The position numbers and the translations under genes were made by a program. This document shows, piece by piece, positions 1-64,000 of a stretch of 64,000 bases of DNA. Source of the DNA: Nitrospirota bacterium (GTDB taxonomy: Bacteria; Nitrospirota; Thermodesulfovibrionia; Thermodesulfovibrionales; JdFR-88); contig JACWAF010000032.1 in the NCBI GenBank assembly GCA_014874185.1, positions 35,620 through 99,619 on the forward strand, in the 5' to 3' direction. The first letter of the stretch is position 1, and every line of letters begins with the position of its first letter. The notes beneath the pieces were generated by a model. The model was not told the origin of the DNA. It made no database searches and was given only the letters and a program-made list of their open reading frames with translations.

Positions 1-100
1 CCAGCATCTCCCTCAATTCGGCATCGGAGAGCTTTTGCTTTCCGTTCAGTTCACAAAGCCTTTTCTTTACCGGGCACTGCGCCACATTAACCTTGCTCAT
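1..100 (-). CDS. Partial phage protein (N-terminus MSKVNVAQCPVKKRLCELNGKQKLSDAELREML), runs off the left edge
   Basis: Reverse-strand ORF starting at CAT 98-100, preceded by a GGAGG-like RBS; same strand as the phage block. Confidence 0.45.
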   Translation of the reverse strand, partial: MSKVNVAQCPVKKRLCELNGKQKLSDAELREML

Positions 101-359
101 CCATCTCCTCCCAGCCGTCCCTCTGATGAAGCTCCCATCCGTTTGCGCCCTGCGTGAGAAAATATTTCCCCTGACCGCTTGCGTCCTTCCTGCCCTGCAC
201 CTTATATAAATCCAGGCAGATGCCCTTGTTGTCCGGCAGAAGCTCGTCTACCAAAAACTCGGCAAGCGGGATATTCGTCTTGTGATCGAACATGAACCAG
301 TCACGGTCAGGCACCGTGTAAAAGACCTCGCCGTCATCCGGATTGAATAGAACTCTCAT
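87..359 (-). CDS. Small phage hypothetical protein (90 aa, MRVLFNPDDGEVFYTVPDRDWFMFDHKTNIPLAEF...)
   Basis: The ORF track extends it to 578, but an internal ATG at 357-359 has a strong AGGAGG RBS and avoids overlap with the upstream gene. Confidence 0.55.
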   Translation of the reverse strand: MRVLFNPDDGEVFYTVPDRDWFMFDHKTNIPLAEFLVDELLPDNKGICLDLYKVQGRKDASGQGKYFLTQGANGWELHQRDGWEEMDEQG

Positions 360-367
360 CCGTCCTC

Positions 368-1879
368 CTAGTCGATATAGCCGTAAGTGGCCGCATTCGC
401 GCTTTCGTCCGTGGTGTTGCCCGAATACTGGTTTGTAGAGGTGAACGTTATCGAGCTTTGGAATTCGGCATACAATCCGTTTCCCTGGTTGAAGTTCCTT
501 ATCCTCGGGTACCCCCAGGCCGCGGCCGTCCAGAGGCTTATGGATGTCTTGTCGCTTGCGTAGAGCCCGGTCGTCCACCTGTAAACGCCGGAGTCAAAGA
601 CGCAGCCCGCGCGCACGAAAAGGCCGCAGCTCATCGTGGCCCGAAGGTTGGGGGTGGAGTCCTTTCCGTTTACCACCTTCGTCCTCTCGAATGCCGCCGT
701 AGAGCCCTTCTCAAGGTAGACAACCGGGTTCACCGCCGACTGGCCCATATAAGATATTTGCACGAAGATGCTCGACTGGTCTGAAAGGCTTACCTTTCCC
801 GTGAGCTTGCAGACTGCGGGCGTGGCCTGCGCGTTCGTGAGGTTCAGGGCCGTTCCGCTTGCAGTGCTGTTCAAAAAGATAAAGTTCAGATTTACGCCCC
901 TCTGCCCGGGGTTTATGGACAGCGGAGTCCCTGAGTTCTGTATCACTGTGCCCCAGTCGTAAACGGTATAAGCGCCCGCTGGAACGGAATCGAATGTGCC
1001 CACGATCGCCAGCTTGTCCGCCGTATTCCAGTCGATTATCCGGTAGGCCCCGTTTACATATAAAATCCTGTTCGCGTACGCGCCCTGCACCACCTGGTCG
1101 GCATCCGCTGCAAGGTGGGCGTATTGGAGCGCGCCGTTTACGGTAAGCTGCGTGCCGGACGGGATGGAGAGTATATGGCGCACCTCTTCCCTGGGCCCGC
1201 CGGGGTTGATCACCACCTGGCCGCCAACGGTGAAACTGGCCGTGCCGGCCACGTTCAGGGCCGTGCCGCCCGCGGCGGAATCGGCATTCACGCTGGAGGA
1301 GGCCGTAACGGGAAAGGCCCCGGCGTTTGCAATAGAGCCCTGTGTCGCGCCCGTGCCCTGCACCGCCGAAGTGAGAGTGCCCGCCGCAAGCTGAGTAAGC
1401 CCGCCGTTTATTGAAAGGCTATACGCCCCTGTAAAGGACTTGCCCTGTATGGTGACCGCCTCGCTGTAAGCGCCCGCGGCAAGGTCCACGGTGATGTTGC
1501 CGGAGTTCATGGGAGGAATCTGGTTAATGGCGAACTGCACCGTGCGGAAGGCGTCCGCTCCAGAGCCAAAGCCCTTGTTCTGGTCATCCGTCCCAAGCGC
1601 CCCGTCCACATAGATGGTCATCTGGATAAAGGAAAATATCGGCACCCAGGCATGGCCGTTATATTGAAAAAGTATCTGCCGTCCGGCGGGAGTGTGCAGG
1701 AACCACTGGCCCAGTGCGGGCGATGAAGGAAGGGCGGGCCCGTTGTCGCATGAAAGGGCCACTGCCCTGAACCCGTTCAAGTTCAAATCCCCGTTCAGGC
1801 TGAGGCCCGAAAAATTAGGCGTTGCGCCTGCGCCAAGGGCCTGCGGCGCGGGCTGTTCTATCGTATCAATCAGCGGCAT
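368..1879 (-). CDS. Phage tail fibre / surface protein with a pectin-lyase-like region
   Basis: 503 aa ORF, repetitive Ala/Gly/Thr/Asn-rich beta-helix-like sequence, in the phage late operon. Confidence 0.55.
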   Translation of the reverse strand: MPLIDTIEQPAPQALGAGATPNFSGLSLNGDLNLNGFRAVALSCDNGPALPSSPALGQWFLHTPAGRQILFQYNGHAWVPIFSFIQMTIYVDGALGTDDQNKGFGSGADAFRTVQFAINQIPPMNSGNITVDLAAGAYSEAVTIQGKSFTGAYSLSINGGLTQLAAGTLTSAVQGTGATQGSIANAGAFPVTASSSVNADSAAGGTALNVAGTASFTVGGQVVINPGGPREEVRHILSIPSGTQLTVNGALQYAHLAADADQVVQGAYANRILYVNGAYRIIDWNTADKLAIVGTFDSVPAGAYTVYDWGTVIQNSGTPLSINPGQRGVNLNFIFLNSTASGTALNLTNAQATPAVCKLTGKVSLSDQSSIFVQISYMGQSAVNPVVYLEKGSTAAFERTKVVNGKDSTPNLRATMSCGLFVRAGCVFDSGVYRWTTGLYASDKTSISLWTAAAWGYPRIRNFNQGNGLYAEFQSSITFTSTNQYSGNTTDESANAATYGYID

Positions 1880-2330
1880 ATGTCCTGTCGAACCTCGTCT
1901 GAAAATCTATAGTGTAGACGGCGTAAGCGCCAGAAAGCTCCACAATCGAAATCCTCTTCGGAGCAAGCTTCTCCATATCCAGGCCCAGGTCCTGATTGGC
2001 AAACGCGGTGAGCAGGTCTTCTATCATCCTGTAGGCCCCGTACTCTGTGGAGTTGGCCTGCCCGCGCCCGGCAAGATTTTTGGCGGCCGCGTAAACCGTG
2101 AACCCGAGCGTCTCCTGCAAGGTGAGATTATCCAGCTTCTCGAACTCCGAGCCGCCATACGCGATGAATACCGCCGGGAAGCCCGTTGCAAGCGTCTTCA
2201 GGCTCTCCTTCATCTGCCCGCTCGACATGAATACGGGGCTAAAGCCCCCCGGGGCCTGCACCGCCTTCAGATACGGCATCGCCGTCTTCAGCTTTTCGGC
2301 GATCTTCTTTTCTATGTCCTCGAACCTCAT
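1866..2330 (-). CDS. Mu Gp37-like (DUF1834) phage protein
   Basis: 154 aa, MRFEDIEKKIAEKLK...; position and size match Mu-like Gp37. Confidence 0.55.
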   Translation of the reverse strand: MRFEDIEKKIAEKLKTAMPYLKAVQAPGGFSPVFMSSGQMKESLKTLATGFPAVFIAYGGSEFEKLDNLTLQETLGFTVYAAAKNLAGRGQANSTEYGAYRMIEDLLTAFANQDLGLDMEKLAPKRISIVELSGAYAVYTIDFQTRFDRTYAAD

Positions 2331-2340
2331 CGGGCCTCCT

Positions 2341-2658
2341 TCAGACGATCTCTATCCCGATCCCGCCGGGCGGCGTAAGCGTTATCTCCGCGCCATCTCC
2401 GCTTCGCATGAATACCTCGTAAATCCCCTTTAAAGGGTCCTCCGTGTCCAGAACGGTGAAAAAGAACCTGCCCTTCTTCTCATCCTCTATTACGCCTTCA
2501 ACGGGCCGGAATCCCGCTTTAAGCGGGACTTTGGCAGGGCCTTTGGTCTTTACCCGGAAGCTGAAATTTTTCCCCCTTATATTGACGGGGCTTCCGTTTT
2601 CAGTGAGTTGATAACGCAAAAGGACCTTCTCGCCTCTTCGGATATTGAGGGGCTCCAC
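2341..2658 (-). CDS. Phage structural hypothetical protein
   Basis: 105 aa ORF tightly packed in the late operon. Confidence 0.5.
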   Translation of the reverse strand: MEPLNIRRGEKVLLRYQLTENGSPVNIRGKNFSFRVKTKGPAKVPLKAGFRPVEGVIEDEKKGRFFFTVLDTEDPLKGIYEVFMRSGDGAEITLTPPGGIGIEIV

Positions 2659-3075
2659 TCAGAATTCCTCCATGCCTTCCATAGTCAGGATCCTGTTATT
2701 CACGTCCGAATTGGTGGCGGGCTTCCCTCCCGCTGTCTGGATCCCAAGCGAAAGCGCGCCAGCCCCGATGGCCTCCAGTTTCTGGACCGCCTCTTTTCTC
2801 CTTTCGGCAAGCGTGTCGGGCAGTACGTCCGCCTTTCTCTCGAAGAGGCTGCAGATGGCAAGCTCCGCCGAAAGCTCCTGTATCAGCGCCGGTACGCTCG
2901 TGAACGGCACGTCGTAAAGCCCGCCGCAATATCCGTCTATCAGCGAATCGGCCCCGGATATGGCCTGGTCCATGCGCGGCTGGTTCACAACGCCAAGCCC
3001 CTCGTCATCCGTAAGCTGTATAAGCTCCGCCTCGGGCAGCATGTTTTCCAGGTCGTCCAATGTGCAGTAAGGCAT
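2659..3075 (-). CDS. Mu Gp36-like (DUF1320) protein
   Basis: MPYCTLDDLENMLPEAELIQLTDDEG... resembles the DUF1320 family N-terminus. Confidence 0.7.
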   Translation of the reverse strand: MPYCTLDDLENMLPEAELIQLTDDEGLGVVNQPRMDQAISGADSLIDGYCGGLYDVPFTSVPALIQELSAELAICSLFERKADVLPDTLAERRKEAVQKLEAIGAGALSLGIQTAGGKPATNSDVNNRILTMEGMEEF

Positions 3076-3329
3076 TTGGTCCCTCCTTTTCGGGGCGGCA
3101 GTATTCTACCGCCGCCCCTTTAAGGTTTATATCTCTTCGATTTGCTGTGGCATTCCAGTCCCCCTCTTTAGCAAAGAGGGGATAGGGGAGATTTTCCGAA
3201 TATTCCAAGCATTCTCCATATCCGCATCCGATGCCCTCTAGCGAGAATTCATTTTAAAATCCCTCCTCACCCCCTTTTCCAAAGGGGGGATTGCCTAAAC
3301 AATTCTCCAGAAGAGAGATAAAAGTTTTC

Positions 3330-4259
3330 TTACACTATGGCGTTCTGGATGAGGTAGCCAAGCTCCGGCGCTATCACCTTCTCGTCGGAGTTCCAGGCGG
3401 CCTTTATGTAATGCGCCCCTTTCACGCCGCGCTTCGGGTCGAAGTCCCTCTGCACCTGCCGCGGCATCTCGCAGAACGTAGTGCCGAATGTGATGCTCCT
3501 TATGCCGGGGTTCTTCGCCACGTACAAAGCGGCGCAGTGCTTGCCCCACAGGCGGGCGTAAGAGGCGGTCTGCCCCTCCCTGCTGGTAATGTACCGGGCC
3601 CTTCCGATAAGCACGCTCTCCACCTCGAAGAGGGCGGCCACTTCGGAAGGTGTTGCGAAACCCGCCGTCTGGCTGCCAAAAGGCTTTACCGCGTCCAGCA
3701 CCTCAGGGAGCTGCCTGAACTTGGCCCACGCCTCCGCCCCGAAGACCAGCGTGTTGGCCCTCATGAAACAGCCCTCGACGGCGCTCATCAGGTCCCCGAT
3801 GGGGTCGTCCGCACTCCCGCCCCACTGGCCGGTCCCCGAAAGCGCCACCTTGTTGCCCGCGGGATAGGTATTGGCATTGAAGACCACGTCCGCAACCCTC
3901 TTCTCCTCTGCCACGTCCAGCAGCAGGTTCAGAAACAGCGCGGTGTCCGCTTCGGGCGAAAGCGGGTTGTCCGCATTATCAATCACCTCCTGCGGCACCC
4001 AGTCCCCCAGGGCGTGGTCCACCACCGAATAGCTGTCCTCCAGCACGCCCCAGGTGATCTCGTTGGGAAGCCCCTTCGCTATCACAGCGTCATCGGCCAG
4101 CCTATAGCTGTCTTCTTTCTTGTAGATGAAGTATTTGTCCGAGCGCTTCGCTACCTTCACAAGCGGCAAAACCAGCGGCCAGATCATGGCCTCATTCGTG
4201 TACTTCACCGAAAGGTCCGTCAGGACCGTGTCAACATGAAGCGTTTTGGTCTCCGGCAT
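3330..4259 (-). CDS. Phage major capsid protein
   Basis: 309 aa; motifs such as ADTALFLNLLLDVAEEKRVADVVFN; position after the decoration protein and protease genes. Confidence 0.65.
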   Translation of the reverse strand: MPETKTLHVDTVLTDLSVKYTNEAMIWPLVLPLVKVAKRSDKYFIYKKEDSYRLADDAVIAKGLPNEITWGVLEDSYSVVDHALGDWVPQEVIDNADNPLSPEADTALFLNLLLDVAEEKRVADVVFNANTYPAGNKVALSGTGQWGGSADDPIGDLMSAVEGCFMRANTLVFGAEAWAKFRQLPEVLDAVKPFGSQTAGFATPSEVAALFEVESVLIGRARYITSREGQTASYARLWGKHCAALYVAKNPGIRSITFGTTFCEMPRQVQRDFDPKRGVKGAHYIKAAWNSDEKVIAPELGYLIQNAIV

Positions 4260-4274
4260 CTTCTTCCTCCTTTC

Positions 4275-4706
4275 CTAAACAAGTGCCGGCGCTATCAGCA
4301 CCGGGATTATGTCTCCGGCAGAGCCGCTTGCAAGCGCAATGCCGATCGTGTTCACGGTCCCCGCCGCGCCAGTAACAGCGTTCTGCGTGTAGGCCGCCGC
4401 CGTGTTCTCAGTGTGCGTGTGCCTGGCTGCGGCCACGCCGCTCCCGCTCGCGTCCGATGTGAGCCTGTCCCCCCTGCTGACGGGACCTCCCAGCACCACC
4501 CGCGAAACACCCGAGAGCATCACCCTCACCGCGTCCCCGGCGTTGTCCGTCGTGTGCTGGAAAACCCCCACCAGCACATCGGTTGCCGCCCCGGCAACCG
4601 CCAGCGTGTCATCGTCCGCGCCGAATGCGGCCAGCGTGTAGGCCGCCCCTATCGCGGCCGCGCACTTCGCGCTCTTTTCAATACCACTCGTCTGTCCTAT
4701 CATCAA
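4275..4706 (-). CDS. DUF2190-like capsid decoration/cement protein
   Basis: 143 aa, Ala/Gly/Val-rich (VLVGVFQHTTDNAGDAVRVMLSGVSRVVLGGPVSRGDRLT). Confidence 0.65.
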   Translation of the reverse strand: MMIGQTSGIEKSAKCAAAIGAAYTLAAFGADDDTLAVAGAATDVLVGVFQHTTDNAGDAVRVMLSGVSRVVLGGPVSRGDRLTSDASGSGVAAARHTHTENTAAAYTQNAVTGAAGTVNTIGIALASGSAGDIIPVLIAPALV

Positions 4707-4727
4707 AAGACCTCCTTTCTTTTCTAT

Positions 4728-4829
4728 CTACTTTCTCTTTTTTGCAAAAAAGAGAAAGTAGCAAAGAGAAAAAATTCTTACTTTAAGTAAAAGTTCTCTT
4801 TGGTTCTTTCTCTTACAAGAGAAAGAACC
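4728..4829 (+). repeat. Tripartite palindromic element, copy A
   Basis: Perfect 34-bp palindrome CTACTTTCTCTTTTTTGCAAAAAAGAGAAAGTAG, middle region, then GGTTCTTTCTCTTACAAGAGAAAGAACC. Confidence 0.85.
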
Positions 4830-4853
4830 GGGGGTGAGGGGCGGAGCCCCTCC

Positions 4854-5741
4854 CTATCTGAACATCTCCGGGTTTTCCGCGGAGAGGGCCATGAGGGCGT
4901 CCCGGTAGGTTGAGCCGCCGTTTGCGTTCATGTACTGGTCCAGGAGTTTCTGCCTCTTCGTCTCCGGGTCCCCGTCGGGTTTTGCCAGTTCGGAGTAGCT
5001 GACGATATCGGGCAGGGCTTCGAGGAATTCGTGTAAAAAAACTGCCGGGGTCTTTTCGCCCTGGCCTTCGGCGAAGGAATAGGCCTCTTCCATTCGGGAG
5101 ATGGCCTCGATGAATTTCGGCAGGCCGGCCTTCATCATGGCGGGTGTGACCTTGCCCCTTTTGAGGAGCCCTTCGCAGAACTCCGCGGCCTCTTTCGCCC
5201 TCAGGGCGCGCTCCTTCTCCTGGAGTTCGCGCTCGCGCCTCTCAAGCTCTTCTGAGAATGCGTGCTCCTCGTTGAACTCCTCGCTTATAAGGCTTTTGAG
5301 CCTCGAAAGAAAATTCTTCATCCTTTCTACCTCCTTTCTTTCCGGATTTAATTCGATCTCCACCAGAGGGCCCGCGTCCTTGAACTCGAACTCCGGCAGC
5401 CCCTTCACGGCGGGCGGCATCGCGCCAAGGAATCCTATGTGCCGCAGCGTGAGGTCCGGGTAGAGCGAGATGGAGCGCTTTTTAAAAAGGCCCTTCCTGA
5501 TGATCTCAGCGAACTCCGGCACCAGTTTGAGCTTGGCCAAAAGCACGCCGCCTTCTCTTTTAAGCCCCTCCACCCAGCCCCAGGCCGGGGCGTTGTCCAT
5601 TGGATGGCCGATCACCACGGGGGCCTCGTGCCGCGCGGGTTCGTAGCTCTGGGCGATTTTCTCCAAATCCGCCTCCGTCCAGTTTTTTTCATTCCCCTGT
5701 GAATCCGTATGCGTTCCAGCCTTAAAGACAGCAGTCCACAT
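4854..5741 (-). CDS. Mu I-like phage prohead protease/scaffold
   Basis: MWTAVFKAGTHTDSQGNEKNWTEADLEKIAQSYEPARHEAPVVIGHP..., coiled C-terminus. Confidence 0.7.
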   Translation of the reverse strand: MWTAVFKAGTHTDSQGNEKNWTEADLEKIAQSYEPARHEAPVVIGHPMDNAPAWGWVEGLKREGGVLLAKLKLVPEFAEIIRKGLFKKRSISLYPDLTLRHIGFLGAMPPAVKGLPEFEFKDAGPLVEIELNPERKEVERMKNFLSRLKSLISEEFNEEHAFSEELERRERELQEKERALRAKEAAEFCEGLLKRGKVTPAMMKAGLPKFIEAISRMEEAYSFAEGQGEKTPAVFLHEFLEALPDIVSYSELAKPDGDPETKRQKLLDQYMNANGGSTYRDALMALSAENPEMFR

Positions 5742-5751
5742 GTCAGTCCTC

Positions 5752-6936
5752 CTAAACCTGGCCCGTTATCGGCTCGTCCTTCATGGGCTCCGGTATCCCG
5801 TAAGTGGAATAAAAATACTTTTTCGGAATGCGGACGCCCATGCGGAGGAGCGCCTCGTCTATGCGCACGCGTGATTCCAGGTTCTCCTGCTCGTCGAACT
5901 TGATCCACACCTTCGGATACCGCTTCACGCCGGGATAGTTGAAATCCACAAGCCACCGGATGAGCCCCTTGTTCAGTGCGTTTGACAGCAGGTCCGCATC
6001 GGCCTTCACGTAATCCTGCCGCACTCCATCGTGCACCTTCGACGCCGCGTAGGAGCCAGTGTCGCCCACCTGGGTCGTGAGCGTCTGCCCCAGGATTGTC
6101 TTCGATATCTCCTCATTCATGAACGAGCAGAGGGCCTCGTAAGTATTCACCGTGCCGGTGCGCTGGGCCTCCAACAACTCCACCCGCATGGTCTCGGGGA
6201 TCTTTATCGCGGTCTCCTGCTGGATGGCCTCCAGCGCGGACAAGAGCGCGTCCTGGTGCTCCTTTGGCGTGCCGGGCGGGTACTTGCCGATTACTGTCGG
6301 CGAGCCGAATTTCTCGGCGAAGATCATCCAGAACTTTATCGCGTTCTTCTTGAACCAGCAGGGCCAGTAAAGGCTTGCGCCCAGCCCGTCGCCATAAAGC
6401 GATCCGTTCTCGCCCCCATACCGGAATATCTGGAACTTTTTATCCGGCACCGGCTCTCCAAAGGCCATCTCCTTTGGCGTAAGCAGCCTCAAACTTCCGT
6501 CCGTACCGAAGACAAACCTTCCAGCCGACCTGCCCGGCATATCCTTCACCCAGACAGAGCCCTCGGAGTACTCCCACAAGACCTCGCACACCTTGAATCC
6601 CGTGAGTATGCCCCCAAGGAGCGCATATCTAGACGAATCGAAGTCGAAGGCCAGGAACGCGTCCTTGATGAACGCGGCGATCTCCAAGTCCTGCTGGTCT
6701 TCACCTCCGGGCACCACCTCCCATTCCTTCCCGATCACTGCCAATCGCCTGGACTGAAGACACGCCCTCACCTGCGGGTCGCGCGCCAGGTCTTCATACA
6801 GCCCTATCCCCCGCCCCTCCGAACGCAAAAGCCTGTCAGGGTTAAGCACCACCTTGCCCAGATAATCCCCGAAGAGCGAAAAATCCCTCTCCGCCCCAGC
6901 TATCTCGTCAAGAACGGGTCTTTCAATAGTGCTCAA
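5752..6936 (-). CDS. DUF935 (Mu gp29-like) portal protein
   Basis: 394 aa; FAEKFGSPTVIGKYPPGTPKEHQDALLSALEAIQQETAIKIPE typical of DUF935. Confidence 0.85.
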   Translation of the reverse strand: MSTIERPVLDEIAGAERDFSLFGDYLGKVVLNPDRLLRSEGRGIGLYEDLARDPQVRACLQSRRLAVIGKEWEVVPGGEDQQDLEIAAFIKDAFLAFDFDSSRYALLGGILTGFKVCEVLWEYSEGSVWVKDMPGRSAGRFVFGTDGSLRLLTPKEMAFGEPVPDKKFQIFRYGGENGSLYGDGLGASLYWPCWFKKNAIKFWMIFAEKFGSPTVIGKYPPGTPKEHQDALLSALEAIQQETAIKIPETMRVELLEAQRTGTVNTYEALCSFMNEEISKTILGQTLTTQVGDTGSYAASKVHDGVRQDYVKADADLLSNALNKGLIRWLVDFNYPGVKRYPKVWIKFDEQENLESRVRIDEALLRMGVRIPKKYFYSTYGIPEPMKDEPITGQV

Positions 6937-6971
6937 TATCTCTCGCCTCCTTTCTTTTTAGAGTCCAAGTC

Positions 6972-7096
6972 CTACTTCTCTTTTTTGCAAAAAAGAGAAG
7001 TAGCAAGAGAAAAAATTCTTGTATTTTTTCGCTTCCGGACGGGAGCGAAAAAATCTAAAAATTCTCTTTGCTTCTTTCTCTTACAAGAGAAAGAAG
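6972..7096 (+). repeat. Tripartite palindromic element, copy B
   Basis: CTACTTCTCTTTTTTGCAAAAAAGAGAAGTAG / TTTTTTCGCTTCCGGACGGGAGCGAAAAAA / CTTCTTTCTCTTACAAGAGAAAGAAG. Confidence 0.88.
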
Positions 7097-7113
7097 TCAG
7101 TTCTCTTTTCATT

Positions 7114-8625
7114 TCAAAACCCCCTCAGTGAGCTAAACGCCCTGTGGCCGGCGGATTCGTATTCGAAGAGGGCGGTGGGGGCCTTGCCTGCGTATATGCC
7201 AAGGGCGGCGGCCCAGAACCTGTCCGCGTGGCCGTCCCCGTCCCGTTCGGCCAGGAAGCGGGAGTGCCCGGCGTATGTGGCCTCGCGGCGTATGCGGTAA
7301 AAATCCTCGCGTATGGAATTGGAAATGGGAATTCGCACCCTGCGCTCTTCGAGTGCCCGCCTCATGTCGAGGGCGAGCCTTTCTTTGACGGGCAGGCTGA
7401 ATGTGACCGCCTCCACCTGCGGGCCGAACTTTGCAGTCGTTTCTTCGGCAAGCTGCGCGCCAAGCCCGGTGGAGTCTATGGCCGTGCGGGTTATGCGGAT
7501 GCCGAAAGAGCCGTCAAGAAGGGCGTATAGGAAATCGCGCTGGATGGAAAACGGCGTGTCCCGAAGCTCGCGCACCATGCGGGTCCGGAAGACGTCGCCT
7601 TCTTTTTGCCAAAGCCAGAAGACCGTGAGGTCATGCTTTCTTCCGATATCCACGCCCAGGTAGAAATCACGACAAATCCCCCCCTGCCCCCCTTTTCCAA
7701 AGGGGGGGACCAAAAACCCCGGCGCGTTTGAAAGTCCTGTTCCATCCGAATTTCTATCCGGGTTTGGATATTCCCCCTTGGCCCCGCTTAACTTAAGTGG
7801 GGAGACATCTGGTAACAATAAGGGGGAACGAAACGGGGCATTTCCATTAAATGAGGGATCTGCCATGCTCCCCCCCTTTTCTAAAGGGGGGTGAGGGGGA
7901 ATTACCAAATCGCAGCTGGCCTCTTCGCTCTCGCATGAGGCGATGAGTTCGTAGCTGATGAATGCCCCGGCGCTGTCCAGAAAGACGCACTCGTACTCCT
8001 GCGCCCATGAATCAGGGTCGAAGATGCCTTTTTTGAGTTCGTCAATAGAGATGGGCAGGCCTTCGTTTACGGCGTCGTAAATGGTGGTCTTGTGCTGACT
8101 GTAGCCGGACTGACTCCAGAGGGTATGGAAAAGGCTCCCTGCTTTTCCGTTGGGGGTCGAGGAGACGCGGAGCTTGTAGCCCCGTGTTACGGCGGGATAC
8201 ATCGCCCGCCATATCTCTCCTGCGTCCTTGTGGAAGGCGAACTCATCCAGGTACACGTTTCCGGAAAAGCCGCGGACCGTGTCCGGATTAGCCGGGAGGG
8301 AGATTATACGGGAGCCGTTTGGCAGGCGCACTTCTTCCCGTGTATCGTCGAACACAATGCGTTCTTCGCGGGAGGAGAAGTGCCTGAGGTGGGCGAGAAC
8401 CTTTTCCATTACCTCTCTGGACTGCCTCTCGGAGGCAGATAGTATGAGGTTTGCCGAGCGGGCCTCGAGGCCTTCGGCAACAGCCTCAAGCGCGATAGTG
8501 AAAGACTTCCCCGTCTGCCGCGCGGCAAGCCATATCTTGCGCGGGCCGCGGTCTGCAAGCCACCGCCTCTGATAGGGAAGCAGTATCGTCTTATCCATCA
8601 ATGCCGACGCCATAGTCCGTTTCAA
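7114..8625 (-). CDS. Mu gp28-like terminase large subunit, carrying an in-frame repeat insertion of about 77 codons
   Basis: Walker A-like AARQTGKS; YLDEFAFHKDAGEIWRAMYPAVTRGYKLRVSSTPNG; nuclease-like YLGVDIGRKHDLTVFW. Insertion spans about 7674-7904. Confidence 0.85.
   Translation of the reverse strand: MKRTMASALMDKTILLPYQRRWLADRGPRKIWLAARQTGKSFTIALEAVAEGLEARSANLILSASERQSREVMEKVLAHLRHFSSREERIVFDDTREEVRLPNGSRIISLPANPDTVRGFSGNVYLDEFAFHKDAGEIWRAMYPAVTRGYKLRVSSTPNGKAGSLFHTLWSQSGYSQHKTTIYDAVNEGLPISIDELKKGIFDPDSWAQEYECVFLDSAGAFISYELIASCESEEASCDLVIPPHPPLEKGGSMADPSFNGNAPFRSPLLLPDVSPLKLSGAKGEYPNPDRNSDGTGLSNAPGFLVPPFGKGGQGGICRDFYLGVDIGRKHDLTVFWLWQKEGDVFRTRMVRELRDTPFSIQRDFLYALLDGSFGIRITRTAIDSTGLGAQLAEETTAKFGPQVEAVTFSLPVKERLALDMRRALEERRVRIPISNSIREDFYRIRREATYAGHSRFLAERDGDGHADRFWAAALGIYAGKAPTALFEYESAGHRAFSSLRGF
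7674..7904. repeat. G/C-rich palindromic composite inserted in frame in the terminase gene
   Basis: Starts AATCCCCCCCTGCCCCCC..., ends ...GGGGGGTGAGGGGGAATT; 231 bp = 77 codons. Confidence 0.75.
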
Positions 8626-8866
8626 GGATGTCCCTGGTTATCTCTTTCAGCTCGTCAGGGGTAAGCCTGCCCTTCGATTCGGCCTTCATCTTTCTTAGCA
8701 ATTCGACGGCGGTCTTCACCATGCCCGTGTAGGCGCTCATGGCCTGGTTCTCGATCTTCTCCGGTTTGGACTCGAAGTATTTTTCATAGCGTTTCTTCTG
8801 ATTGAGCAGGTCTTTTATCAACTCAAGCTCCAGGTCTTTTTCCTTTTTTTCCTTTGCCGGACTCAT
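8591..8866 (-). CDS. Small phage packaging-associated protein (possible terminase small subunit)
   Basis: 91 aa, overlaps the terminase start and lies immediately upstream in the operon. Confidence 0.5.
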   Translation of the reverse strand: MSPAKEKKEKDLELELIKDLLNQKKRYEKYFESKPEKIENQAMSAYTGMVKTAVELLRKMKAESKGRLTPDELKEITRDILETDYGVGIDG

Positions 8867-9165
8867 AGGGATTCGTCCACGCCGGTCTCCGCGATATTGC
8901 CGTCCAGCAGGTCCCAGCCTTTGGCGGTGAGGCTTGCGTAGACCAGCCTGAAGCCCGCGCCTTTTTTGGTCTCGGCCCGCAGAAGGCCCTTCTCCTGCAA
9001 ATACTTGAGGTGGGCCGAAAGGGAGCTTTCAGTCATCGGGAAACCCAGGTTGTCCAGGGTGAACCTCAGCACTTTCAGATCGAGCGCGCCGGGGTATTGG
9101 GTCTTCAGTATCTCCAGGACGGCGGCCCTTATCCGCTTGTTCTTCTCAGCCCCTATTGATCTCAT
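8863..9165 (-). CDS. Winged-helix DNA-binding phage protein
   Basis: LTESSLSAHLKYLQEKGLLRAE-type wHTH pattern; ATGA overlap with the next gene. Confidence 0.6.
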   Translation of the reverse strand: MRSIGAEKNKRIRAAVLEILKTQYPGALDLKVLRFTLDNLGFPMTESSLSAHLKYLQEKGLLRAETKKGAGFRLVYASLTAKGWDLLDGNIAETGVDESL

Positions 9166-9488
9166 CGGCTCTCCTTTTTGTGTATGAGGTCGTGTTCGCG
9201 CCTTACCCGTTCAAGTTCCGTATGGTCCTGGGCTATGTACCGGAGGAGCACAAGCATCTCCCTGTGCTCGGAATTGTCCTTTGTCACAAGCTCTCGGACG
9301 CTGTCCTTCAGCATCTCCATGCTCTGGGCCTGCCTGCCAAGCGCGTCTGCCTGGGCCTGCTGGGCGCGCACAAACTCCAGGCCCAGACGGTTGGCTATGC
9401 GGTAAAGGCCGATAAGCACGATGAAGGCTATTGCGGCGCCCACGCCCGCGTTGGCCAGGGCCTTCGCAAGGTCCCCCTCGAAACTCAT
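9162..9488 (-). CDS. Small membrane phage protein
   Basis: One TM segment (AGVGAAIAFIVLIGLYRIA) followed by a coiled coil. Confidence 0.5.
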   Translation of the reverse strand: MSFEGDLAKALANAGVGAAIAFIVLIGLYRIANRLGLEFVRAQQAQADALGRQAQSMEMLKDSVRELVTKDNSEHREMLVLLRYIAQDHTELERVRREHDLIHKKESR

Positions 9489-9874
9489 TTAAGCCTTCCG
9501 CCAAACCAGCTTGCCACTATGAAGAGGAGAGCAGCGCGGGTGGAGGCGTCCAGCGGAAGGGTGCCAAGCGTCTGGAAACCTATGAAAAGCATGGAGAGGC
9601 ATACGGTGGCAGGCCTTATCGTGGCCCTCAGGTCAGAGACCCACGGGCTCACCGTGCCCACCACGTCCCGGTTGAACCACTGGGTCTTTGCCTCCATCAG
9701 CTTGGCCGAGGCCTCCGTGTAGGCCGGAAGCACGTCTGGCTTTGTTGTGGCCAAAGAGCTTATCGTCTGCTCCGGCGTGTCGTCCTCTTTTTTGACAAAT
9801 ATCTTTTTGATAAGGTCCAGGACTGGCGGAAGGACGAGCCCCCCGATGGTGGATATCGCCTCGATTGGGAACAT
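9485..9874 (-). CDS. Holin-like or small membrane phage protein
   Basis: 129 aa, two predicted TM stretches, lysis-module position. Confidence 0.5.
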   Translation of the reverse strand: MFPIEAISTIGGLVLPPVLDLIKKIFVKKEDDTPEQTISSLATTKPDVLPAYTEASAKLMEAKTQWFNRDVVGTVSPWVSDLRATIRPATVCLSMLFIGFQTLGTLPLDASTRAALLFIVASWFGGRLK

Positions 9875-9949
9875 GAAAAAACCTCCTTTTAAAAAGGGAT
9901 TGGAATCAATATTCCGGTAAAAAGAACCAATAAGGAGAGCAAATCAATT

Positions 9950-10070
9950 TGTAATCTCCCCTCACCCCTCTTTACAAAAGAGGGGGACTTTAACCCACCC
10001 CTGCACCCCTCCAAGGAGGGGACTTTAAAATCCCCCTTTCCTAAAGGGGGACGGAGGGGGATTACCGATT
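9950..10070. repeat. Intergenic G/C-rich palindromic repeat cluster
   Basis: CTCCCCTCACCCCTCTTTACAAAAGAGGGGGACT plus two further units. Confidence 0.7.
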
Positions 10071-10107
10071 TATTTTCATCTCCGCCTTTTCTTCCAAATC
10101 TTCCGGC

Positions 10108-10839
10108 CTACCCTGCCGGCCTTTTGCCAGCCTTGAGGTCCGCAAGACTGAGCCCGCCAGTGTACTCGAAGTGCCCGTAATCCCTGAACCTGAACCTGCC
10201 GCCCCATCTGAGGCCAAGTGATTCGCCAATCTTTCCCAGCTCTTCGTAATCGGGGAGATGGTTGTCGTTCAGGTCAGCCTTCGTGTCCCAAACGATCTCT
10301 TCGCCACTTAACCCCGCTTGATCCCCCCTTGAATTACCCTCCACTGAGTCACCCCTTAAGATAACCCCCCCAGCCCCCCTTAAATTAAGGGGGGCTGGGG
10401 GGGTTATCAATGCCACGTCGAAGGCCAGCCCGAACTGGTGGATGGAGGTCAGGTTCCGGGTGACCACCCTGTTCTCCTTCCCGGCTATCGGGGCAAGCCC
10501 GGCCTCCGCCCTCAACCTGTTCACCTCTGCAAGGGGCTTTCTGCCCTGCGCAAAATACGCCAGCTGTTCCTTCTCCGTTCTCAATGTGCTTATGACCTTG
10601 AACTCCAGGCCCCTTTGGGCGGCAAGCTTTTCAAGCTCGCCGAGCTTCGCTCTAGCAAGGGGATTTAGCGCCTGTGGGTCTCTCAATCCGGTCACCTCCT
10701 TTTCAATTTCCCCGTTGAAGCAGCCAAAACAAATCTCGTCATCCGGGAGGGGGATGCAGCGGAGGCTCTTCTCCACCCGGCATCTTGCCCTCTCTTTCAG
10801 TCTCCTTCTGCTCCAGCTAATGAACCCGGCGTTCATCAT
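10108..10839 (-). CDS. M15-family peptidoglycan endopeptidase (endolysin) with an in-frame palindromic repeat insertion; true start may be TTG at 10686 behind AAGGAGGTG
   Basis: VISTLRT..QLAYFAQGR...SIHQFGLAFDVAL...DYEELGKIGESLGLRWGGRF, D-Ala-D-Ala peptidase signature. Confidence 0.8.
   Translation of the reverse strand: MMNAGFISWSRRRLKERARCRVEKSLRCIPLPDDEICFGCFNGEIEKEVTGLRDPQALNPLARAKLGELEKLAAQRGLEFKVISTLRTEKEQLAYFAQGRKPLAEVNRLRAEAGLAPIAGKENRVVTRNLTSIHQFGLAFDVALITPPAPLNLRGAGGVILRGDSVEGNSRGDQAGLSGEEIVWDTKADLNDNHLPDYEELGKIGESLGLRWGGRFRFRDYGHFEYTGGLSLADLKAGKRPAG
10304..10408. repeat. G/C-rich palindromic repeat inserted in frame in the M15 peptidase gene
   Basis: Contains ATAACCCCCCCAGCCCCCCTTAA-A-TTAAGGGGGGCTGGGGGGGTTAT (23-bp arms, 10361-10407). 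Confidence 0.75.
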
Positions 10840-10964
10840 GCAAAGAGGATAAAGCCGCTGGATTGAAGGAGTCCATATGACAGGCTACATGAACTCGGTG
10901 TCCGGAGATGGATATAGAGATGTCCTGAAGGGAAAAATATTTCAGAGGGGAAAGATGCGGGGCG

Positions 10965-11333
10965 TCAGCAGCCGGTCAGCTCCTGTATGGCCTCCCTCAG
11001 CCTGCTGATGGAATACGGTTTTCTCAGGAAGACTTTCACGCCCAGCGCGCCCAGTTCGGAGATATCCTCATCGGTTATGAAGGCCGAAGAGATGATCACC
11101 TTGAGACCCGGCAGGGCCTCCCTCAGGCTGGCGCATAGTTCCGTTCCGCTCATTCCGGGCATCTTCAGGTCCAGCACGGCCAGGTCGATATCCTTATGCG
11201 TTCCCGTGATCTCCAGGGCTTGCCGGCCGTCCTCCGCCTCAAACACCTGGGCCGGAATTCCGCGCAAAACCTGTCCCAGTATAAACCTTATCGTGGGCTC
11301 GTCTTCGGCTATCAATATCTTCGGTATTGACAT
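10965..11333 (-). CDS. Single-domain response regulator (receiver)
   Basis: AEDEPTIRF, VLDLKMPGMSG, SSAFITDED, LRKPYS: all CheY-like landmarks. Confidence 0.9.
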   Translation of the reverse strand: MSIPKILIAEDEPTIRFILGQVLRGIPAQVFEAEDGRQALEITGTHKDIDLAVLDLKMPGMSGTELCASLREALPGLKVIISSAFITDEDISELGALGVKVFLRKPYSISRLREAIQELTGC

Positions 11334-11563
11334 TTGATCCCTAAAATTGACACTTTATCTTATATGTAAACCTGAATTTTGCCAACCATTCGGGGGCGAA
11401 TATGCATCCCGGCGGTTGCACCGGGGCGGTTTTTCTTGAAATAAGGGGCCGCTTTGTTAATATAAGTACTCGGGTAACCCGGATGGGAGATGTTATTTTT
11501 TGAGGAAATAGGTTTTTATATTAGAGGTAAAGAAGGCTGGTTCAAAGGCAGGAGGAAAAATCT

Positions 11564-12109
11564 TTGAGCAGGGGCTACGAGTTAAAGGGCAGGGCTAAAA
11601 AATCTTTGAGGCTCATGGAGCGGATGCTCGACGATGAGCCGGTGATGCTTGTGTCTGCTGACGGCAGGCATTGGACGAACCTGAGGGCCAGGGACTTCCT
11701 CAAGGAAAGGGGCATCGCTTCACAGGACCTTTTCGAGCTCCTCAATGCCGGGACCTCCTGGAGCGGCAGGATCTACTACGGGGGGATAGCCCTGAATTCG
11801 CTGAGGCTGCCGGGCGGGGACTTCTTCGTTCACCTTACGGAGGAAGAAGATCAGGCTGGCAGGCTTACGGCCAAGGAGAAAGAGGTGCTCGGTTTTCTGG
11901 TAAGGGGGTGCTCGAACAAGGAGATCGCGGGTCTCCTTGAAGTGAGCCCCGGCACCATAAACACGCACCTGGACAACATCTACCGGAAATTCGGGTGCTC
12001 AAGCCGCCTTGAGGCATGTTTCATAGCCATGAGGGACGGCTTTCCCGTGCCCGCCCTGAAAAAGAAAAACATCAAGAGCTTCGGTAAAAAGCCCGGCCTT
12101 CCCCTCTAA
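11564..12109 (+). CDS. LuxR-type HTH transcriptional regulator (TTG start)
   Basis: LTAKEKEVLGFLVRGCSNKEIAGLLEVSPGTINTHLDNIYRKFG is a GerE/LuxR HTH. Confidence 0.85.
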   Translation: MSRGYELKGRAKKSLRLMERMLDDEPVMLVSADGRHWTNLRARDFLKERGIASQDLFELLNAGTSWSGRIYYGGIALNSLRLPGGDFFVHLTEEEDQAGRLTAKEKEVLGFLVRGCSNKEIAGLLEVSPGTINTHLDNIYRKFGCSSRLEACFIAMRDGFPVPALKKKNIKSFGKKPGLPL

Positions 12110-12255
12110 CAGGCTGCCGAAAATCCCTGGCCACAGGGCATAACGGGCTTGGTATAAAAAGGCCGCCCCAGGCGCGGGCCGCGTAGATCAGCAGGAAACA
12201 AAAGGACGAGGCGGGCGCAAGCCGCAGTGCCCGCGCCCGCCTGTCTTCCTTCCGC

Positions 12256-12783
12256 CTACATGACCTTGACCTTCCCCGTGAAGACGTAATCGTTATTCTT
12301 CCGTCCGGCATGGCAGCTCAGACACGAGGGCAGCTTCCCGGATTCCAGCGTCTTCCGTCCGTCGGGACTGAACGTGGCCCAGAACCAGTCGCCTCCGGCG
12401 GGGTTATAGTCCCTCAGCAGATACATCACCTGCACCGAGGTGAGCAACTTCCCGGGGGAATAGTTCTCTATCACCATCATCGAGCCCTCGCGCATGCCGT
12501 TCTGGTCTTTTACGGATTGCGCTGCGTCCTCGTTCAGGTACACGGCAACAAAGGCGCCGTGCGGCCGGGTCCCCTTTTTATACCTCTCCTCGCCGGGCCA
12601 TAACTGCCACTTTGAATACGGGCTTGTCCTGAATATGTATTCCCTTACAGCCTTCCCCTCCGCGGGCGGGGGCGCTTTCATGCAGGTCTCATCCGTTACC
12701 GTAAGACTGCCCGCCACGGCCGTCCCGTAGAGGACGGCAAGGGCAAGCACGGCCAGCGCCGCAATGCCGATCGCCTTTCTCAT
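12256..12783 (-). CDS. Cytochrome P460-like secreted monoheme protein
   Basis: Signal peptide MRKAIGIAALAVLALAVLYGTAVAG (start at 12783 with a GGGAGG RBS), one CLSCH heme motif, P460-like body. Confidence 0.7.
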   Translation of the reverse strand: MRKAIGIAALAVLALAVLYGTAVAGSLTVTDETCMKAPPPAEGKAVREYIFRTSPYSKWQLWPGEERYKKGTRPHGAFVAVYLNEDAAQSVKDQNGMREGSMMVIENYSPGKLLTSVQVMYLLRDYNPAGGDWFWATFSPDGRKTLESGKLPSCLSCHAGRKNNDYVFTGKVKVM

Positions 12784-12975
12784 GGTTCCTCCCTTTTTGC
12801 GGTTCAATCCGAAACTTCCACTGCTCCCCTTCGTTCCGCCTTTTACCAATAAGCGCATTAGATACGGCTACCCGGGCAAGCCGGGATGACAAATGAGATA
12901 ATCATACCTGCCTCCTGGCAACATTATCCCATTTGTTATAATAGATTTCATAAAGCTTTTTCCGGGAGGTTGAGG

Positions 12976-13611
12976 ATGGACAGGTCTCCCGTCAACAAAT
13001 CTCTTTCCTATAAGCCTTTCAAGGATTTGAAGGCCAAACCGGCCAGGCCCGCAAAAAGGCCCGCGAGCGAGGCCCCGGATCCGGAGGCCGATCTGGAGTT
13101 TTTCAAAAATGCCATGGCCGATGTGAAGGAGATCCGCGAATTCAGGCGGATGGACTCCGGAAAGCCCGGCCCAGCGCCCCGCAGGGCCGTTCCCGAATGG
13201 CAGGAGGCCCTGATAGAGCTGAGGAAGATCGTAGCCGGGCAGGCCGGCATAACCCTCTCCGACACCGATGAGTACATCGAGTGGGCAAGCCCCAAGGCGG
13301 CCGCGGACATAGCCAAAAGGCTGCACGGGGGCGAATTCGCCGTCCAGGACACGCTGGACCTGCACGGCTTCACGCTTGCCGACGCTGAAAATGCGTTCGC
13401 GGATTTCTTCAGGGATGCCCTCAGAAGAAGGCTCTTCTGCATAAAGGTGATTCACGGCAGGGGGCTCCGCTCCCCCAATGGGCCGGTCCTCAAGGAGGCC
13501 GTGCTTGGCTGGCTTAAGGGCCCATACAGGAAAAAGATCTGGGCTTACAGCACCGCCAAAGGCTCCGACGGCGGGCTTGGCGCCACATATATAATCCTCA
13601 AAAAGGGCTAA
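12976..13611 (+). CDS. Smr/MutS2-domain protein
   Basis: LDLHGFTLADAENAF...IKVIHGRGLRSPNGPVLK is the Smr signature; ATG 12976 with upstream GGGAGG. Confidence 0.85.
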   Translation: MDRSPVNKSLSYKPFKDLKAKPARPAKRPASEAPDPEADLEFFKNAMADVKEIREFRRMDSGKPGPAPRRAVPEWQEALIELRKIVAGQAGITLSDTDEYIEWASPKAAADIAKRLHGGEFAVQDTLDLHGFTLADAENAFADFFRDALRRRLFCIKVIHGRGLRSPNGPVLKEAVLGWLKGPYRKKIWAYSTAKGSDGGLGATYIILKKG

Positions 13612-13623
13612 TAAAAGAAAATT

Positions 13624-13756
13624 GTTCTTTTTCTTATAAGAAAAAGAACCAAAAAGAATTTTTACTAAAGTCCCGACGGCCTCTTCTATTTTTTTGCCCC
13701 GAAAGGGGCAAAAAAATCCAGAAGTTCTTTTGCTTCTTTTCTTACAAGAAAAGAAG
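13624..13756 (+). repeat. Tripartite palindromic element, copy C
   Basis: GTTCTTTTTCTTATAAGAAAAAGAAC / ATTTTTTTGCCCCGAAAGGGGCAAAAAAAT / CTTCTTTTCTTACAAGAAAAGAAG. Confidence 0.85.
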
Positions 13757-13831
13757 TCCTTTTCGTCCTTTTTGCCTGCCCCCCTTTTTGGCTGTATAAT
13801 TTTAAAAAAAGAAGCCAAGGAGGGTATTTTG

Positions 13832-14512
13832 ATGAAGAAATTAGGCATAGGCGTCTTCTCCGTGCTGGTCACGCTGCTTCTGGTCCTGCCGGCGTTCGCC
13901 CAGATGGACGGGGACACGACAGGCGACAACGATATGGCTGTTCAGGGCGCAACTGATCCCGGTCCCTGCGGCTGCCAGTGCTGTGGCGGCATGATGGGCG
14001 GGGGGATGATGGGAGGAGGAATGATGCGGGGCGGCATGGGCAGAGGCATGATGGGCATGGGTATGATGAAGCACGGGATGATGGGCGAAGGCATGTGGAT
14101 GGAGCACGAATGGATGCATATCTGGCAGCTGGACCTCAGCGACACCCAGAAAACCCGGATAAGAGACGTAAAGATGAAGACCGCCAAGGAAGTGATAAAA
14201 AAGTCGGCCGATCTGAAGATAGCCGGGCTGGAGCTTAAGGACCTTCTGGAGAAGGAGCCGGTGGACATGAAGGCCGTAGAGGCGAAGCTCCGCCAGATAG
14301 AGGGGCTTCGCACGGAGATAAAGCTTGCTCATATCCAGGCCCGCGAGCAGGTCAGGCAGATACTCACCCCGGAACAGATAAAGAAGCTTAAACAGTCCCT
14401 TGAGGAATGCCGCATGGGAATGGCCTGCGGGCAGGGCTGCCGGATGATGCAGGGGGGCGGCATGATGAACGCACCCTATGGCGGCCCGCCGCGCATGCGG
14501 CCGGGTATGTAG
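13832..14512 (+). CDS. Met-rich periplasmic Spy/CpxP-like heavy-metal-sensor protein
   Basis: Signal peptide; MMGGGMMGGGMMRGGMGRGMMGMGMM; helical DLSDTQKTRIRDVKMKTAKEVIKK region. Confidence 0.75.
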   Translation: MKKLGIGVFSVLVTLLLVLPAFAQMDGDTTGDNDMAVQGATDPGPCGCQCCGGMMGGGMMGGGMMRGGMGRGMMGMGMMKHGMMGEGMWMEHEWMHIWQLDLSDTQKTRIRDVKMKTAKEVIKKSADLKIAGLELKDLLEKEPVDMKAVEAKLRQIEGLRTEIKLAHIQAREQVRQILTPEQIKKLKQSLEECRMGMACGQGCRMMQGGGMMNAPYGGPPRMRPGM

Positions 14513-14539
14513 GCGCGCCGGTTTACCGGATAATGAAAA

Positions 14540-14580
14540 GGCCGGCGGGGACTTGAGGTCTCCGCCGGTCTTGTTTTCTT
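14540..14580 (+). terminator. Rho-independent terminator
   Basis: GGCCGGCGGGGACTTGAGGTCTCCGCCGGTC followed by TTGTTTTCTT. Confidence 0.7.
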
Positions 14581-14593
14581 TCGGGACCAGGAG

Positions 14594-15907
14594 CTACTTC
14601 GCCTGTCTTTTCAGGTTCAGCACGGACTCCGCCATGCCAGCCTGCCCGGTCACGTGCACAACTTCCGGCACGCAGGGGAGCACTTTGTTGATGAAGTAGA
14701 AGAATATGAAGGGCAGCGCCCCCGTCGTGAGCGCCCCGAACAGCCCTTCCTTGTATGTCTCTATGTTGTGCGGGATAATGGGCAGATTGTACTCCATGAA
14801 GCCCGCGAAGGTGAGCGAAAAGGACTGCCCGCCTATGACGACGTTATACCTCATCATGAACACGCCGAAGAGCACCAGCGCCGTAGCCAGGGCCGCCCTG
14901 CGAATAGTGAGCCGCGGCCAGAGGAGCAATATGAAAGGCAATATGTTGCCGATCAGGTACTGCTTTACGAAGATGTTGATGAAGTCCCTGTGGTAGATGA
15001 CCTGCCTCAGGATCTCCCAGTTCTTCACGGCCGTGTAGCCCCTGAAGATGAGGTCCAAGAGCTCCAGCGTGAAGGCCGCGATCATGAAGGCCACCAGGTA
15101 GCGCGAGGTCTTCCTTATGACATCGACCTCGGCGCCCCTCAGTTCCTCGTAGGTAGCGTCTATGCCGCGCGCCTTGGCCCTTTCCTTCTTCTTTACATGC
15201 TTCTTGTACTCCATGATTATTATGTAGGTGAGTATGCAGAGGGCAACGCCCGAGACTATCGCGCTCATTATGAAGATGACCGGCATGAGGGGGGTCATCC
15301 ACAAGGCGTTGGCCTTGACCGAGCCGAATATGAAGCCCGCATAGCCGTGAAGGAACATCGCCACCGGCACGCCGATTCCAGCCAATACCTTGATGGCCTT
15401 GTGGTCGACCTCCTGCGCCTTCTCGCTGGTGTCCCATGCCCCAAGTGTCCAGACGCTGTAAAGGAGCCAGCGGAAGCGGTTCCAGAGCCCTTCCTTGCCC
15501 TTGAGGGCCCGCGCCTGCTCTATGAAGAAGAGCCTGTAGACAAACCATACCTCCGCTATGACTATCAGCATATAGCTCAGGAAGACTATTCCGAAGGCCG
15601 ATATCGCCGACGTGAAATGCGGGGTGAAGAAGATGTAGAAGCCCCTGTTCCAATGCTGAAGGTGAAGCATCAGCGGTATCGGCGCGCCGAAGAGGAGCGC
15701 CAGAGAGAAGACCAGGGCGAACTTGGCCATGTCCTTCAGGTCCTTCTGGCCGAACACATGGTAGAGGGAGCTGAGGACGAAGGCCCCGGCAACCAGACCC
15801 GTCATGAGCGGGTACATGACAATCTGTATCGACCAGTAGATGAATTCGTTAGGATAAACAAACAGCTGCTTTGTAGTCCATTCTAAGCCGTGTACGTAAC
15901 CTTCCAT
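14594..15907 (-). CDS. nrfD: NrfD/PsrC-family membrane quinone-interacting subunit
   Basis: 437 aa multi-TM protein next to a TAT Fe-S protein and a cytochrome. Confidence 0.8.
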   Translation of the reverse strand: MEGYVHGLEWTTKQLFVYPNEFIYWSIQIVMYPLMTGLVAGAFVLSSLYHVFGQKDLKDMAKFALVFSLALLFGAPIPLMLHLQHWNRGFYIFFTPHFTSAISAFGIVFLSYMLIVIAEVWFVYRLFFIEQARALKGKEGLWNRFRWLLYSVWTLGAWDTSEKAQEVDHKAIKVLAGIGVPVAMFLHGYAGFIFGSVKANALWMTPLMPVIFIMSAIVSGVALCILTYIIIMEYKKHVKKKERAKARGIDATYEELRGAEVDVIRKTSRYLVAFMIAAFTLELLDLIFRGYTAVKNWEILRQVIYHRDFINIFVKQYLIGNILPFILLLWPRLTIRRAALATALVLFGVFMMRYNVVIGGQSFSLTFAGFMEYNLPIIPHNIETYKEGLFGALTTGALPFIFFYFINKVLPCVPEVVHVTGQAGMAESVLNLKRQAK

Positions 15908-15909
15908 CC

Positions 15910-16680
15910 CTACCTCACATTCTCATCGAGACCCAGGTAGAAGACCTGCGGGCTCGTTCCATATTCGCTTTTCAGTACGGAGACCCTCTCTGTAAGGACT
16001 ATCTTTGTGACCGGATCGTTAGGGTCCTTTTTGTCGCCTATGTTCCTGGCCCCGAAGGGGCACGCAAACACACAGGCCGGCTGTAATCCCTTGCTTATCC
16101 TGTGATAGCAGAAAGTGCATTTCTCGGCCGTGTGGTATATGGGGTGGAAGAACCTTGCGCCGTAGGGGCAGGCCATTATGCAGTAGCCGCACCCTATGCA
16201 CCAGGTGCGGTCCACAAGCACTACGCCGTCCGCGGTCTGGAAGGTGGCCCCCACCGGGCAGACCTGCACGCAGGGCGGCTTTTCGCACTGGTTGCAGAGC
16301 TTGGGGACGAAGAAGGCCTTTGCTATGTCGTCGGAATTAATCTTCTGCCCCTGCGGGTCGTCGGCCGTATAGCCGTTCAGCCCCCCCATGGGGGTGTCCT
16401 GAATGGCCTTGCCGCTTTTCAGTATGACGTACCTCTCCACCCATGTGCGGGTCACAGGGTCGTTGTAGGGCACCTCGTTCTCCAGCTTGCAGGCCCTCAC
16501 GCACATCCCGCAGCCCACGCACTTATGGGTGTCCACCAGGAATATCCATCTCTTCTTGTTTGTGGCGTAAACGGCGGCCCGCGCCTCTTTGGGCGTGAGC
16601 GTGCGGAAGAGCCCGCCCACGGTGGCCCCCGCCGCGGCGGCCCCCATTACCCTTAAAAAGTCTCTTCTCTTAATTTCCAT
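15910..16680 (-). CDS. TAT-exported 4x[4Fe-4S] ferredoxin-like electron-transfer subunit
   Basis: RRDFLRVMGAAAAGATVGG TAT signal; CVGCGMCVRAC, CNQCEKPPCVQVCP, CIGCGYCIMACP, CTFCYHR..CVFACP. Confidence 0.9.
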   Translation of the reverse strand: MEIKRRDFLRVMGAAAAGATVGGLFRTLTPKEARAAVYATNKKRWIFLVDTHKCVGCGMCVRACKLENEVPYNDPVTRTWVERYVILKSGKAIQDTPMGGLNGYTADDPQGQKINSDDIAKAFFVPKLCNQCEKPPCVQVCPVGATFQTADGVVLVDRTWCIGCGYCIMACPYGARFFHPIYHTAEKCTFCYHRISKGLQPACVFACPFGARNIGDKKDPNDPVTKIVLTERVSVLKSEYGTSPQVFYLGLDENVR

Positions 16681-17215
16681 CGTAACGCTCCGTAATGTCC
16701 TTCACCTTCAAGACTTCCTTGTTGAGGTCGGGTTTGCTGAAGTCCGGGCTGTGGGGGTTATGACAGTTAACGCACGCGATCCCCGGGTTATGCTCGTCGG
16801 GGTTCGGCCAGCCCGCGATCTTGCTCCTCAGAGAGGTCGGATATGGCAGATAAGCATGGCACCGGAGGCAGAGGCCCCTGTCCTTGATTATCGCCAGCTT
16901 CGGCGGATTGTCCGGGTGGTCAATCGCCGGCCCGTGGCAATCCTCGCACTGGATGTTCTTATGACTGGATGCTAAAATGGATGAAACTTTGTCAGGATGA
17001 CAGTTGTTGCAGTAATCCCTTCCCTTGTACTTGACCTTGAACTGATCCTTCCAGAAGAGTTCGGCCGAGTGCCTGTGCCAACCATACATGTACCCGCGGT
17101 CCCATATCCCGAAATCCGGCGGAACGATTATGAACCGCAGGCCCAGGATTATGCCGACTATCGCGAGCACTACCCATACCGGTTTCCAGACATGACTCAT
17201 ATTCACGTTCTCCAA
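16670..17215 (-). CDS. Membrane-anchored tetraheme c-type cytochrome (NapC/NirT/NrfH-like)
   Basis: N-terminal TM plus CNNCH, CEDCH, CLRCH, CVNCH. Confidence 0.85.
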   Translation of the reverse strand: MENVNMSHVWKPVWVVLAIVGIILGLRFIIVPPDFGIWDRGYMYGWHRHSAELFWKDQFKVKYKGRDYCNNCHPDKVSSILASSHKNIQCEDCHGPAIDHPDNPPKLAIIKDRGLCLRCHAYLPYPTSLRSKIAGWPNPDEHNPGIACVNCHNPHSPDFSKPDLNKEVLKVKDITERYDGN

Positions 17216-17760
17216 ACATGCTCGAAATGTCCTGCTCGGTGATTATAAAACCAAAAGCCCCAAAAAATCCTCAATTGACAATTTTAGACTATCTGTAAAA
17301 AATTGCGCAAGTGAACCCAAAAATTTTCTGCACGGGAAATTTGCAAATTCTTTCTTTCAAAATCGCACCCTTTTCCAGACCGCCTTGAAAATGCGCCCTT
17401 TCGCGCAATCCAGGGGACAACCATAACGCGCTTTCACCCTTTTGGGAAATTAATTGCCCTCCCGCCGGGGATTGACAACCGCGAAAACTGTAGTAATTTT
17501 TTAATCATCAGGCACCCCGTTGCCACCCATTTGCAATAAAGAGAGATTGCGATTTGAGCAGAGTGCTTTTAATCAGAAGGAAGCGTCTGCCCGGGCCCGG
17601 GCAGACAACAAGAAGATATATAAGGAAAATCCTGGGCCTGAGGAGAAGGCCCCCTTTTGCCTTTTTCCGGGAGAAATCCCGCAAATAGCATCCCCCCCGG
17701 CCACCTCCTGGCTGCTTTTCTATTGACAGGCAATTTACGATCTGATAAAAGAAAATTGTT

Positions 17761-18666
17761 TTGCGGGAGGGTGAGATCAGAAAAAAAATCCTGGTCCCGT
17801 TGTTTTTTCTTGTGGCCTCGCCGATCTTCGTCTCCTGCGGGGGCGATTACGGCTCTCCGGGGACCACTGGGGTGAAGGAGACCAATGTCGACTGGCGGCA
17901 GGTGGCGGTCGTTCCAAGGGACATCTCCACCATCACCTCCGACGTGGACATCTCAAACGCCACTGACGTGGCGGATATCTGCCCCGGCGAAATGCCCCCC
18001 GTAACCAGGGACCATTTCGCGGACATCTCAGCCCAGGCCGTTCAGGTGCTTGATACCCGCCCGGCTGGCGCCCAGCAGATAACGGGCTACACGATCCAGT
18101 ATATTCCCGTTACACCCGGCGCCCCCGGGGTCCCAGGCATCACGAACAATTTTTTTGCGAGCGTCTTCCTCAATAACGGGGTTGGCAGCGCGTCCATTAC
18201 AAACACAATCCTGATGAGCGCGGACCGGAAGGCAAGCCTTTTTGATCACAACGCCATAAAGGCATCCGGCCCTGTCAGCTACACCGCCGTTTACACCGTC
18301 TCCGGGCAGGATTCGTTCGGCAACCCCTTCAGCTTTAAAGGGCAGGCCGGTTTCAGAGTCGGCATATTTAACGCATGCAGCGGCAGCCTGAAGCCAACCC
18401 TCCCCGTGCCCACCGGACTGGCTGCGAACGCGGCCGGCGCCAGCCAGATAAACCTGCACTGGGACAATATGCAGCTCACCAACCCCGTTGTCACCGGATA
18501 CAGAATTTACAGAGACAACGTTTTCATTACCGCGCTCATAGCGAATGCCTTTGCGGACGTGGGCCTCCATAACGGCACCACTTACAATTATCAGGTCAGC
18601 ACCTACGATTCCGCAGGGAACGAATCGGACAGGTCAGACCCGGTCTCCGCCACCACCCTCCCCTGA
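17761..18666 (+). CDS. Lipoprotein with a fibronectin type III domain
   Basis: Lipobox-like ...FVSC; C-terminal LPVPTGLAANAAGASQINLHWDNM...YRIYRDN...YNYQVSTYDSAGNES. Confidence 0.75.
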   Translation: MREGEIRKKILVPLFFLVASPIFVSCGGDYGSPGTTGVKETNVDWRQVAVVPRDISTITSDVDISNATDVADICPGEMPPVTRDHFADISAQAVQVLDTRPAGAQQITGYTIQYIPVTPGAPGVPGITNNFFASVFLNNGVGSASITNTILMSADRKASLFDHNAIKASGPVSYTAVYTVSGQDSFGNPFSFKGQAGFRVGIFNACSGSLKPTLPVPTGLAANAAGASQINLHWDNMQLTNPVVTGYRIYRDNVFITALIANAFADVGLHNGTTYNYQVSTYDSAGNESDRSDPVSATTLP

Positions 18667-18725
18667 AAGGGAAACTAGAGACTTGTACCTGTTTCAAAAT
18701 AGGAATTTTAAAACGTGAATTGGTA

Positions 18726-18836
18726 ATCCCCCCCTCATCCATCCCCCTTCAGGAAAGGGGGATTTTTAAAGTCCTGGGAGGGGTGCAGGGGTGGGTTGTC
18801 CCCCTCTTTTCTAAAGAGGGGCGAGGGGAGATTACA
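18726..18836. repeat. Intergenic G/C-rich palindromic repeat cluster
   Basis: AATCCCCCCCTCATCCATCCCCCTTCAGGAAAGGGGGATTT ... CCCCCTCTTTTCTAAAGAGGGGCGAGGGGAGATTA. Confidence 0.7.
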
Positions 18837-19026
18837 GATGTATCATTCTCATCCATACGATATTTTAATTTTTGAGAGGTTCCGTTTCCCCATTGACATA
18901 TTTTGCCATCTCGTTTACCTTATCCTGATTCAGGAGAGGCGCGGTTTTTTGAAAGAGAACAATACAGATTGCCCATGTTGCGGCTTCGGGCCGCGGGGTA
19001 ATCCCATTTATCAGTCCGGCACAGGA

Positions 19027-20067
19027 ATGGATTTAAAAAAATTCGGCCCGTTCAAAAAGGAAGGCCCGCCGGAAGGAGGCCCGACGCCTCCGGAAGCCGG
19101 CGAACCCCGTCCCCCGGAAGTCCTGCCGGAACGGCAGGCACAGGGGCAGGGCCGGCCGGAACCCGCTCAAAAAGCGCCTGGGCCAGCCCCTGCCGGTCCC
19201 CGTATGGAAGGGCTTTCCGGCTTCGGCAAGCTCCTTTCTCAGTCCTGGGAGGTTTACAGGCGGCGGTTCCAGGTATTCATGCTGATACTTTTAATTGCAA
19301 GCATACCTTTTGTATTGCTGGCCGTAGTTGGCAGTCTTTCCCAGTCCATATCGAAATCAAACCCCATGGTGGCCGCCCCCTTTGCCCTGCTTGCCTTTAT
19401 AAGCTCCGCGGCGGCGATAATCTTCTCAATATGGGGGCAGGCGTCACTTGTCTTCTCTATCACGGACACCGGCCTGGACTTGAAAGGAGTGCTTGGAAAA
19501 GGCTGGCGCGGTGTCCTGCCCTTCTTCTGGATCTCCGTGCTCTTCCTGTTCATCGCCCTCTCCGGCTTCGTCCTGTTTATAGTTCCGGGGATCGTCTTCC
19601 TGGTATGGTTCTCCTTCTCTTTCTTCGTCTTCGCGGCGGAGGGGGACAGGGGGATTCACGCGCTGCTCAAAAGCAAGGAATACGTGCGGGGGCTCTGGCT
19701 GCCGGTCTTCTCAAGGCTCCTGGGGCTTTGGGCGATATCGCTGGTCTTAAGCTGGGTGCCCATGGCGGGCCCGTTTCTCTCGGTCCTGTTCATGCCCTTC
19801 GTGCTCGCATTCACGTATTTTCTTTATCTGGATTTGAAGAGGGTGAAAGAGAAGATGACCTTCGCGCCCTCCCCTTCAGACAGGAAAAGCTGGCTTATAA
19901 TCTGGGCCCTGGGTTTTGTGATAGCCATCCTGATTATCGCGCTTGTGATAAAGATCGGCCCGGAAAAATTACAGCAGTTAAGCCCGGATTTCGCCCCGGG
20001 GAAAAAGGGCGGCACCGAGCAGATAAGGTCTATCCCAGGTCCCCAAACAGGAACTGAGCAAGTGTAA
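19027..20067 (+). CDS. Multi-TM membrane protein with a Pro-rich N-terminus
   Basis: ATG 19027 in frame with ORF 18796..20067; several TM helices. Confidence 0.65.
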   Translation: MDLKKFGPFKKEGPPEGGPTPPEAGEPRPPEVLPERQAQGQGRPEPAQKAPGPAPAGPRMEGLSGFGKLLSQSWEVYRRRFQVFMLILLIASIPFVLLAVVGSLSQSISKSNPMVAAPFALLAFISSAAAIIFSIWGQASLVFSITDTGLDLKGVLGKGWRGVLPFFWISVLFLFIALSGFVLFIVPGIVFLVWFSFSFFVFAAEGDRGIHALLKSKEYVRGLWLPVFSRLLGLWAISLVLSWVPMAGPFLSVLFMPFVLAFTYFLYLDLKRVKEKMTFAPSPSDRKSWLIIWALGFVIAILIIALVIKIGPEKLQQLSPDFAPGKKGGTEQIRSIPGPQTGTEQV

Positions 20068-20740
20068 TAGCGGCCATGGCCGCCGTCTCCGCACGCAATA
20101 TCCGCGGCCCCAAATAGGAAACCAGAAAACCCTTTCCCGTTAAAAGGGAGATTTCCCCCGGCTCAAGCCCGCCCTCCGGCCCGATCAGGATGGACAGCGA
20201 GCGGACATCTTTCAGCTCTCCAGAGAGTTCAGAGAGCCCCCTGCCCCCTTCCTCCCAGAAGACGATTCCCTGCCCTTCAAATCCCGATAAAAAATTTTCA
20301 AGCGAAACGGGCCCGTCAACATCGGGCACCACGGCCCTTCCGCACTGCCTGGCCGCCTCCTGCGCTATCTTCCGCCACCTGTCCACCTTGCGGGTCTCGC
20401 GCACCTCGGAGCGGGCCGTAATGACCGGCTGAATTTGAGAAACCCCAAGCTCTACTGATTTCTGGATCACCAGATCCATTTTTTGGGCCTTAAGGACCCC
20501 CTGTAAAAGGGTAATCCGGATGGGAGATTCGGTGGCAGGCGAGAGTTCTTCCTCAAGTTCTACGGACAGGCTCGATCTCCCGATCTCCGTAATCTTTCCC
20601 CTTAAAAGGCGGCCTTTGCCGTCGAAGACTGAAACGCTGTCGCCTGTTTTCGCCCGCAGGACGTTCTTCAGGTAGTTGAAATCCTCGCCTTTTATCGTTA
20701 CGGGACCGGACTGCGGAAGAGAAGGAAAGTAGAGGCGCAT
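20030..20740 (-). CDS. rsmE: 16S rRNA m3U1498 methyltransferase
   Basis: KSVELGVSQIQPVITARSEVR...; IGPEGGLEPGEI; LGPRILRAETAAMAAI. Confidence 0.9.
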   Translation of the reverse strand: MRLYFPSLPQSGPVTIKGEDFNYLKNVLRAKTGDSVSVFDGKGRLLRGKITEIGRSSLSVELEEELSPATESPIRITLLQGVLKAQKMDLVIQKSVELGVSQIQPVITARSEVRETRKVDRWRKIAQEAARQCGRAVVPDVDGPVSLENFLSGFEGQGIVFWEEGGRGLSELSGELKDVRSLSILIGPEGGLEPGEISLLTGKGFLVSYLGPRILRAETAAMAAITLAQFLFGDLG

Positions 20741-21846
20741 CAGGCAAACATGCCGCGGATCTTTTCCTTGAAGGTTTCCTTGTGGGCCTCTTCGCCGCTT
20801 ATCTTCGCGAACTCCTCAAGGATCTCTTTCTGCCTCTCGTTGAGCTTTTTGGGGATTACCACTTTTGCGATCACAATCTGGTCGCCGCGCCTCGTCTTGC
20901 CCATGCGGGGCATTCCGCGCCCTTTCAGTTTGAAGCTCTGCCCCGGCTGGGTGCCGGGCGGGATGACCAGTTTTTCCTCGCCCCAGAGGGTGTTCACATC
21001 TATCTCGGTGCCCAGGGCCGCCTGCGTGAACGAAAGCGGGGCCTCATAGATGACGTCGTCATTGACCCGCCTGAATTCCGGGTGCTCCTGCACGGTTATG
21101 AAGATATAGAGGTCGCCGGGAGGGCCGCCGTAAGAGCCGGACTCGCCCTCGCCCGTCACCCTGAACCGCTGTCCGGAGTCCACCCCGGCCGGTATATTCA
21201 TAGTGAGTTCCCGCTCGGTCTTTACCCTGCCGCTCCCGTTGCACCGCTCGCAGGGCTCGGTGATTATCTGCCCGGTGCCGCCGCAGCGCGCGCACGCGCG
21301 GCTTATCGTGAAGAAGCCCTGCTGGTAGCGCATGCTGCCCGTGCCGCGGCAGTCCTGGCATTGGGTCTTCTTTTTGCTTTTGCTCCCCGTGCCGTCGCAC
21401 TGGCCGCAGTTGACCGAGCGCGGGATCTTTATGGATTTTTTTATCCCGTGCGCCGCCTCTTCCAGGGTGATATCCATATCGAAGCGCAAGTCCTCGCCCT
21501 GCTCGGGACGGGGGCCCCTTCGCCCGGCCCCGGTAAATCCGCCGAAGAATTCTCCAAAGATGTCTCCAAAGATGTCCCCAAAATTGCCGAATCCGCCCAT
21601 CCCGGCGGCCCCCATGCCTGCGCCGAACCCGGTGCGGCAGGAGCCGGTATTGTCATATTCGGCGCGCTTATCGGGGTCGCCAACGCAGCAGTAGGCCTCG
21701 TTGATCTCCTTGAACTTGTCCTCGGCCTCTTTGTTGCCGTGGTTCCTGTCCGGGTGGTACTTCAGGGCAAGCTGCCTGAAGGCCCTTTTTATCTCTTCCT
21801 GCGAGGCGTCCCTGGACACCCCGAGTATCTCGTAATAGTCTCTCAT
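20740..21846 (-). CDS. dnaJ: Chaperone DnaJ
   Basis: J domain with HPD (KYHPDRN), four CxxCxGxG zinc repeats. Confidence 0.97.
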
Positions 21847-21889
21847 TGACGGTTATTAGCAGTCCCATAATAGCATGCACATCCAAATA

Positions 21890-21962
21890 AATCCCTCCTA
21901 ACCTCCCTTTGCCAAAGGGAGGGATTTACCCCTCTTTGGCAAAGAGGGGCGAGGGGAGATTT
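21890..21962. repeat. Intergenic G/C-rich palindromic repeat pair
   Basis: AAATCCCTCCTAACCTCCCTTTGCCAAAGGGAGGGATTT + CCCCTCTTTGGCAAAGAGGGGCGAGGGG. Confidence 0.7.
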
Positions 21963-22013
21963 TTCGCCAAAATGTCTATTCATTATGAGACCTTAATATT
22001 TTAACTTTTCGGT

Positions 22014-23945
22014 CTACTTTTTGTCCTCTTCCTCGAACTCGGCCTCAACCACCTTCTCCTCGGGGCCGCCCTGCCCCTCTTTTGCCCCGGCCTGGCCCGC
22101 TTGTGCCCCGGCGCCAGCACCTGCCGCCGTGCCGGCCTGTGCCGCGCGGTAGATGTGCTCCGCAATCTTGTGGGAGGCCGTGGTCAGCTTCTCTATTGCG
22201 GAACGGATGGGTGCCGCCTCGGTGGCCTCGTCCTTTGCCTTCTTGCAGGCCTCAAGGGCGCTCTCTATGTCCTTGCGCTCGTCCGCTGTAAGCTTGTCGC
22301 CGTACTCCTTCAGGCTCTTCTCCACGGAATAGACCAGTGTGTCGGCCTCGTTCCTTGCCTCGGCAAGCTCCTTCTTCCGCTTGTCTTCGGCGGCATGGGA
22401 TTCGGCGTCGCGGGTCATGTTCTTTATCTCGTCCTCCGAGAGGCCGCTGGAGGCCGTTATCCTTATGGACTGCTCCTTGCCCGTCCCCAGGTCCTTTGCC
22501 GAGACGTGCAGGATGCCGTTTGCGTCAATATCGAAGGCAACCTCTATCTGCGGCACGCCTCTGGGGGCCGGGGGTATGCCAAGAAGCTCGAAAACTCCCA
22601 GCAGCTTGTTGTCGGCCGCCATCTCGCGTTCGCCCTGGTGGACCTTTATGGTCACGGCGGGCTGGCTGTCGGATGCGGTGGAGAAGATCTGGCCCTTCTT
22701 TATCGGGATAGTGGTATTCCTTTCGATGAGCTTTGTGAAGATGCCACCCAGTGTCTCTATCCCCAGTGAGAGCGGGGTAACGTCCAACAGCAGGACCTCC
22801 CTCACCTCGCCCTTAAGCACAGCGCCCTGTATGGCCGCGCCCACCGCCACGACCTCGTCCGGATTCACGGTCTTGTTGGGCTCTTTGCCAAAGAAAGTCT
22901 GTACGGATTGCTGCACCTTGGGCGTGCGGGTCTGGCCGCCCACCAGCAGCACCTCGTCTATCTGCTGCTGGCTGAGCCCGGCGTCTTCCAGCGCCCTCTT
23001 GCAGGGGCCCAGGGTCTTTTCAACAAGATCGGCCGTAAGCTGGTCGAATTTGGCCCTGCTGAGCTTCATTAACAGGTGCTTGGGCCCGGTTGCGTCAGCC
23101 GTTACGAAGGGCAGGTTTATCTCGGTCTCGGTGGCGGTGGAAAGTTCTATCTTCGCGCGCTCCGCCGCCTCTTTAAGCCTCTGGAGGGCCATCCTGTCCT
23201 GGTGCAGGTCTATCCCGGCGTCCTTCTTGAACTCGGCCACCATCCAGTCCATTATTCTTATATCGAAGTCGTCTCCGCCAAGGTAAGTATCGCCGTTAGT
23301 GGATTTGACGGCCGTGACGCCCTCGCCTATCTCCAGGATGGATATGTCGAATGTGCCGCCGCCAAGGTCGTAGACCGCGACCTTCTCTTCTTTCTTCTTC
23401 TCAAGCCCGTAGGCCAGCGCGGCCGCCGTGGGCTCGTTTATTATCCTCAGCACGTTCAGGCCCGCTATCTTTCCCGCGTCCTTTGTGGCCTGCCTCTGGC
23501 TGTCGTCGAAGTAGGCGGGCACGGTTATCACCGCGTCCGTTACGGGCTCGCCAAGATAGTCTTCCGCGGCCTGCTTCAGCTTCTGCAATATCATCGCCGA
23601 TATCTCGGGCGGGGAGTAGTGTTTCCCCCTGACCTCCACCTGGGCGTCCCCGTTCGAGGCCTCCACTATCCTGTATGGGAGGCGCTTCATCGCGTGCTGC
23701 GCCTCAGGGGAATTGAACTTCCGGCCCATCAGCCTCTTTATCGAAAATATGGTATTTTCCGGGTTCGTGATGGCCTGCCGCTTCGCGATCTGGCCGACCA
23801 GCCGCTCGCCCTTCTCCGTGAACGCCACGACGGAGGGGGTAAGCCTGCTGCCTTCCTGGTTGGGAATGACCACGGCATCGCCGCCCACCATCACTGAGAC
23901 CACCGAGTTCGTGGTCCCGAGGTCTATCCCTATAGCCTTTGCCAT
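22014..23945 (-). CDS. dnaK: Chaperone DnaK (Hsp70)
   Basis: [19 protein letters not shown]..., full-length 643 aa, acidic EEEDKK tail. Confidence 0.98.
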
Positions 23946-23972
23946 TTATGATTCCTCCTTGAAAAAATGTGT

Positions 23973-24551
23973 TTATCCTCTTTTTATCTTCACTTCGTCC
24001 GCGGATTCTTCCTTTTTTGGCCTTCTGGAGACCGCGACGAGCGTAGCCCTTATGACCTTGCCGTTATATGAATAGCCTCTCCTGAACTCCTCGACCACGG
24101 TATTGTCCTCAACGTCCTCTCGTTCCACCTGGCTGATGGCGTGGTGGTACTCCGGGTTGAACGGAAGCCCCAGGGCGGGCACCTGCTTGAGGCCGAATTT
24201 GTCCAGCACCCTCAGAAGCTCGCGCAGGGTCATCTCGACGCCTTCCCGCAGACCGTCCGCGCCTTCCTTTGCGTGCTTCAATGCCGTCTCAAGATTGTCC
24301 AGGCTGGGCAGGATATCTTTCATTATGTCTTCGTTCGCGTATTTGAGGGACTCCTCTTTCTCCTTCTGCCAGTGGCGCTTGAATGTCTCGAAATCGGAGT
24401 ACAGGCGAAGGTACTTGTCCTTCTGCCGGCTTATCTCCTCTTCCAGCGAGCGGACGACCTCCTCCCTTGGCGCTTCCTCAAGAAGGGGCTCTTCGGGAGG
24501 GCCCTGCCCCGCCTCCGCCCCTTCTCCTTCAAATATCTTCCCTTCTTCCAT
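23973..24551 (-). CDS. grpE: Nucleotide exchange factor GrpE
   Basis: Coiled coil plus DNLETALKHAKEG...FNPEYHHAISQVE...RGYSYNGKVIRATLVAVS. Confidence 0.93.
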   Translation of the reverse strand: MEEGKIFEGEGAEAGQGPPEEPLLEEAPREEVVRSLEEEISRQKDKYLRLYSDFETFKRHWQKEKEESLKYANEDIMKDILPSLDNLETALKHAKEGADGLREGVEMTLRELLRVLDKFGLKQVPALGLPFNPEYHHAISQVEREDVEDNTVVEEFRRGYSYNGKVIRATLVAVSRRPKKEESADEVKIKRG

Positions 24552-24581
24552 ATCCCTGAACTCCTTTAAGTTTTTTTATCT

Positions 24582-25628
24582 TCAGTCTATTTCACGGTCC
24601 CGGATGCGCTTCTCGGCGAGCGTGTCCGTCAGAAACTGGGCGGTGGCGCGCACCATCTCGATGGCCTTGGGATAATCCATCCGGGTAGGGCCGATAACGC
24701 CGACGGTGCCCGCGCTCCGTTCGCCGTGCCTGTAAGAGGCGACCACCATGCTGAGGTCTTTCAGTTCCCTCACCGGGTTCTCGGAGCCTATAAGGACGCT
24801 TATCTCGCCCTCGCTCTCGGCGCAGATCTTTTCGAGGAGCTTCATCATCAGGTGTTTGTCTTCCACGGCCCGCGCTATGGCCTTTATCCTGTCCGAAAAA
24901 TCCGGGAGGCCTATCAGGTCCGAGAGCCCGTAGATATAAATCTCGCCCGTGGGGAATGTGAGGGCCTCGCGGCAGATGCTTACCGCCTTTGAGATAAGGA
25001 GGTCGCAGAGGGCCTTCTCCCTGGACATTTCTTTTATAAGTTTAAGTCTTATTTCATCTATCGTATAGCCGGAAAATTCCGAATTCAGGTACTCGGAAAT
25101 CCTGCGGAGCGTGCGCGGGGTTATCTCCTGCTCCATCGGGAGGACCTTGTGTTTTATAATCCCTTCATCAGTCAGAAGGAGCACCGCTATCCGGTTCCCC
25201 CTGTAGCCGAAGAGCTCTATCCTGTTCAGCGTGGCCCTCTCGCTGGTGAGGGGCGCGGCCAACCCAAGGTAATTGAGGTTCTCCGAGAGGGTCCTTGCCG
25301 CCCCGTCCAGAAGGCCGTTCAGGTCTTCCCTGAGCACCTCCAGCTTCGAGATGAAACTGTTTATATATCTGGTCTCCATGTCCTTGAGCTTTTGAACGTA
25401 GTCCACATATAAGCGGTATCCCCTGTCCGTTGGCACCCTTCCAGCCGAGGTATGGGGCTGCCAGACAAAGCCCAGGTCCTCCAGGTCGGCCATGATGTTC
25501 CTGATAGTGGCCGGAGACAGATTGAAGACATACTTCTTCGTGATCAGCCTGGAACCCACCGGCTCGGCCGTCTCTATGAAGCTCCGGACTATCGAGAACA
25601 GGACCTTTTCCGCGCGATCGTTAAGCAT
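24582..25628 (-). CDS. hrcA: Heat-inducible transcription repressor HrcA
   Basis: 348 aa, VGSRLITKKY..LSPATIRNIMADLEDLGFVWQPHTSAGRVPTDRGYRLYVD. Confidence 0.96.
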   Translation of the reverse strand: MLNDRAEKVLFSIVRSFIETAEPVGSRLITKKYVFNLSPATIRNIMADLEDLGFVWQPHTSAGRVPTDRGYRLYVDYVQKLKDMETRYINSFISKLEVLREDLNGLLDGAARTLSENLNYLGLAAPLTSERATLNRIELFGYRGNRIAVLLLTDEGIIKHKVLPMEQEITPRTLRRISEYLNSEFSGYTIDEIRLKLIKEMSREKALCDLLISKAVSICREALTFPTGEIYIYGLSDLIGLPDFSDRIKAIARAVEDKHLMMKLLEKICAESEGEISVLIGSENPVRELKDLSMVVASYRHGERSAGTVGVIGPTRMDYPKAIEMVRATAQFLTDTLAEKRIRDREID

Positions 25629-25638
25629 CCTTACTCCT

Positions 25639-25665
25639 TTAGCACTCTCGGAGCGAGAGTGCTAA
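25639..25665 (-). promoter_or_regulatory. CIRCE operator upstream of hrcA
   Basis: Perfect TTAGCACTC-N9-GAGTGCTAA. Confidence 0.97.
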
Positions 25666-25743
25666 AATAGATTAGCAATTGACAGGGGATGGTGTCAAGA
25701 CCCGTGCCTTCAAGTGACAAGCTGGCAAGTAACAAGAGACAGT

Positions 25744-26175
25744 ACCCCTCACCTCTCTCCCCCAAGGGGCGAGGGGACAACCCACCCTGCACCCCTCCCA
25801 AGAGGGGACTGAATTTCCTCCCCCCTTTGCGAAAGGGGAGGTTAGGAGGGGTTAGTCCGGTTCTGATTCATAACTCCTTTTGGCGGGTTCAAGTTTGCAA
25901 CCAGACCTGTCCAAGATAAATTTTTTGGACAGCATTTCAATTAAGGGAAAAAGTGAAAATAGTTTGTCATTCCGCAGGTAGTAAGCGGGAATCCAGTCTG
26001 TAGGCCTTTTTCGTGGGAGTCACCCGCCCACGGGTGACCCGATCCGCTTTGGAACAGAAAGGTCCTTTTCAGATATCTTGGACAGCTGTGGTTTGCAAAC
26101 CTGAACCAGCAAGAGAATCCAATTTTTAAGTTGTTCTTTCAAAGACATTTTAAACCTGGATTCCCGTTTAAAGCA
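25744..26175. repeat. Composite intergenic repeat: G/C palindromes, then a TTTGCAA..CTGTCCAA / GTCATTCC..GGGAATCC / GTCACCCGCCCACGGGTGAC mosaic
   Basis: Shares long blocks with 53410-53800 and 55970-56430. Confidence 0.75.
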
Positions 26176-26226
26176 GTCCGCGGGAATGACGGACAAGAAC
26201 TCGCTGATTTGAAGGCGAGCAGAATC

Positions 26227-26252
26227 AAAAAGGGGCCTTTCGGCCCCTTTTC
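26227..26252 (-). terminator. Intrinsic terminator of the nuoG-like operon
   Basis: AAAAAGGGGCCTTTCGGCCCCTTTT hairpin just after the stop codon. Confidence 0.7.
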
Positions 26253-26271
26253 TCTTAAATGGGATATTTCT

Positions 26272-28719
26272 TTACGCCCCTTCTATCTTCACCGCCACGG
26301 TCGGGGCCTCGCCGTTTGCAGAGGGCTTGGTCAGGAGGTTCACCCTGGCGTGGGCGAAGTGCGCGGGCACGAAGAGCATCCCTTCCGGCACCTCGTCCGT
26401 CACCTTGGCTTTCACATAGATGGACGCGCCGTCTTTTGCCGTTATCTTGGTGAATTTCTCGTCAACCACCCCGTAAGTCTTTGCGTCCCTGGGGTTCACC
26501 TGGATATAGGCGTCCGCTATGGCGGAGCTTATGTTCTTGGATATGGTGGTCAGGCTGCCCGAATGCTGCATCAGTATGCCCGTGGCAAGTATAAGCGGGT
26601 GGCCGCTGTCCGGCATCTCCATCTCGGCCTGCTCGACCGGGACAAACGATGCCGCAGCCTGCTCCCTGAAGCAGAGGGAGAGGTGATTGGCTATTTCCGC
26701 GTCCAGGCCCTCTTCGTCCTTTGCCCCCATATCAAGCTGCATCAGGCGCCCAAGGTTCCTCAGTATCTGCCAGTCGGGCATGGAGGAGCCGGTCTCGGGC
26801 AGGCACTTTATGAACTTCTGCGGCTTTCCGGTGGCCCCCACGAAGAAGCCTTCCTTCTCGGCCCAGCTTGCGGCAGGAAGCACCACATGGGCCATCTGCG
26901 CCGTCTCGGTGAGCAGAATATCCTGGACAACCAGGAATTCGATGCCTTTAAGGACCTCTTCCGCCTTCGCCGCATCAGGGAATGTGACGGCCGGGTTCTC
27001 TCCCATGATATAGAGGGCCCTGAGATTGGGCCTGTAGAGCATGTCTTCCACATTGAGGCCGCCTTCGGGCCTTACTCCCGCCTCAAGCATTCCAAGCGTG
27101 TCGGCGAACTCCGCCGGAAGCCCCAGCGCCTCCGGCCCCCTGCCAAGCAGCAGGCAGAGGTCCATCAGGGCAAGCATGGTGCCCGTGCCCTTGGTGTTCT
27201 CCGAGCTGCCTATAGAGGCGAACAGCATCGGGTTCCTGGCCGAGGCAAGCGTCTTCGCTGCGTTCCTGATCTCATCGGCGCTGATGCCGGTGATCTCCGA
27301 AACCTTTTCAGGCGTGTATTTGGCAAGGGCCTCTTTCAGGGCGTCGAAGCCGTGTGTGCCCTCGGCCTTTTTGTCGTATATGCCCTCATCCAGCATGGCC
27401 TTCATTATGCCGTTTACCAGAGCGGCGCCGGTTGCTGGTTTTATCCTCATCCACCTTGTGGCCCAGCGGGCCAGCTTGGTCTGCTTGGGATCGGCCACTA
27501 AAAGCGTGGCGCCAAGATCGCGCTTTGCGGCAAGCACCTTTAATCCATAAATCGGATGCGTTGAAGTCAAATCGCTCTCAAGCACGAAGAGAACGTCGGC
27601 CTTTAAAGGCGCGTTCAGCTCCACAGGAAGCGCCCTTATGTTGAAGGCCTTTTTGAGGGCCTCCGATATCTTCCCGTATCCGAAGTGGGCGCGCGAATCG
27701 ATGTTCTTCGACCCCAGGGCGTCCATGAATTTTTTCAGCATGTAGTTGTCTTCTACCGAGCACCTCTCGGAGCCTATCGCCCCGATGGTCTCCGCGCCGA
27801 AGCGGGATTTAATCTCCGACAACCTTTCGGAGATATACCCCAGGGCCTCTTCCCATGTGGCGGGCTGCAGGTTCCCCTCTTTTCTGATAAGCGGGGTGGT
27901 GAGCCTGTGCTCGCTTTCTATGTAGTCGAAGCCGAACCTTCCGCGCGGGCAGAGGTCGCCCTCGTTAATTCCCGTGCCGTCGATGCCCCTGGCGCGCACG
28001 ATCTTGCCCTCCCTAAGGGAAAGGGTCGTGGTGCAGCCCACGCCGCAATAGGGGCAGATGTTTTCCTTGTCTTCAAGGAACCATACCCTTGAGCGGTATC
28101 TGAAGGGCTTCGTCCCAAGCGCCCCCACCGGGCAGGCGTCAACGCACTGCCCGCAGAACTCGCAGTCCAAAGTCTCCTCGAACGCCGGGCTCACCTTCGA
28201 TTTGAACCCCCTGCCAAGAAGGTTTATCGCGCCCACGCCCTGGTGCTCGCGGCAGACGCGCACACACTTGCCGCACAGGATGCAGCGGTTCGGGTTGCGC
28301 TCTATGAGCGGGGCCGCGAGGGACTCCGGGTCGTGCTTCCTCTCGGCCGCGAACCGGCTCTCCGCCGGGCCGTACTTGAAGGCAAGCTCCTGCAGCTCGC
28401 ACTCGCCCGCCTTGTCGCATATGGGGCAGTCAAGAGGATGATGGACGAGGAGCAGTTCAAGGACGGTCTTCCTGGCCTTCTCCAGCTTGGGGGTCTCGGT
28501 ATGGACGACCATATTGTTTTCAGCCGGGCTGGAGCAGGCAGCAAAGAGCTTCTTCTGTCCCTCCACCTCCACAAGGCACAGGCGGCAGCCGCCGTAAGGA
28601 GTGAGCCTTCTGTCCCAGCAGAGGTGCGGTATGTAGATACCGTTTGCCAGGGCCGCCTGCAAGATGGTGGTCTTCGGGGGAGTCTGGACCTTAATGCCGT
28701 TGATGGTTAGCTCTATCAT
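26272..28719 (-). CDS. NuoG-like Fe-S/molybdopterin-fold subunit with no evident catalytic Cys/Sec
   Basis: [2Fe-2S] CRLCLVEV, His-ligated cluster HHPLDCPICDKAGECELQ, two [4Fe-4S], ICPYCGVGC; NIDSRAHFGYG where FDH would carry Cys/Sec. Confidence 0.85.
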   Translation of the reverse strand: MIELTINGIKVQTPPKTTILQAALANGIYIPHLCWDRRLTPYGGCRLCLVEVEGQKKLFAACSSPAENNMVVHTETPKLEKARKTVLELLLVHHPLDCPICDKAGECELQELAFKYGPAESRFAAERKHDPESLAAPLIERNPNRCILCGKCVRVCREHQGVGAINLLGRGFKSKVSPAFEETLDCEFCGQCVDACPVGALGTKPFRYRSRVWFLEDKENICPYCGVGCTTTLSLREGKIVRARGIDGTGINEGDLCPRGRFGFDYIESEHRLTTPLIRKEGNLQPATWEEALGYISERLSEIKSRFGAETIGAIGSERCSVEDNYMLKKFMDALGSKNIDSRAHFGYGKISEALKKAFNIRALPVELNAPLKADVLFVLESDLTSTHPIYGLKVLAAKRDLGATLLVADPKQTKLARWATRWMRIKPATGAALVNGIMKAMLDEGIYDKKAEGTHGFDALKEALAKYTPEKVSEITGISADEIRNAAKTLASARNPMLFASIGSSENTKGTGTMLALMDLCLLLGRGPEALGLPAEFADTLGMLEAGVRPEGGLNVEDMLYRPNLRALYIMGENPAVTFPDAAKAEEVLKGIEFLVVQDILLTETAQMAHVVLPAASWAEKEGFFVGATGKPQKFIKCLPETGSSMPDWQILRNLGRLMQLDMGAKDEEGLDAEIANHLSLCFREQAAASFVPVEQAEMEMPDSGHPLILATGILMQHSGSLTTISKNISSAIADAYIQVNPRDAKTYGVVDEKFTKITAKDGASIYVKAKVTDEVPEGMLFVPAHFAHARVNLLTKPSANGEAPTVAVKIEGA

Positions 28720-30581
28720 GCCTGTTCAACTCCTTTTAGTTCTTTTTCTCTGGCCCTGGCGATAAGCTCGCCCCTGAGCCTGCCGGGGCCTATCTTCAGC
28801 GCGCCGAACTTGCAGGTCTCATAGCAGCTCCGGCATTTTACGCAAAGCTCCTGGTTAATCTCGTGCGGCTTCTTCCTCTCTCCGCTTATGGCCTTCTGCG
28901 GGCAGACCCTGGCGCACGCGCCGCAGCCCTTGCAGGTCTCCGGGTCCACATAGAATGTTGTAAGCGTGCGGCAGACGCCGGCCTTGCACCATTTATCGTG
29001 TATATGGGACTCGTACTCGTCCCTGAAGTATCTTATCGTGGAGAGTATCGGGTTCGGGGCGGTCTGACCAAGGCCGCAGAGCGAGCAGTTTATAACGTCT
29101 CCGCAGAGGTCCTGCAGAAGCTCTATGTCTCCGGGCTGTCCGCGCCCCTCGGTTATGTCCACCAGCTTGTCATGGAGCACCTTTGTGCCTATCCTGCAGG
29201 GCGGGCATTTGCCGCAGGACTCGTCCGTGGTGAACTCCAGGAAGAACTTGGCAACGCTCACCATGCAGTTGCTGTCGTCTATGACCACCATGCCGCCCGA
29301 GCCCACGATGGCCCCGGTCTGGACGATGTCTTCATAGGTGACCGGGGTATCCAGCAGGTTCTCCGGTATGCAGCCCCCGGAGGGGCCGCCAAGCTGCACG
29401 GCCTTGAATTTCTTGCCCTTTCTGATGCCGCCGCCTATGTCGTAGATGACCTTTCTAAGCGGTATGCCCATCGGCACCTCGATGAGCCCTATATTGTTCA
29501 CCGCGCCGGTCAGGGCGAAGACCTTGGTGCCGGTGGACTTCTCCGTCCCCAGGCTCCTGAACCACTGCGCCCCGTGCAGTATGAGGGGCGGGATGTTCGC
29601 GTAAGTCTCGACATTATTAAGGACGGTGGGCTTCTTCCATAAACCCTGCACGGCCGGGAACGGCGGGCGGGGTATGGGCATGCCGCGCTTTCCTTCCAGC
29701 GAGCGCATGAGGGCCGTCTCCTCGCCGCAGACGAAGGCGCCCGCGCCCTGGTAGATCTCTATATCCAGGTTAAAGCCGGAACCAAGTATGTTTTCGCCCA
29801 GGAGGCCATAGGCCCTGGCCTGGTCTATCGCAAGCTGAAGTCTCTGGACGGCCAGCGGGTACTCGGCGCGGACATATATGTAGCCTTTCGATGCGCCTAT
29901 GGCCTTCGCGCCGATTATCATGCCCTCCAGGACCACGTGCGGGTCCGCTTCCATCACGGAGCGGTCCATGAACGCGCCGGGGTCGCCCTCGTCGCCGTTG
30001 CAGAGGATGTACTTAAGCTCTCCGGGCACGCGGTTGCAAAGCTCCCACTTCAAGCCGGTTGGGAAGCCCGCGCCGCCGCGCCCGCGGAGGCCCGACTCCT
30101 TCACCTCTTTTATTATCTGTTCGGGGGTCATCTCCAGGAGGACCTTCGCCGCCGCCTGGTAGCCGTCCCTCGCTATGTATTCCTCTATCTTCTCGGGGTC
30201 TACGAGACCTTTGTTGCGAAGGGCGCGGAGCACCTGAAGGTTGAAAAACGGTATGTCCTTCATTACGGGCAGGGTGCTCTTCTTCTCGGGCTCCTTGTAC
30301 ATGAGCCGCTCCACCGGCCGGCCCTTGAGGAAATGCTCCTCCACCAGCACGGGGATGTCTTCGGGCTTCAGCTTCTCGTAAAAAATCCCCTCCGGGTAGA
30401 CTGTCATGATCGGGCCCTGGGCGCAGAAGCCGTTGCAGCCGGTGAGGACCAGGTTCACTTCCTTCTCCAGCCCGCGTTTTGCCAGCTCCTCCTGCAGGGC
30501 GTGCTTCACCTTCAGGCTGCCGCTCGCGATACATCCCGTACCGCCGCAGATCATAAGGTTTACTCTGTATCCTGTCTCCAT
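28716..30581 (-). CDS. NuoF/HndC/HydB-type NAD(P)H-FMN diaphorase subunit
   Basis: N-terminal Trx-like 2Fe-2S, GLRGRGGAGFPTGLKW, CGKCPPCRIGT, C-terminal CKGCGACARVCP / CVKCRSCYETC. Confidence 0.92.
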   Translation of the reverse strand: METGYRVNLMICGGTGCIASGSLKVKHALQEELAKRGLEKEVNLVLTGCNGFCAQGPIMTVYPEGIFYEKLKPEDIPVLVEEHFLKGRPVERLMYKEPEKKSTLPVMKDIPFFNLQVLRALRNKGLVDPEKIEEYIARDGYQAAAKVLLEMTPEQIIKEVKESGLRGRGGAGFPTGLKWELCNRVPGELKYILCNGDEGDPGAFMDRSVMEADPHVVLEGMIIGAKAIGASKGYIYVRAEYPLAVQRLQLAIDQARAYGLLGENILGSGFNLDIEIYQGAGAFVCGEETALMRSLEGKRGMPIPRPPFPAVQGLWKKPTVLNNVETYANIPPLILHGAQWFRSLGTEKSTGTKVFALTGAVNNIGLIEVPMGIPLRKVIYDIGGGIRKGKKFKAVQLGGPSGGCIPENLLDTPVTYEDIVQTGAIVGSGGMVVIDDSNCMVSVAKFFLEFTTDESCGKCPPCRIGTKVLHDKLVDITEGRGQPGDIELLQDLCGDVINCSLCGLGQTAPNPILSTIRYFRDEYESHIHDKWCKAGVCRTLTTFYVDPETCKGCGACARVCPQKAISGERKKPHEINQELCVKCRSCYETCKFGALKIGPGRLRGELIARAREKELKGVEQA

Positions 30582-30616
30582 CTATATCATCCTCCGGACC
30601 ATTTATTTCTTTCTCC

Positions 30617-31000
30617 TCAGTAGGATGTCTCGCTGCCCGCTACAAGGGCAAACTCGTCCACCACCTTGCCCCCCTGCACGTGCTCCTTGAATATCCTGCG
30701 GATCTTTTCGGGGTTCAGGAGCTGGTATTTCACCGGGGCATGGTTAAGCATTTCGACGGTCGCCATCGGCTCCCTGGAGCAGAAACCCGCGCACCCGGAA
30801 TTGGTGACAATCACATCCTTTATATTTTCTTTCGCCATCTCGTCCATGAGGGCGTTCATCACTTCCCTTGCCCCGGCGGCTATGCCGCAGGTGCCCATGT
30901 GGACGGTGATCTTGGCCCTGTATCCGCCTTCACGCAGTGTGAAGGTGGACTTGTACTCCTCTTTTATCTTCTTCAAGTCGTCTACTGTTAATTTCGGCAT
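30617..31000 (-). CDS. HndB-like thioredoxin-fold [2Fe-2S] ferredoxin
   Basis: 127 aa, MGTCGIAAGAREVM...NSGCAGFCSREPMATV. Confidence 0.85.
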   Translation of the reverse strand: MPKLTVDDLKKIKEEYKSTFTLREGGYRAKITVHMGTCGIAAGAREVMNALMDEMAKENIKDVIVTNSGCAGFCSREPMATVEMLNHAPVKYQLLNPEKIRRIFKEHVQGGKVVDEFALVAGSETSY

Positions 31001-31014
31001 TACAAGGCCTCCTT

Positions 31015-31962
31015 TTATTCGTATTCCTTCAGGATATCAAGGGCCGTTACAGGATTAAGCGAGCCGTGCGTGTCCTTGTCCACGACAACGACGGGGGCAA
31101 GACCGCAGGCCCCCAGGCACCGGACGCTCTCCAGAGAGTACTTCTTGTCCGGCGTCACCTCGCCGATATCTATGTTGAGCCTGTCCTTGAGCTTGGCCAG
31201 TATCTCTTCGGAGCGCTTCACGTAACAGGCCGTCCCAAGGCAGACCCTTATGTTGTGTTTCCCTTTGGGCTTCATGGTGAAGAAGGAATAGAATGAGACC
31301 ACCCCGTGCACCTCGCTTACGGGCAGGTTCAGCCCGCGCGCGATGTGCCTCTGCACCACGGGGGGCAGGTAGCCCACAAGCTCCTGGGACTCCTGAAGGA
31401 CAGGTATCAGGCTTCCCGGTTTTTCCTTGTAGCGGGCTATTATCTCATCCAGCTTTGCCGCTATCGCCTCGTTATAGTCCAGCACTCCAGGGCCGGTGGG
31501 GGCCGCTTTTCTGCGAAGCTCCACTCCCTTGTTGACCGCCTCTTTCAAGAGGGCCGGCGAGAAGGGCTTTGGAAGATAGTCCACTATGCGCAATGTGAGC
31601 GCCTCTTTAATGCTCTCCTGCGAGGGATAACCGGTTATGAGGACTATGCCCACGTCGGGGTCTTTCTTCCTGACCTCGGCCATGAATTCTATGCCGTCCA
31701 TCTCGGGCATCTTGATGTCGGTGACTATGACATCAAATGACTTCCCGTTATCGAGCTTCCTCAAGGCGTCGGGGCCGGACTCCGAGGTCTCCACCTCGAA
31801 CCCCTCCGGCGCGAGCACCCTCTCGCAGCTCTTCAGGACAATCGGTTCGTCATCAACAACGAGGATTCTGCCTTTCACCTTTGATTCCTCCTTGGCCACG
31901 GGAAAATTTAAAAGATCTTTTTCAAATACGGGGGCTGAAGCCCCCTTGGGTTCTGTTCTCAT
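31015..31962 (-). CDS. Fusion: response-regulator receiver domain plus NuoE/HndA [2Fe-2S] subunit
   Basis: N-terminal ILVVDDEPIVLKSCE..DVIVTDIKMPEMDG..LITGY..LPKPF; C-terminal SLIPVLQESQELVGYLP...VCLGTACYVKRSEEIL...VRCLGACGLAPVVVV. Confidence 0.93.
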   Translation of the reverse strand: MRTEPKGASAPVFEKDLLNFPVAKEESKVKGRILVVDDEPIVLKSCERVLAPEGFEVETSESGPDALRKLDNGKSFDVIVTDIKMPEMDGIEFMAEVRKKDPDVGIVLITGYPSQESIKEALTLRIVDYLPKPFSPALLKEAVNKGVELRRKAAPTGPGVLDYNEAIAAKLDEIIARYKEKPGSLIPVLQESQELVGYLPPVVQRHIARGLNLPVSEVHGVVSFYSFFTMKPKGKHNIRVCLGTACYVKRSEEILAKLKDRLNIDIGEVTPDKKYSLESVRCLGACGLAPVVVVDKDTHGSLNPVTALDILKEYE

Positions 31963-32555
31963 TCTTTTATTCCTTTAGTCCCCTCCCTGGAGGGGTAGGG
32001 GTGGGTATTAAGGGCATATGCCGCGGCCTGGGCGTTTATCTCTTCCCGTATGGCCGCAAGCACCGGCGGGTAATCCACCGGCACGCCCTCAAGCTCTTTT
32101 TTAAGTTCCGCCGAATCGAATTTATAATACGAATTCCCGCTTTTTTCCAATGATAATTTAAAATCCATCTCCGGATGCCCTCCAACCAGAGAGGCCATTG
32201 TAGAGCCCAGGTTCCCAATGGGCTTCCGGTCTATATGGCTTCCCTTGAAACTCGCCCTCAGAGTCGTGCCGGCGCCGGGCCGCGAGGTTATAGAGAAACT
32301 CCCTCCGCATTCCTCGGCGTACTGTTTCAGAAACGGTATCCCCAAGCCGAAGCTCTTCTTCTTCGGCTTGGTCGTAAAGAACGGGTCCGCCACCCGCGCA
32401 AGCACGTCCCTGTTCATTCCCCTTCCGTTGTCCTTCACTTCCATCTCCATCAAGTCGGCCTTCAGGTCTTCCCGCAGTGTTATCTCGATCAGCGTCGCCC
32501 CGGCCTCCACCGAGTTAAGGGCGATATCCAGTATGTGCAGCGAGAGGTCCTCCAT
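31959..32555 (-). CDS. HATPase_c histidine-kinase-like ATPase protein; C-terminus encoded by a palindromic repeat
   Basis: VKDNGRGM, DPFFTTK..GLGIPFLKQYAE, GAGTTLRASF; tail NTHPYPSREGTKGIKE; ATGA overlap with 31015..31962. Confidence 0.85.
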   Translation of the reverse strand: MEDLSLHILDIALNSVEAGATLIEITLREDLKADLMEMEVKDNGRGMNRDVLARVADPFFTTKPKKKSFGLGIPFLKQYAEECGGSFSITSRPGAGTTLRASFKGSHIDRKPIGNLGSTMASLVGGHPEMDFKLSLEKSGNSYYKFDSAELKKELEGVPVDYPPVLAAIREEINAQAAAYALNTHPYPSREGTKGIKE

Positions 32556-32556
32556 C

Positions 32557-33276
32557 TCAATTCAGGACAACCCTCCCGCCCTCCGCCCTAAGGGCCAGCT
32601 TAAGCTCCGAAAAGCTTGGGGCACCCATAAAAAATCTGTTCGTCCTTTTGCCTATGTCTTCAAGCCTGTGGGCGTCGGAGTTCGTGAGATAACAGGCGTC
32701 CTCGAACCCCGCGGGTTTGTTGTTTCTATTTATGATCTCAAAGGCATCGAATTCCATATCGGGCGGGATGAAGCCAAGCTGCGAGATAATGCTGAAGGAC
32801 CCCCTGTCTATATGGCTTGCGACCGCCAGCCCGCCAAGGGAGTGTATCTTTTGTATTATTTCATTTAATGAAAGGCGGGTCGCGCCTATGAGGAGTTTGC
32901 TATTGAACCCGAGCACCTCGTCCCGGGCGTTCACTACTACCTGCTCGCCCCAGAGCCGCTCGTCGTTTTCGCCGGGGAGGAGGGCCTCATAGATGGCCTC
33001 CTGCATTCGGAGGGCGTCTTGCACGGTCTCAAAGAGCCCAAGGATGTGGGCCTCCTCCCGGGAGGTCATCTCCATGGCCGGAATGAAACAGATCCCCACT
33101 GCCCGGGCCGTCTCAGCCGCGACTTCGAGGTTTTCGGCCGAGTTATGGTCGGCTATGGCTATGATATCCAATCCCAGTTCCGCCGCCCGCTTCATTATCC
33201 TCTTTGGCGTCATATCCAGGTCACCGCAGGGGGAAAGGCACGTATGGATGTGCAAATCCGCCGTGAATTCCCTCAT
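32557..33276 (-). CDS. PHP-domain phosphoesterase
   Basis: ADLHIHTCLSPCGDLDMTPKRI..IIAIADHNSAEN..SDAHRLEDIG. Confidence 0.9.
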   Translation of the reverse strand: MREFTADLHIHTCLSPCGDLDMTPKRIMKRAAELGLDIIAIADHNSAENLEVAAETARAVGICFIPAMEMTSREEAHILGLFETVQDALRMQEAIYEALLPGENDERLWGEQVVVNARDEVLGFNSKLLIGATRLSLNEIIQKIHSLGGLAVASHIDRGSFSIISQLGFIPPDMEFDAFEIINRNNKPAGFEDACYLTNSDAHRLEDIGKRTNRFFMGAPSFSELKLALRAEGGRVVLN

Positions 33277-33314
33277 CTGCCCCCGCTGGGCCGGACATCA
33301 TCCGCATGTATTTT

Positions 33315-33659
33315 CTAAGCGACCTCCGGTTTTTTTATGAGATTGTAAAAGATCCCGGCGACCTCGAAAGAGCTGAGGAAGGTGGAGAGCACAGGCACTT
33401 CCTCGGCGGCTGCCTTTATCAGTGTCTCCGGGTCTATCGGCTTATTGCCCGTTATCACTATCCCCGAAAGGCCTTTTATGGCCGCCACGGCGACGATATT
33501 GGGGTGTGTCTGGCGGGTTATCCACAGGTTGCCCTCCGTGCTGTTTGCCAGCACGTCGGAGAGCATATCGCTTACATAACAGCCCTTTATCGTGCGTTCG
33601 GGGTTTCCCGTTACCTTTGTCTCAAGCTTCAGTTTATCGATTACTTCGCCTACGGTCAT
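33315..33659 (-). CDS. DRTGG-domain protein
   Basis: GCYVSDMLSDVLANSTEGNLWITRQTHPNIVAVAAIKGLSGIVITGNK. Confidence 0.85.
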   Translation of the reverse strand: MTVGEVIDKLKLETKVTGNPERTIKGCYVSDMLSDVLANSTEGNLWITRQTHPNIVAVAAIKGLSGIVITGNKPIDPETLIKAAAEEVPVLSTFLSSFEVAGIFYNLIKKPEVA

Positions 33660-34102
33660 TTTCCCTTCAGGTTGATTGTTATTTCCAGGGTGGTGCCTTC
33701 GCCGGGAACCGAGTCCAACTTCAGGCCGTCGGAATTGTTTTTTATATTTGGAAGGCCCATGCCGCTTCCCCAGCCCATCTCCCTCGCCCAGTCCGGCGCG
33801 GTGGAATAGCCTTCTTTCATTGCAAGCTGTATGTCCTTTATCCCGGGGCCCATGTCTATAATGGTTATCTTCAGTGCATCGCCTTCCACGGCATAATGCA
33901 GCGTTCCCGCAATCGCGTGTATTATGACGTTCATCTCGGCCTCGAAGGCCGATACCGCCGCACGCCTGATAGTCTCGGGCGGCACTCCCAGATTGGCGAG
34001 CACGGTGCGCATCTCCTTCGATGCCGCGCCCGCGTCCATGAAGTCGCCTCCCTTCAATTGAAAGCTGCCCTCTAATGCCTCCATGGTCTCGCTCTCTTCC
34101 AC
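33656..34102 (-). CDS. RsbW/RsbT-like anti-sigma/serine-kinase ATPase
   Basis: AVSAFEAEMNVIIHA..DMGPGIKDI..MGWGSGMGLPNIKNNSDGLKLDSVPGEGTTLEITI. Confidence 0.85.
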   Translation of the reverse strand: MEESETMEALEGSFQLKGGDFMDAGAASKEMRTVLANLGVPPETIRRAAVSAFEAEMNVIIHAIAGTLHYAVEGDALKITIIDMGPGIKDIQLAMKEGYSTAPDWAREMGWGSGMGLPNIKNNSDGLKLDSVPGEGTTLEITINLKGK

Positions 34103-34345
34103 TTGACCTCTAAATAGAAATATCAGTTAAGTTTATCTTGAAATTACAGCTACTGCCCATCCATATGCAAGAGGTTTTTTCGCGCACATGGCGCAGTGGT
34201 GGAATCAGGCCCACCCGCGCGTACCTCTCCCCTCTTTTTCGCATACTCATCTATTATAAGCAATCTTTATGTCAAAATAAAAACGATTTGTTTTAGAAAG
34301 AGAAAAGTTTGCTTATTCAGACAGGAGGATTGTTAAGGCAAAGTC

Positions 34346-34395
34346 CTTCTTTCTCTTGTAAGAGAAAGAAGCAAAGAGAATTTTTACTTTTTTCC
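34346..34395 (-). repeat. Tripartite palindromic element, half copy D abutting the topA 3' end
   Basis: CTTCTTTCTCTTGTAAGAGAAAGAAG followed by CAAAGAGAATTTTTACTTTTTTCCGCTC. Confidence 0.75.
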
Positions 34396-34397
34396 GC

Positions 34398-36665
34398 TCA
34401 CATGACCTCTTCCTTGAATGTGCATTCCTTGCGGGGGCAGAAGATGAAAGTGCCCTCTTTGGTGGTCTTTTCAAGGAGGTAATCGCTCTGGCCGCAGAGG
34501 GGGCAGGGGCGGTTCACGGGTTTGTACCAGCTTGCGAATTTGCACTTGGGGTAATTTGAGCAGCTGTAAAAGAGTTTCCCCTTCTTGGAGCGGCGCTCCA
34601 CGATGTCACCGCCGTCCAGGGGGCATTTTATCCCAAGCGATATGGGTTTTGTGGTCTTGCACTCGGGGTATTTGGAGCAGGCCAGGAATCTCCCGAACCT
34701 TCCCGATTTCAGCACCATGGGGGAGCCGCATTTGGGGCAGAACTCGCCTTCGGCCATGGTCTGGCACTCTGGTTCGTCTATGGGGCAGGTGTTCCTGCAC
34801 TCGGGATACCCGCTGCAGGCCAGGAACCACCCGTTCCGGCCCCAGCGCTTCACCATCGGGAGGCCGCACTTTTCGCACTTGAACTCGGTTGGCACGTCCT
34901 CCGGTCTCACTTTGCCGACCGTCTGCCTGGCCTCTTCCAGCTCCTCGTTGAAAGGCCCGTAGAAATCGCTTATGACCTTCGTCCATTCCATCTCGCCGTT
35001 TTCTATGCTGTCAAGCTCCTCTTCCATGCGGGCGGTGAAGCTGACGTCGAGGAGGTCCGGGAAGCGCTCGACGAGGAGGTCGTTCACTATCACGCCCAGG
35101 TCCGAGGGCTTGAACCTGCCGCTCTCCTTCTCCACGTATTTCCTGTCCTGTATGGTGGAGAGGATCGTGGCGTAGGTGCTAGGTCTTCCGATGCCCTTCT
35201 CTTCAAGGGCCTTTACCAGACTCGCCTCCGAGTACCGGGGCGGGGGCTGGGTGAAATGCTGTTCCGGTTTCAGTCCGCTTAATTTCAGGGCCTCGCCTTC
35301 CTTCAGGTCCGGAAAAATCCGGCCTTCTTCGCCTTCTTCCATCTCGTTATAGAGCCTCGTGAAGCCGGGGAACTTTATGATGCTTCCCGTTGCCCTGAAT
35401 TCCGCCCCGCCTCGGCGGGGGTCGCCGGAGCGGGAGTTTATGGTGAAAGTCGTATTTTCGTACTCCGCGGGGGACATCTGGCTGGCCAGGAACCGCTGCC
35501 AGATGAGCTTATAGAGCCTGTACTGGTCTTTGCCAATGAAGGACTTTACCACTTTAGGGTCTTTGTCGGGATAGGTGGGCCTTATGGCCTCGTGCGCCTC
35601 CTGCGCGCCTTTTTTGCTCTTGAAGCGAGGGGGCTTTTCCGGTACATACTCCGGGCCGAATTCCTGTTTTATCAATTTTCTGGCCCACTGCTCGGCCTCC
35701 GTGGCCACGTGCACGGAATCGGTGCGCATATAGGTTATCAGGCCGGCCGAGCCCTCGCTGCCAAGCTCCACGCCTTCGTAAAGCTGCTGGGCCAGCATCA
35801 TGGTTTTTTTGGCCGTGAATCCAAGCTTGTTGAAAGCGTCCTGCTGGAGCGTGCTTGTGATGAACGGTGCGGGAGCGGAGCGCTTCCTCAGTTTCTTCTC
35901 TATCTTGCTTAAGACATATTCCCCGCCCTGAAGGGATGAGGCCGCCTTTTCAGCATCCTCCTCCGTGTGCAGAAGGAAAAAATCCTTTTCGGGGCGCCTT
36001 TCAATAACCAGTTTTCCGCCCAGCTCATGAAGCCTGGCCAGGAACTCCGGCGGGACCGCCCCGGCGAAGAGGCCGTCAATCGTCCAGTATTCCTCTTTCT
36101 GAAAGGCCTGTATCTCCTTCTCGCGCTCCACAACAAGGCGCACGGCCACGGACTGCACCCGGCCGGCCGAGAGGCCCTTCCTCACCTTCCTCCAGAGGAG
36201 CGGGCTCAGGTTATAGCCCACAAGCCTGTCCAGCACCCTCCTGGCCTGCTGGGCATCCACCTTGTTCATGTCTATGCGGCCCGGGTTTTTCAGCGCCTCC
36301 TTGACGGCGCGCTCGGTTATCTCGTGAAAACCGACACGGAAGATCTGGTCCTGTTTGCCGTCTTTTATCACGTTTGCGATATGGAAGGCGATGGCCTCAC
36401 CCTCCCTGTCCGGGTCGGGCGCGAGGTATATCTTCTCGGCCTTCTTCGAAGCGGCCTTCAGTTCCCGTATGATTTTTTCCTTGCCGGGGATGGTGACGTA
36501 CTTGGGCGCGAAGCCGTGCTCCACATCCACGCCCAGTTCCTTTGCGGGCAGGTCTTTCACATGCCCCACGGAGGCCTTCACCACGAAGTCCTTCCCCAGT
36601 ATCTTGTTAAGCGTGTGCGCCTTGGCGGGCGATTCCACAATCAGGAGCGAAGAAGCCATTATCAA
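34398..36665 (-). CDS. topA: DNA topoisomerase I with C-terminal Zn fingers
   Basis: LLIVESPAKAHTLNKILG; YMRTDSVHVA; CxxC zinc modules. Confidence 0.97.
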   Translation of the reverse strand: MIMASSLLIVESPAKAHTLNKILGKDFVVKASVGHVKDLPAKELGVDVEHGFAPKYVTIPGKEKIIRELKAASKKAEKIYLAPDPDREGEAIAFHIANVIKDGKQDQIFRVGFHEITERAVKEALKNPGRIDMNKVDAQQARRVLDRLVGYNLSPLLWRKVRKGLSAGRVQSVAVRLVVEREKEIQAFQKEEYWTIDGLFAGAVPPEFLARLHELGGKLVIERRPEKDFFLLHTEEDAEKAASSLQGGEYVLSKIEKKLRKRSAPAPFITSTLQQDAFNKLGFTAKKTMMLAQQLYEGVELGSEGSAGLITYMRTDSVHVATEAEQWARKLIKQEFGPEYVPEKPPRFKSKKGAQEAHEAIRPTYPDKDPKVVKSFIGKDQYRLYKLIWQRFLASQMSPAEYENTTFTINSRSGDPRRGGAEFRATGSIIKFPGFTRLYNEMEEGEEGRIFPDLKEGEALKLSGLKPEQHFTQPPPRYSEASLVKALEEKGIGRPSTYATILSTIQDRKYVEKESGRFKPSDLGVIVNDLLVERFPDLLDVSFTARMEEELDSIENGEMEWTKVISDFYGPFNEELEEARQTVGKVRPEDVPTEFKCEKCGLPMVKRWGRNGWFLACSGYPECRNTCPIDEPECQTMAEGEFCPKCGSPMVLKSGRFGRFLACSKYPECKTTKPISLGIKCPLDGGDIVERRSKKGKLFYSCSNYPKCKFASWYKPVNRPCPLCGQSDYLLEKTTKEGTFIFCPRKECTFKEEVM

Positions 36666-36797
36666 AACCTCAATTAAAAATCAGAATTAGTCCACGCGAA
36701 CCGCGGGCAGAATATCTTGCGGGCCTGAAAGCCCTTTTTTCACATCTTCCACGAGAAAGGACGATTTTGTCAAGTTCGCCCTAAAAAGCGAAAGACC

Positions 36798-36932
36798 CTT
36801 CTTTCTTTTGTAAAAGAAAGAAGCAAAGAAAATTTTTAGATTTTTCCTGCTTCTATGAAGCGGAAAAAACTATCAAGAGTTTTTTCTCTCTTTGCTACTT
36901 TCTCTCTTTTTTGCAAAAAAGAGAGAAAGTAG
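36798..36932 (-). repeat. Tripartite palindromic element, copy E
   Basis: CTTCTTTCTTTTGTAAAAGAAAGAAG / TTTTTCCTGCTTCTATGAAGCGGAAAAA / CTACTTTCTCTCTTTTTTGCAAAAAAGAGAGAAAGTAG. Confidence 0.88.
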
Positions 36933-36962
36933 CCCTTTAGTCTTTCTTCTTTGATAGCCATT

Positions 36963-38063
36963 CTAGCAGATAAAGAATTTTTTTCCAGCCGACTGGGCGA
37001 CCACTCCCTTAAGCTCAAGTGAGAGCAGGATACCGAGGAGTTTTGGCGTATCCATCCCCAGTTCCCTGGATATCTCGTCCACGTGCCGGGGCTCCGGGCC
37101 AAGCGTCTTTAGTAACCTGTCCTCATCGCCGGTGAGGTCCGGGATGGCTTTCTTCCTGGCCTCGGCTATGAACCCTTTCAGCACCGGCGAGAGTTCCTCA
37201 AGGATGTCCCCGGCCCCGGTCACCATCTTTGCGCCCTTTTTTATAAGCTGGTTTGTGCCCTTGGAATTCTCGGAGTTCACGCTGCCCGGAACGGAGAAGA
37301 CCTCTTTCCCCTGCTCCAGTGCCAGCCCCGCCGTGATGAGCGAGCCGCTGTCCGCCGCAGCCTCCACCACCAGCACGCCAAGCGAGAGCCCGCTTATGAT
37401 GCGGTTTCTGCGGGGGAAGTTCTCCCGGTTTGGGGCCGTGCCGGGAGGGAACTCGGTTATCACCGCGCCGGAGCGCGACATCCGCTCCATGAGACCGGCA
37501 TTCTCGCGCGGGTAGGGCACGTCCGGCCCGCTGCCAAGCACTCCGATGGTCCTCCCCTCCGCTTTCAGTGCGCCCGTGTGCGCGGCGGTGTCCACCCCCC
37601 TTGCAACCCCGCTCACGATGGTAAGTCCCATCCGGGAAAGCTCGGCTGATATCTCCCCGGCGAAATGCTCTCCGTAAGGGGTCGGGTTGCGGGTGCCGAC
37701 CACGGCGACCGCGTAGCGGTCTTCAGGGATGATGTCCCCTCTTGCAAAGAGGAAGACCGGCCTGTCCGGAAGCTCCTTCAAGGATACAGGGTAATTATCA
37801 TCCCATTCGGAGACGATCTTTACCCCAATCTTCGCCATCTGCTCCCTGTCCGCTTCCACCTGCTTCCACATGGAAAAATCCTTTATCGCCTTCGCCTTGC
37901 GCTCCGATATGCCTTCAACCTGTGCAAGGGCCTTCAGGCTGGCCGAGAAAATCCTGTCAGCCTTGCCGAAGCGGTCCAGGAGCCTTCTTATCGAGACCGG
38001 GCCTATCTCGCGGACGTAGGCGAGGGCAAGCAGATTGAGGTCGCTGGCGCCCTTCTCTTCCAT
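36963..38063 (-). CDS. dprA: DNA processing protein DprA
   Basis: VVGTRNPTPYGE..IVSGVARGVDTAAH..VLGSGPDVPYPRENAGL. Confidence 0.95.
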   Translation of the reverse strand: MEEKGASDLNLLALAYVREIGPVSIRRLLDRFGKADRIFSASLKALAQVEGISERKAKAIKDFSMWKQVEADREQMAKIGVKIVSEWDDNYPVSLKELPDRPVFLFARGDIIPEDRYAVAVVGTRNPTPYGEHFAGEISAELSRMGLTIVSGVARGVDTAAHTGALKAEGRTIGVLGSGPDVPYPRENAGLMERMSRSGAVITEFPPGTAPNRENFPRRNRIISGLSLGVLVVEAAADSGSLITAGLALEQGKEVFSVPGSVNSENSKGTNQLIKKGAKMVTGAGDILEELSPVLKGFIAEARKKAIPDLTGDEDRLLKTLGPEPRHVDEISRELGMDTPKLLGILLSLELKGVVAQSAGKKFFIC

Positions 38064-39296
38064 TCAGGAGAGGGGTTTTCCCCCGCGCAGGAGTGTTTCC
38101 ACGCGAAGCCTCAGTGAATTAAGCCTTATGAAGCCTTCGGCGTCCTTCTGGTCATACGCGGCCCCCTCCTCGAACGTGGCAAGTGAGGGATCGTAAAGCG
38201 AGTCGGGGGATTTGCGCCCAACCACCAGCAGGCTTCCTTTATAGAGCTTCAGCCGCGCCGTGCCATTCACCTTTTTTTGGCTTTCATCTATCAGTTTTTG
38301 CAAAAGTTCGCGCTCCGGCGAGAACCAGTAGCCGTAATAGACCATCTCCGCATATTTGGGCATAAGGCTTTCTTTCAGGTGCATCACCTCCCGGTCCAGG
38401 GTGATGGACTCCACCGCCCGGTGGGCCGCGTGCAGTATGGTGCCTCCGGGCGTCTCGTACACCCCGCGGGACTTCATCCCCACGTAACGGTTTTCCACCA
38501 GGTCTATCCTGCCGATGCCGTTTTCGCCGCCTATGCGGTTAAGCTCTTTCAAGAGGGCGAATGGGCCCATGCGTTTCCCATTGACAGCCACAGGGTCGCC
38601 CTTTTCGTATTCGATCTCTATGTACGCGGGCCCGTCCTTTGCCTTCTCGGGCGGCAGGGTCATCGTGTACATATCGGCCGGGGGTTCGGCCCAGGGGTCT
38701 TCGAGGATGCCGCCCTCGTAACTTATGTGGAGCACGTTCCTGTCCGTGCTGTATGGTTTTTGTTTTGTGGCCGTGACCGGGATGCCGCTCTTTTCCGCAT
38801 AATCCATCAGGCCCTGCCTGGACTTGAAAGGCCACACCCTCCATGGGGCGATGACCTTTATGTCCGGCTTCAGGGCGTAATAGGCAAGCTCGAACCGGAC
38901 TTGATCATTCCCCTTGCCCGTGGCCCCGTGGGCCACGGCGTCGGCCCCTTCCTTTACGGCTATCTCTATCTGCTTCTTCGCTATGAGGGGTCGCGCTATC
39001 GATGTGCCAAGCAGGTAGACGCCTTCGTACATGGCGTTTGCCCGCAGCATGGGGAATATGTATTGGCTTACGAACTCCTCCCGCAGATCAAGTATGTATG
39101 CCTTTGAGGCCCCGGTCCTGATGGCCTTCTCTTCGAGGCCGCCAAGCTCCTCCTCCTGGCCCAGGTCGGCGCAAAAAGCGATGACCTCGGCCTTGTAAGT
39201 CTCTTTCAGCCACTTGAGGATCACAGACGTGTCCAGCCCGCCCGAATACGCTACGACTATCTTCATTTGTTTCTCCAGAGATTTGTTAAGGTTCAA
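38064..39296 (-). CDS. argG: Argininosuccinate synthase
   Basis: [33 protein letters not shown]. Confidence 0.97.
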
Positions 39297-39384
39297 AAAA
39301 ATAGCATAAAAGAAAAATAAATGTAAAACCGGCCATTAAGAACCTGGCAGAATAAATTCCTATAATGGATTTTTATTCAATCTT

Positions 39385-39555
39385 GTAATCCCCCTCTGTC
39401 CCCCTTTAAGAAAGGGGGATTTTAAAGCATGCCCCGGCAGGTCCCCGTATCAAGTACGGGGCAGGCTTAAGCCGGGGCCCCCTCCCTGGAGGGGTGCAGG
39501 GGTGGATGGTTTATTCCCCCCTCTTAAGATAAGAGGGGGTGAGGGGGAATTATGA
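39385..39555. repeat. Intergenic G/C-rich palindromic repeat cluster
   Basis: AATCCCCCTCTGTCCCCCTTTAAGAAAGGGGGATT ... TTCCCCCCTCTTAAGATAAGAGGGGGTGAGGGGGAATT. Confidence 0.7.
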
Positions 39556-39578
39556 AAATTATTTTGGAGTTATGAAAA

Positions 39579-39977
39579 TTATTTCTTCTCCCCTAAATTA
39601 CCCAGGAGTTCGCGCCTCAGTGTAACCAGCCTCTCCAAATCGCCTACGAAGGCCCGGTAGTCGCGCCCGCCCTCTTCCTGCATGGATTCCAAAAGAGGCC
39701 CGCAGAAGTACCATTTGCACCTGAAGGGCCTGTGCCACCGGGGGAGCGGACAGCCCTTCGGAGTAAGATGGCTGCACAGGGCGTCGGGGGGGCCGCTTGC
39801 CGATACCGGCTCGATTTCGAGAGCGCTGAAGAGCAGAAGGTCCTCTGCCTCCGGGGTGCCGTGCTTGTTGGCGCAGCAGACCTTCCGGCAATCGGGGCAG
39901 ACCCGCTGCGTGTGCCTTTCGATATAAGGGGTCAATTTCTCGAAGGCTTCTTTTATAAGGAGAGCGGTGCTGTCCAT
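39579..39977 (-). CDS. Cys-rich small protein (YkgJ-like)
   Basis: 132 aa, multiple CxxC / CC motifs. Confidence 0.5.
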   Translation of the reverse strand: MDSTALLIKEAFEKLTPYIERHTQRVCPDCRKVCCANKHGTPEAEDLLLFSALEIEPVSASGPPDALCSHLTPKGCPLPRWHRPFRCKWYFCGPLLESMQEEGGRDYRAFVGDLERLVTLRRELLGNLGEKK

Positions 39978-40169
39978 TGAATTAGTATAAATAAAGAATG
40001 GATGCTGTTTCCGTAATCCCCGAAATCCGCTCCGATTCTTGGAAGAGAAAGAATCCTCCTTTTAAAGGGGAATTTCTCATCTATTCTCTAAAGAACCGAT
40101 GGCTATTTGCGCGGGCGCGTTTTAAAATAGTTATGGATTAGAAATGAAAATTTTGGCATACGCCGAATA

Positions 40170-41963
40170 ATGCAGGTCTTCAAGTCTTCCCCGGACGGGA
40201 AAGGCTGGCTGGAAGAACTTATCCTGCTCCTGAAAAAATTCCAGCTGCCCGAACATACGGCCCTGATAATCTTTTCCTTTCTGGTAGGGGCCTTGGCCGG
40301 GTTTGCCAACATCCTCTTCCGCACCGTAATGGGCCTGGTGCACCAGCTGATATTCATACAGGGCTCGAACCTGCTCTCGATCGGCAAGGGAGGCATATAC
40401 AGGGCGTTTCTGCCCCTTCTGCCCATAGCGGGGGCCCTGCTCCTTATCCCCCTCTCTCTGGCCTTCCCCGACGAGGTGAACGGGTACGGCTTCCCCAGGT
40501 TCATAGAGCTTGTAAACATCAGGGGCGGCGTCATAAAGATCAGAAACATCCTGCTGAAGACGCTTGGCCCGGCGCTTACCATCGGCTCCGGGGGCTCGGC
40601 GGGCATAGAGGGCCCGATAGCTATAATAGGCGGGACGGTGGGCTCCGGCGTGGGGCAGCTCTTTAAAAGTTCAGGCAGCAGGATGAAAGTCCTTATAGCG
40701 GCGGGGGCCGCCGGGGCGATAGCGGCCACCTTCAACGCACCCATTGCCGGGGTGATGTTCGCCATAGAGATAGTCCTCCTCGGAAACTACGAGCTTTCCT
40801 CATTCGCCGCCATAATCATCTCCGCCGGCATTGCAACCGTAATATCGCGCGGGTTCTACGGCGCGAGCCCGGCCTTCAGCGTGCCGCAGTACGACCTTAG
40901 AAGCCCTGTGGAGATACCGCTCTACATGCTCTTTGGCGTGATCATCGGCTTCCTGGCCGTGCTCTATATCAGGGTCTTCCACAAGATCAAGGACGGGTTC
41001 GAGAAATTCAATATTAATCCGCAGTTAAAGCCCGTGATCGGGGCCTTCATAATCGGCTCGTTTGCGATATTCCTGCCCCAGATAATGGGGAACGGCTACG
41101 AGTTCATAGACCAGGCCCTGCTGGGGAAGATAATCTTCCCGGTAATGCTCCTTCTGATATTTTTCAAGCTCATCGCCACCTCCGTCACCATAGGCTCCGG
41201 CGGGGCCGGAGGGGTATTCGCCCCTTCGCTTTTCATAGGGGCCATGGCCGGGGGCAGTTACGGCTGGCTTGTGCATAAACTCCTTCCGGCTTACACGGCC
41301 TCATCGGGGGCTTATGCCACGGTGGGCATAGGCGCGTTCCTGGCGGCTGCAACCCATGCCCCCTTGACCGGCATATTCCTCCTGTTCGAGATGACGGGCA
41401 ATTACAAGATAATCATCCCCCTCATGTTCTCGGCCATAATCGGCACCCTGGTCGCCAAAAGGGTCTACCCGGACTCAATCGATACCGTGGACATAACGAA
41501 AAAGGGGATAAAGATACACATGGGCAGGGAAGCCGCCATAATGAGCAGCATCAAGGTAAAGGACGTGATGCGGACGGATTTCATAACGGCCAACGAAGAC
41601 GATACGCTTGATGCCCTTGTAAACGAGATGATACGGAAAGAGGAATTTTACATCCCCGTGGTGGATGCCGTGGGGATGATGACCGGGATAGTCTCTTTTC
41701 AGGACGTAAGGCCCGTGCTCCTTGAGGAGGAGGTAAAAGGCATTGTCCGCGCCAGGCAGATAGCGACGGAAGAGGTAATCGTCCTCTACCCCGATCAGGA
41801 CCTGAACGCCGCGGTGGAAAGGTTCACCCTCAAAGACATAGACGAGATTCCGGTCGTGGCCGGAGATAACCCGAAAAAGGTGATCGGGATGGTGAGCAGG
41901 AAAGCCGTTATCTCCGCCTACAACAGGGAAGTGCTCAAAAAAGCGAAAGGCCCGGCTTTCTAA
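40170..41963 (+). CDS. ClC-family chloride channel/transporter with C-terminal CBS pair
   Basis: GSGGSAGIEGPIA; GSGGAGGVFAPSLFIGA; CBS domains. Confidence 0.92.
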   Translation: MQVFKSSPDGKGWLEELILLLKKFQLPEHTALIIFSFLVGALAGFANILFRTVMGLVHQLIFIQGSNLLSIGKGGIYRAFLPLLPIAGALLLIPLSLAFPDEVNGYGFPRFIELVNIRGGVIKIRNILLKTLGPALTIGSGGSAGIEGPIAIIGGTVGSGVGQLFKSSGSRMKVLIAAGAAGAIAATFNAPIAGVMFAIEIVLLGNYELSSFAAIIISAGIATVISRGFYGASPAFSVPQYDLRSPVEIPLYMLFGVIIGFLAVLYIRVFHKIKDGFEKFNINPQLKPVIGAFIIGSFAIFLPQIMGNGYEFIDQALLGKIIFPVMLLLIFFKLIATSVTIGSGGAGGVFAPSLFIGAMAGGSYGWLVHKLLPAYTASSGAYATVGIGAFLAAATHAPLTGIFLLFEMTGNYKIIIPLMFSAIIGTLVAKRVYPDSIDTVDITKKGIKIHMGREAAIMSSIKVKDVMRTDFITANEDDTLDALVNEMIRKEEFYIPVVDAVGMMTGIVSFQDVRPVLLEEEVKGIVRARQIATEEVIVLYPDQDLNAAVERFTLKDIDEIPVVAGDNPKKVIGMVSRKAVISAYNREVLKKAKGPAF

Positions 41964-42205
41964 ATCTCCTCATAAGATTGTTTGTCATTCCGGCTTGTCC
42001 GGAATCTACCCACCCCGTTATCCCCTCCGGGGGAGGGGACTGGGGTGGGTTCCCGACGCCCGAGCACTCAGGGCCTGAGTGCTTGCTTGCGGGAATGACA
42101 AGAAAAGGTTATTCCGTGGCACATCAAAGAGAATTGCGGTCTTAGGCCCTTAAAAATATGCTTAATTGGATTTCTTTCCGCCCGCGATATAAAATAAGTC
42201 CCTGC

Positions 42206-43552
42206 ATGAAGACCCAGGCAAAGCTTGACATAGCGCATTACTCCAGCGAGCCGGAAGACCTGCTGGCCTACGGGTTTGACGCCTCCGGCCTCTCCGGGGC
42301 CCCGGTTATGGTCGCCTGGCCCGAGAATACTGATGAGGTTGTAAAAGTCCTCAAGTACTCGGACGGGAACTCCATCCCTGTTATCCCCCGAGGCGCGGGC
42401 ACCGGGATGACGGGCGGCGCCGTCCCGGAGACCGGCGCGATTGTGCTCAGCCTGGAGCGCATGAACCGCATCCTGGAGATAGACGAGGAGAACCTCACGG
42501 CCCTGGTTGAGCCGGGTGTGATAAACGGAAGGCTTCAAAGAGAGCTTGCCGATATGGGGCTCTTCTATCCGCCGGACCCGTCCAGTATGGAGTTCTGCAC
42601 ACTGGGGGGCAACGTGGCGGAGAACGCCGGAGGGCCAAGGGCGCTCAAATACGGGGTAACAAGGGATTACGTCCTGGGGCTTGAGGCCGTCCTTCCTTCG
42701 GGGAAGCCGATAAACACGGGCGTGCAGACCCGCAAGGGAGTTGTCGGTTACGACCTCACCCGCCTCCTCACCGGAAGCGAGGGCACCCTTGCCGTCATAA
42801 CCAAAATAAGGCTAAAAATACTCCCCCAGCCGGAGGACGTGCTGACCCTGCTCGCCGTATTCCCCCGCCAGGGCGGGGCCGAGCGCTCGGGCGGCGCGGT
42901 CTCCCGCATAATAGCCTCAAAGATCATCCCGCGCACGCTGGAGTTCATGGACAGGGAATCCATCCGGGCGGTAGAAAAATTCAGTCCTATAGGCCTTCCG
43001 AAAGAGGCCGGGGCGCTTCTGCTAATAGAGCTTGACGGCCATCCCGCCGCCATAAGGGCCGAGGCCGGAAAAGTAATCGAGATATGCGAGATGCTGGGGG
43101 CCGAGGTGAGCATGGCCGAGGACGATGACGCAAGGGACCTGCTCTGGAAGGCCCGGCGCGGGATATCCCCTGCCCTCTATCAGATATCCGAGAAGAAGAT
43201 TAGCGAAGACATCGTTGTGCCCAGAAGCAGGATACCCCTGATGCTGGCCGCCCTGGAGAAACTGTCTGAGCGCGAAAAGATAAAGATCGCCTCATTCGGC
43301 CACGCCGGAGACGGCAATATACATGTGAATATATTGCCATCCGAAAAACGCGATCTCACCCCGCTTCTGCAGGAACTTTTTGAAACGGTCCTCAATCTGG
43401 GGGGCACCATTTCAGGCGAGCACGGTGTCGGGCTTACGAAGAGGCCCTTCATAGGCATGGAGATAAAGGAGACCGAACTTTCTCTCATGCGTGATATAAA
43501 AAAGGTCTTCGACCCAAAGGGGCTCCTTAACCCCGGGAAGATATTCCCTTGA
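42206..43552 (+). CDS. glcD: FAD-linked oxidase (GlcD-like D-lactate/glycolate dehydrogenase)
   Basis: VIPRGAGTGMTGGAVP; GNVAENAGGPRALKYGVTRDYVLGLE; C-terminal GTISGEHGVGLTKRPF. Confidence 0.92.
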   Translation: MKTQAKLDIAHYSSEPEDLLAYGFDASGLSGAPVMVAWPENTDEVVKVLKYSDGNSIPVIPRGAGTGMTGGAVPETGAIVLSLERMNRILEIDEENLTALVEPGVINGRLQRELADMGLFYPPDPSSMEFCTLGGNVAENAGGPRALKYGVTRDYVLGLEAVLPSGKPINTGVQTRKGVVGYDLTRLLTGSEGTLAVITKIRLKILPQPEDVLTLLAVFPRQGGAERSGGAVSRIIASKIIPRTLEFMDRESIRAVEKFSPIGLPKEAGALLLIELDGHPAAIRAEAGKVIEICEMLGAEVSMAEDDDARDLLWKARRGISPALYQISEKKISEDIVVPRSRIPLMLAALEKLSEREKIKIASFGHAGDGNIHVNILPSEKRDLTPLLQELFETVLNLGGTISGEHGVGLTKRPFIGMEIKETELSLMRDIKKVFDPKGLLNPGKIFP

Positions 43553-44286
43553 GCGCTTACAGCCTCGCGGATTTCCGGGTACTTGCCATAATCGCGGTCC
43601 CGTTCTACCTGGCGGGCGGTTTTGCATGGCCTTTTTTATATGCCGGGCTCCTGGCGCAGGCGGTCTATCTTTTCTCCAGGGCATACGACCTTGGGCGGCT
43701 CCCCCTGGTGGGTGTGAACGACACCCTCACGTTCCTTGCGGCAAGCATAATCCTGTTCTCCATACCATTCCACAGAACTCTGAAGGTTAAAAAATTCCGG
43801 TGGATGGTTGCCCTTGGGGCGGCGGTCTTCAGCGCGGCGGCATTTGCGCAGGGGCCATATAATATGCCGCTTCCCCCGGTATTGAAGACCTACTGGTTCG
43901 AGCTTCACGTCTCGCTCTCGTTCTTCTCCTACGCGCTGTTTGCAATCGGCGCGGCCCTTGGCATTACATATCTCGGGAACCCCCTTGATGCGGGGTTGGA
44001 GAAGAAGGAGTACAAGGCCATACTCTTTGGATATCTCCTTTTCAGCCTGTCGATGATATTCGGAGGGGTCTGGGCGTATCTGGCCTGGGGCACTTACTGG
44101 CTCTGGACGCCAAAGGAGCTATGGACGTCCATCCTCTGGCTCTATTACACGGGATACCTGCACGCGCGCTTTCAGCGGCAGTGGTACGGGAAGAAGGCGG
44201 CCATTATCGGGGCGGCGGGTTTTGCGGTGGTGCTCTTTACCTATCTGGGGGTGAGCCTGTTGATGAAAAGCTCGCACTCCTTCTGA
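43549..44286 (+). CDS. CcsA/ResC-like cytochrome c biogenesis protein
   Basis: Multi-TM, WGTYWLWTPKELW heme-handling motif; TTG start overlapping the glcD stop. Confidence 0.8.
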   Translation: MSAYSLADFRVLAIIAVPFYLAGGFAWPFLYAGLLAQAVYLFSRAYDLGRLPLVGVNDTLTFLAASIILFSIPFHRTLKVKKFRWMVALGAAVFSAAAFAQGPYNMPLPPVLKTYWFELHVSLSFFSYALFAIGAALGITYLGNPLDAGLEKKEYKAILFGYLLFSLSMIFGGVWAYLAWGTYWLWTPKELWTSILWLYYTGYLHARFQRQWYGKKAAIIGAAGFAVVLFTYLGVSLLMKSSHSF

Positions 44287-44318
44287 GATGCACCATAATT
44301 GAATATTTATCATAAAAT

Positions 44319-44440
44319 CTCCCTCACCCCTGTCGCTCGGTTCCCTCGCGATGCTGCGGAGGGGTTTGATGCCGGATCTCTTTGTCAAAGAGGGGAATCC
44401 CTCCCTTTGAAAAAGGGAGGTTAGGAGGGATTTTTAATAT
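44319..44440. repeat. Intergenic G/C-rich palindromic repeat cluster
   Basis: AAATCTCCCTCACCCC ... AATCCCTCCCTTTGAAAAAGGGAGGTTAGGAGGGATTTTT. Confidence 0.65.
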
Positions 44441-44467
44441 GACAAATAAACAAGAGTTGCATTGCTT

Positions 44468-45178
44468 ATGAAAAGGCTCTGGGAGATAGCGAAGTCCATA
44501 AGCCTTGCCGTCTGGCTTACGGCCGCCGTGATCCTGCTCTCGTTATACGGCGCGGTCGTTATGCCCACACATGAAGTCTTCTCCGGCATGAGCGCGGGCC
44601 CGCTTTTTGGGTGGATGCTGGCGACACCGCTGGTCTACACATGGTGGCTGTGGGCGGCTATTGCGCTTCTCGCCGTCCTGGCCCTGAACACCCTTTTTTG
44701 CAGCATCGACTCGCTAATAAAAAAACGGAGCGGATTTCTGCTCCTTATATCGCCCCAGATAATCCACGCTGGATTCCTGTTCATCCTGCTTGCCCATCTG
44801 TTAAGTTCAATTGGGAGCTACAAGCTTTCGGGGGGAATACCTGAGGACGCGGCGGTAAAACTCCCAAACGGCGTGATATTCAGGCTTTTGGACATCAGGG
44901 CCGATATGTCCCCTGAGGGCTTCCCAACGGACTGGAGCGCCAGGGTGCAATACCTCTCAAGTGATAAGACGGTGATAAAAGAAGATACCCTTGCACCTAA
45001 CAAGCCCTCATTTTATAAAGGGATCGGTCTGTACCTGAAAGACCTTCAGCTCTCGCCCTCGCCGGCTGCGCTCATCGAGGCCTCCCATGAGCCGGGCGCG
45101 CCATGGGCGCTTGCGGGTGCTATACTTTTTACAATTGGGACGGTGATGCTTGTGGTCCTCAAGATGAGGCAGGAATAG
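44468..45178 (+). CDS. ResB-like (short) cytochrome c biogenesis protein
   Basis: N-terminal TM pair and ResB-like body; adjacent to the CcsA-like gene. Confidence 0.7.
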   Translation: MKRLWEIAKSISLAVWLTAAVILLSLYGAVVMPTHEVFSGMSAGPLFGWMLATPLVYTWWLWAAIALLAVLALNTLFCSIDSLIKKRSGFLLLISPQIIHAGFLFILLAHLLSSIGSYKLSGGIPEDAAVKLPNGVIFRLLDIRADMSPEGFPTDWSARVQYLSSDKTVIKEDTLAPNKPSFYKGIGLYLKDLQLSPSPAALIEASHEPGAPWALAGAILFTIGTVMLVVLKMRQE

Positions 45179-45646
45179 ATGGCGCGCTTCGTGGTGCACG
45201 AGCACCATTCAAAACGCCTGCACTTCGATTTCCGTCTTGAGATGGACGGGGTGCTTAAAAGCTGGGCCGTCCCGAAAGGCCCCTCCATGGACCCGGCGGA
45301 CAAGCGCCTTGCCGTACAGGTGGAAGACCACGCCCTGGAGTACGGCTCTTACGAGGGCATAATACCGGCAGGCTACGGGGCCGGGGCGGTGATAATCTGG
45401 GACTCGGGCGAGTTCAAGATGATGGAGGGCAGCATCGAAGGCGGCATGATCGAATTTTCTCTTAAAGGGAAAAAACTGAAGGGTGTCTTCGTGCTCACAA
45501 AAATGCGGTGGAAGGGCGCGGAGAACTGGCTTCTGATAAAGAAAAAAGACGGGTACGCGGAGCCGGGGTTCGAACTGAAGACAGATCTGACCCCGGAAAG
45601 GCTTAAATCTTTAAAGGAGCGGACTCCCCCTTGCCAGGCAAGCTGA
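45179..45646 (+). CDS. Standalone LigD 3'-phosphoesterase domain protein
   Basis: FVVHEHHSKRLHFDFRLEMDGVLKSWAVPKGPS...VEDHALEYGSYEGIIPAGYGAG. Confidence 0.93.
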   Translation: MARFVVHEHHSKRLHFDFRLEMDGVLKSWAVPKGPSMDPADKRLAVQVEDHALEYGSYEGIIPAGYGAGAVIIWDSGEFKMMEGSIEGGMIEFSLKGKKLKGVFVLTKMRWKGAENWLLIKKKDGYAEPGFELKTDLTPERLKSLKERTPPCQAS

Positions 45647-46473
45647 AGAAGGGCCATATAGACCTGCACACGCACGGCCTCGCCCGCTATGATACCAGGA
45701 CTGACAACCCGGAAATCATTTTAAAGCTTGCCCGCCTGCATCAGGAAAAGGGCGCCTCCCTCATATTCCCCACCATATACCCTGCGGATATCTGCACCAT
45801 GCGCAGGCATATGAGGGCCGTTGCCCAGGCGATGACCCTTACAAACGTCATAGGAGGCGTAAACCTGGAAGGCCCTTTCCTGAACCCGGCGCGCGCCGGG
45901 GCGCTGGACAAAGGCCATTTCCTTAAACCCTCCGCCTCCACCTTGAATAAACTATTGGAGGGCTTTGAAGATGCCGTGCGCATCATCACCATGGCCCCGG
46001 AGCTTCCGGGGGCCTTGAAATTGATCGAAAAATGCGCCGCTCGCGGCATCCGGGTGAACATGGGGCATTCCGACGCAACCTGTGAACAGGCCCTTGATGG
46101 AAAGAAGGCCGGGGCCAGGGGTATAACGCATCTATTTAATGCCATGCGCCCTTTTCATCACAGGGAGCCGGGGCTTGCGGGCTTCGGCCTTCTGGATGAA
46201 GACATATACGCGGAGGTAATTGCCGACGGAGTACACCTCGCCCCGGAGGCATTGAAGCTTATCTTCCGGATGAAAAGGCCGGACCGGATACTGCTTGTTT
46301 CTGACAGCGTAAAAGGGGGCATGGGAAGACCGGTATTAAAAAAGGGCCGCCTCATGGGCGGCGGGAAGACGATAGAGGAATGCCGCCCGGTCCTTGAAGG
46401 GTTAGGGATGGAAGACCGCTTCATAAAACTTGCCGGGCGGGAAAACCAGCTAAAATACCTGGGAGCGGGTTAA
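45631..46473 (+). CDS. nagA: N-acetylglucosamine-6-phosphate deacetylase
   Basis: GHIDLHTHGL; NLEGPFLNPARAGAL; NMGHSDAT; THLFNAMRPFHHREPG; LVSDSVKGGM. Confidence 0.9.
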   Translation: MPGKLKKGHIDLHTHGLARYDTRTDNPEIILKLARLHQEKGASLIFPTIYPADICTMRRHMRAVAQAMTLTNVIGGVNLEGPFLNPARAGALDKGHFLKPSASTLNKLLEGFEDAVRIITMAPELPGALKLIEKCAARGIRVNMGHSDATCEQALDGKKAGARGITHLFNAMRPFHHREPGLAGFGLLDEDIYAEVIADGVHLAPEALKLIFRMKRPDRILLVSDSVKGGMGRPVLKKGRLMGGGKTIEECRPVLEGLGMEDRFIKLAGRENQLKYLGAG

Positions 46474-46507
46474 AACCTTTTTGGGTATAATCTAACGATG
46501 AATATTC

Positions 46508-46630
46508 CTACCTTTCTTTTTTCAAAAAAGAAAGGTAGCCAAAGAAAAAACTCCTGGATTTTTTTGCCCCGCATGGGGCAAAAAAATACAAAAGTTCTTT
46601 TTGGTTACTTTTTCTTACAAGAAAAAGTAG
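46508..46630 (+). repeat. Tripartite palindromic element, copy F
   Basis: CTACCTTTCTTTTTTCAAAAAAGAAAGGTAG / ATTTTTTTGCCCCGCATGGGGCAAAAAAAT / TTACTTTTTCTTACAAGAAAAAGTAG. Confidence 0.87.
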
Positions 46631-46660
46631 CGAACAGTCTTTTAAAAGGGAGGGGGTTTT

Positions 46661-47284
46661 ATGAGTCTGATAGAAAATATCCACTGGCTTGGGCACGACG
46701 CCTTCAGGATAGAGGCCGGGGGCAAGGTGATCTACACGGACCCGTTCAAGATACAGGGCGGCCCGAAAGCCGACATCATCCTTATCTCCCACGCGCATGA
46801 TGACCACTGCTCGCCCGAGGACGTGGGCAAAATAATCAAATCAGATACGGTGATCATCGCGCCATCAGACTGCGCCGAAAAGATTAAATGGGATGTAAAA
46901 ACCATGAAGCCCGGAGATAAACTCACCGTGAAGGGCGTGGATATCGAGGCCGTGCCCGCCTACAACCCGGAGAAGAAGTTCCACCTCAGGTCAAATAACT
47001 GGGTGGGATATATTTTCACCGTGGAAGGCAAGCGCATATACCATGCGGGCGATACCGACCTCATACCGGAAATGAAGGGGTTCAATGTGGACATCGCGCT
47101 CCTGCCCGTGGGGGGCACTTACACCATGAACGCGCAGGAGGCCGCCCAGGCCGCCCTGGACATGAAGGCGGAGGCCGCCATCCCGATGCATTACGGGTCG
47201 ATAGTGGGCACGGAGGCCGATGCCGAAAGCTTCAAAAGGGAACTGGAGGGCAAGGTCAAGGTAGTGCTCCTCCCAAAGGAATAG
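46661..47284 (+). CDS. MBL-fold metal-dependent hydrolase (UPF0173-like)
   Basis: WLGHDAFRIE; ISHAHDDHCSPED; YHAGDTDLI; AIPMHYGSIVGT. Confidence 0.9.
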   Translation: MSLIENIHWLGHDAFRIEAGGKVIYTDPFKIQGGPKADIILISHAHDDHCSPEDVGKIIKSDTVIIAPSDCAEKIKWDVKTMKPGDKLTVKGVDIEAVPAYNPEKKFHLRSNNWVGYIFTVEGKRIYHAGDTDLIPEMKGFNVDIALLPVGGTYTMNAQEAAQAALDMKAEAAIPMHYGSIVGTEADAESFKRELEGKVKVVLLPKE

Positions 47285-47291
47285 CGGACGC

Positions 47292-48263
47292 TTGCCCGAA
47301 CGCCTCCTTAAAATACTGAAAGAAAACGCGGGCGAGGCGGTCTCCGGCCCCGATCTCTCCGGCAGGCTTGGCATCACCCGGGCCGCCGTCTGGAAGGGCA
47401 TCGGGCGGCTCCGCAAAAAGGGCTACGGGATAGAGGGCGGCAAACACGGCTACAAGCTCCTTTCCTGGCCCGGACTCTCTGAAGAGGAACTCTCGCTCTA
47501 TCTCCCGGACAAAAAAATAGTCTTCAAACAATCCGTCCCTTCCACAAACGATCTGGCGATTGGCCTAGCCGAAAAAAGAGAGTTCTCCGATAAAGGCATC
47601 CTGGTGGTTGCCGACTCCCAGAGCGCCGGGAAGGGCAGGCTTGGCAGGACTTGGTCTTCACCGCCGGGGCTCAACATCTACATGAGTTATCTTTTAAGAC
47701 CGGAAATATCTCCCCGGAACGCGCCGCTCCTCACACTGGCCGCGGCCCTTTCGGGGGCCCTCGCCCTGAGGGCGCAGACCGGTCTGCAGGCAAGGCTGAA
47801 ATGGCCCAACGACCTCGTTGCAAACGGAAGAAAACTGGGCGGGATACTCCTTGAGCTGCGTTCCGACCCGGACAGGATCATCTACGCGGTGCTTGGCATC
47901 GGCATAAACGTGAACGCGAAAAAGGAGGACCTCCCAAAAGGGATAAAGGCGACCTCCGTTTTTATAGAGACCGGGAGAGAGTCAGACCGCGCGGCCCTCA
48001 TAGCGGGTATCATCGCCGAGCTGGATTTCTGGATCCGGGCCATCCGGAAAGGCGAGCACGCGGCCCTAGTCAAGGCATATCGCGGCATTTCCGACACGAT
48101 AGGGAAAAATGTGAGGCTCACTTCCGAGGGGAGGCGCTTCGAGGGCACGGCCCTTAACGTGGACGAGGAGGGAAGACTCGTCATCAGGGTGGCCGGAGGG
48201 GGCGCGGAGCGCCAGCTCAGGTTTTCCACCGGAGACGTGACCAGGCTGCGGGGGACCGCATGA
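47292..48263 (+). CDS. birA: Bifunctional biotin-[acetyl-CoA carboxylase] ligase / repressor
   Basis: N-terminal HTH; SQSAGKGRLGRTWSSPPGLNIYMSYLLRP; LKWPNDLVANGRKLGGILLEL. Confidence 0.95.
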   Translation: MPERLLKILKENAGEAVSGPDLSGRLGITRAAVWKGIGRLRKKGYGIEGGKHGYKLLSWPGLSEEELSLYLPDKKIVFKQSVPSTNDLAIGLAEKREFSDKGILVVADSQSAGKGRLGRTWSSPPGLNIYMSYLLRPEISPRNAPLLTLAAALSGALALRAQTGLQARLKWPNDLVANGRKLGGILLELRSDPDRIIYAVLGIGINVNAKKEDLPKGIKATSVFIETGRESDRAALIAGIIAELDFWIRAIRKGEHAALVKAYRGISDTIGKNVRLTSEGRRFEGTALNVDEEGRLVIRVAGGGAERQLRFSTGDVTRLRGTA

Positions 48264-49411
48264 GGACAGCCTGGTTCGACTGCTCTTCGGGCATCAGCGG
48301 GGATATGCTCATCGGGGCATTGCTGGATGCCGGGGCTGATTTTGCCGGGCTTCAGAGCGGCCTTCGGAAGCTGAAGCTGAAGGGCTTCAGGATAAGCGCG
48401 GGGAATACAAAACGGCATGGCTTCCAGGCTGTAAAGTTCGACGTGGATATCCCGAAGGCGCACCACCCTCTGCCCCTGTCCCGCATGGAAGAGGCTATCG
48501 GAGGCTCCTCTCTTTCCGGGGAAATTAAAGAAAAGGGGATTTTAATCTTGAAATCCCTTTTTGCCGCCGAGGCGAAGGCGCATGGCCAAAAAGTGAAAGA
48601 TGTCCACCTGCACGAGCTTGGATCTCCGGACACCATAGTGGATATCATTGGAAGCCTCATCTGCCTTCACTCTTTGAAGATAGAAAAGGTGTTCTTCTCG
48701 CCCATCAACGTTGGGAGCGGATTTATAAAGACCGCGCACGGGAAGCTCCCCATCCCAGCGCCCGCCACATCGGAACTGCTGAAAGGGATTCCGGTATACT
48801 CAAGCGGGGTTGAATTCGAGCTTGCAACGCCTACGGGCGCGGCCCTGGCAAAGGGCGTTTCGGCGGGGTTCGGCCCGATGCCGCTCATGAAGGTCGACAT
48901 TATTGGCAGAGGGGCCGGCGAGCGGAACCTTGCAGATACCCCCAATATCCTGAGGATATTTACCGGCGAGACCGCGGAAACCGCGAATCACGAAGAGATA
49001 CAGGTAATCGAGGCCAATATCGACGACATGAACCCCCAGATATACGAGTACGTAATGGAACGGTTCTTGGGGGCGGGGGCCCTGGACGTATATCTCACGC
49101 CGGTCATAATGAAGAAATCCCGACCAGGCATTATTCTGGGTGTTTTATCCAGGCCGGAAGACCTGCCCATCCTGTCCCGGATAATCTTCGAAGAGACCAC
49201 CACGCTGGGCATACGCATCCGGAAAGCTGACAGGGTCGTGCTCAAAAGGAAGATAATCACGAAAAGCACCCCTTACGGCAGGATAAGATTCAAGATGTCC
49301 GGGATGGACGGCGGCGAAACTCTCTCCCCGGAGTACGAGGACTGCAAGGCTGCCGCCAGGAAGACCGGCATCCCGCTCAAAAAGATACTGGACAGCCTGA
49401 AAAAATCCTGA
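48260..49411 (+). CDS. larC: Nickel pincer cofactor biosynthesis protein LarC
   Basis: WFDCSSGISGDMLIGALLDAG; HLHELGSPDTIVDI; IEANIDDMNPQIYEYVMERF. Confidence 0.94.
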   Translation: MRTAWFDCSSGISGDMLIGALLDAGADFAGLQSGLRKLKLKGFRISAGNTKRHGFQAVKFDVDIPKAHHPLPLSRMEEAIGGSSLSGEIKEKGILILKSLFAAEAKAHGQKVKDVHLHELGSPDTIVDIIGSLICLHSLKIEKVFFSPINVGSGFIKTAHGKLPIPAPATSELLKGIPVYSSGVEFELATPTGAALAKGVSAGFGPMPLMKVDIIGRGAGERNLADTPNILRIFTGETAETANHEEIQVIEANIDDMNPQIYEYVMERFLGAGALDVYLTPVIMKKSRPGIILGVLSRPEDLPILSRIIFEETTTLGIRIRKADRVVLKRKIITKSTPYGRIRFKMSGMDGGETLSPEYEDCKAAARKTGIPLKKILDSLKKS

Positions 49412-49473
49412 CCGGCTCCGGCCCGCCTTCCCCGTTCCGCCCCCTTTTATTTTTTTCTTGCATTGCCACTTGA

Positions 49474-49504
49474 GGTTGTATATATTTCATGAAAATACAA
49501 CCTA
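49474..49504. promoter_or_regulatory. Nested palindrome over the lysR 5' region (candidate operator or RBS hairpin)
   Basis: AGGTTGTAT-AT-ATTTCATGAAA-ATACAACCT; perfect 9-bp outer arms and an inner TTTCATGAAA. Confidence 0.5.
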
Positions 49505-49516
49505 TAGGAGGGGTGG

Positions 49517-50419
49517 ATGGATATACATCAGCTAAAGGTATTTGTCTCGGTCTACAAGAACAGGAGTTTCTCGCGCGCCTCGGAAGACCTCTATCTGAGC
49601 CAGCCCACGATAAGCGACCACATCAAGTCCCTGGAGGAGACGCTCAATTCCAGGCTCTTCGACAGGCTTGGCAGGAGCATAGCCCCCACCAAAGAGGCGA
49701 TGCTGCTTTATCCCAGGGCGCTCGACCTGATAGAAAGGCTGGAGTCCATAAGGTCGGCCGTGAAGAATTCAAAAGAGGAGATGGAGGGCGAGGTCCTGAT
49801 AGGGGCCAGCACCGTCCCAGGCGCGTATGTTTTGCCCCGGCTCGCGTCGGATTTCAAGGCAATCTACCCGGGGGCTTTCTTCAACGTGAAAATAGAGGAC
49901 TCCAGGGAGATAACCCGTCAGGTGGCCGAACACGAACTGCTGCTTGGGATAGTGGGGGCCAGAATGGAATGGAAGACGCTGCGTTTCGTGCCTTTCATGG
50001 CTGACGAGATGGTCCTTGCGGCCAAGCCGGGGCTTTGCGGGAAAAACCCCGTCACCCTGGACGACCTGAAGGGGCTGCCACTTCTCCTGAGGGAAGAGGG
50101 CTCGGGCACGAGGAGGATGACCGAGCAGTTCCTGACGGAAAAAGGATTGCCCTTCGAGAAGCTGAGGATAACGGATTCCTTCGGCTCCACCGCCGCCATT
50201 AAAGAGGCCCTGAAGGCAGGCTCCGGGGCCTCCATACTCTCCCGCATAGCCATTAAAGAGGAGATGGAGAGGGGCGCGATCGAGGAGATAAGGATAAAAG
50301 GGGTCCGCATGACCCGGAACTTTTATATCATAATGCACAGGAAAAGGACATTCCCCAAGCTATTGGACCTGTTCTTCGGTTTCCTCAAGGACAGATGCGC
50401 CTGCGAGGTGGCGGCATGA
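49517..50419 (+). CDS. LysR-family regulator, resembles the selenium-metabolism-associated group
   Basis: MDIHQLKVFVSVYKNRSFSRASEDLYLSQPTISDHIKSLEE; next to a YedF/TusA-like gene and a selenoprotein. Confidence 0.85.
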   Translation: MDIHQLKVFVSVYKNRSFSRASEDLYLSQPTISDHIKSLEETLNSRLFDRLGRSIAPTKEAMLLYPRALDLIERLESIRSAVKNSKEEMEGEVLIGASTVPGAYVLPRLASDFKAIYPGAFFNVKIEDSREITRQVAEHELLLGIVGARMEWKTLRFVPFMADEMVLAAKPGLCGKNPVTLDDLKGLPLLLREEGSGTRRMTEQFLTEKGLPFEKLRITDSFGSTAAIKEALKAGSGASILSRIAIKEEMERGAIEEIRIKGVRMTRNFYIIMHRKRTFPKLLDLFFGFLKDRCACEVAA

Positions 50420-50474
50420 TGGCATAAATCCCCCTCCGGGTGCTAAAATTTAGAAAAACCGAAGGGAGGCCGGG

Positions 50475-50705
50475 ATGCTGCTGGATGCCAGGGGACTTGG
50501 GGAGAAGGAGGCGTTCCTGAAGATAAAGGAAAGCCTCCGGGCCGGTTGCGGCGAAGAGGTAAAAATGGACGTGCTGGTTTCCGCCGAGAAGACGGCCAGG
50601 AAGATGCGGGCCTTCATGGAGATGTCCGGGTGCGTAACCCTGCTGGAGAAGAATGAGGAAGGCTGGATCCTGAAAATGACCGGCAGAAACTGCCGGTGCG
50701 GCTAG
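50475..50705 (+). CDS. TusA/YedF-like small protein with degenerate CPxP motif
   Basis: LDARGLGEKEAFLKIKESLRAG parallels LDxRGLxCPxPxxxxKexl; 76 aa. Confidence 0.6.
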   Translation: MLLDARGLGEKEAFLKIKESLRAGCGEEVKMDVLVSAEKTARKMRAFMEMSGCVTLLEKNEEGWILKMTGRNCRCG

Positions 50706-50720
50706 AAACGGATGTTAATG

Positions 50721-50875
50721 TTATTTTTTCTTGTAAGGGGACATTTAATACGGCGGATTCCATCCGCCTTGGGGTAACCAAAAAGAATTTTACTCTTTTT
50801 CCGCTCCATCCGGAGCGGAAAAAGCCAAGAGTTTTTTCTTTTGCTACTTTTCTTTTTTGCAAAAAAGAAAAGTAG
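50721..50875 (-). repeat. Tripartite palindromic element, copy G (outer arm disrupted)
   Basis: TTTTTTCTTGTAAGGGG remnant / CTTTTTCCGCTCCATCCGGAGCGGAAAAAG / CTACTTTTCTTTTTTGCAAAAAAGAAAAGTAG. Confidence 0.78.
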
Positions 50876-50879
50876 TCCT

Positions 50880-51245
50880 TTATACGTAATGGGGTTTTTT
50901 GATCTTGGGGAAGGCTATGCGCTCTTCCTGCAGCTCGCCGGCGGTGTGTTTGTAGCGCTCGTAAAAACTCCTCAACTCCTTCAGAAAAGTCTCCGTATCC
51001 ATGCCGGCGTCCACCTGCCTGTTCTCGGAGATCAGGTCCATCCCCTTCTCTAAAAACTTGATGGCCCCCCTGTACTCGCCTCTTATATAATGGTGCAGGC
51101 CGGCGGAAACCATTATCAGCCCTCCAAGGAACCGTTTTTCCGGGGAAGCGGGCAGCCTGCGCCAGACGGCCTCCCAGGCCTCATGCGCCTCGAAGAAGTC
51201 GCCTTTATTAAAGAACCCCGTCCCCTCGTCAATATTGCGCAGCAT
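50880..51245 (-). CDS. DUF309 protein
   Basis: FNKGDFFEAHEAWEAVWRRLP...FLGGLIMVSAGLHHYIRGEYRGA. Confidence 0.88.
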   Translation of the reverse strand: MLRNIDEGTGFFNKGDFFEAHEAWEAVWRRLPASPEKRFLGGLIMVSAGLHHYIRGEYRGAIKFLEKGMDLISENRQVDAGMDTETFLKELRSFYERYKHTAGELQEERIAFPKIKKPHYV

Positions 51246-51356
51246 GATCGCCTCCTCTTTCTCAATTATATCAGCAGCGGGACAATGAGCAAAATTGCCT
51301 GTAAGATGCGGATGTTTTAAAATGGAATCAGCAAAGCGGACTCAAACGGGGGATAT

Positions 51357-51833
51357 ATGGCCAGAGAGAACAGCAGGCTGCTTGACAATGGGGACGCCTT
51401 CCCGGAGATGGAGTTTGATTGCATCGAGAACAGGAGGATCGTGCTCCCCGGCGACTTCGGCGAAAGGTGGAACGTGTTTCTGGTTTACAGGGGCCATTGG
51501 TGACCTTACTGCCGTCAGCAGTTGCTTGACTTCCAGAGAAACATCAAAGAATTCGAGCGGAAAGAGACGCAGGTACTGGCCGCCTCAACTGACACTTGGG
51601 ACCATGCGCTTCAGACTGTGGAGCGCTACAAGCTCACTTTCAAGGTAGGCTACGGGCTGAACCCAAAGGAATTCTCGGCCATGACCGGGGCCTTCTATAA
51701 CGAGACGGAGAATTACATACAGGCCACGGGGTTCGTGATAAGCCCGGAGGGGAAGATCGAAAACGCCGTCTATTCCTCGCGCTCCATAGGGAGGCTCACC
51801 GCAAAGGACTGCCTGAACTTCATAGGGCATTAA
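51357..51833 (+). CDS. Peroxiredoxin-like (AhpC/TSA, thioredoxin-fold) selenoprotein; TGA at 51501-51503 read as selenocysteine (UPYC motif), 158 aa
   Basis: ATG 51357 in frame through a single TGA to the stop at 51833: MARENSRLLDNGDAFPEMEFDC...VFLVYRGHW-U-PYCRQQLLDFQRNIKEFERKETQVLAASTD...; SECIS-like hairpin 16 nt after TGA. Confidence 0.88.
51514..51530 (+). promoter_or_regulatory. Bacterial SECIS-like apical stem-loop
   Basis: GUCAGC-AGUU-GC(U)UGAC: 6-bp stem with a bulged U, 4-nt loop with G in position 2, loop starts 16 nt after the UGA. Confidence 0.6.
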
Positions 51834-51858
51834 AAAGGCCGGTATCACCGGCCTTTTT
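51832..51858 (+). terminator. Intrinsic terminator after the selenoprotein gene
   Basis: AAAAAGGCCGGTATCACCGGCCTTTTT. Confidence 0.85.
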
Positions 51859-51952
51859 AACAGGGCGCAGCAAGCGGCGCCCCTACATAACACCCCCCTG
51901 GGAGGGGTTGCCCTGCTTTCAAGTCCCCTCCTCGGAGGGGTGCAGGGGTGGG

Positions 51953-52237
51953 TTACTTTGGAGAGAAAGTCATGCAATCGGCGTGTTCCTGGTGGAATCC
52001 CACGTTGATCCCGTCGGCGGTGCACTCGAGCATCCTGTTGAACTTGCAGTTTTCCACTTTGCATGCACCCACCTCGCCGGTCGGGGTTACACCCCCCTTC
52101 TGTGATGGGCTCCTCATGTAAGTGTCGCAATAGGGATGTTCTCCGCCCACGGTAATCGCGGCCGCGTGGCATTCCCTGTTCTTGTTATAGGAGCAGTCGG
52201 TCACGTCACACATTTTTATCTTCGGCATTTCCAGCAT
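51953..52237 (-). CDS. Protein with two DUF1540 (Cys-rich) modules
   Basis: CDVTDCSYNKNRECHAAAITVG...C and CKVENCKFNRMLECTADGINVG...C. Confidence 0.85.
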   Translation of the reverse strand: MLEMPKIKMCDVTDCSYNKNRECHAAAITVGGEHPYCDTYMRSPSQKGGVTPTGEVGACKVENCKFNRMLECTADGINVGFHQEHADCMTFSPK

Positions 52238-52346
52238 TGTCTCACCTCCTTCTGGAAAATCCTTCTCGATTAAATTTTATCAACAGGGGAAGGGCTGTCA
52301 AATGGCCGATGAGTATATTGGCAAGTATCATGTATTATAATTACCT

Positions 52347-53360
52347 ATGCCCGTAAAACTGGTGATATTCGATCTCGACGGGACGCTGATAGACTCCCTG
52401 CAAGACATCACGGGAGCGCTGAACCATGCCCTCCAAAGGCAGGGCCTGAAGCCTCTGGCCGAAAAAGAGGTGGCCGGGATGGTGGGCGAGGGCGTGACGA
52501 GGCTGATAGAGAAGGCGCTGGGGCCGGAGAAGACGCACCTGAAAGAAAGCGTGCTCACGGATTACTCTGCCTTCTATGACAAGCACATGCTGGACCATAC
52601 CGTCCCCTACCCGGGCGTGCGCGAGATGCTTGAGAACCTCCGGGGTTATAAGAAGGCGGTGATCACAAACAAGCGGTACGCCTCCAGCGAGAAGACACTA
52701 AAGGGTCTGGGCCTCTTCGAGTATTTCGACATGATTGCCGGGCCGGAGGCGGTGCCGGAGAGGAAACCCTCGCCGGAGCCGGTTAAATATGTGCTCAGGG
52801 AACTGGGTCTGGAAAGCCGGCAGGCGGTGATGGTTGGCGACAGCAGGTTCGATATAGAAGCCGGCAAGGGCGCCTCCGTGCGGTGCGTGGTGGCCGTGGG
52901 CTGGGGCTATTCGAAACGGGAAGACCTGAAAGGGGCCGACTACATAATAGACAATATGGAACAGCTGGTCCCAATTCTTTACGGCAGCGAACCGATGCTG
53001 GAGCGCAGGAAAAATGACCGGCACCCCATGGACACGGACGGGCAGGAGATAATAAAGCTGGTCGTGAAAAAAGAGGGCAGGCTGCTCCCCGCGCAATTCA
53101 TAGACCTTAGCCGCCAAGGGATACGCTTCGACAGCGCCGTGCCGTTTGCGGCCGGTGAGAAGATAACCTGCGTAGTCAGCGCCCCGAAATCCTTCGAAAA
53201 CGAGATGGAACTGGCCGCGAGCGTCCTGCACTCCCGGAAGCACAAGCGCGGGGGCTATCTGATAGGGGGCAGGATAACCCGGGTCTCGGATGAGCTATGG
53301 TTCAGGATCATAAAGACGGTGCACGAGTTCATGAAGGACCGCAAGGGCGGGGTAAGGTAG
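52347..53360 (+). CDS. HAD-superfamily phosphatase (Gph-like) fused to a C-terminal PilZ domain
   Basis: FDLDGTLIDSLQDI...VITNKRYAS...MVGDSRFDIEAG; then RRKNDRHPM...FIDLSRQGIRFDSAVPF (RxxxR / DxSxxG). Confidence 0.88.
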   Translation: MPVKLVIFDLDGTLIDSLQDITGALNHALQRQGLKPLAEKEVAGMVGEGVTRLIEKALGPEKTHLKESVLTDYSAFYDKHMLDHTVPYPGVREMLENLRGYKKAVITNKRYASSEKTLKGLGLFEYFDMIAGPEAVPERKPSPEPVKYVLRELGLESRQAVMVGDSRFDIEAGKGASVRCVVAVGWGYSKREDLKGADYIIDNMEQLVPILYGSEPMLERRKNDRHPMDTDGQEIIKLVVKKEGRLLPAQFIDLSRQGIRFDSAVPFAAGEKITCVVSAPKSFENEMELAASVLHSRKHKRGGYLIGGRITRVSDELWFRIIKTVHEFMKDRKGGVR

Positions 53361-53409
53361 AAAGGGGCGGGATTCGTCCAGCCCCCCGATGGAATCAAAT
53401 CCAGCCTCC

Positions 53410-53800
53410 TTTGCGGGTTGGTTTGTAACCACTGCTGTCCAAAATATTCTAAAAAGCCTCATTTAAGAGAAATAACCCAGGCCCCAGATGCTGTCCAAAA
53501 GACCCAGACCTTGTCATTCCAGCCCCGTATCAGGTACGGGGTAGACTCCAGCGGGAATCCAGGTCCAAAAATGTCTTTAAAAAGCCAATAAACTGGATTC
53601 CCGCTTAAGGCCTGCGGGAATGACGAACCCTTTTCTATGCTGGTTCAGGTTTGCAAACCACAGCTGTCCAAGATAATCTGAAAAGGACTTTTCTGTTCCA
53701 AAGCGGATCGGGTCACCCGTGGGCGGGTGACTCCCACGAAAAATTTTAAATGCTGTTCAAAAAAGTTATTTTGGACAGATATGGTTGCAAACTTGAACCC
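53410..53800. repeat. Composite intergenic repeat (left flank of the Gly-rich lipoprotein gene)
   Basis: Contains GTCATTCC..GGGAATCC, CTGTCCAA, GGGTCACCCGTGGGCGGGTGACTCCCACGAAAA; reverse complement of blocks in 55970-56430. Confidence 0.8.
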
Positions 53801-53923
53801 GCAGACAGGAAACGGCAAAGTCGCTGGATACCGGCTTTCGCCGGTATGACCAAAATCCGGAGCACCGAAAAAATCATCGGGGGGCGGGTTTTCATCCCGC
53901 CCCCCGATGAAATCAAATCCAGC

Positions 53924-55543
53924 CTATTGGATAGCGCCGTCTATAGTTATAGTCCCGTCCGTGCCATTTGCTACGCCCGAGCCACCCGTAACGCCAAGGG
54001 TGCCATAAACTGACTTGCCGCCCGAGGCTGCGCCTTCGGAGTAAAGCGTAATAGTCCCGCCATTTCCGCCGCTGCCGGTTGTGCCATTTCCGCCCATGGC
54101 GGAAATATCATTGGTAGTAACCTGATGCCCGTACAAATCGGCAGACCCGCCCAGGCCGCCGGTTGCTCCGCTTCCGCCATCCGAGTATATCTTCGGAAAC
54201 CCAACCAGTTCAATGGGGCTGTTGCCGTCACTTGTTATCTCACAGTATCCGCCCAGGCCGCCGGTTGCTCCGCTTCCGCCCCTCAGATCGAACTGCCCGG
54301 CCACCTGGATAGCGCCCGGCGTGGCTGGAGTGCCTTTAGTGGAATCAGAGTGTATGAACAGACCACCAGGTGAGATACCTTTGCCACCGCCTCCCCCGGG
54401 GCCTGTGCCGCTCTCGGCGCCACCCCTTACGCTTACTGAGGCGTTTATTGTGATGTTGCCAAGCGCATAGCTTTCGATGTCGATATGGCCAATGTCGCCG
54501 CCGTTGCCGTTGGTCGCAGTCCCCCCGTTTGCCTGTATCGTGCCACCCAGGACTATATCGCCATTCATCCCGTGGGAGTTGTCCGTATATGCGGTATATA
54601 TCCCTATCGTGCCGCCATTTCCGCCGTTGCCGCCACCTGTACCGCCGTTGGCCATGATACGGTCGGAATTATAGACATTGCCATACTCCGCGTAGAGGTC
54701 TATTTCTCCTCCGGCCCCGCCATCGCCGGAAGGATTGTCCCCGCCGCTTCCGTTTATGATGCCCTGGTTCACTACATAATCATTAGCATCCAGGGTGATA
54801 TGTCCGCCCCCCCCGTTAGAGCCATTGGCCTCTATGGCTCCCCGGTTGATGATGGCCGTTGTGCTAACCGGAGTGGGGGTAGAAGGATAAGCACCGGAAT
54901 GTTGATAGCCCAGGTTGATCGCCGCTGATGGGACGGCAGGATCATTCGATGAGGTAATTATTTTTCCCGTAGAGCTTATCTCGATAACTGCCGCATTGAT
55001 GTCCAACTCTGTGCTTACTGTCATATCAGCCGTTACAGTGCCATTTATCTGTACTGTATTGGCCACGCTGACAGCCGCGGCGCCACCTAAATCAGGCAAT
55101 GTGAGCGCAGCGTCCTTATTTACAACCAGGCCGGTTACAGCCGTATCGCCGCTATCGCCACAAGTGAAGTCTCCGTTGCCTATATAAAGAGTCGCATCCG
55201 CTGTGCTCATACAAAGAGCCCCTGGAATATTATCGGAATCGACCGGGACGATCGTATCCTGGTTTACCGTGAACTGGTTAGCGCCTAAAGAATTATCCAC
55301 TGTGGGCACGGTGAAGCTGGCGTCTACGGTGCCGTTTTTCAAAATGCTCACCGTGCCGGATGAATTAACAAACAGCTCTCCACCGGTGCCGCCGTTTCCA
55401 CTGCCGCCGTTTCCGCCGCTAAGGTCCATGGTGGACTGTCCCGTTTGGCCGGTCACTTGATTGTTGTCTTTACTGCCGCCCCCGCCGCAGGCGGCAAGCG
55501 CCACTGCAACCGCAACAATAAACAAGGCCTTTAAAACCCGCAT
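53924..55543 (-). CDS. Gly/Asn/Thr-rich repeat lipoprotein, probably a beta-helix surface protein
   Basis: Lipobox AVALAACGGGG; repeated GGSGATGGLGG blocks; 539 aa. Confidence 0.8.
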   Translation of the reverse strand: MRVLKALFIVAVAVALAACGGGGSKDNNQVTGQTGQSTMDLSGGNGGSGNGGTGGELFVNSSGTVSILKNGTVDASFTVPTVDNSLGANQFTVNQDTIVPVDSDNIPGALCMSTADATLYIGNGDFTCGDSGDTAVTGLVVNKDAALTLPDLGGAAAVSVANTVQINGTVTADMTVSTELDINAAVIEISSTGKIITSSNDPAVPSAAINLGYQHSGAYPSTPTPVSTTAIINRGAIEANGSNGGGGHITLDANDYVVNQGIINGSGGDNPSGDGGAGGEIDLYAEYGNVYNSDRIMANGGTGGGNGGNGGTIGIYTAYTDNSHGMNGDIVLGGTIQANGGTATNGNGGDIGHIDIESYALGNITINASVSVRGGAESGTGPGGGGGKGISPGGLFIHSDSTKGTPATPGAIQVAGQFDLRGGSGATGGLGGYCEITSDGNSPIELVGFPKIYSDGGSGATGGLGGSADLYGHQVTTNDISAMGGNGTTGSGGNGGTITLYSEGAASGGKSVYGTLGVTGGSGVANGTDGTITIDGAIQ

Positions 55544-55969
55544 TTTATCAGCCCCTCCCTGTTTTTAGTGGTTTGCGCCCATATGGGCCATTCTCTCCTG
55601 CCTCATGCCTGCGCGAAATGCCAAAACGATACCGCAGAAAGTCTTCATACTCTCCCTCTCCTTTAGAAGATAAAATTCGGCCTTAAAAAGGCCCCACTGT
55701 TCCTTCGATGTTGCCTTCGATACCGAAATATTTTTTGAGAGGCTTCTCCTTCCCGCGGGAGAAGTTGGCGATAGTATAGGAAAAAGCTATATACCTAGGC
55801 AATGATTTTTTAAAGGTGAAATAAAAAGAGCAATTTCCGTGTAAAAAACAGCAGTTTTTTGCTTCTGGAAGGGTTCGGGAAGACGGCCTTCTGAGAGCAG
55901 AGCAAGCCCTGCTCCTGCTTGAGGGGAGAGCTTCTATCTTTAATCCCCCTTCCCTTTATGGGAGGGGAT

Positions 55970-56430
55970 TCTTTTCGTGGAAGTCACCCGCCCACGGGTG
56001 ACCTCATACAGGTGCTTGCGGGTTCATGTTACAAACCACACCTGTCCAAAATAAATTTTTTGGACAGCATTTCAAATAAGAGAAAAAAGCGAAAATGGTT
56101 CGTCATTCCTGCAGGTAGTAAGCGGGAATCCAGTTTATTGGCTTTTTAAAGGTATTTTTGGACCTGGATTCCCGCTGGAGTCTACCCCGTACCATACGGG
56201 GCGGGAATGACAAGGTCTGGCGTCTTTCGGACAGCATCTGGGGCCTGATTTCAGAGCGAGAGCAAAACCTGTCCAAAAGCCTGAAATTTCAGAAGGTTAT
56301 TTCTCTTAAATGAGGCTTTTTAGAATATCTTGGACAGCAGTGGTTGCAAACCTGAACCCTTGAATTGGTGTTCAGAAATCCAAATATCGGATTTTCGTGG
56401 GAGTCACCCGCCCACGGGTGACCCGATCCG
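55970..56430. repeat. Composite intergenic repeat (right flank, inverted relative to 53410-53800)
   Basis: TTTTCGTGGGAGTCACCCGCCCACGGGTGACCCGATCCGCTTTGAAACAG matches the reverse complement of about 53694-53742. Confidence 0.8.
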
Positions 56431-56439
56431 CTTTGAAAC

Positions 56440-56470
56440 AGAAAGGCCCTCTTTCGAGGGCCTTTTTTTC
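56440..56470 (+). terminator. Hairpin with T tract
   Basis: AAAGGCCCTCTTTCGAGGGCCTTTTTTT. Confidence 0.65.
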
Positions 56471-56618
56471 ACTTAAATGAGCGGAGCAAGCCCCGCCATT
56501 GCATAAACGGCAGGGGCGCAGCAAATGGGGGTCCCTGAAAAGCCGCCAGGCTTTTTGGGGCGGAAGCAGCGCCCTATCATAACGTCCCCTCCTGGGAGGG
56601 GTGCAGGGGTGGGTAGTT

Positions 56619-57800
56619 TTACGCCACGGCGGCGGCCTTGGCCTCTTTTTTGGCCCGTGCGGCGGCCATGATCTCGGCGGCGTTGAACGTGCCGTCTATG
56701 GCCTGCACCGGGCACTTGGCCGTGCAGATGCCGCACCCTATGCACCGGGACTGGTCCACATGGTGCTTTTTCTTCAATTCACCCGATATCGCGTCCACGG
56801 GGCAGGACTTCTTGCAGGCCTGGCAGCCTATGCAGTTGTCCAGCACAACCGCCTTTGACCTGTGCGGGATGTAGTCCCTTATTGCCCCGGTGGGGCACTT
56901 GGTTGCGCAAAGCCCGCATACGCGGCACTTCTCTATGTCTATTCTAGCCAGGTTGTTCGAGACCTTTACCGCGTCAAACGGGCAGGTCTTCTCGCAGATG
57001 CCGCACCCTATGCAACCCGCCTGGCAGTTCTTCCGCGTCTCGCCGCCCTTGTCCTTCGAGTGGCAGGCCACGAGCACCTCTTTGGATGCCGGGAGCACCT
57101 CTATGACCTTCGTGGGGCAGGCCTTCTCGCACTTCCTGCACCCGGTGCACTTTTGTATGTTCACCACCGGCAGGTGGTCTTCGCTCATCGTGATGGCCCC
57201 GAAGGGGCACACCTTGGAGCACGTGCCGTATCCCAGGCAGCCGTATTTGCAGGCCTTGTCCCCGCCCGATGCCAGTATGACCGAGCGGCAGTCCTCAATG
57301 CCTTCGTATTTGAACTTCCTGACCGACTTTGACCACCCGCCCTGGCACATGATGCGGGCGTACTCGGGTTCTTTGGCCTCGGCCCTCTTGCCGGTTATCC
57401 TGGCCACTTCCGAGGCCACCGGGGCCTTTCCGGGGGCGCACATATGGGGGGCGACATTCGGGTTCTGCACCACGGCCTCGGCGTAGCCCTGACAGCCCGC
57501 AAAGCCGCACGCGCCGCAGTTGGCGCCGGGCAGCGCGTTCCTTACCTCCGAAACCTTGGGGTCCACCTTCACGGCGAACTTCTGCGCCGCTATGGCTAGC
57601 CCTATACCGAATACCGCACCCAGGCCGCCAAGAAAGACCACCGAAAAGACGACCAGCTGCTTGACGTCTATCGACTTTACGGCATCAGCGCCGCCGCCCC
57701 CCGCGTCCACCATTGGCGCTATATGACTGCTTGCAACCTTGAAAAGCTGAAACAGCACTCCCAGTATGTCCATTAAGCCGTGCGCGTCGAAGTGCATCAT
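56619..57800 (-). CDS. rnfB: Rnf complex subunit B with an expanded ferredoxin array
   Basis: CGACGFAGCQGYAEAV Rnf-type cluster followed by six CxxCxxCxxxC-like motifs, 393 aa. Confidence 0.93.
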   Translation of the reverse strand: MMHFDAHGLMDILGVLFQLFKVASSHIAPMVDAGGGGADAVKSIDVKQLVVFSVVFLGGLGAVFGIGLAIAAQKFAVKVDPKVSEVRNALPGANCGACGFAGCQGYAEAVVQNPNVAPHMCAPGKAPVASEVARITGKRAEAKEPEYARIMCQGGWSKSVRKFKYEGIEDCRSVILASGGDKACKYGCLGYGTCSKVCPFGAITMSEDHLPVVNIQKCTGCRKCEKACPTKVIEVLPASKEVLVACHSKDKGGETRKNCQAGCIGCGICEKTCPFDAVKVSNNLARIDIEKCRVCGLCATKCPTGAIRDYIPHRSKAVVLDNCIGCQACKKSCPVDAISGELKKKHHVDQSRCIGCGICTAKCPVQAIDGTFNAAEIMAAARAKKEAKAAAVA

Positions 57801-57867
57801 TTCACCCCTTTATCGCTATAAAATCGTTTTTTAAACATTTCTATTTATTATTATTCTACCACCGGCT

Positions 57868-58455
57868 TTAGAGCGTTATCAAACCCGAAAACCCTATGAA
57901 GGCCAGCGCGATAAGCCCGGTGAGGACGAAGGATATCGGCAGCCCCCTGAAGGACTTCGGGATATCGGCAAGCTCCAGCTTCTCGCGGATGCTTGCCATT
58001 ATTATCAGGGCCAGGCTGAAGCCCAGACCCGAACCAAGCCCGAAGCACAGGGCCTCTATGAAGTTGTACCCTTCCTGTGCGTTTATGAGCGGCACGGCAA
58101 GGATGATGCAGTTTGTGGTTATCAGCGCAAGGTAGATGCCAAGCTTGTAGTAGAGCCCCGGGCTCAGCTTGCGCATCATCGTGTCGGCCGCCTGCACGAA
58201 CCCGGCCACAACGCCTATGAAGACCATGATCTCCAGAAATTCCAGGTGAAGGGGTATCATCACCGTCTTGTATATGATCCAGCTGAGGGCCGAGCTTATC
58301 ACCATCACGGCCGTGAATGTCATGCTCATCCCCAGGGCGGTGTCCATCTTCTTGCTCACGCCGAAGAAGATGCAGAGCCCCAGGTAACGGGTAAAGACGA
58401 AGTTGTTTATAAGCGATGCCGCTATTATCAGCTCAAGAAGCCGTCCGAAATGCAT
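57868..58455 (-). CDS. rnfA: Rnf complex subunit A
   Basis: LIIAASLINNFVFTRYLGLCIFFGVSKKMDTALGMSMTFTAVMV. Confidence 0.95.
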   Translation of the reverse strand: MHFGRLLELIIAASLINNFVFTRYLGLCIFFGVSKKMDTALGMSMTFTAVMVISSALSWIIYKTVMIPLHLEFLEIMVFIGVVAGFVQAADTMMRKLSPGLYYKLGIYLALITTNCIILAVPLINAQEGYNFIEALCFGLGSGLGFSLALIIMASIREKLELADIPKSFRGLPISFVLTGLIALAFIGFSGLITL

Positions 58456-58466
58456 TCTCTGCCCCC

Positions 58467-59102
58467 TTAGTGTCCGCCGCCCGATGAGCCGGCGCCGCCG
58501 AAGAATTTAATGTCTATCCAGTTGAAGAAACCCATCAGGAGCCCCACCGCGAAGAACCCGCCCGCGGGCAGGACGAATATGAGCACGGGCTTCGTGGCTA
58601 CAAGCGGGTAGCCCAGCAGCGAACCGCTGCCTAACAGCTCGCGGAAGAAGCTTATCACCGTAAGGGCCAGCAGGAAACCCATGCCCATCCCCAGGCCGTC
58701 GAATATCGAGGGGATCACCTTGTTCTTGCTGGCAAACAGCTCGGCGCGTGAAAGGATTATCGCGAACGCCACTATCAGCTTTATATAGAGGCCCACCTGC
58801 TTGTAGGCGGCCGGCTCATAGGCGTGCAGCAGGAGGTCAGACACGGTGACCCAGGTGGCCGTGACCAGTATGAAGATGGGTATCCTCACCTTGGGGTTTA
58901 TGAACTTTCTCAGGATGGACACGGTCACGTTGGTCATGGTCTGCACGAACAGGACCGCCACGCCCATCAGCATCCCGCCCTTCAGGGAGTTGGTCACCGC
59001 CACCGCCGGACAAAGGGAGAGGGCCACCCTGAAGATAGGGTTCTCGCCGAAGATGCCGTTTTTTATCAATCCAAAATAGCTTATCTTATTGGGCTGTGCC
59101 AT
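58467..59102 (-). CDS. rnfE: Rnf complex subunit E
   Basis: GLIKNGIFGENPIFRVALSLCPAVAVTNSLKGGMLMG. Confidence 0.94.
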   Translation of the reverse strand: MAQPNKISYFGLIKNGIFGENPIFRVALSLCPAVAVTNSLKGGMLMGVAVLFVQTMTNVTVSILRKFINPKVRIPIFILVTATWVTVSDLLLHAYEPAAYKQVGLYIKLIVAFAIILSRAELFASKNKVIPSIFDGLGMGMGFLLALTVISFFRELLGSGSLLGYPLVATKPVLIFVLPAGGFFAVGLLMGFFNWIDIKFFGGAGSSGGGH

Positions 59103-59664
59103 TTGCCACCCCCTGGTACTTGTCCATCAGGAATTTAACCCCTTCCCTCACGCCCCTGGTGACACCCCGGCTGGAGATGGTCGCGCCGGAGACCGCCTCT
59201 ATATGGTTGGGGTCCGGCTGCTTCACGACCTCAAGCTGGTCCAGCCTCTTGCCTTTGAAGCGGTCCTGGAAATAGGGCTTGTTTACCTCGTCGCCCAGTC
59301 CGGGCGTCTCTTCGTCTTCCAGCACCTTGATGGCCTTTATCGACATATCCGTGTTCAGCGCCACAAGAATCTTTATAAAGCTGGAATACCCTTTGCCGTA
59401 TGTGGTAACAAGATAGCCGATGTCCTTGCCCTTGGCGTCCTTGGCCGTGAAATACTGGCCCGCCTTCCCCTGGGCGGTCTTCCAGCCGCCGGCAAGCGGG
59501 ATGGACGCCGCATTGGGGACAAGCTCCTTCATCGCCTTCTGCTGCTCTATCTTCTCGTTCAGGGCTATCCTGGGGGCCGCAACCGAGTACACCAGGGCCA
59601 CTATCGCCCCGGCCACCACGAATATGACCACCAGGTTTAAGGTTATCTTGAATATGTCTTTCAT
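59086..59664 (-). CDS. rnfG: Rnf complex subunit G (covalent FMN site SGAT)
   Basis: IEAVSGATISSRGVTRGV. Confidence 0.94.
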   Translation of the reverse strand: MKDIFKITLNLVVIFVVAGAIVALVYSVAAPRIALNEKIEQQKAMKELVPNAASIPLAGGWKTAQGKAGQYFTAKDAKGKDIGYLVTTYGKGYSSFIKILVALNTDMSIKAIKVLEDEETPGLGDEVNKPYFQDRFKGKRLDQLEVVKQPDPNHIEAVSGATISSRGVTRGVREGVKFLMDKYQGVANGTAQ

Positions 59665-60716
59665 TATCTGGCCGCCTCCTTTCTGAACCCGAAAGGCTTC
59701 CTCTTAACATACCTGTCCAGGAGCGGAGCGAAGCAGTTCATAAGGAGAATGGCGAACATCACGCCCTCCGGGAACCCGCCCTTGATCCTGATCAAAGACG
59801 TTATCAGGCCGCATCCTATGCCGAAGAGTATCTGCGCGTTCCGCAGCGTGGGGCCCGTAACATAGTCCGTGGCCATGAAGAACGCCCCCAGCATGAGGCC
59901 GCCGCTAAGGACATTCAGCAGCGGGTCGCCCGCAAAGAGGACCATCTTCCCCGTGGCCGGGTCCGTCCCCCCGAATATCCAGGTTACCACCGCGACCGTC
60001 GCTATGAAGGTCACCGGGATATGCCAGGTTATATACCTTTTTGCCAGCAGGTACAGGCCGCCTATCAGGAGGGCCAGGGCCGATGTCTCACCGATGGAGC
60101 CCGCGTTCTGCCCTATAAGCTTCATAAGATAAAGATTGCTCTTTGTCCCGAACACCTCGATGAGCTTGTTCATCCCATCCTCTTTCAGGATGCCGAGGGG
60201 GGTGGCCGTGGTCTGGGCGTCGAAGCCCAGGAAAGCCGCCGTGGGCTTATAGAATATTGTCATGGCCCTGGGCCAGGAGATAAGTAGGAACGCCCTGCCT
60301 ATGAGGGCCGGGTTGAATATGTTATAGCCAAGCCCTCCGAAGAGCATCTTGGTTATGGCTACGGCGACAAAAGAGCCTATTATCGGCACATGGATAAGAA
60401 AAGGGCTGAAAGACCAGAGGGATGAGGGAAGGTTCATGCCCAGAAGAAGGCCGGTCAAAAACGCGCTTCCGTCATTTATCGTTACGGGTCTCCCCATCAC
60501 CTTCGCCGTTAAGTATTCAAAGAAGACGGATGATACAATGCAGGTTGCAACTATGAAGAGGGCCCTTGGCCCGAAGAAATAGACGCCCATGAGGAGAGCG
60601 GGGAAAAGAGCTATGCTCACCGTCCACATTATCCGGCTCACGGAGACATCACTGCGGATGTGCGGGCTTACTGAGACTATCAGTCTTGCGTGTTCTTTCT
60701 CGTTCATGACGGCCAT
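59664..60716 (-). CDS. rnfD: Rnf complex subunit D
   Basis: SPHIRSDVSVSRIMWTVSIALFPA; DGSAFLTGLLLGMNLP; TTATPLGILK. Confidence 0.94.
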   Translation of the reverse strand: MAVMNEKEHARLIVSVSPHIRSDVSVSRIMWTVSIALFPALLMGVYFFGPRALFIVATCIVSSVFFEYLTAKVMGRPVTINDGSAFLTGLLLGMNLPSSLWSFSPFLIHVPIIGSFVAVAITKMLFGGLGYNIFNPALIGRAFLLISWPRAMTIFYKPTAAFLGFDAQTTATPLGILKEDGMNKLIEVFGTKSNLYLMKLIGQNAGSIGETSALALLIGGLYLLAKRYITWHIPVTFIATVAVVTWIFGGTDPATGKMVLFAGDPLLNVLSGGLMLGAFFMATDYVTGPTLRNAQILFGIGCGLITSLIRIKGGFPEGVMFAILLMNCFAPLLDRYVKRKPFGFRKEAAR

Positions 60717-60729
60717 TTTAATCCATCTC

Positions 60730-62031
60730 CTAGGGTTTCACCATTGATTTGGCAAGTCTTACAAGCTGGACGACAGGCCTTTTGGACGGGCATACGAAGG
60801 CGCAGGAGCCGCACTCGAAACAGTCGAAAAGCCCAAGTGCCTTGGCCTCCTCGTAATGGCCCTTCTCTATAAGGACGCTCATAACGCCGGGGGTGAGCCC
60901 CATCGGGCAGACGTCCACGCACCTGGAGCAGCGGATGCAGGGCTTATAATCCCCGGCATGAAAAAGCCCCTCATCGGGAAGCACCAGCACGCCAGAGGTC
61001 CCTTTGGTGACCGGCACGTCCAGCGTGCCAACGGCAAAGCCCATCATCGGGCCGCCCGCCACCACCTTGGCCGTCCCGTTGGAGAACCCTCCGCACGCGT
61101 CTATCAAATAGGAAAGCGGGGTGCCGATCCTGGCGAGCAGGTTGCCCGGTTCCTTTATGCCCTCGCCGGTTACCGTGACTACCCTTTCCACCAGGGGCTT
61201 GCCGTAGCGCACGGCCTCGTAGATGGCGTATGTGGTGCCGATGTTCTGGACGACCACGCCCACGTCCATGGGGAGCGCCCTGGGGGGCACCTCGCGCCCG
61301 GTTGCGGCCTTTATGAGCATCTTCTCCGCCCCCTGCGGATATTTCACATGAGGGACGCAGACCTCTATTTCAGGATACCGGGCCGAGGCCTTTCTTATGG
61401 CCTCGATGGCGTCGGGCTTGTTGTCCTCTATGCCGATTACGCCTTTTTTCACGCCGAGGACCTTCATCAGTATCCTCAGCCCCTCGACCACCTCGGCGGG
61501 TTTTTCCACCATCAGCCTGTGGTCGGCGGTGAGATAGGGCTCGCACTCCGCCCCGTTTAAAATGACTATATCTATCGGTTTTTCCTTTGGCGGCGAGAGC
61601 TTGACGGCGGTGGGGAACGTGGCCCCGCCCATGCCCACTATGCCCGCGGCCTTTATCTTTTCTTTAAGCTCCTCGGGCGGGAGGTCCATGTAATCGGGGG
61701 ATTCCTTGAGGGGGACCCACTCCTCTTTGCCGTCGTTTTCTATCACCACGGACTCCACCATGCGGCCCATTGCGGTGGGGAACTCGGCCAGGGCTATCAC
61801 CTTCCCCGACACGGAGGCGTGCACTGGGGCCGAGACAAACCCCTCCGGGGTGCCCACGACCGTGCCTATCTTCACCTCGTCCCCTATCGAGACCGCGGCC
61901 TTCGCCGGGGCGCCAAGGTGCTGTCTTAACTGGATAATGACTCTGGCGGGAGGCTTAAGAGGGGTAATCTGCTTTTTTTCCGAAAGCTCCTTCTTCTCGG
62001 GCGGGTGTATCCCGCCTACGAAAGTAGGCAC
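60730..62031 (-). CDS. rnfC: Rnf complex subunit C
   Basis: GGIHPPEKKELSEKKQI; GMGGATFPTAVKLSPP; CIRCSRCVDVCP; CFECGSCAFVCPSKRPV. Confidence 0.95.
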   Translation of the reverse strand: MPTFVGGIHPPEKKELSEKKQITPLKPPARVIIQLRQHLGAPAKAAVSIGDEVKIGTVVGTPEGFVSAPVHASVSGKVIALAEFPTAMGRMVESVVIENDGKEEWVPLKESPDYMDLPPEELKEKIKAAGIVGMGGATFPTAVKLSPPKEKPIDIVILNGAECEPYLTADHRLMVEKPAEVVEGLRILMKVLGVKKGVIGIEDNKPDAIEAIRKASARYPEIEVCVPHVKYPQGAEKMLIKAATGREVPPRALPMDVGVVVQNIGTTYAIYEAVRYGKPLVERVVTVTGEGIKEPGNLLARIGTPLSYLIDACGGFSNGTAKVVAGGPMMGFAVGTLDVPVTKGTSGVLVLPDEGLFHAGDYKPCIRCSRCVDVCPMGLTPGVMSVLIEKGHYEEAKALGLFDCFECGSCAFVCPSKRPVVQLVRLAKSMVKP

Positions 62032-62220
62032 TATTATTTACCTCCTAAACACATGATTAAGAGCCAAAAATGGAATTCTAATTAATAACACGCGTAAAGG
62101 CATTTAGTCAAGGGAAGGCGGACAAAAAAGCCCCCGGCTTTCTTTTTTTATCCTTATAAACCGGCTGGTTGCAAGAAACAGAAGGGAAGGAAAACAGTCC
62201 GCCTCCAGCCTCACGCATAA

Positions 62221-62262
62221 TAAAAAAAGGGGGGGGACGGGCTGACGCCCGTCCCCCCCCTC
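62221..62262 (-). terminator. Strong intrinsic terminator (minus strand)
   Basis: GGGGGGGACGGGC-TGAC-GCCCGTCCCCCCC hairpin, followed on the minus strand by TTTTTTTA. Confidence 0.8.
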
Positions 62263-62274
62263 ATTCCGGGGCCC

Positions 62275-62574
62275 CTAGCAGCCCTCTATTCTTCTCCTGG
62301 CCGGCGTCGATTTTACGCCCTTCACCACCTCTTTGCCATCCGTTTTCTCGATGGTGATCTCCACCTTTTCGCCTGTCTTCAGCTTCGAAATATCAACTGA
62401 CTTCTCCACCGGGAAGATGTGCTCTTCCTGGGTGCCTTCCGGACAGAAGGTTATGGTGCCGGCCTTGGTGTCGATCCCCCGGATCGTGCCCTTCCTCAGC
62501 TCGGCCGAAAGCGCCAGAGATACCGACGACAGCGCAAAAACAACGGCCAGAACAGCAATCCCGAACCTTTTCAT
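62275..62574 (-). CDS. Small exported protein (signal peptide plus OB-like domain)
   Basis: MKRFGIAVLAVVFALSSVSLALSAELRKGTIRGIDTKAGTITF. Confidence 0.6.
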   Translation of the reverse strand: MKRFGIAVLAVVFALSSVSLALSAELRKGTIRGIDTKAGTITFCPEGTQEEHIFPVEKSVDISKLKTGEKVEITIEKTDGKEVVKGVKSTPARRRIEGC

Positions 62575-62686
62575 ATCCTCCTCCTTGGGAAAATTTGAGC
62601 CCTTAAAACGTTTTTAGCAGTAAATTCCCGTCTTGACAAGCCCTTCTTCTCAAATAAAATCTAAGAAACTCGATAAGGAGGAACGG

Positions 62687-63106
62687 ATGGCAAGCAAAGA
62701 GCTTATGGAGATGCTAAACGACGCGATAGCGAGGGAGCTTCAGGTCAGCATTCAGTACATGTGGCAGCACGTCACGGCCCTTGGGCCCAATGCGGAATCC
62801 ATCGGGAAGGTCTTCAAGGAGATCTCCATAATGGAGATGAAGCATGCCGAGGCGATCGCCGAAAGGCTGGACTTTCTGGGCGGCGCACTGACCACAAAGC
62901 CAAACCCGATAACCGTCGGCGAGGACATTAACGGGATGCTTCAGATAGACAAGAAGGCCGAACAGGACGGCATAAACCTGTACAGGGAGATAATAAAGAA
63001 GGCCGACAGCGAGGCGGATGTGACCACACGCGTGCTTTTCGAGGGTATCCTGAAGCAGGAAGAAGACCACCTTAACAGGTTCGAGACCCTGCTGGGCGAG
63101 AAATAG
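62687..63106 (+). CDS. bfr: Bacterioferritin/ferritin-like protein
   Basis: LNDAIARELQVSIQYMWQHV...MEMKHAEAIAERLDFLGG...EEDHLNRFETLLGEK; ATG 62687 after AAGGAGG. Confidence 0.88.
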   Translation: MASKELMEMLNDAIARELQVSIQYMWQHVTALGPNAESIGKVFKEISIMEMKHAEAIAERLDFLGGALTTKPNPITVGEDINGMLQIDKKAEQDGINLYREIIKKADSEADVTTRVLFEGILKQEEDHLNRFETLLGEK

Positions 63107-63128
63107 GATTTCTCAGACGATTGCCTTT

Positions 63129-63160
63129 AAAAAAAAGCCCCTTTGCGGAGGGGCTTTTTA
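63129..63160 (+). terminator. Intrinsic terminator after the bacterioferritin gene
   Basis: AAAAAAGCCCCTTTGCGGAGGGGCTTTTTAT. Confidence 0.8.
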
Positions 63161-63235
63161 TTTGGTGCGGGCTGCACTATTTGGCCCTCAGGCCCGAATC
63201 ACTTCGGGTAAAAAGGTTTAATGCTGCCGCTTTTT

Positions 63236-63423
63236 CCCCGGTTCCGTTTCAGGGCTCAGACATTCGTCGCAGGGAAGCAGGGGCGCCGCTTGCTGCGCCC
63301 CCGTTAAATCCGCTCCGCCGGATACAGCCGTGCTTTAAAACCAACAGGCCCCTTCGGGGTCATCCCCGGCTCGCTCAATTAATAACTCTCCTCAGGGTCT
63401 GCGCTCCTGAAACGGAACCGGGG
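63236..63423. repeat. Element of about 190 bp bounded by near-perfect inverted repeats (about 26 bp)
   Basis: CCCCGGTTCCGTTTCAGGGCTCAGAC ... GTCTGCGCTCCTGAAACGGAACCGGGG. Confidence 0.65.
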
Positions 63424-63523
63424 CTTTTACCTTAAAAAAAGGCAATTTTTGAAGTCGTGAGCAAAAAAGATCTCCCCGTTTTCTTTTTCAGCACGGAGGT
63501 TTGCGTTATACTAAATAATCCGT

Positions 63524-63611
63524 GGAGGGGTGGCCGAGCGGTTTAAGGCGACGGTCTTGAAAATCGTTGCAGGGTTATACCCTGCCGTGAGTTCGAATCT
63601 CACCCCCTCCG
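63524..63611 (+). tRNA. tRNA-Ser (anticodon UGA), CCA not encoded
   Basis: GGAGGGG acceptor pairs with CCCCTCC; anticodon loop CTTGAAA; long variable arm; TTCGAAT T-loop. Confidence 0.95.
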
Positions 63612-63637
63612 CTTCCCTCTGCTTTAATCCCGGGGGC

Positions 63638-64000
63638 CTATCCTGCCCTGCCGAAGCCCTCCCTGGACCTTATCCTTAAGGCTATGTGCTCCTTTATGTG
63701 AAGCTCCATCAGGCCTTTCAATTCCATCAGCAATCCCCCGGAGGGCTTGATCCTCATCACCTTGTGAAGGGGCCACGTGCTGAAATCGTTGTAAACCTTT
63801 AACAGCGCAGGCGAGGGCTCAATGGACCGGCCCTCTTTTTTGCAATTATTGCAGAGGAGCGCGCCGTCCGCCAGGTAGAACCTGGCCGCCTCCCCGCCGC
63901 ATTTGACGCACCCCTTTAAGGCGGGCGCATAGCCAGAAAGCGCAAGGAGCCTTATCCTGAAGATAACCGGCAGAAGCCCGCCCCCCCCCCCCCCCCCCCC
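63638..64000 (-). CDS. recO: DNA repair protein RecO, C-terminal part, truncated by the window end
   Basis: Reverse-strand translation ...LLPVIFRIRLLALSGYAPALKGCVKCGGEAARFYLADGALLCNNC... Confidence 0.85.
   Translation of the reverse strand, partial: GGGGGGGGLLPVIFRIRLLALSGYAPALKGCVKCGGEAARFYLADGALLCNNCKKEGRSIEPSPALLKVYNDFSTWPLHKVMRIKPSGGLLMELKGLMELHIKEHIALRIRSREGFGRAG

Follow-up and report, generated by a model that had tools for sequence, protein, structure and literature searches.

On the minus strand of the window (the whole stretch of 64,000 nucleotides analysed here) an operon spans 34102 to 26272, and one of its genes encodes a two-domain protein. The minus-strand open reading frame 31962..31015 joins a receiver to a NuoE/HydC/HndA-type [2Fe-2S] subunit, both complete, whereas the plus strand of 31015-31962 is broken up by stop codons. 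Pfam matches on this frame confirm what had been proposed from the sequence, namely one open reading frame with a Response_reg domain (residues 33-144, E 1.2e-28) followed by a 2Fe-2S_thioredx domain (residues 172-314, profile positions 2-144 of 145, E 1.2e-49). The residues named in the original prediction were all found: the DDE pocket, the Asp in TDIKMP, the Thr in ITGYPS and the Lys in LPKPF; the four cysteines of the [2Fe-2S] cluster are present as well.

The longest frame reaches to 31962, a start that requires the first ATG of the frame. The gene very probably starts at the GTG at 31878, giving a protein of 287 aa (31015..31878, minus strand), because an AAGGAGG motif lies just 5' of it, homologs start at the equivalent MK or MA, and the 80-bp spacer upstream contains a GC-rich hairpin (31929..31948, no strand assigned). 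The gap between the stop codon of the preceding HATPase gene and this GTG is thus probably about 80 bp, and the 4-bp overlap with the ATPase frame at 31959..32555, part of the original prediction, is probably an effect of the ORF caller and not biological.

In the 287-aa numbering, the CheY-like receiver occupies about residues 2-118 (31525..31875, minus strand), placed by Pfam, residue counts and the fold model. It is followed by a variable linker (31459..31524), recognised by low pLDDT and variable identity, and by the NuoE/HydC-type thioredoxin-like [2Fe-2S] domain (31015..31458), placed by Pfam, its cluster cysteines and its nearest solved chains, which are HydC subunits. The monomer structure model contains two confident domains, with the receiver at a pLDDT of mostly 79-97 and linker residues 126-133 below 50, and no confident arrangement of one against the other (pTM 0.49). 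A fold search likewise matched HydC-type subunits and receivers separately, as the two domains only.

The receiver has the residues expected of a response regulator, with the acidic pair D9/D10, the phospho-accepting D54, T82, Y101 and K104. Relatives give full-length matches to the fusion protein at 46-78% identity, far more than chance would give. In a set of 67 non-redundant fusions, one of which is truncated before the pocket, the five phosphorylation residues (Asp, Asp, Asp, Thr/Ser, Lys) are intact in the window protein and in 62 of the 66 proteins covering the pocket, so that the phospho-site, whose absence from homologs would have counted against the original prediction, is largely conserved. 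The Tyr/Phe switch residue and the four cluster cysteines of the NuoE part (C213, C218, C254, C258) are kept in 67/67. In pairwise comparison of close relatives both domains are under purifying selection and the linker is variable (30-73% identity); the dN/dS values of the nearest pair, about 0.15 for the receiver, 0.08 for the NuoE domain and 0.3 for the linker, are rough ratios since synonymous divergence is near saturation.

The four fusions that have lost the pocket are L083:9995-10846, L128:8913-9794, L130:7817-8683 and L132:9513-10499; locus L129 was left out as a duplicate of L083, with an identical gene layout. The loss of the pocket and retention of the fusion at L083/L129, L128, L130 and L132 show that phosphorylation is dispensable in some lineages, and these proteins are natural controls for its role.

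The predicted bifurcating core of the operon

The genes downstream of the fusion belong to the Bfu family (HydABC and relatives; PMC9304861). The BfuB/HydB subunit (28716..30581, minus strand) has the FMN/NADH site and the cysteine sets for the BfuB clusters, and aligns end to end with HydB of bifurcating NiFe and FeFe hydrogenases (PDB chains 7t2r_B and 7q4v_B; 858 and 840 bits). It matches the Pfam families PF01512, PF10589 and PF00037, and PF10531 at 27.1 bits (cut-off 27), and it combines the FMN/NADH fold, the SLBB and NADH_4Fe-4S domains and the extra [4Fe-4S] domains by which a Bfu-type BfuB is recognised. Twenty-two Cys columns are conserved, each in at least 20 of 21 sequences, their assignment to clusters being by homology only. 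Complex I NuoE, NuoF and NuoG are homologous to the window subunits, but NuoF matches only about residues 128-530 of this BfuB and lacks the thioredoxin-like domain of the BfuB N-terminus and the two-[4Fe-4S] domain of its C-terminus.

The BfuA subunit (26272..28719, minus strand) is a relative of NuoG and of the alpha subunits of formate dehydrogenases, and it matches Fer2_4, NADH-G_4Fe-4S_3 and Fer4, as a BfuA homolog does. Where the formate dehydrogenase chain 7vw6_A has Cys-His, the window protein has Gly-Tyr, and none of 20 aligned homologs has an active-site Cys or Sec at this position. Formate dehydrogenase activity is therefore not expected, and on sequence we rejected BfuA as a working formate dehydrogenase. 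The large subunit was also rejected as an [FeFe] hydrogenase, being NuoG/formate dehydrogenase-like and without a recognised H-cluster domain. A small thioredoxin-like [2Fe-2S] protein resembling HndB (30617..31000, minus strand) has weak family scores and a conserved position between the fusion and BfuB.

The sequence definition of the Bfu family (PMC9304861) places the operon among those encoding a HydABC/Hnd-type electron-bifurcating core. Shared with the family are a full-length BfuB with its Fe-S cysteine sets, a NuoE-type BfuC and a BfuA with NuoG-like cluster domains in the same operon; different are the N-terminal receiver on BfuC and the pterin-type domain of BfuA without an active-site Cys or Sec. 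Fdh-Bfu Type 1 (PMC9304861), with a formate dehydrogenase domain in BfuA, shares the pterin-oxidoreductase domain after the NuoG-like cluster domains, whereas the window protein has Gly for the catalytic Cys/Sec. The fusion protein is best explained as BfuC (HydC/HndA) in a soluble, electron-bifurcating NADH/ferredoxin oxidoreductase of Bfu type, with a functional-looking receiver carried at its N-terminus on a flexible tether.

The HndABCD operon of Solidesulfovibrio fructosivorans encodes, in order, a NuoE-like, a small HndB-like, a NuoF-like and a large subunit. The window shares this four-gene layout, but without an [FeFe] hydrogenase as the large subunit, and its NuoE-like subunit bears a receiver.

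Distribution and neighbouring signalling genes

Named relatives put the source genome in Nitrospirota, close to Thermodesulfovibrionales. Counting the architecture across genomes, as had been suggested, we found by profile search, among the matches listed, that 41 of 68 genomes of its class, Thermodesulfovibrionia, have the full-length fusion, against 0 of 130 other Nitrospirota genomes (198 genomes in all). The closest NuoE homologs in the other Nitrospirota classes are stand-alone proteins of about 170-210 aa. Among 198 genomes from the phylum of locus L089, a Deltaproteobacteria-labelled relative, a close NuoE was found in 49 and a receiver extension in none. In the tree the NuoE parts of the fusions group as one clade (n=67, support 0.63), which is most simply read as a single fusion event, though the support is modest.

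Upstream of the fusion, all on the minus strand, lie genes for a single-domain GHKL/HATPase_c protein (31959..32555), a PHP-domain protein (32557..33276), a DRTGG-domain protein (33315..33659) and a SpoIIAB/RsbW-like ATPase (33656..34102), the last three assigned by domain match and conservation of the cassette. In other bacteria the cassette of DRTGG, SpoIIAB-like, DRTGG, PHP and HATPase proteins stands 5' of a receiver-less NuoE. In three of the compared loci (L084:7032-7961, L085:7161-8114 and L086:3401-4357) the SpoIIAB-like protein has an N-terminal extension resembling, by eye, a CBS-domain pair, which hints that the cassette senses adenine nucleotides. In one lineage, at L045:7331-8182 and in the same way at L081, a receiver is fused to the SpoIIAB/RsbW-like protein; the L045 receiver scores 178 bits against the fusion-receiver profile, whereas the lone receivers and those of GcvH type at the compared loci reach at most 142.

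Full flanks are available for 49 fusion loci. BfuB and BfuA lie close by in 48 of these loci, and 44 have at least one of three two-component genes: a histidine kinase of the type recurring with the cassette (22 loci), a lone receiver (27) or a receiver-GcvH-like protein (35). Among the receiver-less NuoE loci L084-L127, any receiver gene is present in only three. The receiver-GcvH-like protein, a receiver fused to a glycine-cleavage-H-like barrel (for example L034:6698-7471, L031:12046-12813 and L036:3769-4656), is a second unusual receiver output; two of these three proteins give weak GCV_H matches, and by eye the usual lipoyl position is without Lys. A search of the window genome for such a partner returned receiver-domain matches only.

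The kinases at these loci are HAMP-HisKA-HATPase proteins, and the sensor region of most contains a single CxxCH motif. The window genome has a 60%-identical HAMP-HisKA ortholog (L154:8397-10052) on contig C23 (G000:C23:61414-62955), unlinked to the fusion locus, which has no CxxCH but retains a Cys-x4-Cys-His motif. We did not take every cassette kinase to be a c-haem sensor, since most have one CxxCH and this one none. A receiver search of the window genome found no match on C23, so the kinase looks like an orphan. The genome contains many other kinases.

Possible roles of the receiver

Like CheB and PleD, response regulators whose output is enzymatic, the fusion has an N-terminal receiver, a linker and a C-terminal effector, but its effector is a subunit that transfers electrons within a metabolic complex. 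The C-terminal domain of HydC shifts between sites near FMN and near cluster B2 and has been proposed as the bifurcation gate (PMC8880783, PMC9304861). A receiver tethered on the N-terminal side of BfuC could bias this motion. We consider it the likeliest of several readings, at a probability of about 0.5, that the receiver, once phosphorylated, modulates the bifurcating enzyme. A sensor kinase, best represented here by the unlinked HAMP-HisKA protein on C23, would phosphorylate D54; the T82/Y101 switch would then reshape the output face of the receiver, which would dock on the moving parts of HydC and HydB or release from them, thereby raising or lowering electron transfer through cluster C1. 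In this scheme we infer the acting kinase, the occurrence of phosphorylation and the direction of its effect. Points against the scheme are the fusions that have lost the pocket, a kinase gene unlinked to the fusion in a genome with many other kinases, and the low confidence of the modelled domain arrangement.

Signalling might instead run in the reverse direction, with the Bfu complex acting as a redox sensor in which the NADH/ferredoxin state of BfuC sets how easily the receiver is phosphorylated or dephosphorylated, the phosphorelay feeding the NtrC-like regulator present in some relatives. The redox state of the core would then set the phosphorylation of its own receiver and inform an array of receiver proteins, instead of or besides gating. 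NtrC-like, CheY-like and receiver-GcvH-like genes do share fusion loci in relatives, and in BfuA Gly replaces the Cys/Sec of formate dehydrogenase and no catalytic residue is recognisable, which would suit a sensor. However, the NuoG subunit of complex I also has no catalytic residue and yet conducts electrons, so no sensor role follows from the loss in BfuA. The window locus has neither an NtrC-like nor a lone receiver gene, and the bifurcating core has conserved cluster ligands, which makes this direction of signalling, and the receiver array it would inform, possible but doubtful.

Similarly tentative is the idea that the receiver serves constitutively for docking or oligomerisation and brings the enzyme close to a kinase or another receiver protein, phosphorylation being incidental. 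The four fusions that keep the receiver without a working pocket are consistent with this, as is the distribution of the receiver-GcvH-like gene, which is found at 0/4 of their loci versus 35/45 of the others (Fisher p 0.005, uncorrected for kinship). A pocket and switch intact in 62/66 fusions, however, are more than pure scaffolding needs.

The original prediction named the adjacent ATPase as the candidate partner of the receiver, and a role as its kinase is now very improbable. Its gene lies directly upstream of the fusion in the window genome, its ATP-binding motifs appear intact and the cassette is conserved. However, the protein gives HATPase_c-type matches only (residues 8-104) and lacks a recognised HisKA/DHp domain with a phospho-accepting His; its gene is directly upstream of a receiver-less NuoE in 23/37 loci of other bacteria and is missing from 20/49 full-flank fusion loci. 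The HATPase thus comes with an older cassette and is not specific to the receiver, and as a dedicated kinase it is disfavoured, being a single domain in a cassette shared with receiver-less NuoE loci. The unlinked HAMP-HisKA protein is, on sequence, the better candidate. A frameshift or assembly artefact joining two genes, which the original prediction had raised against itself, is excluded, as the 67 non-redundant fusions come from many independent assemblies and families and their NuoE parts form one clade.

The main text of PMC9304861 makes no mention of a receiver or response regulator, and the open-access literature searched, itself incomplete, held nothing relevant on a receiver fused to NuoE or HydC. 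The fusion is real and conserved; as an architecture it is apparently undescribed, a Bfu-family variant whose receiver has an unusual output.

In anaerobes the balance between NADH and ferredoxin is set by electron bifurcation, for which no direct control by signals has, to our knowledge, been described. With the receiver on the proposed gate subunit, such control would be accessible to standard receiver chemistry (BeF3, Asp mutants). If phosphorylation does modulate the enzyme, a signalling kinase could tune central electron flow up or down directly, beyond gene expression, and the outputs of response regulators would gain an electron-transfer subunit.
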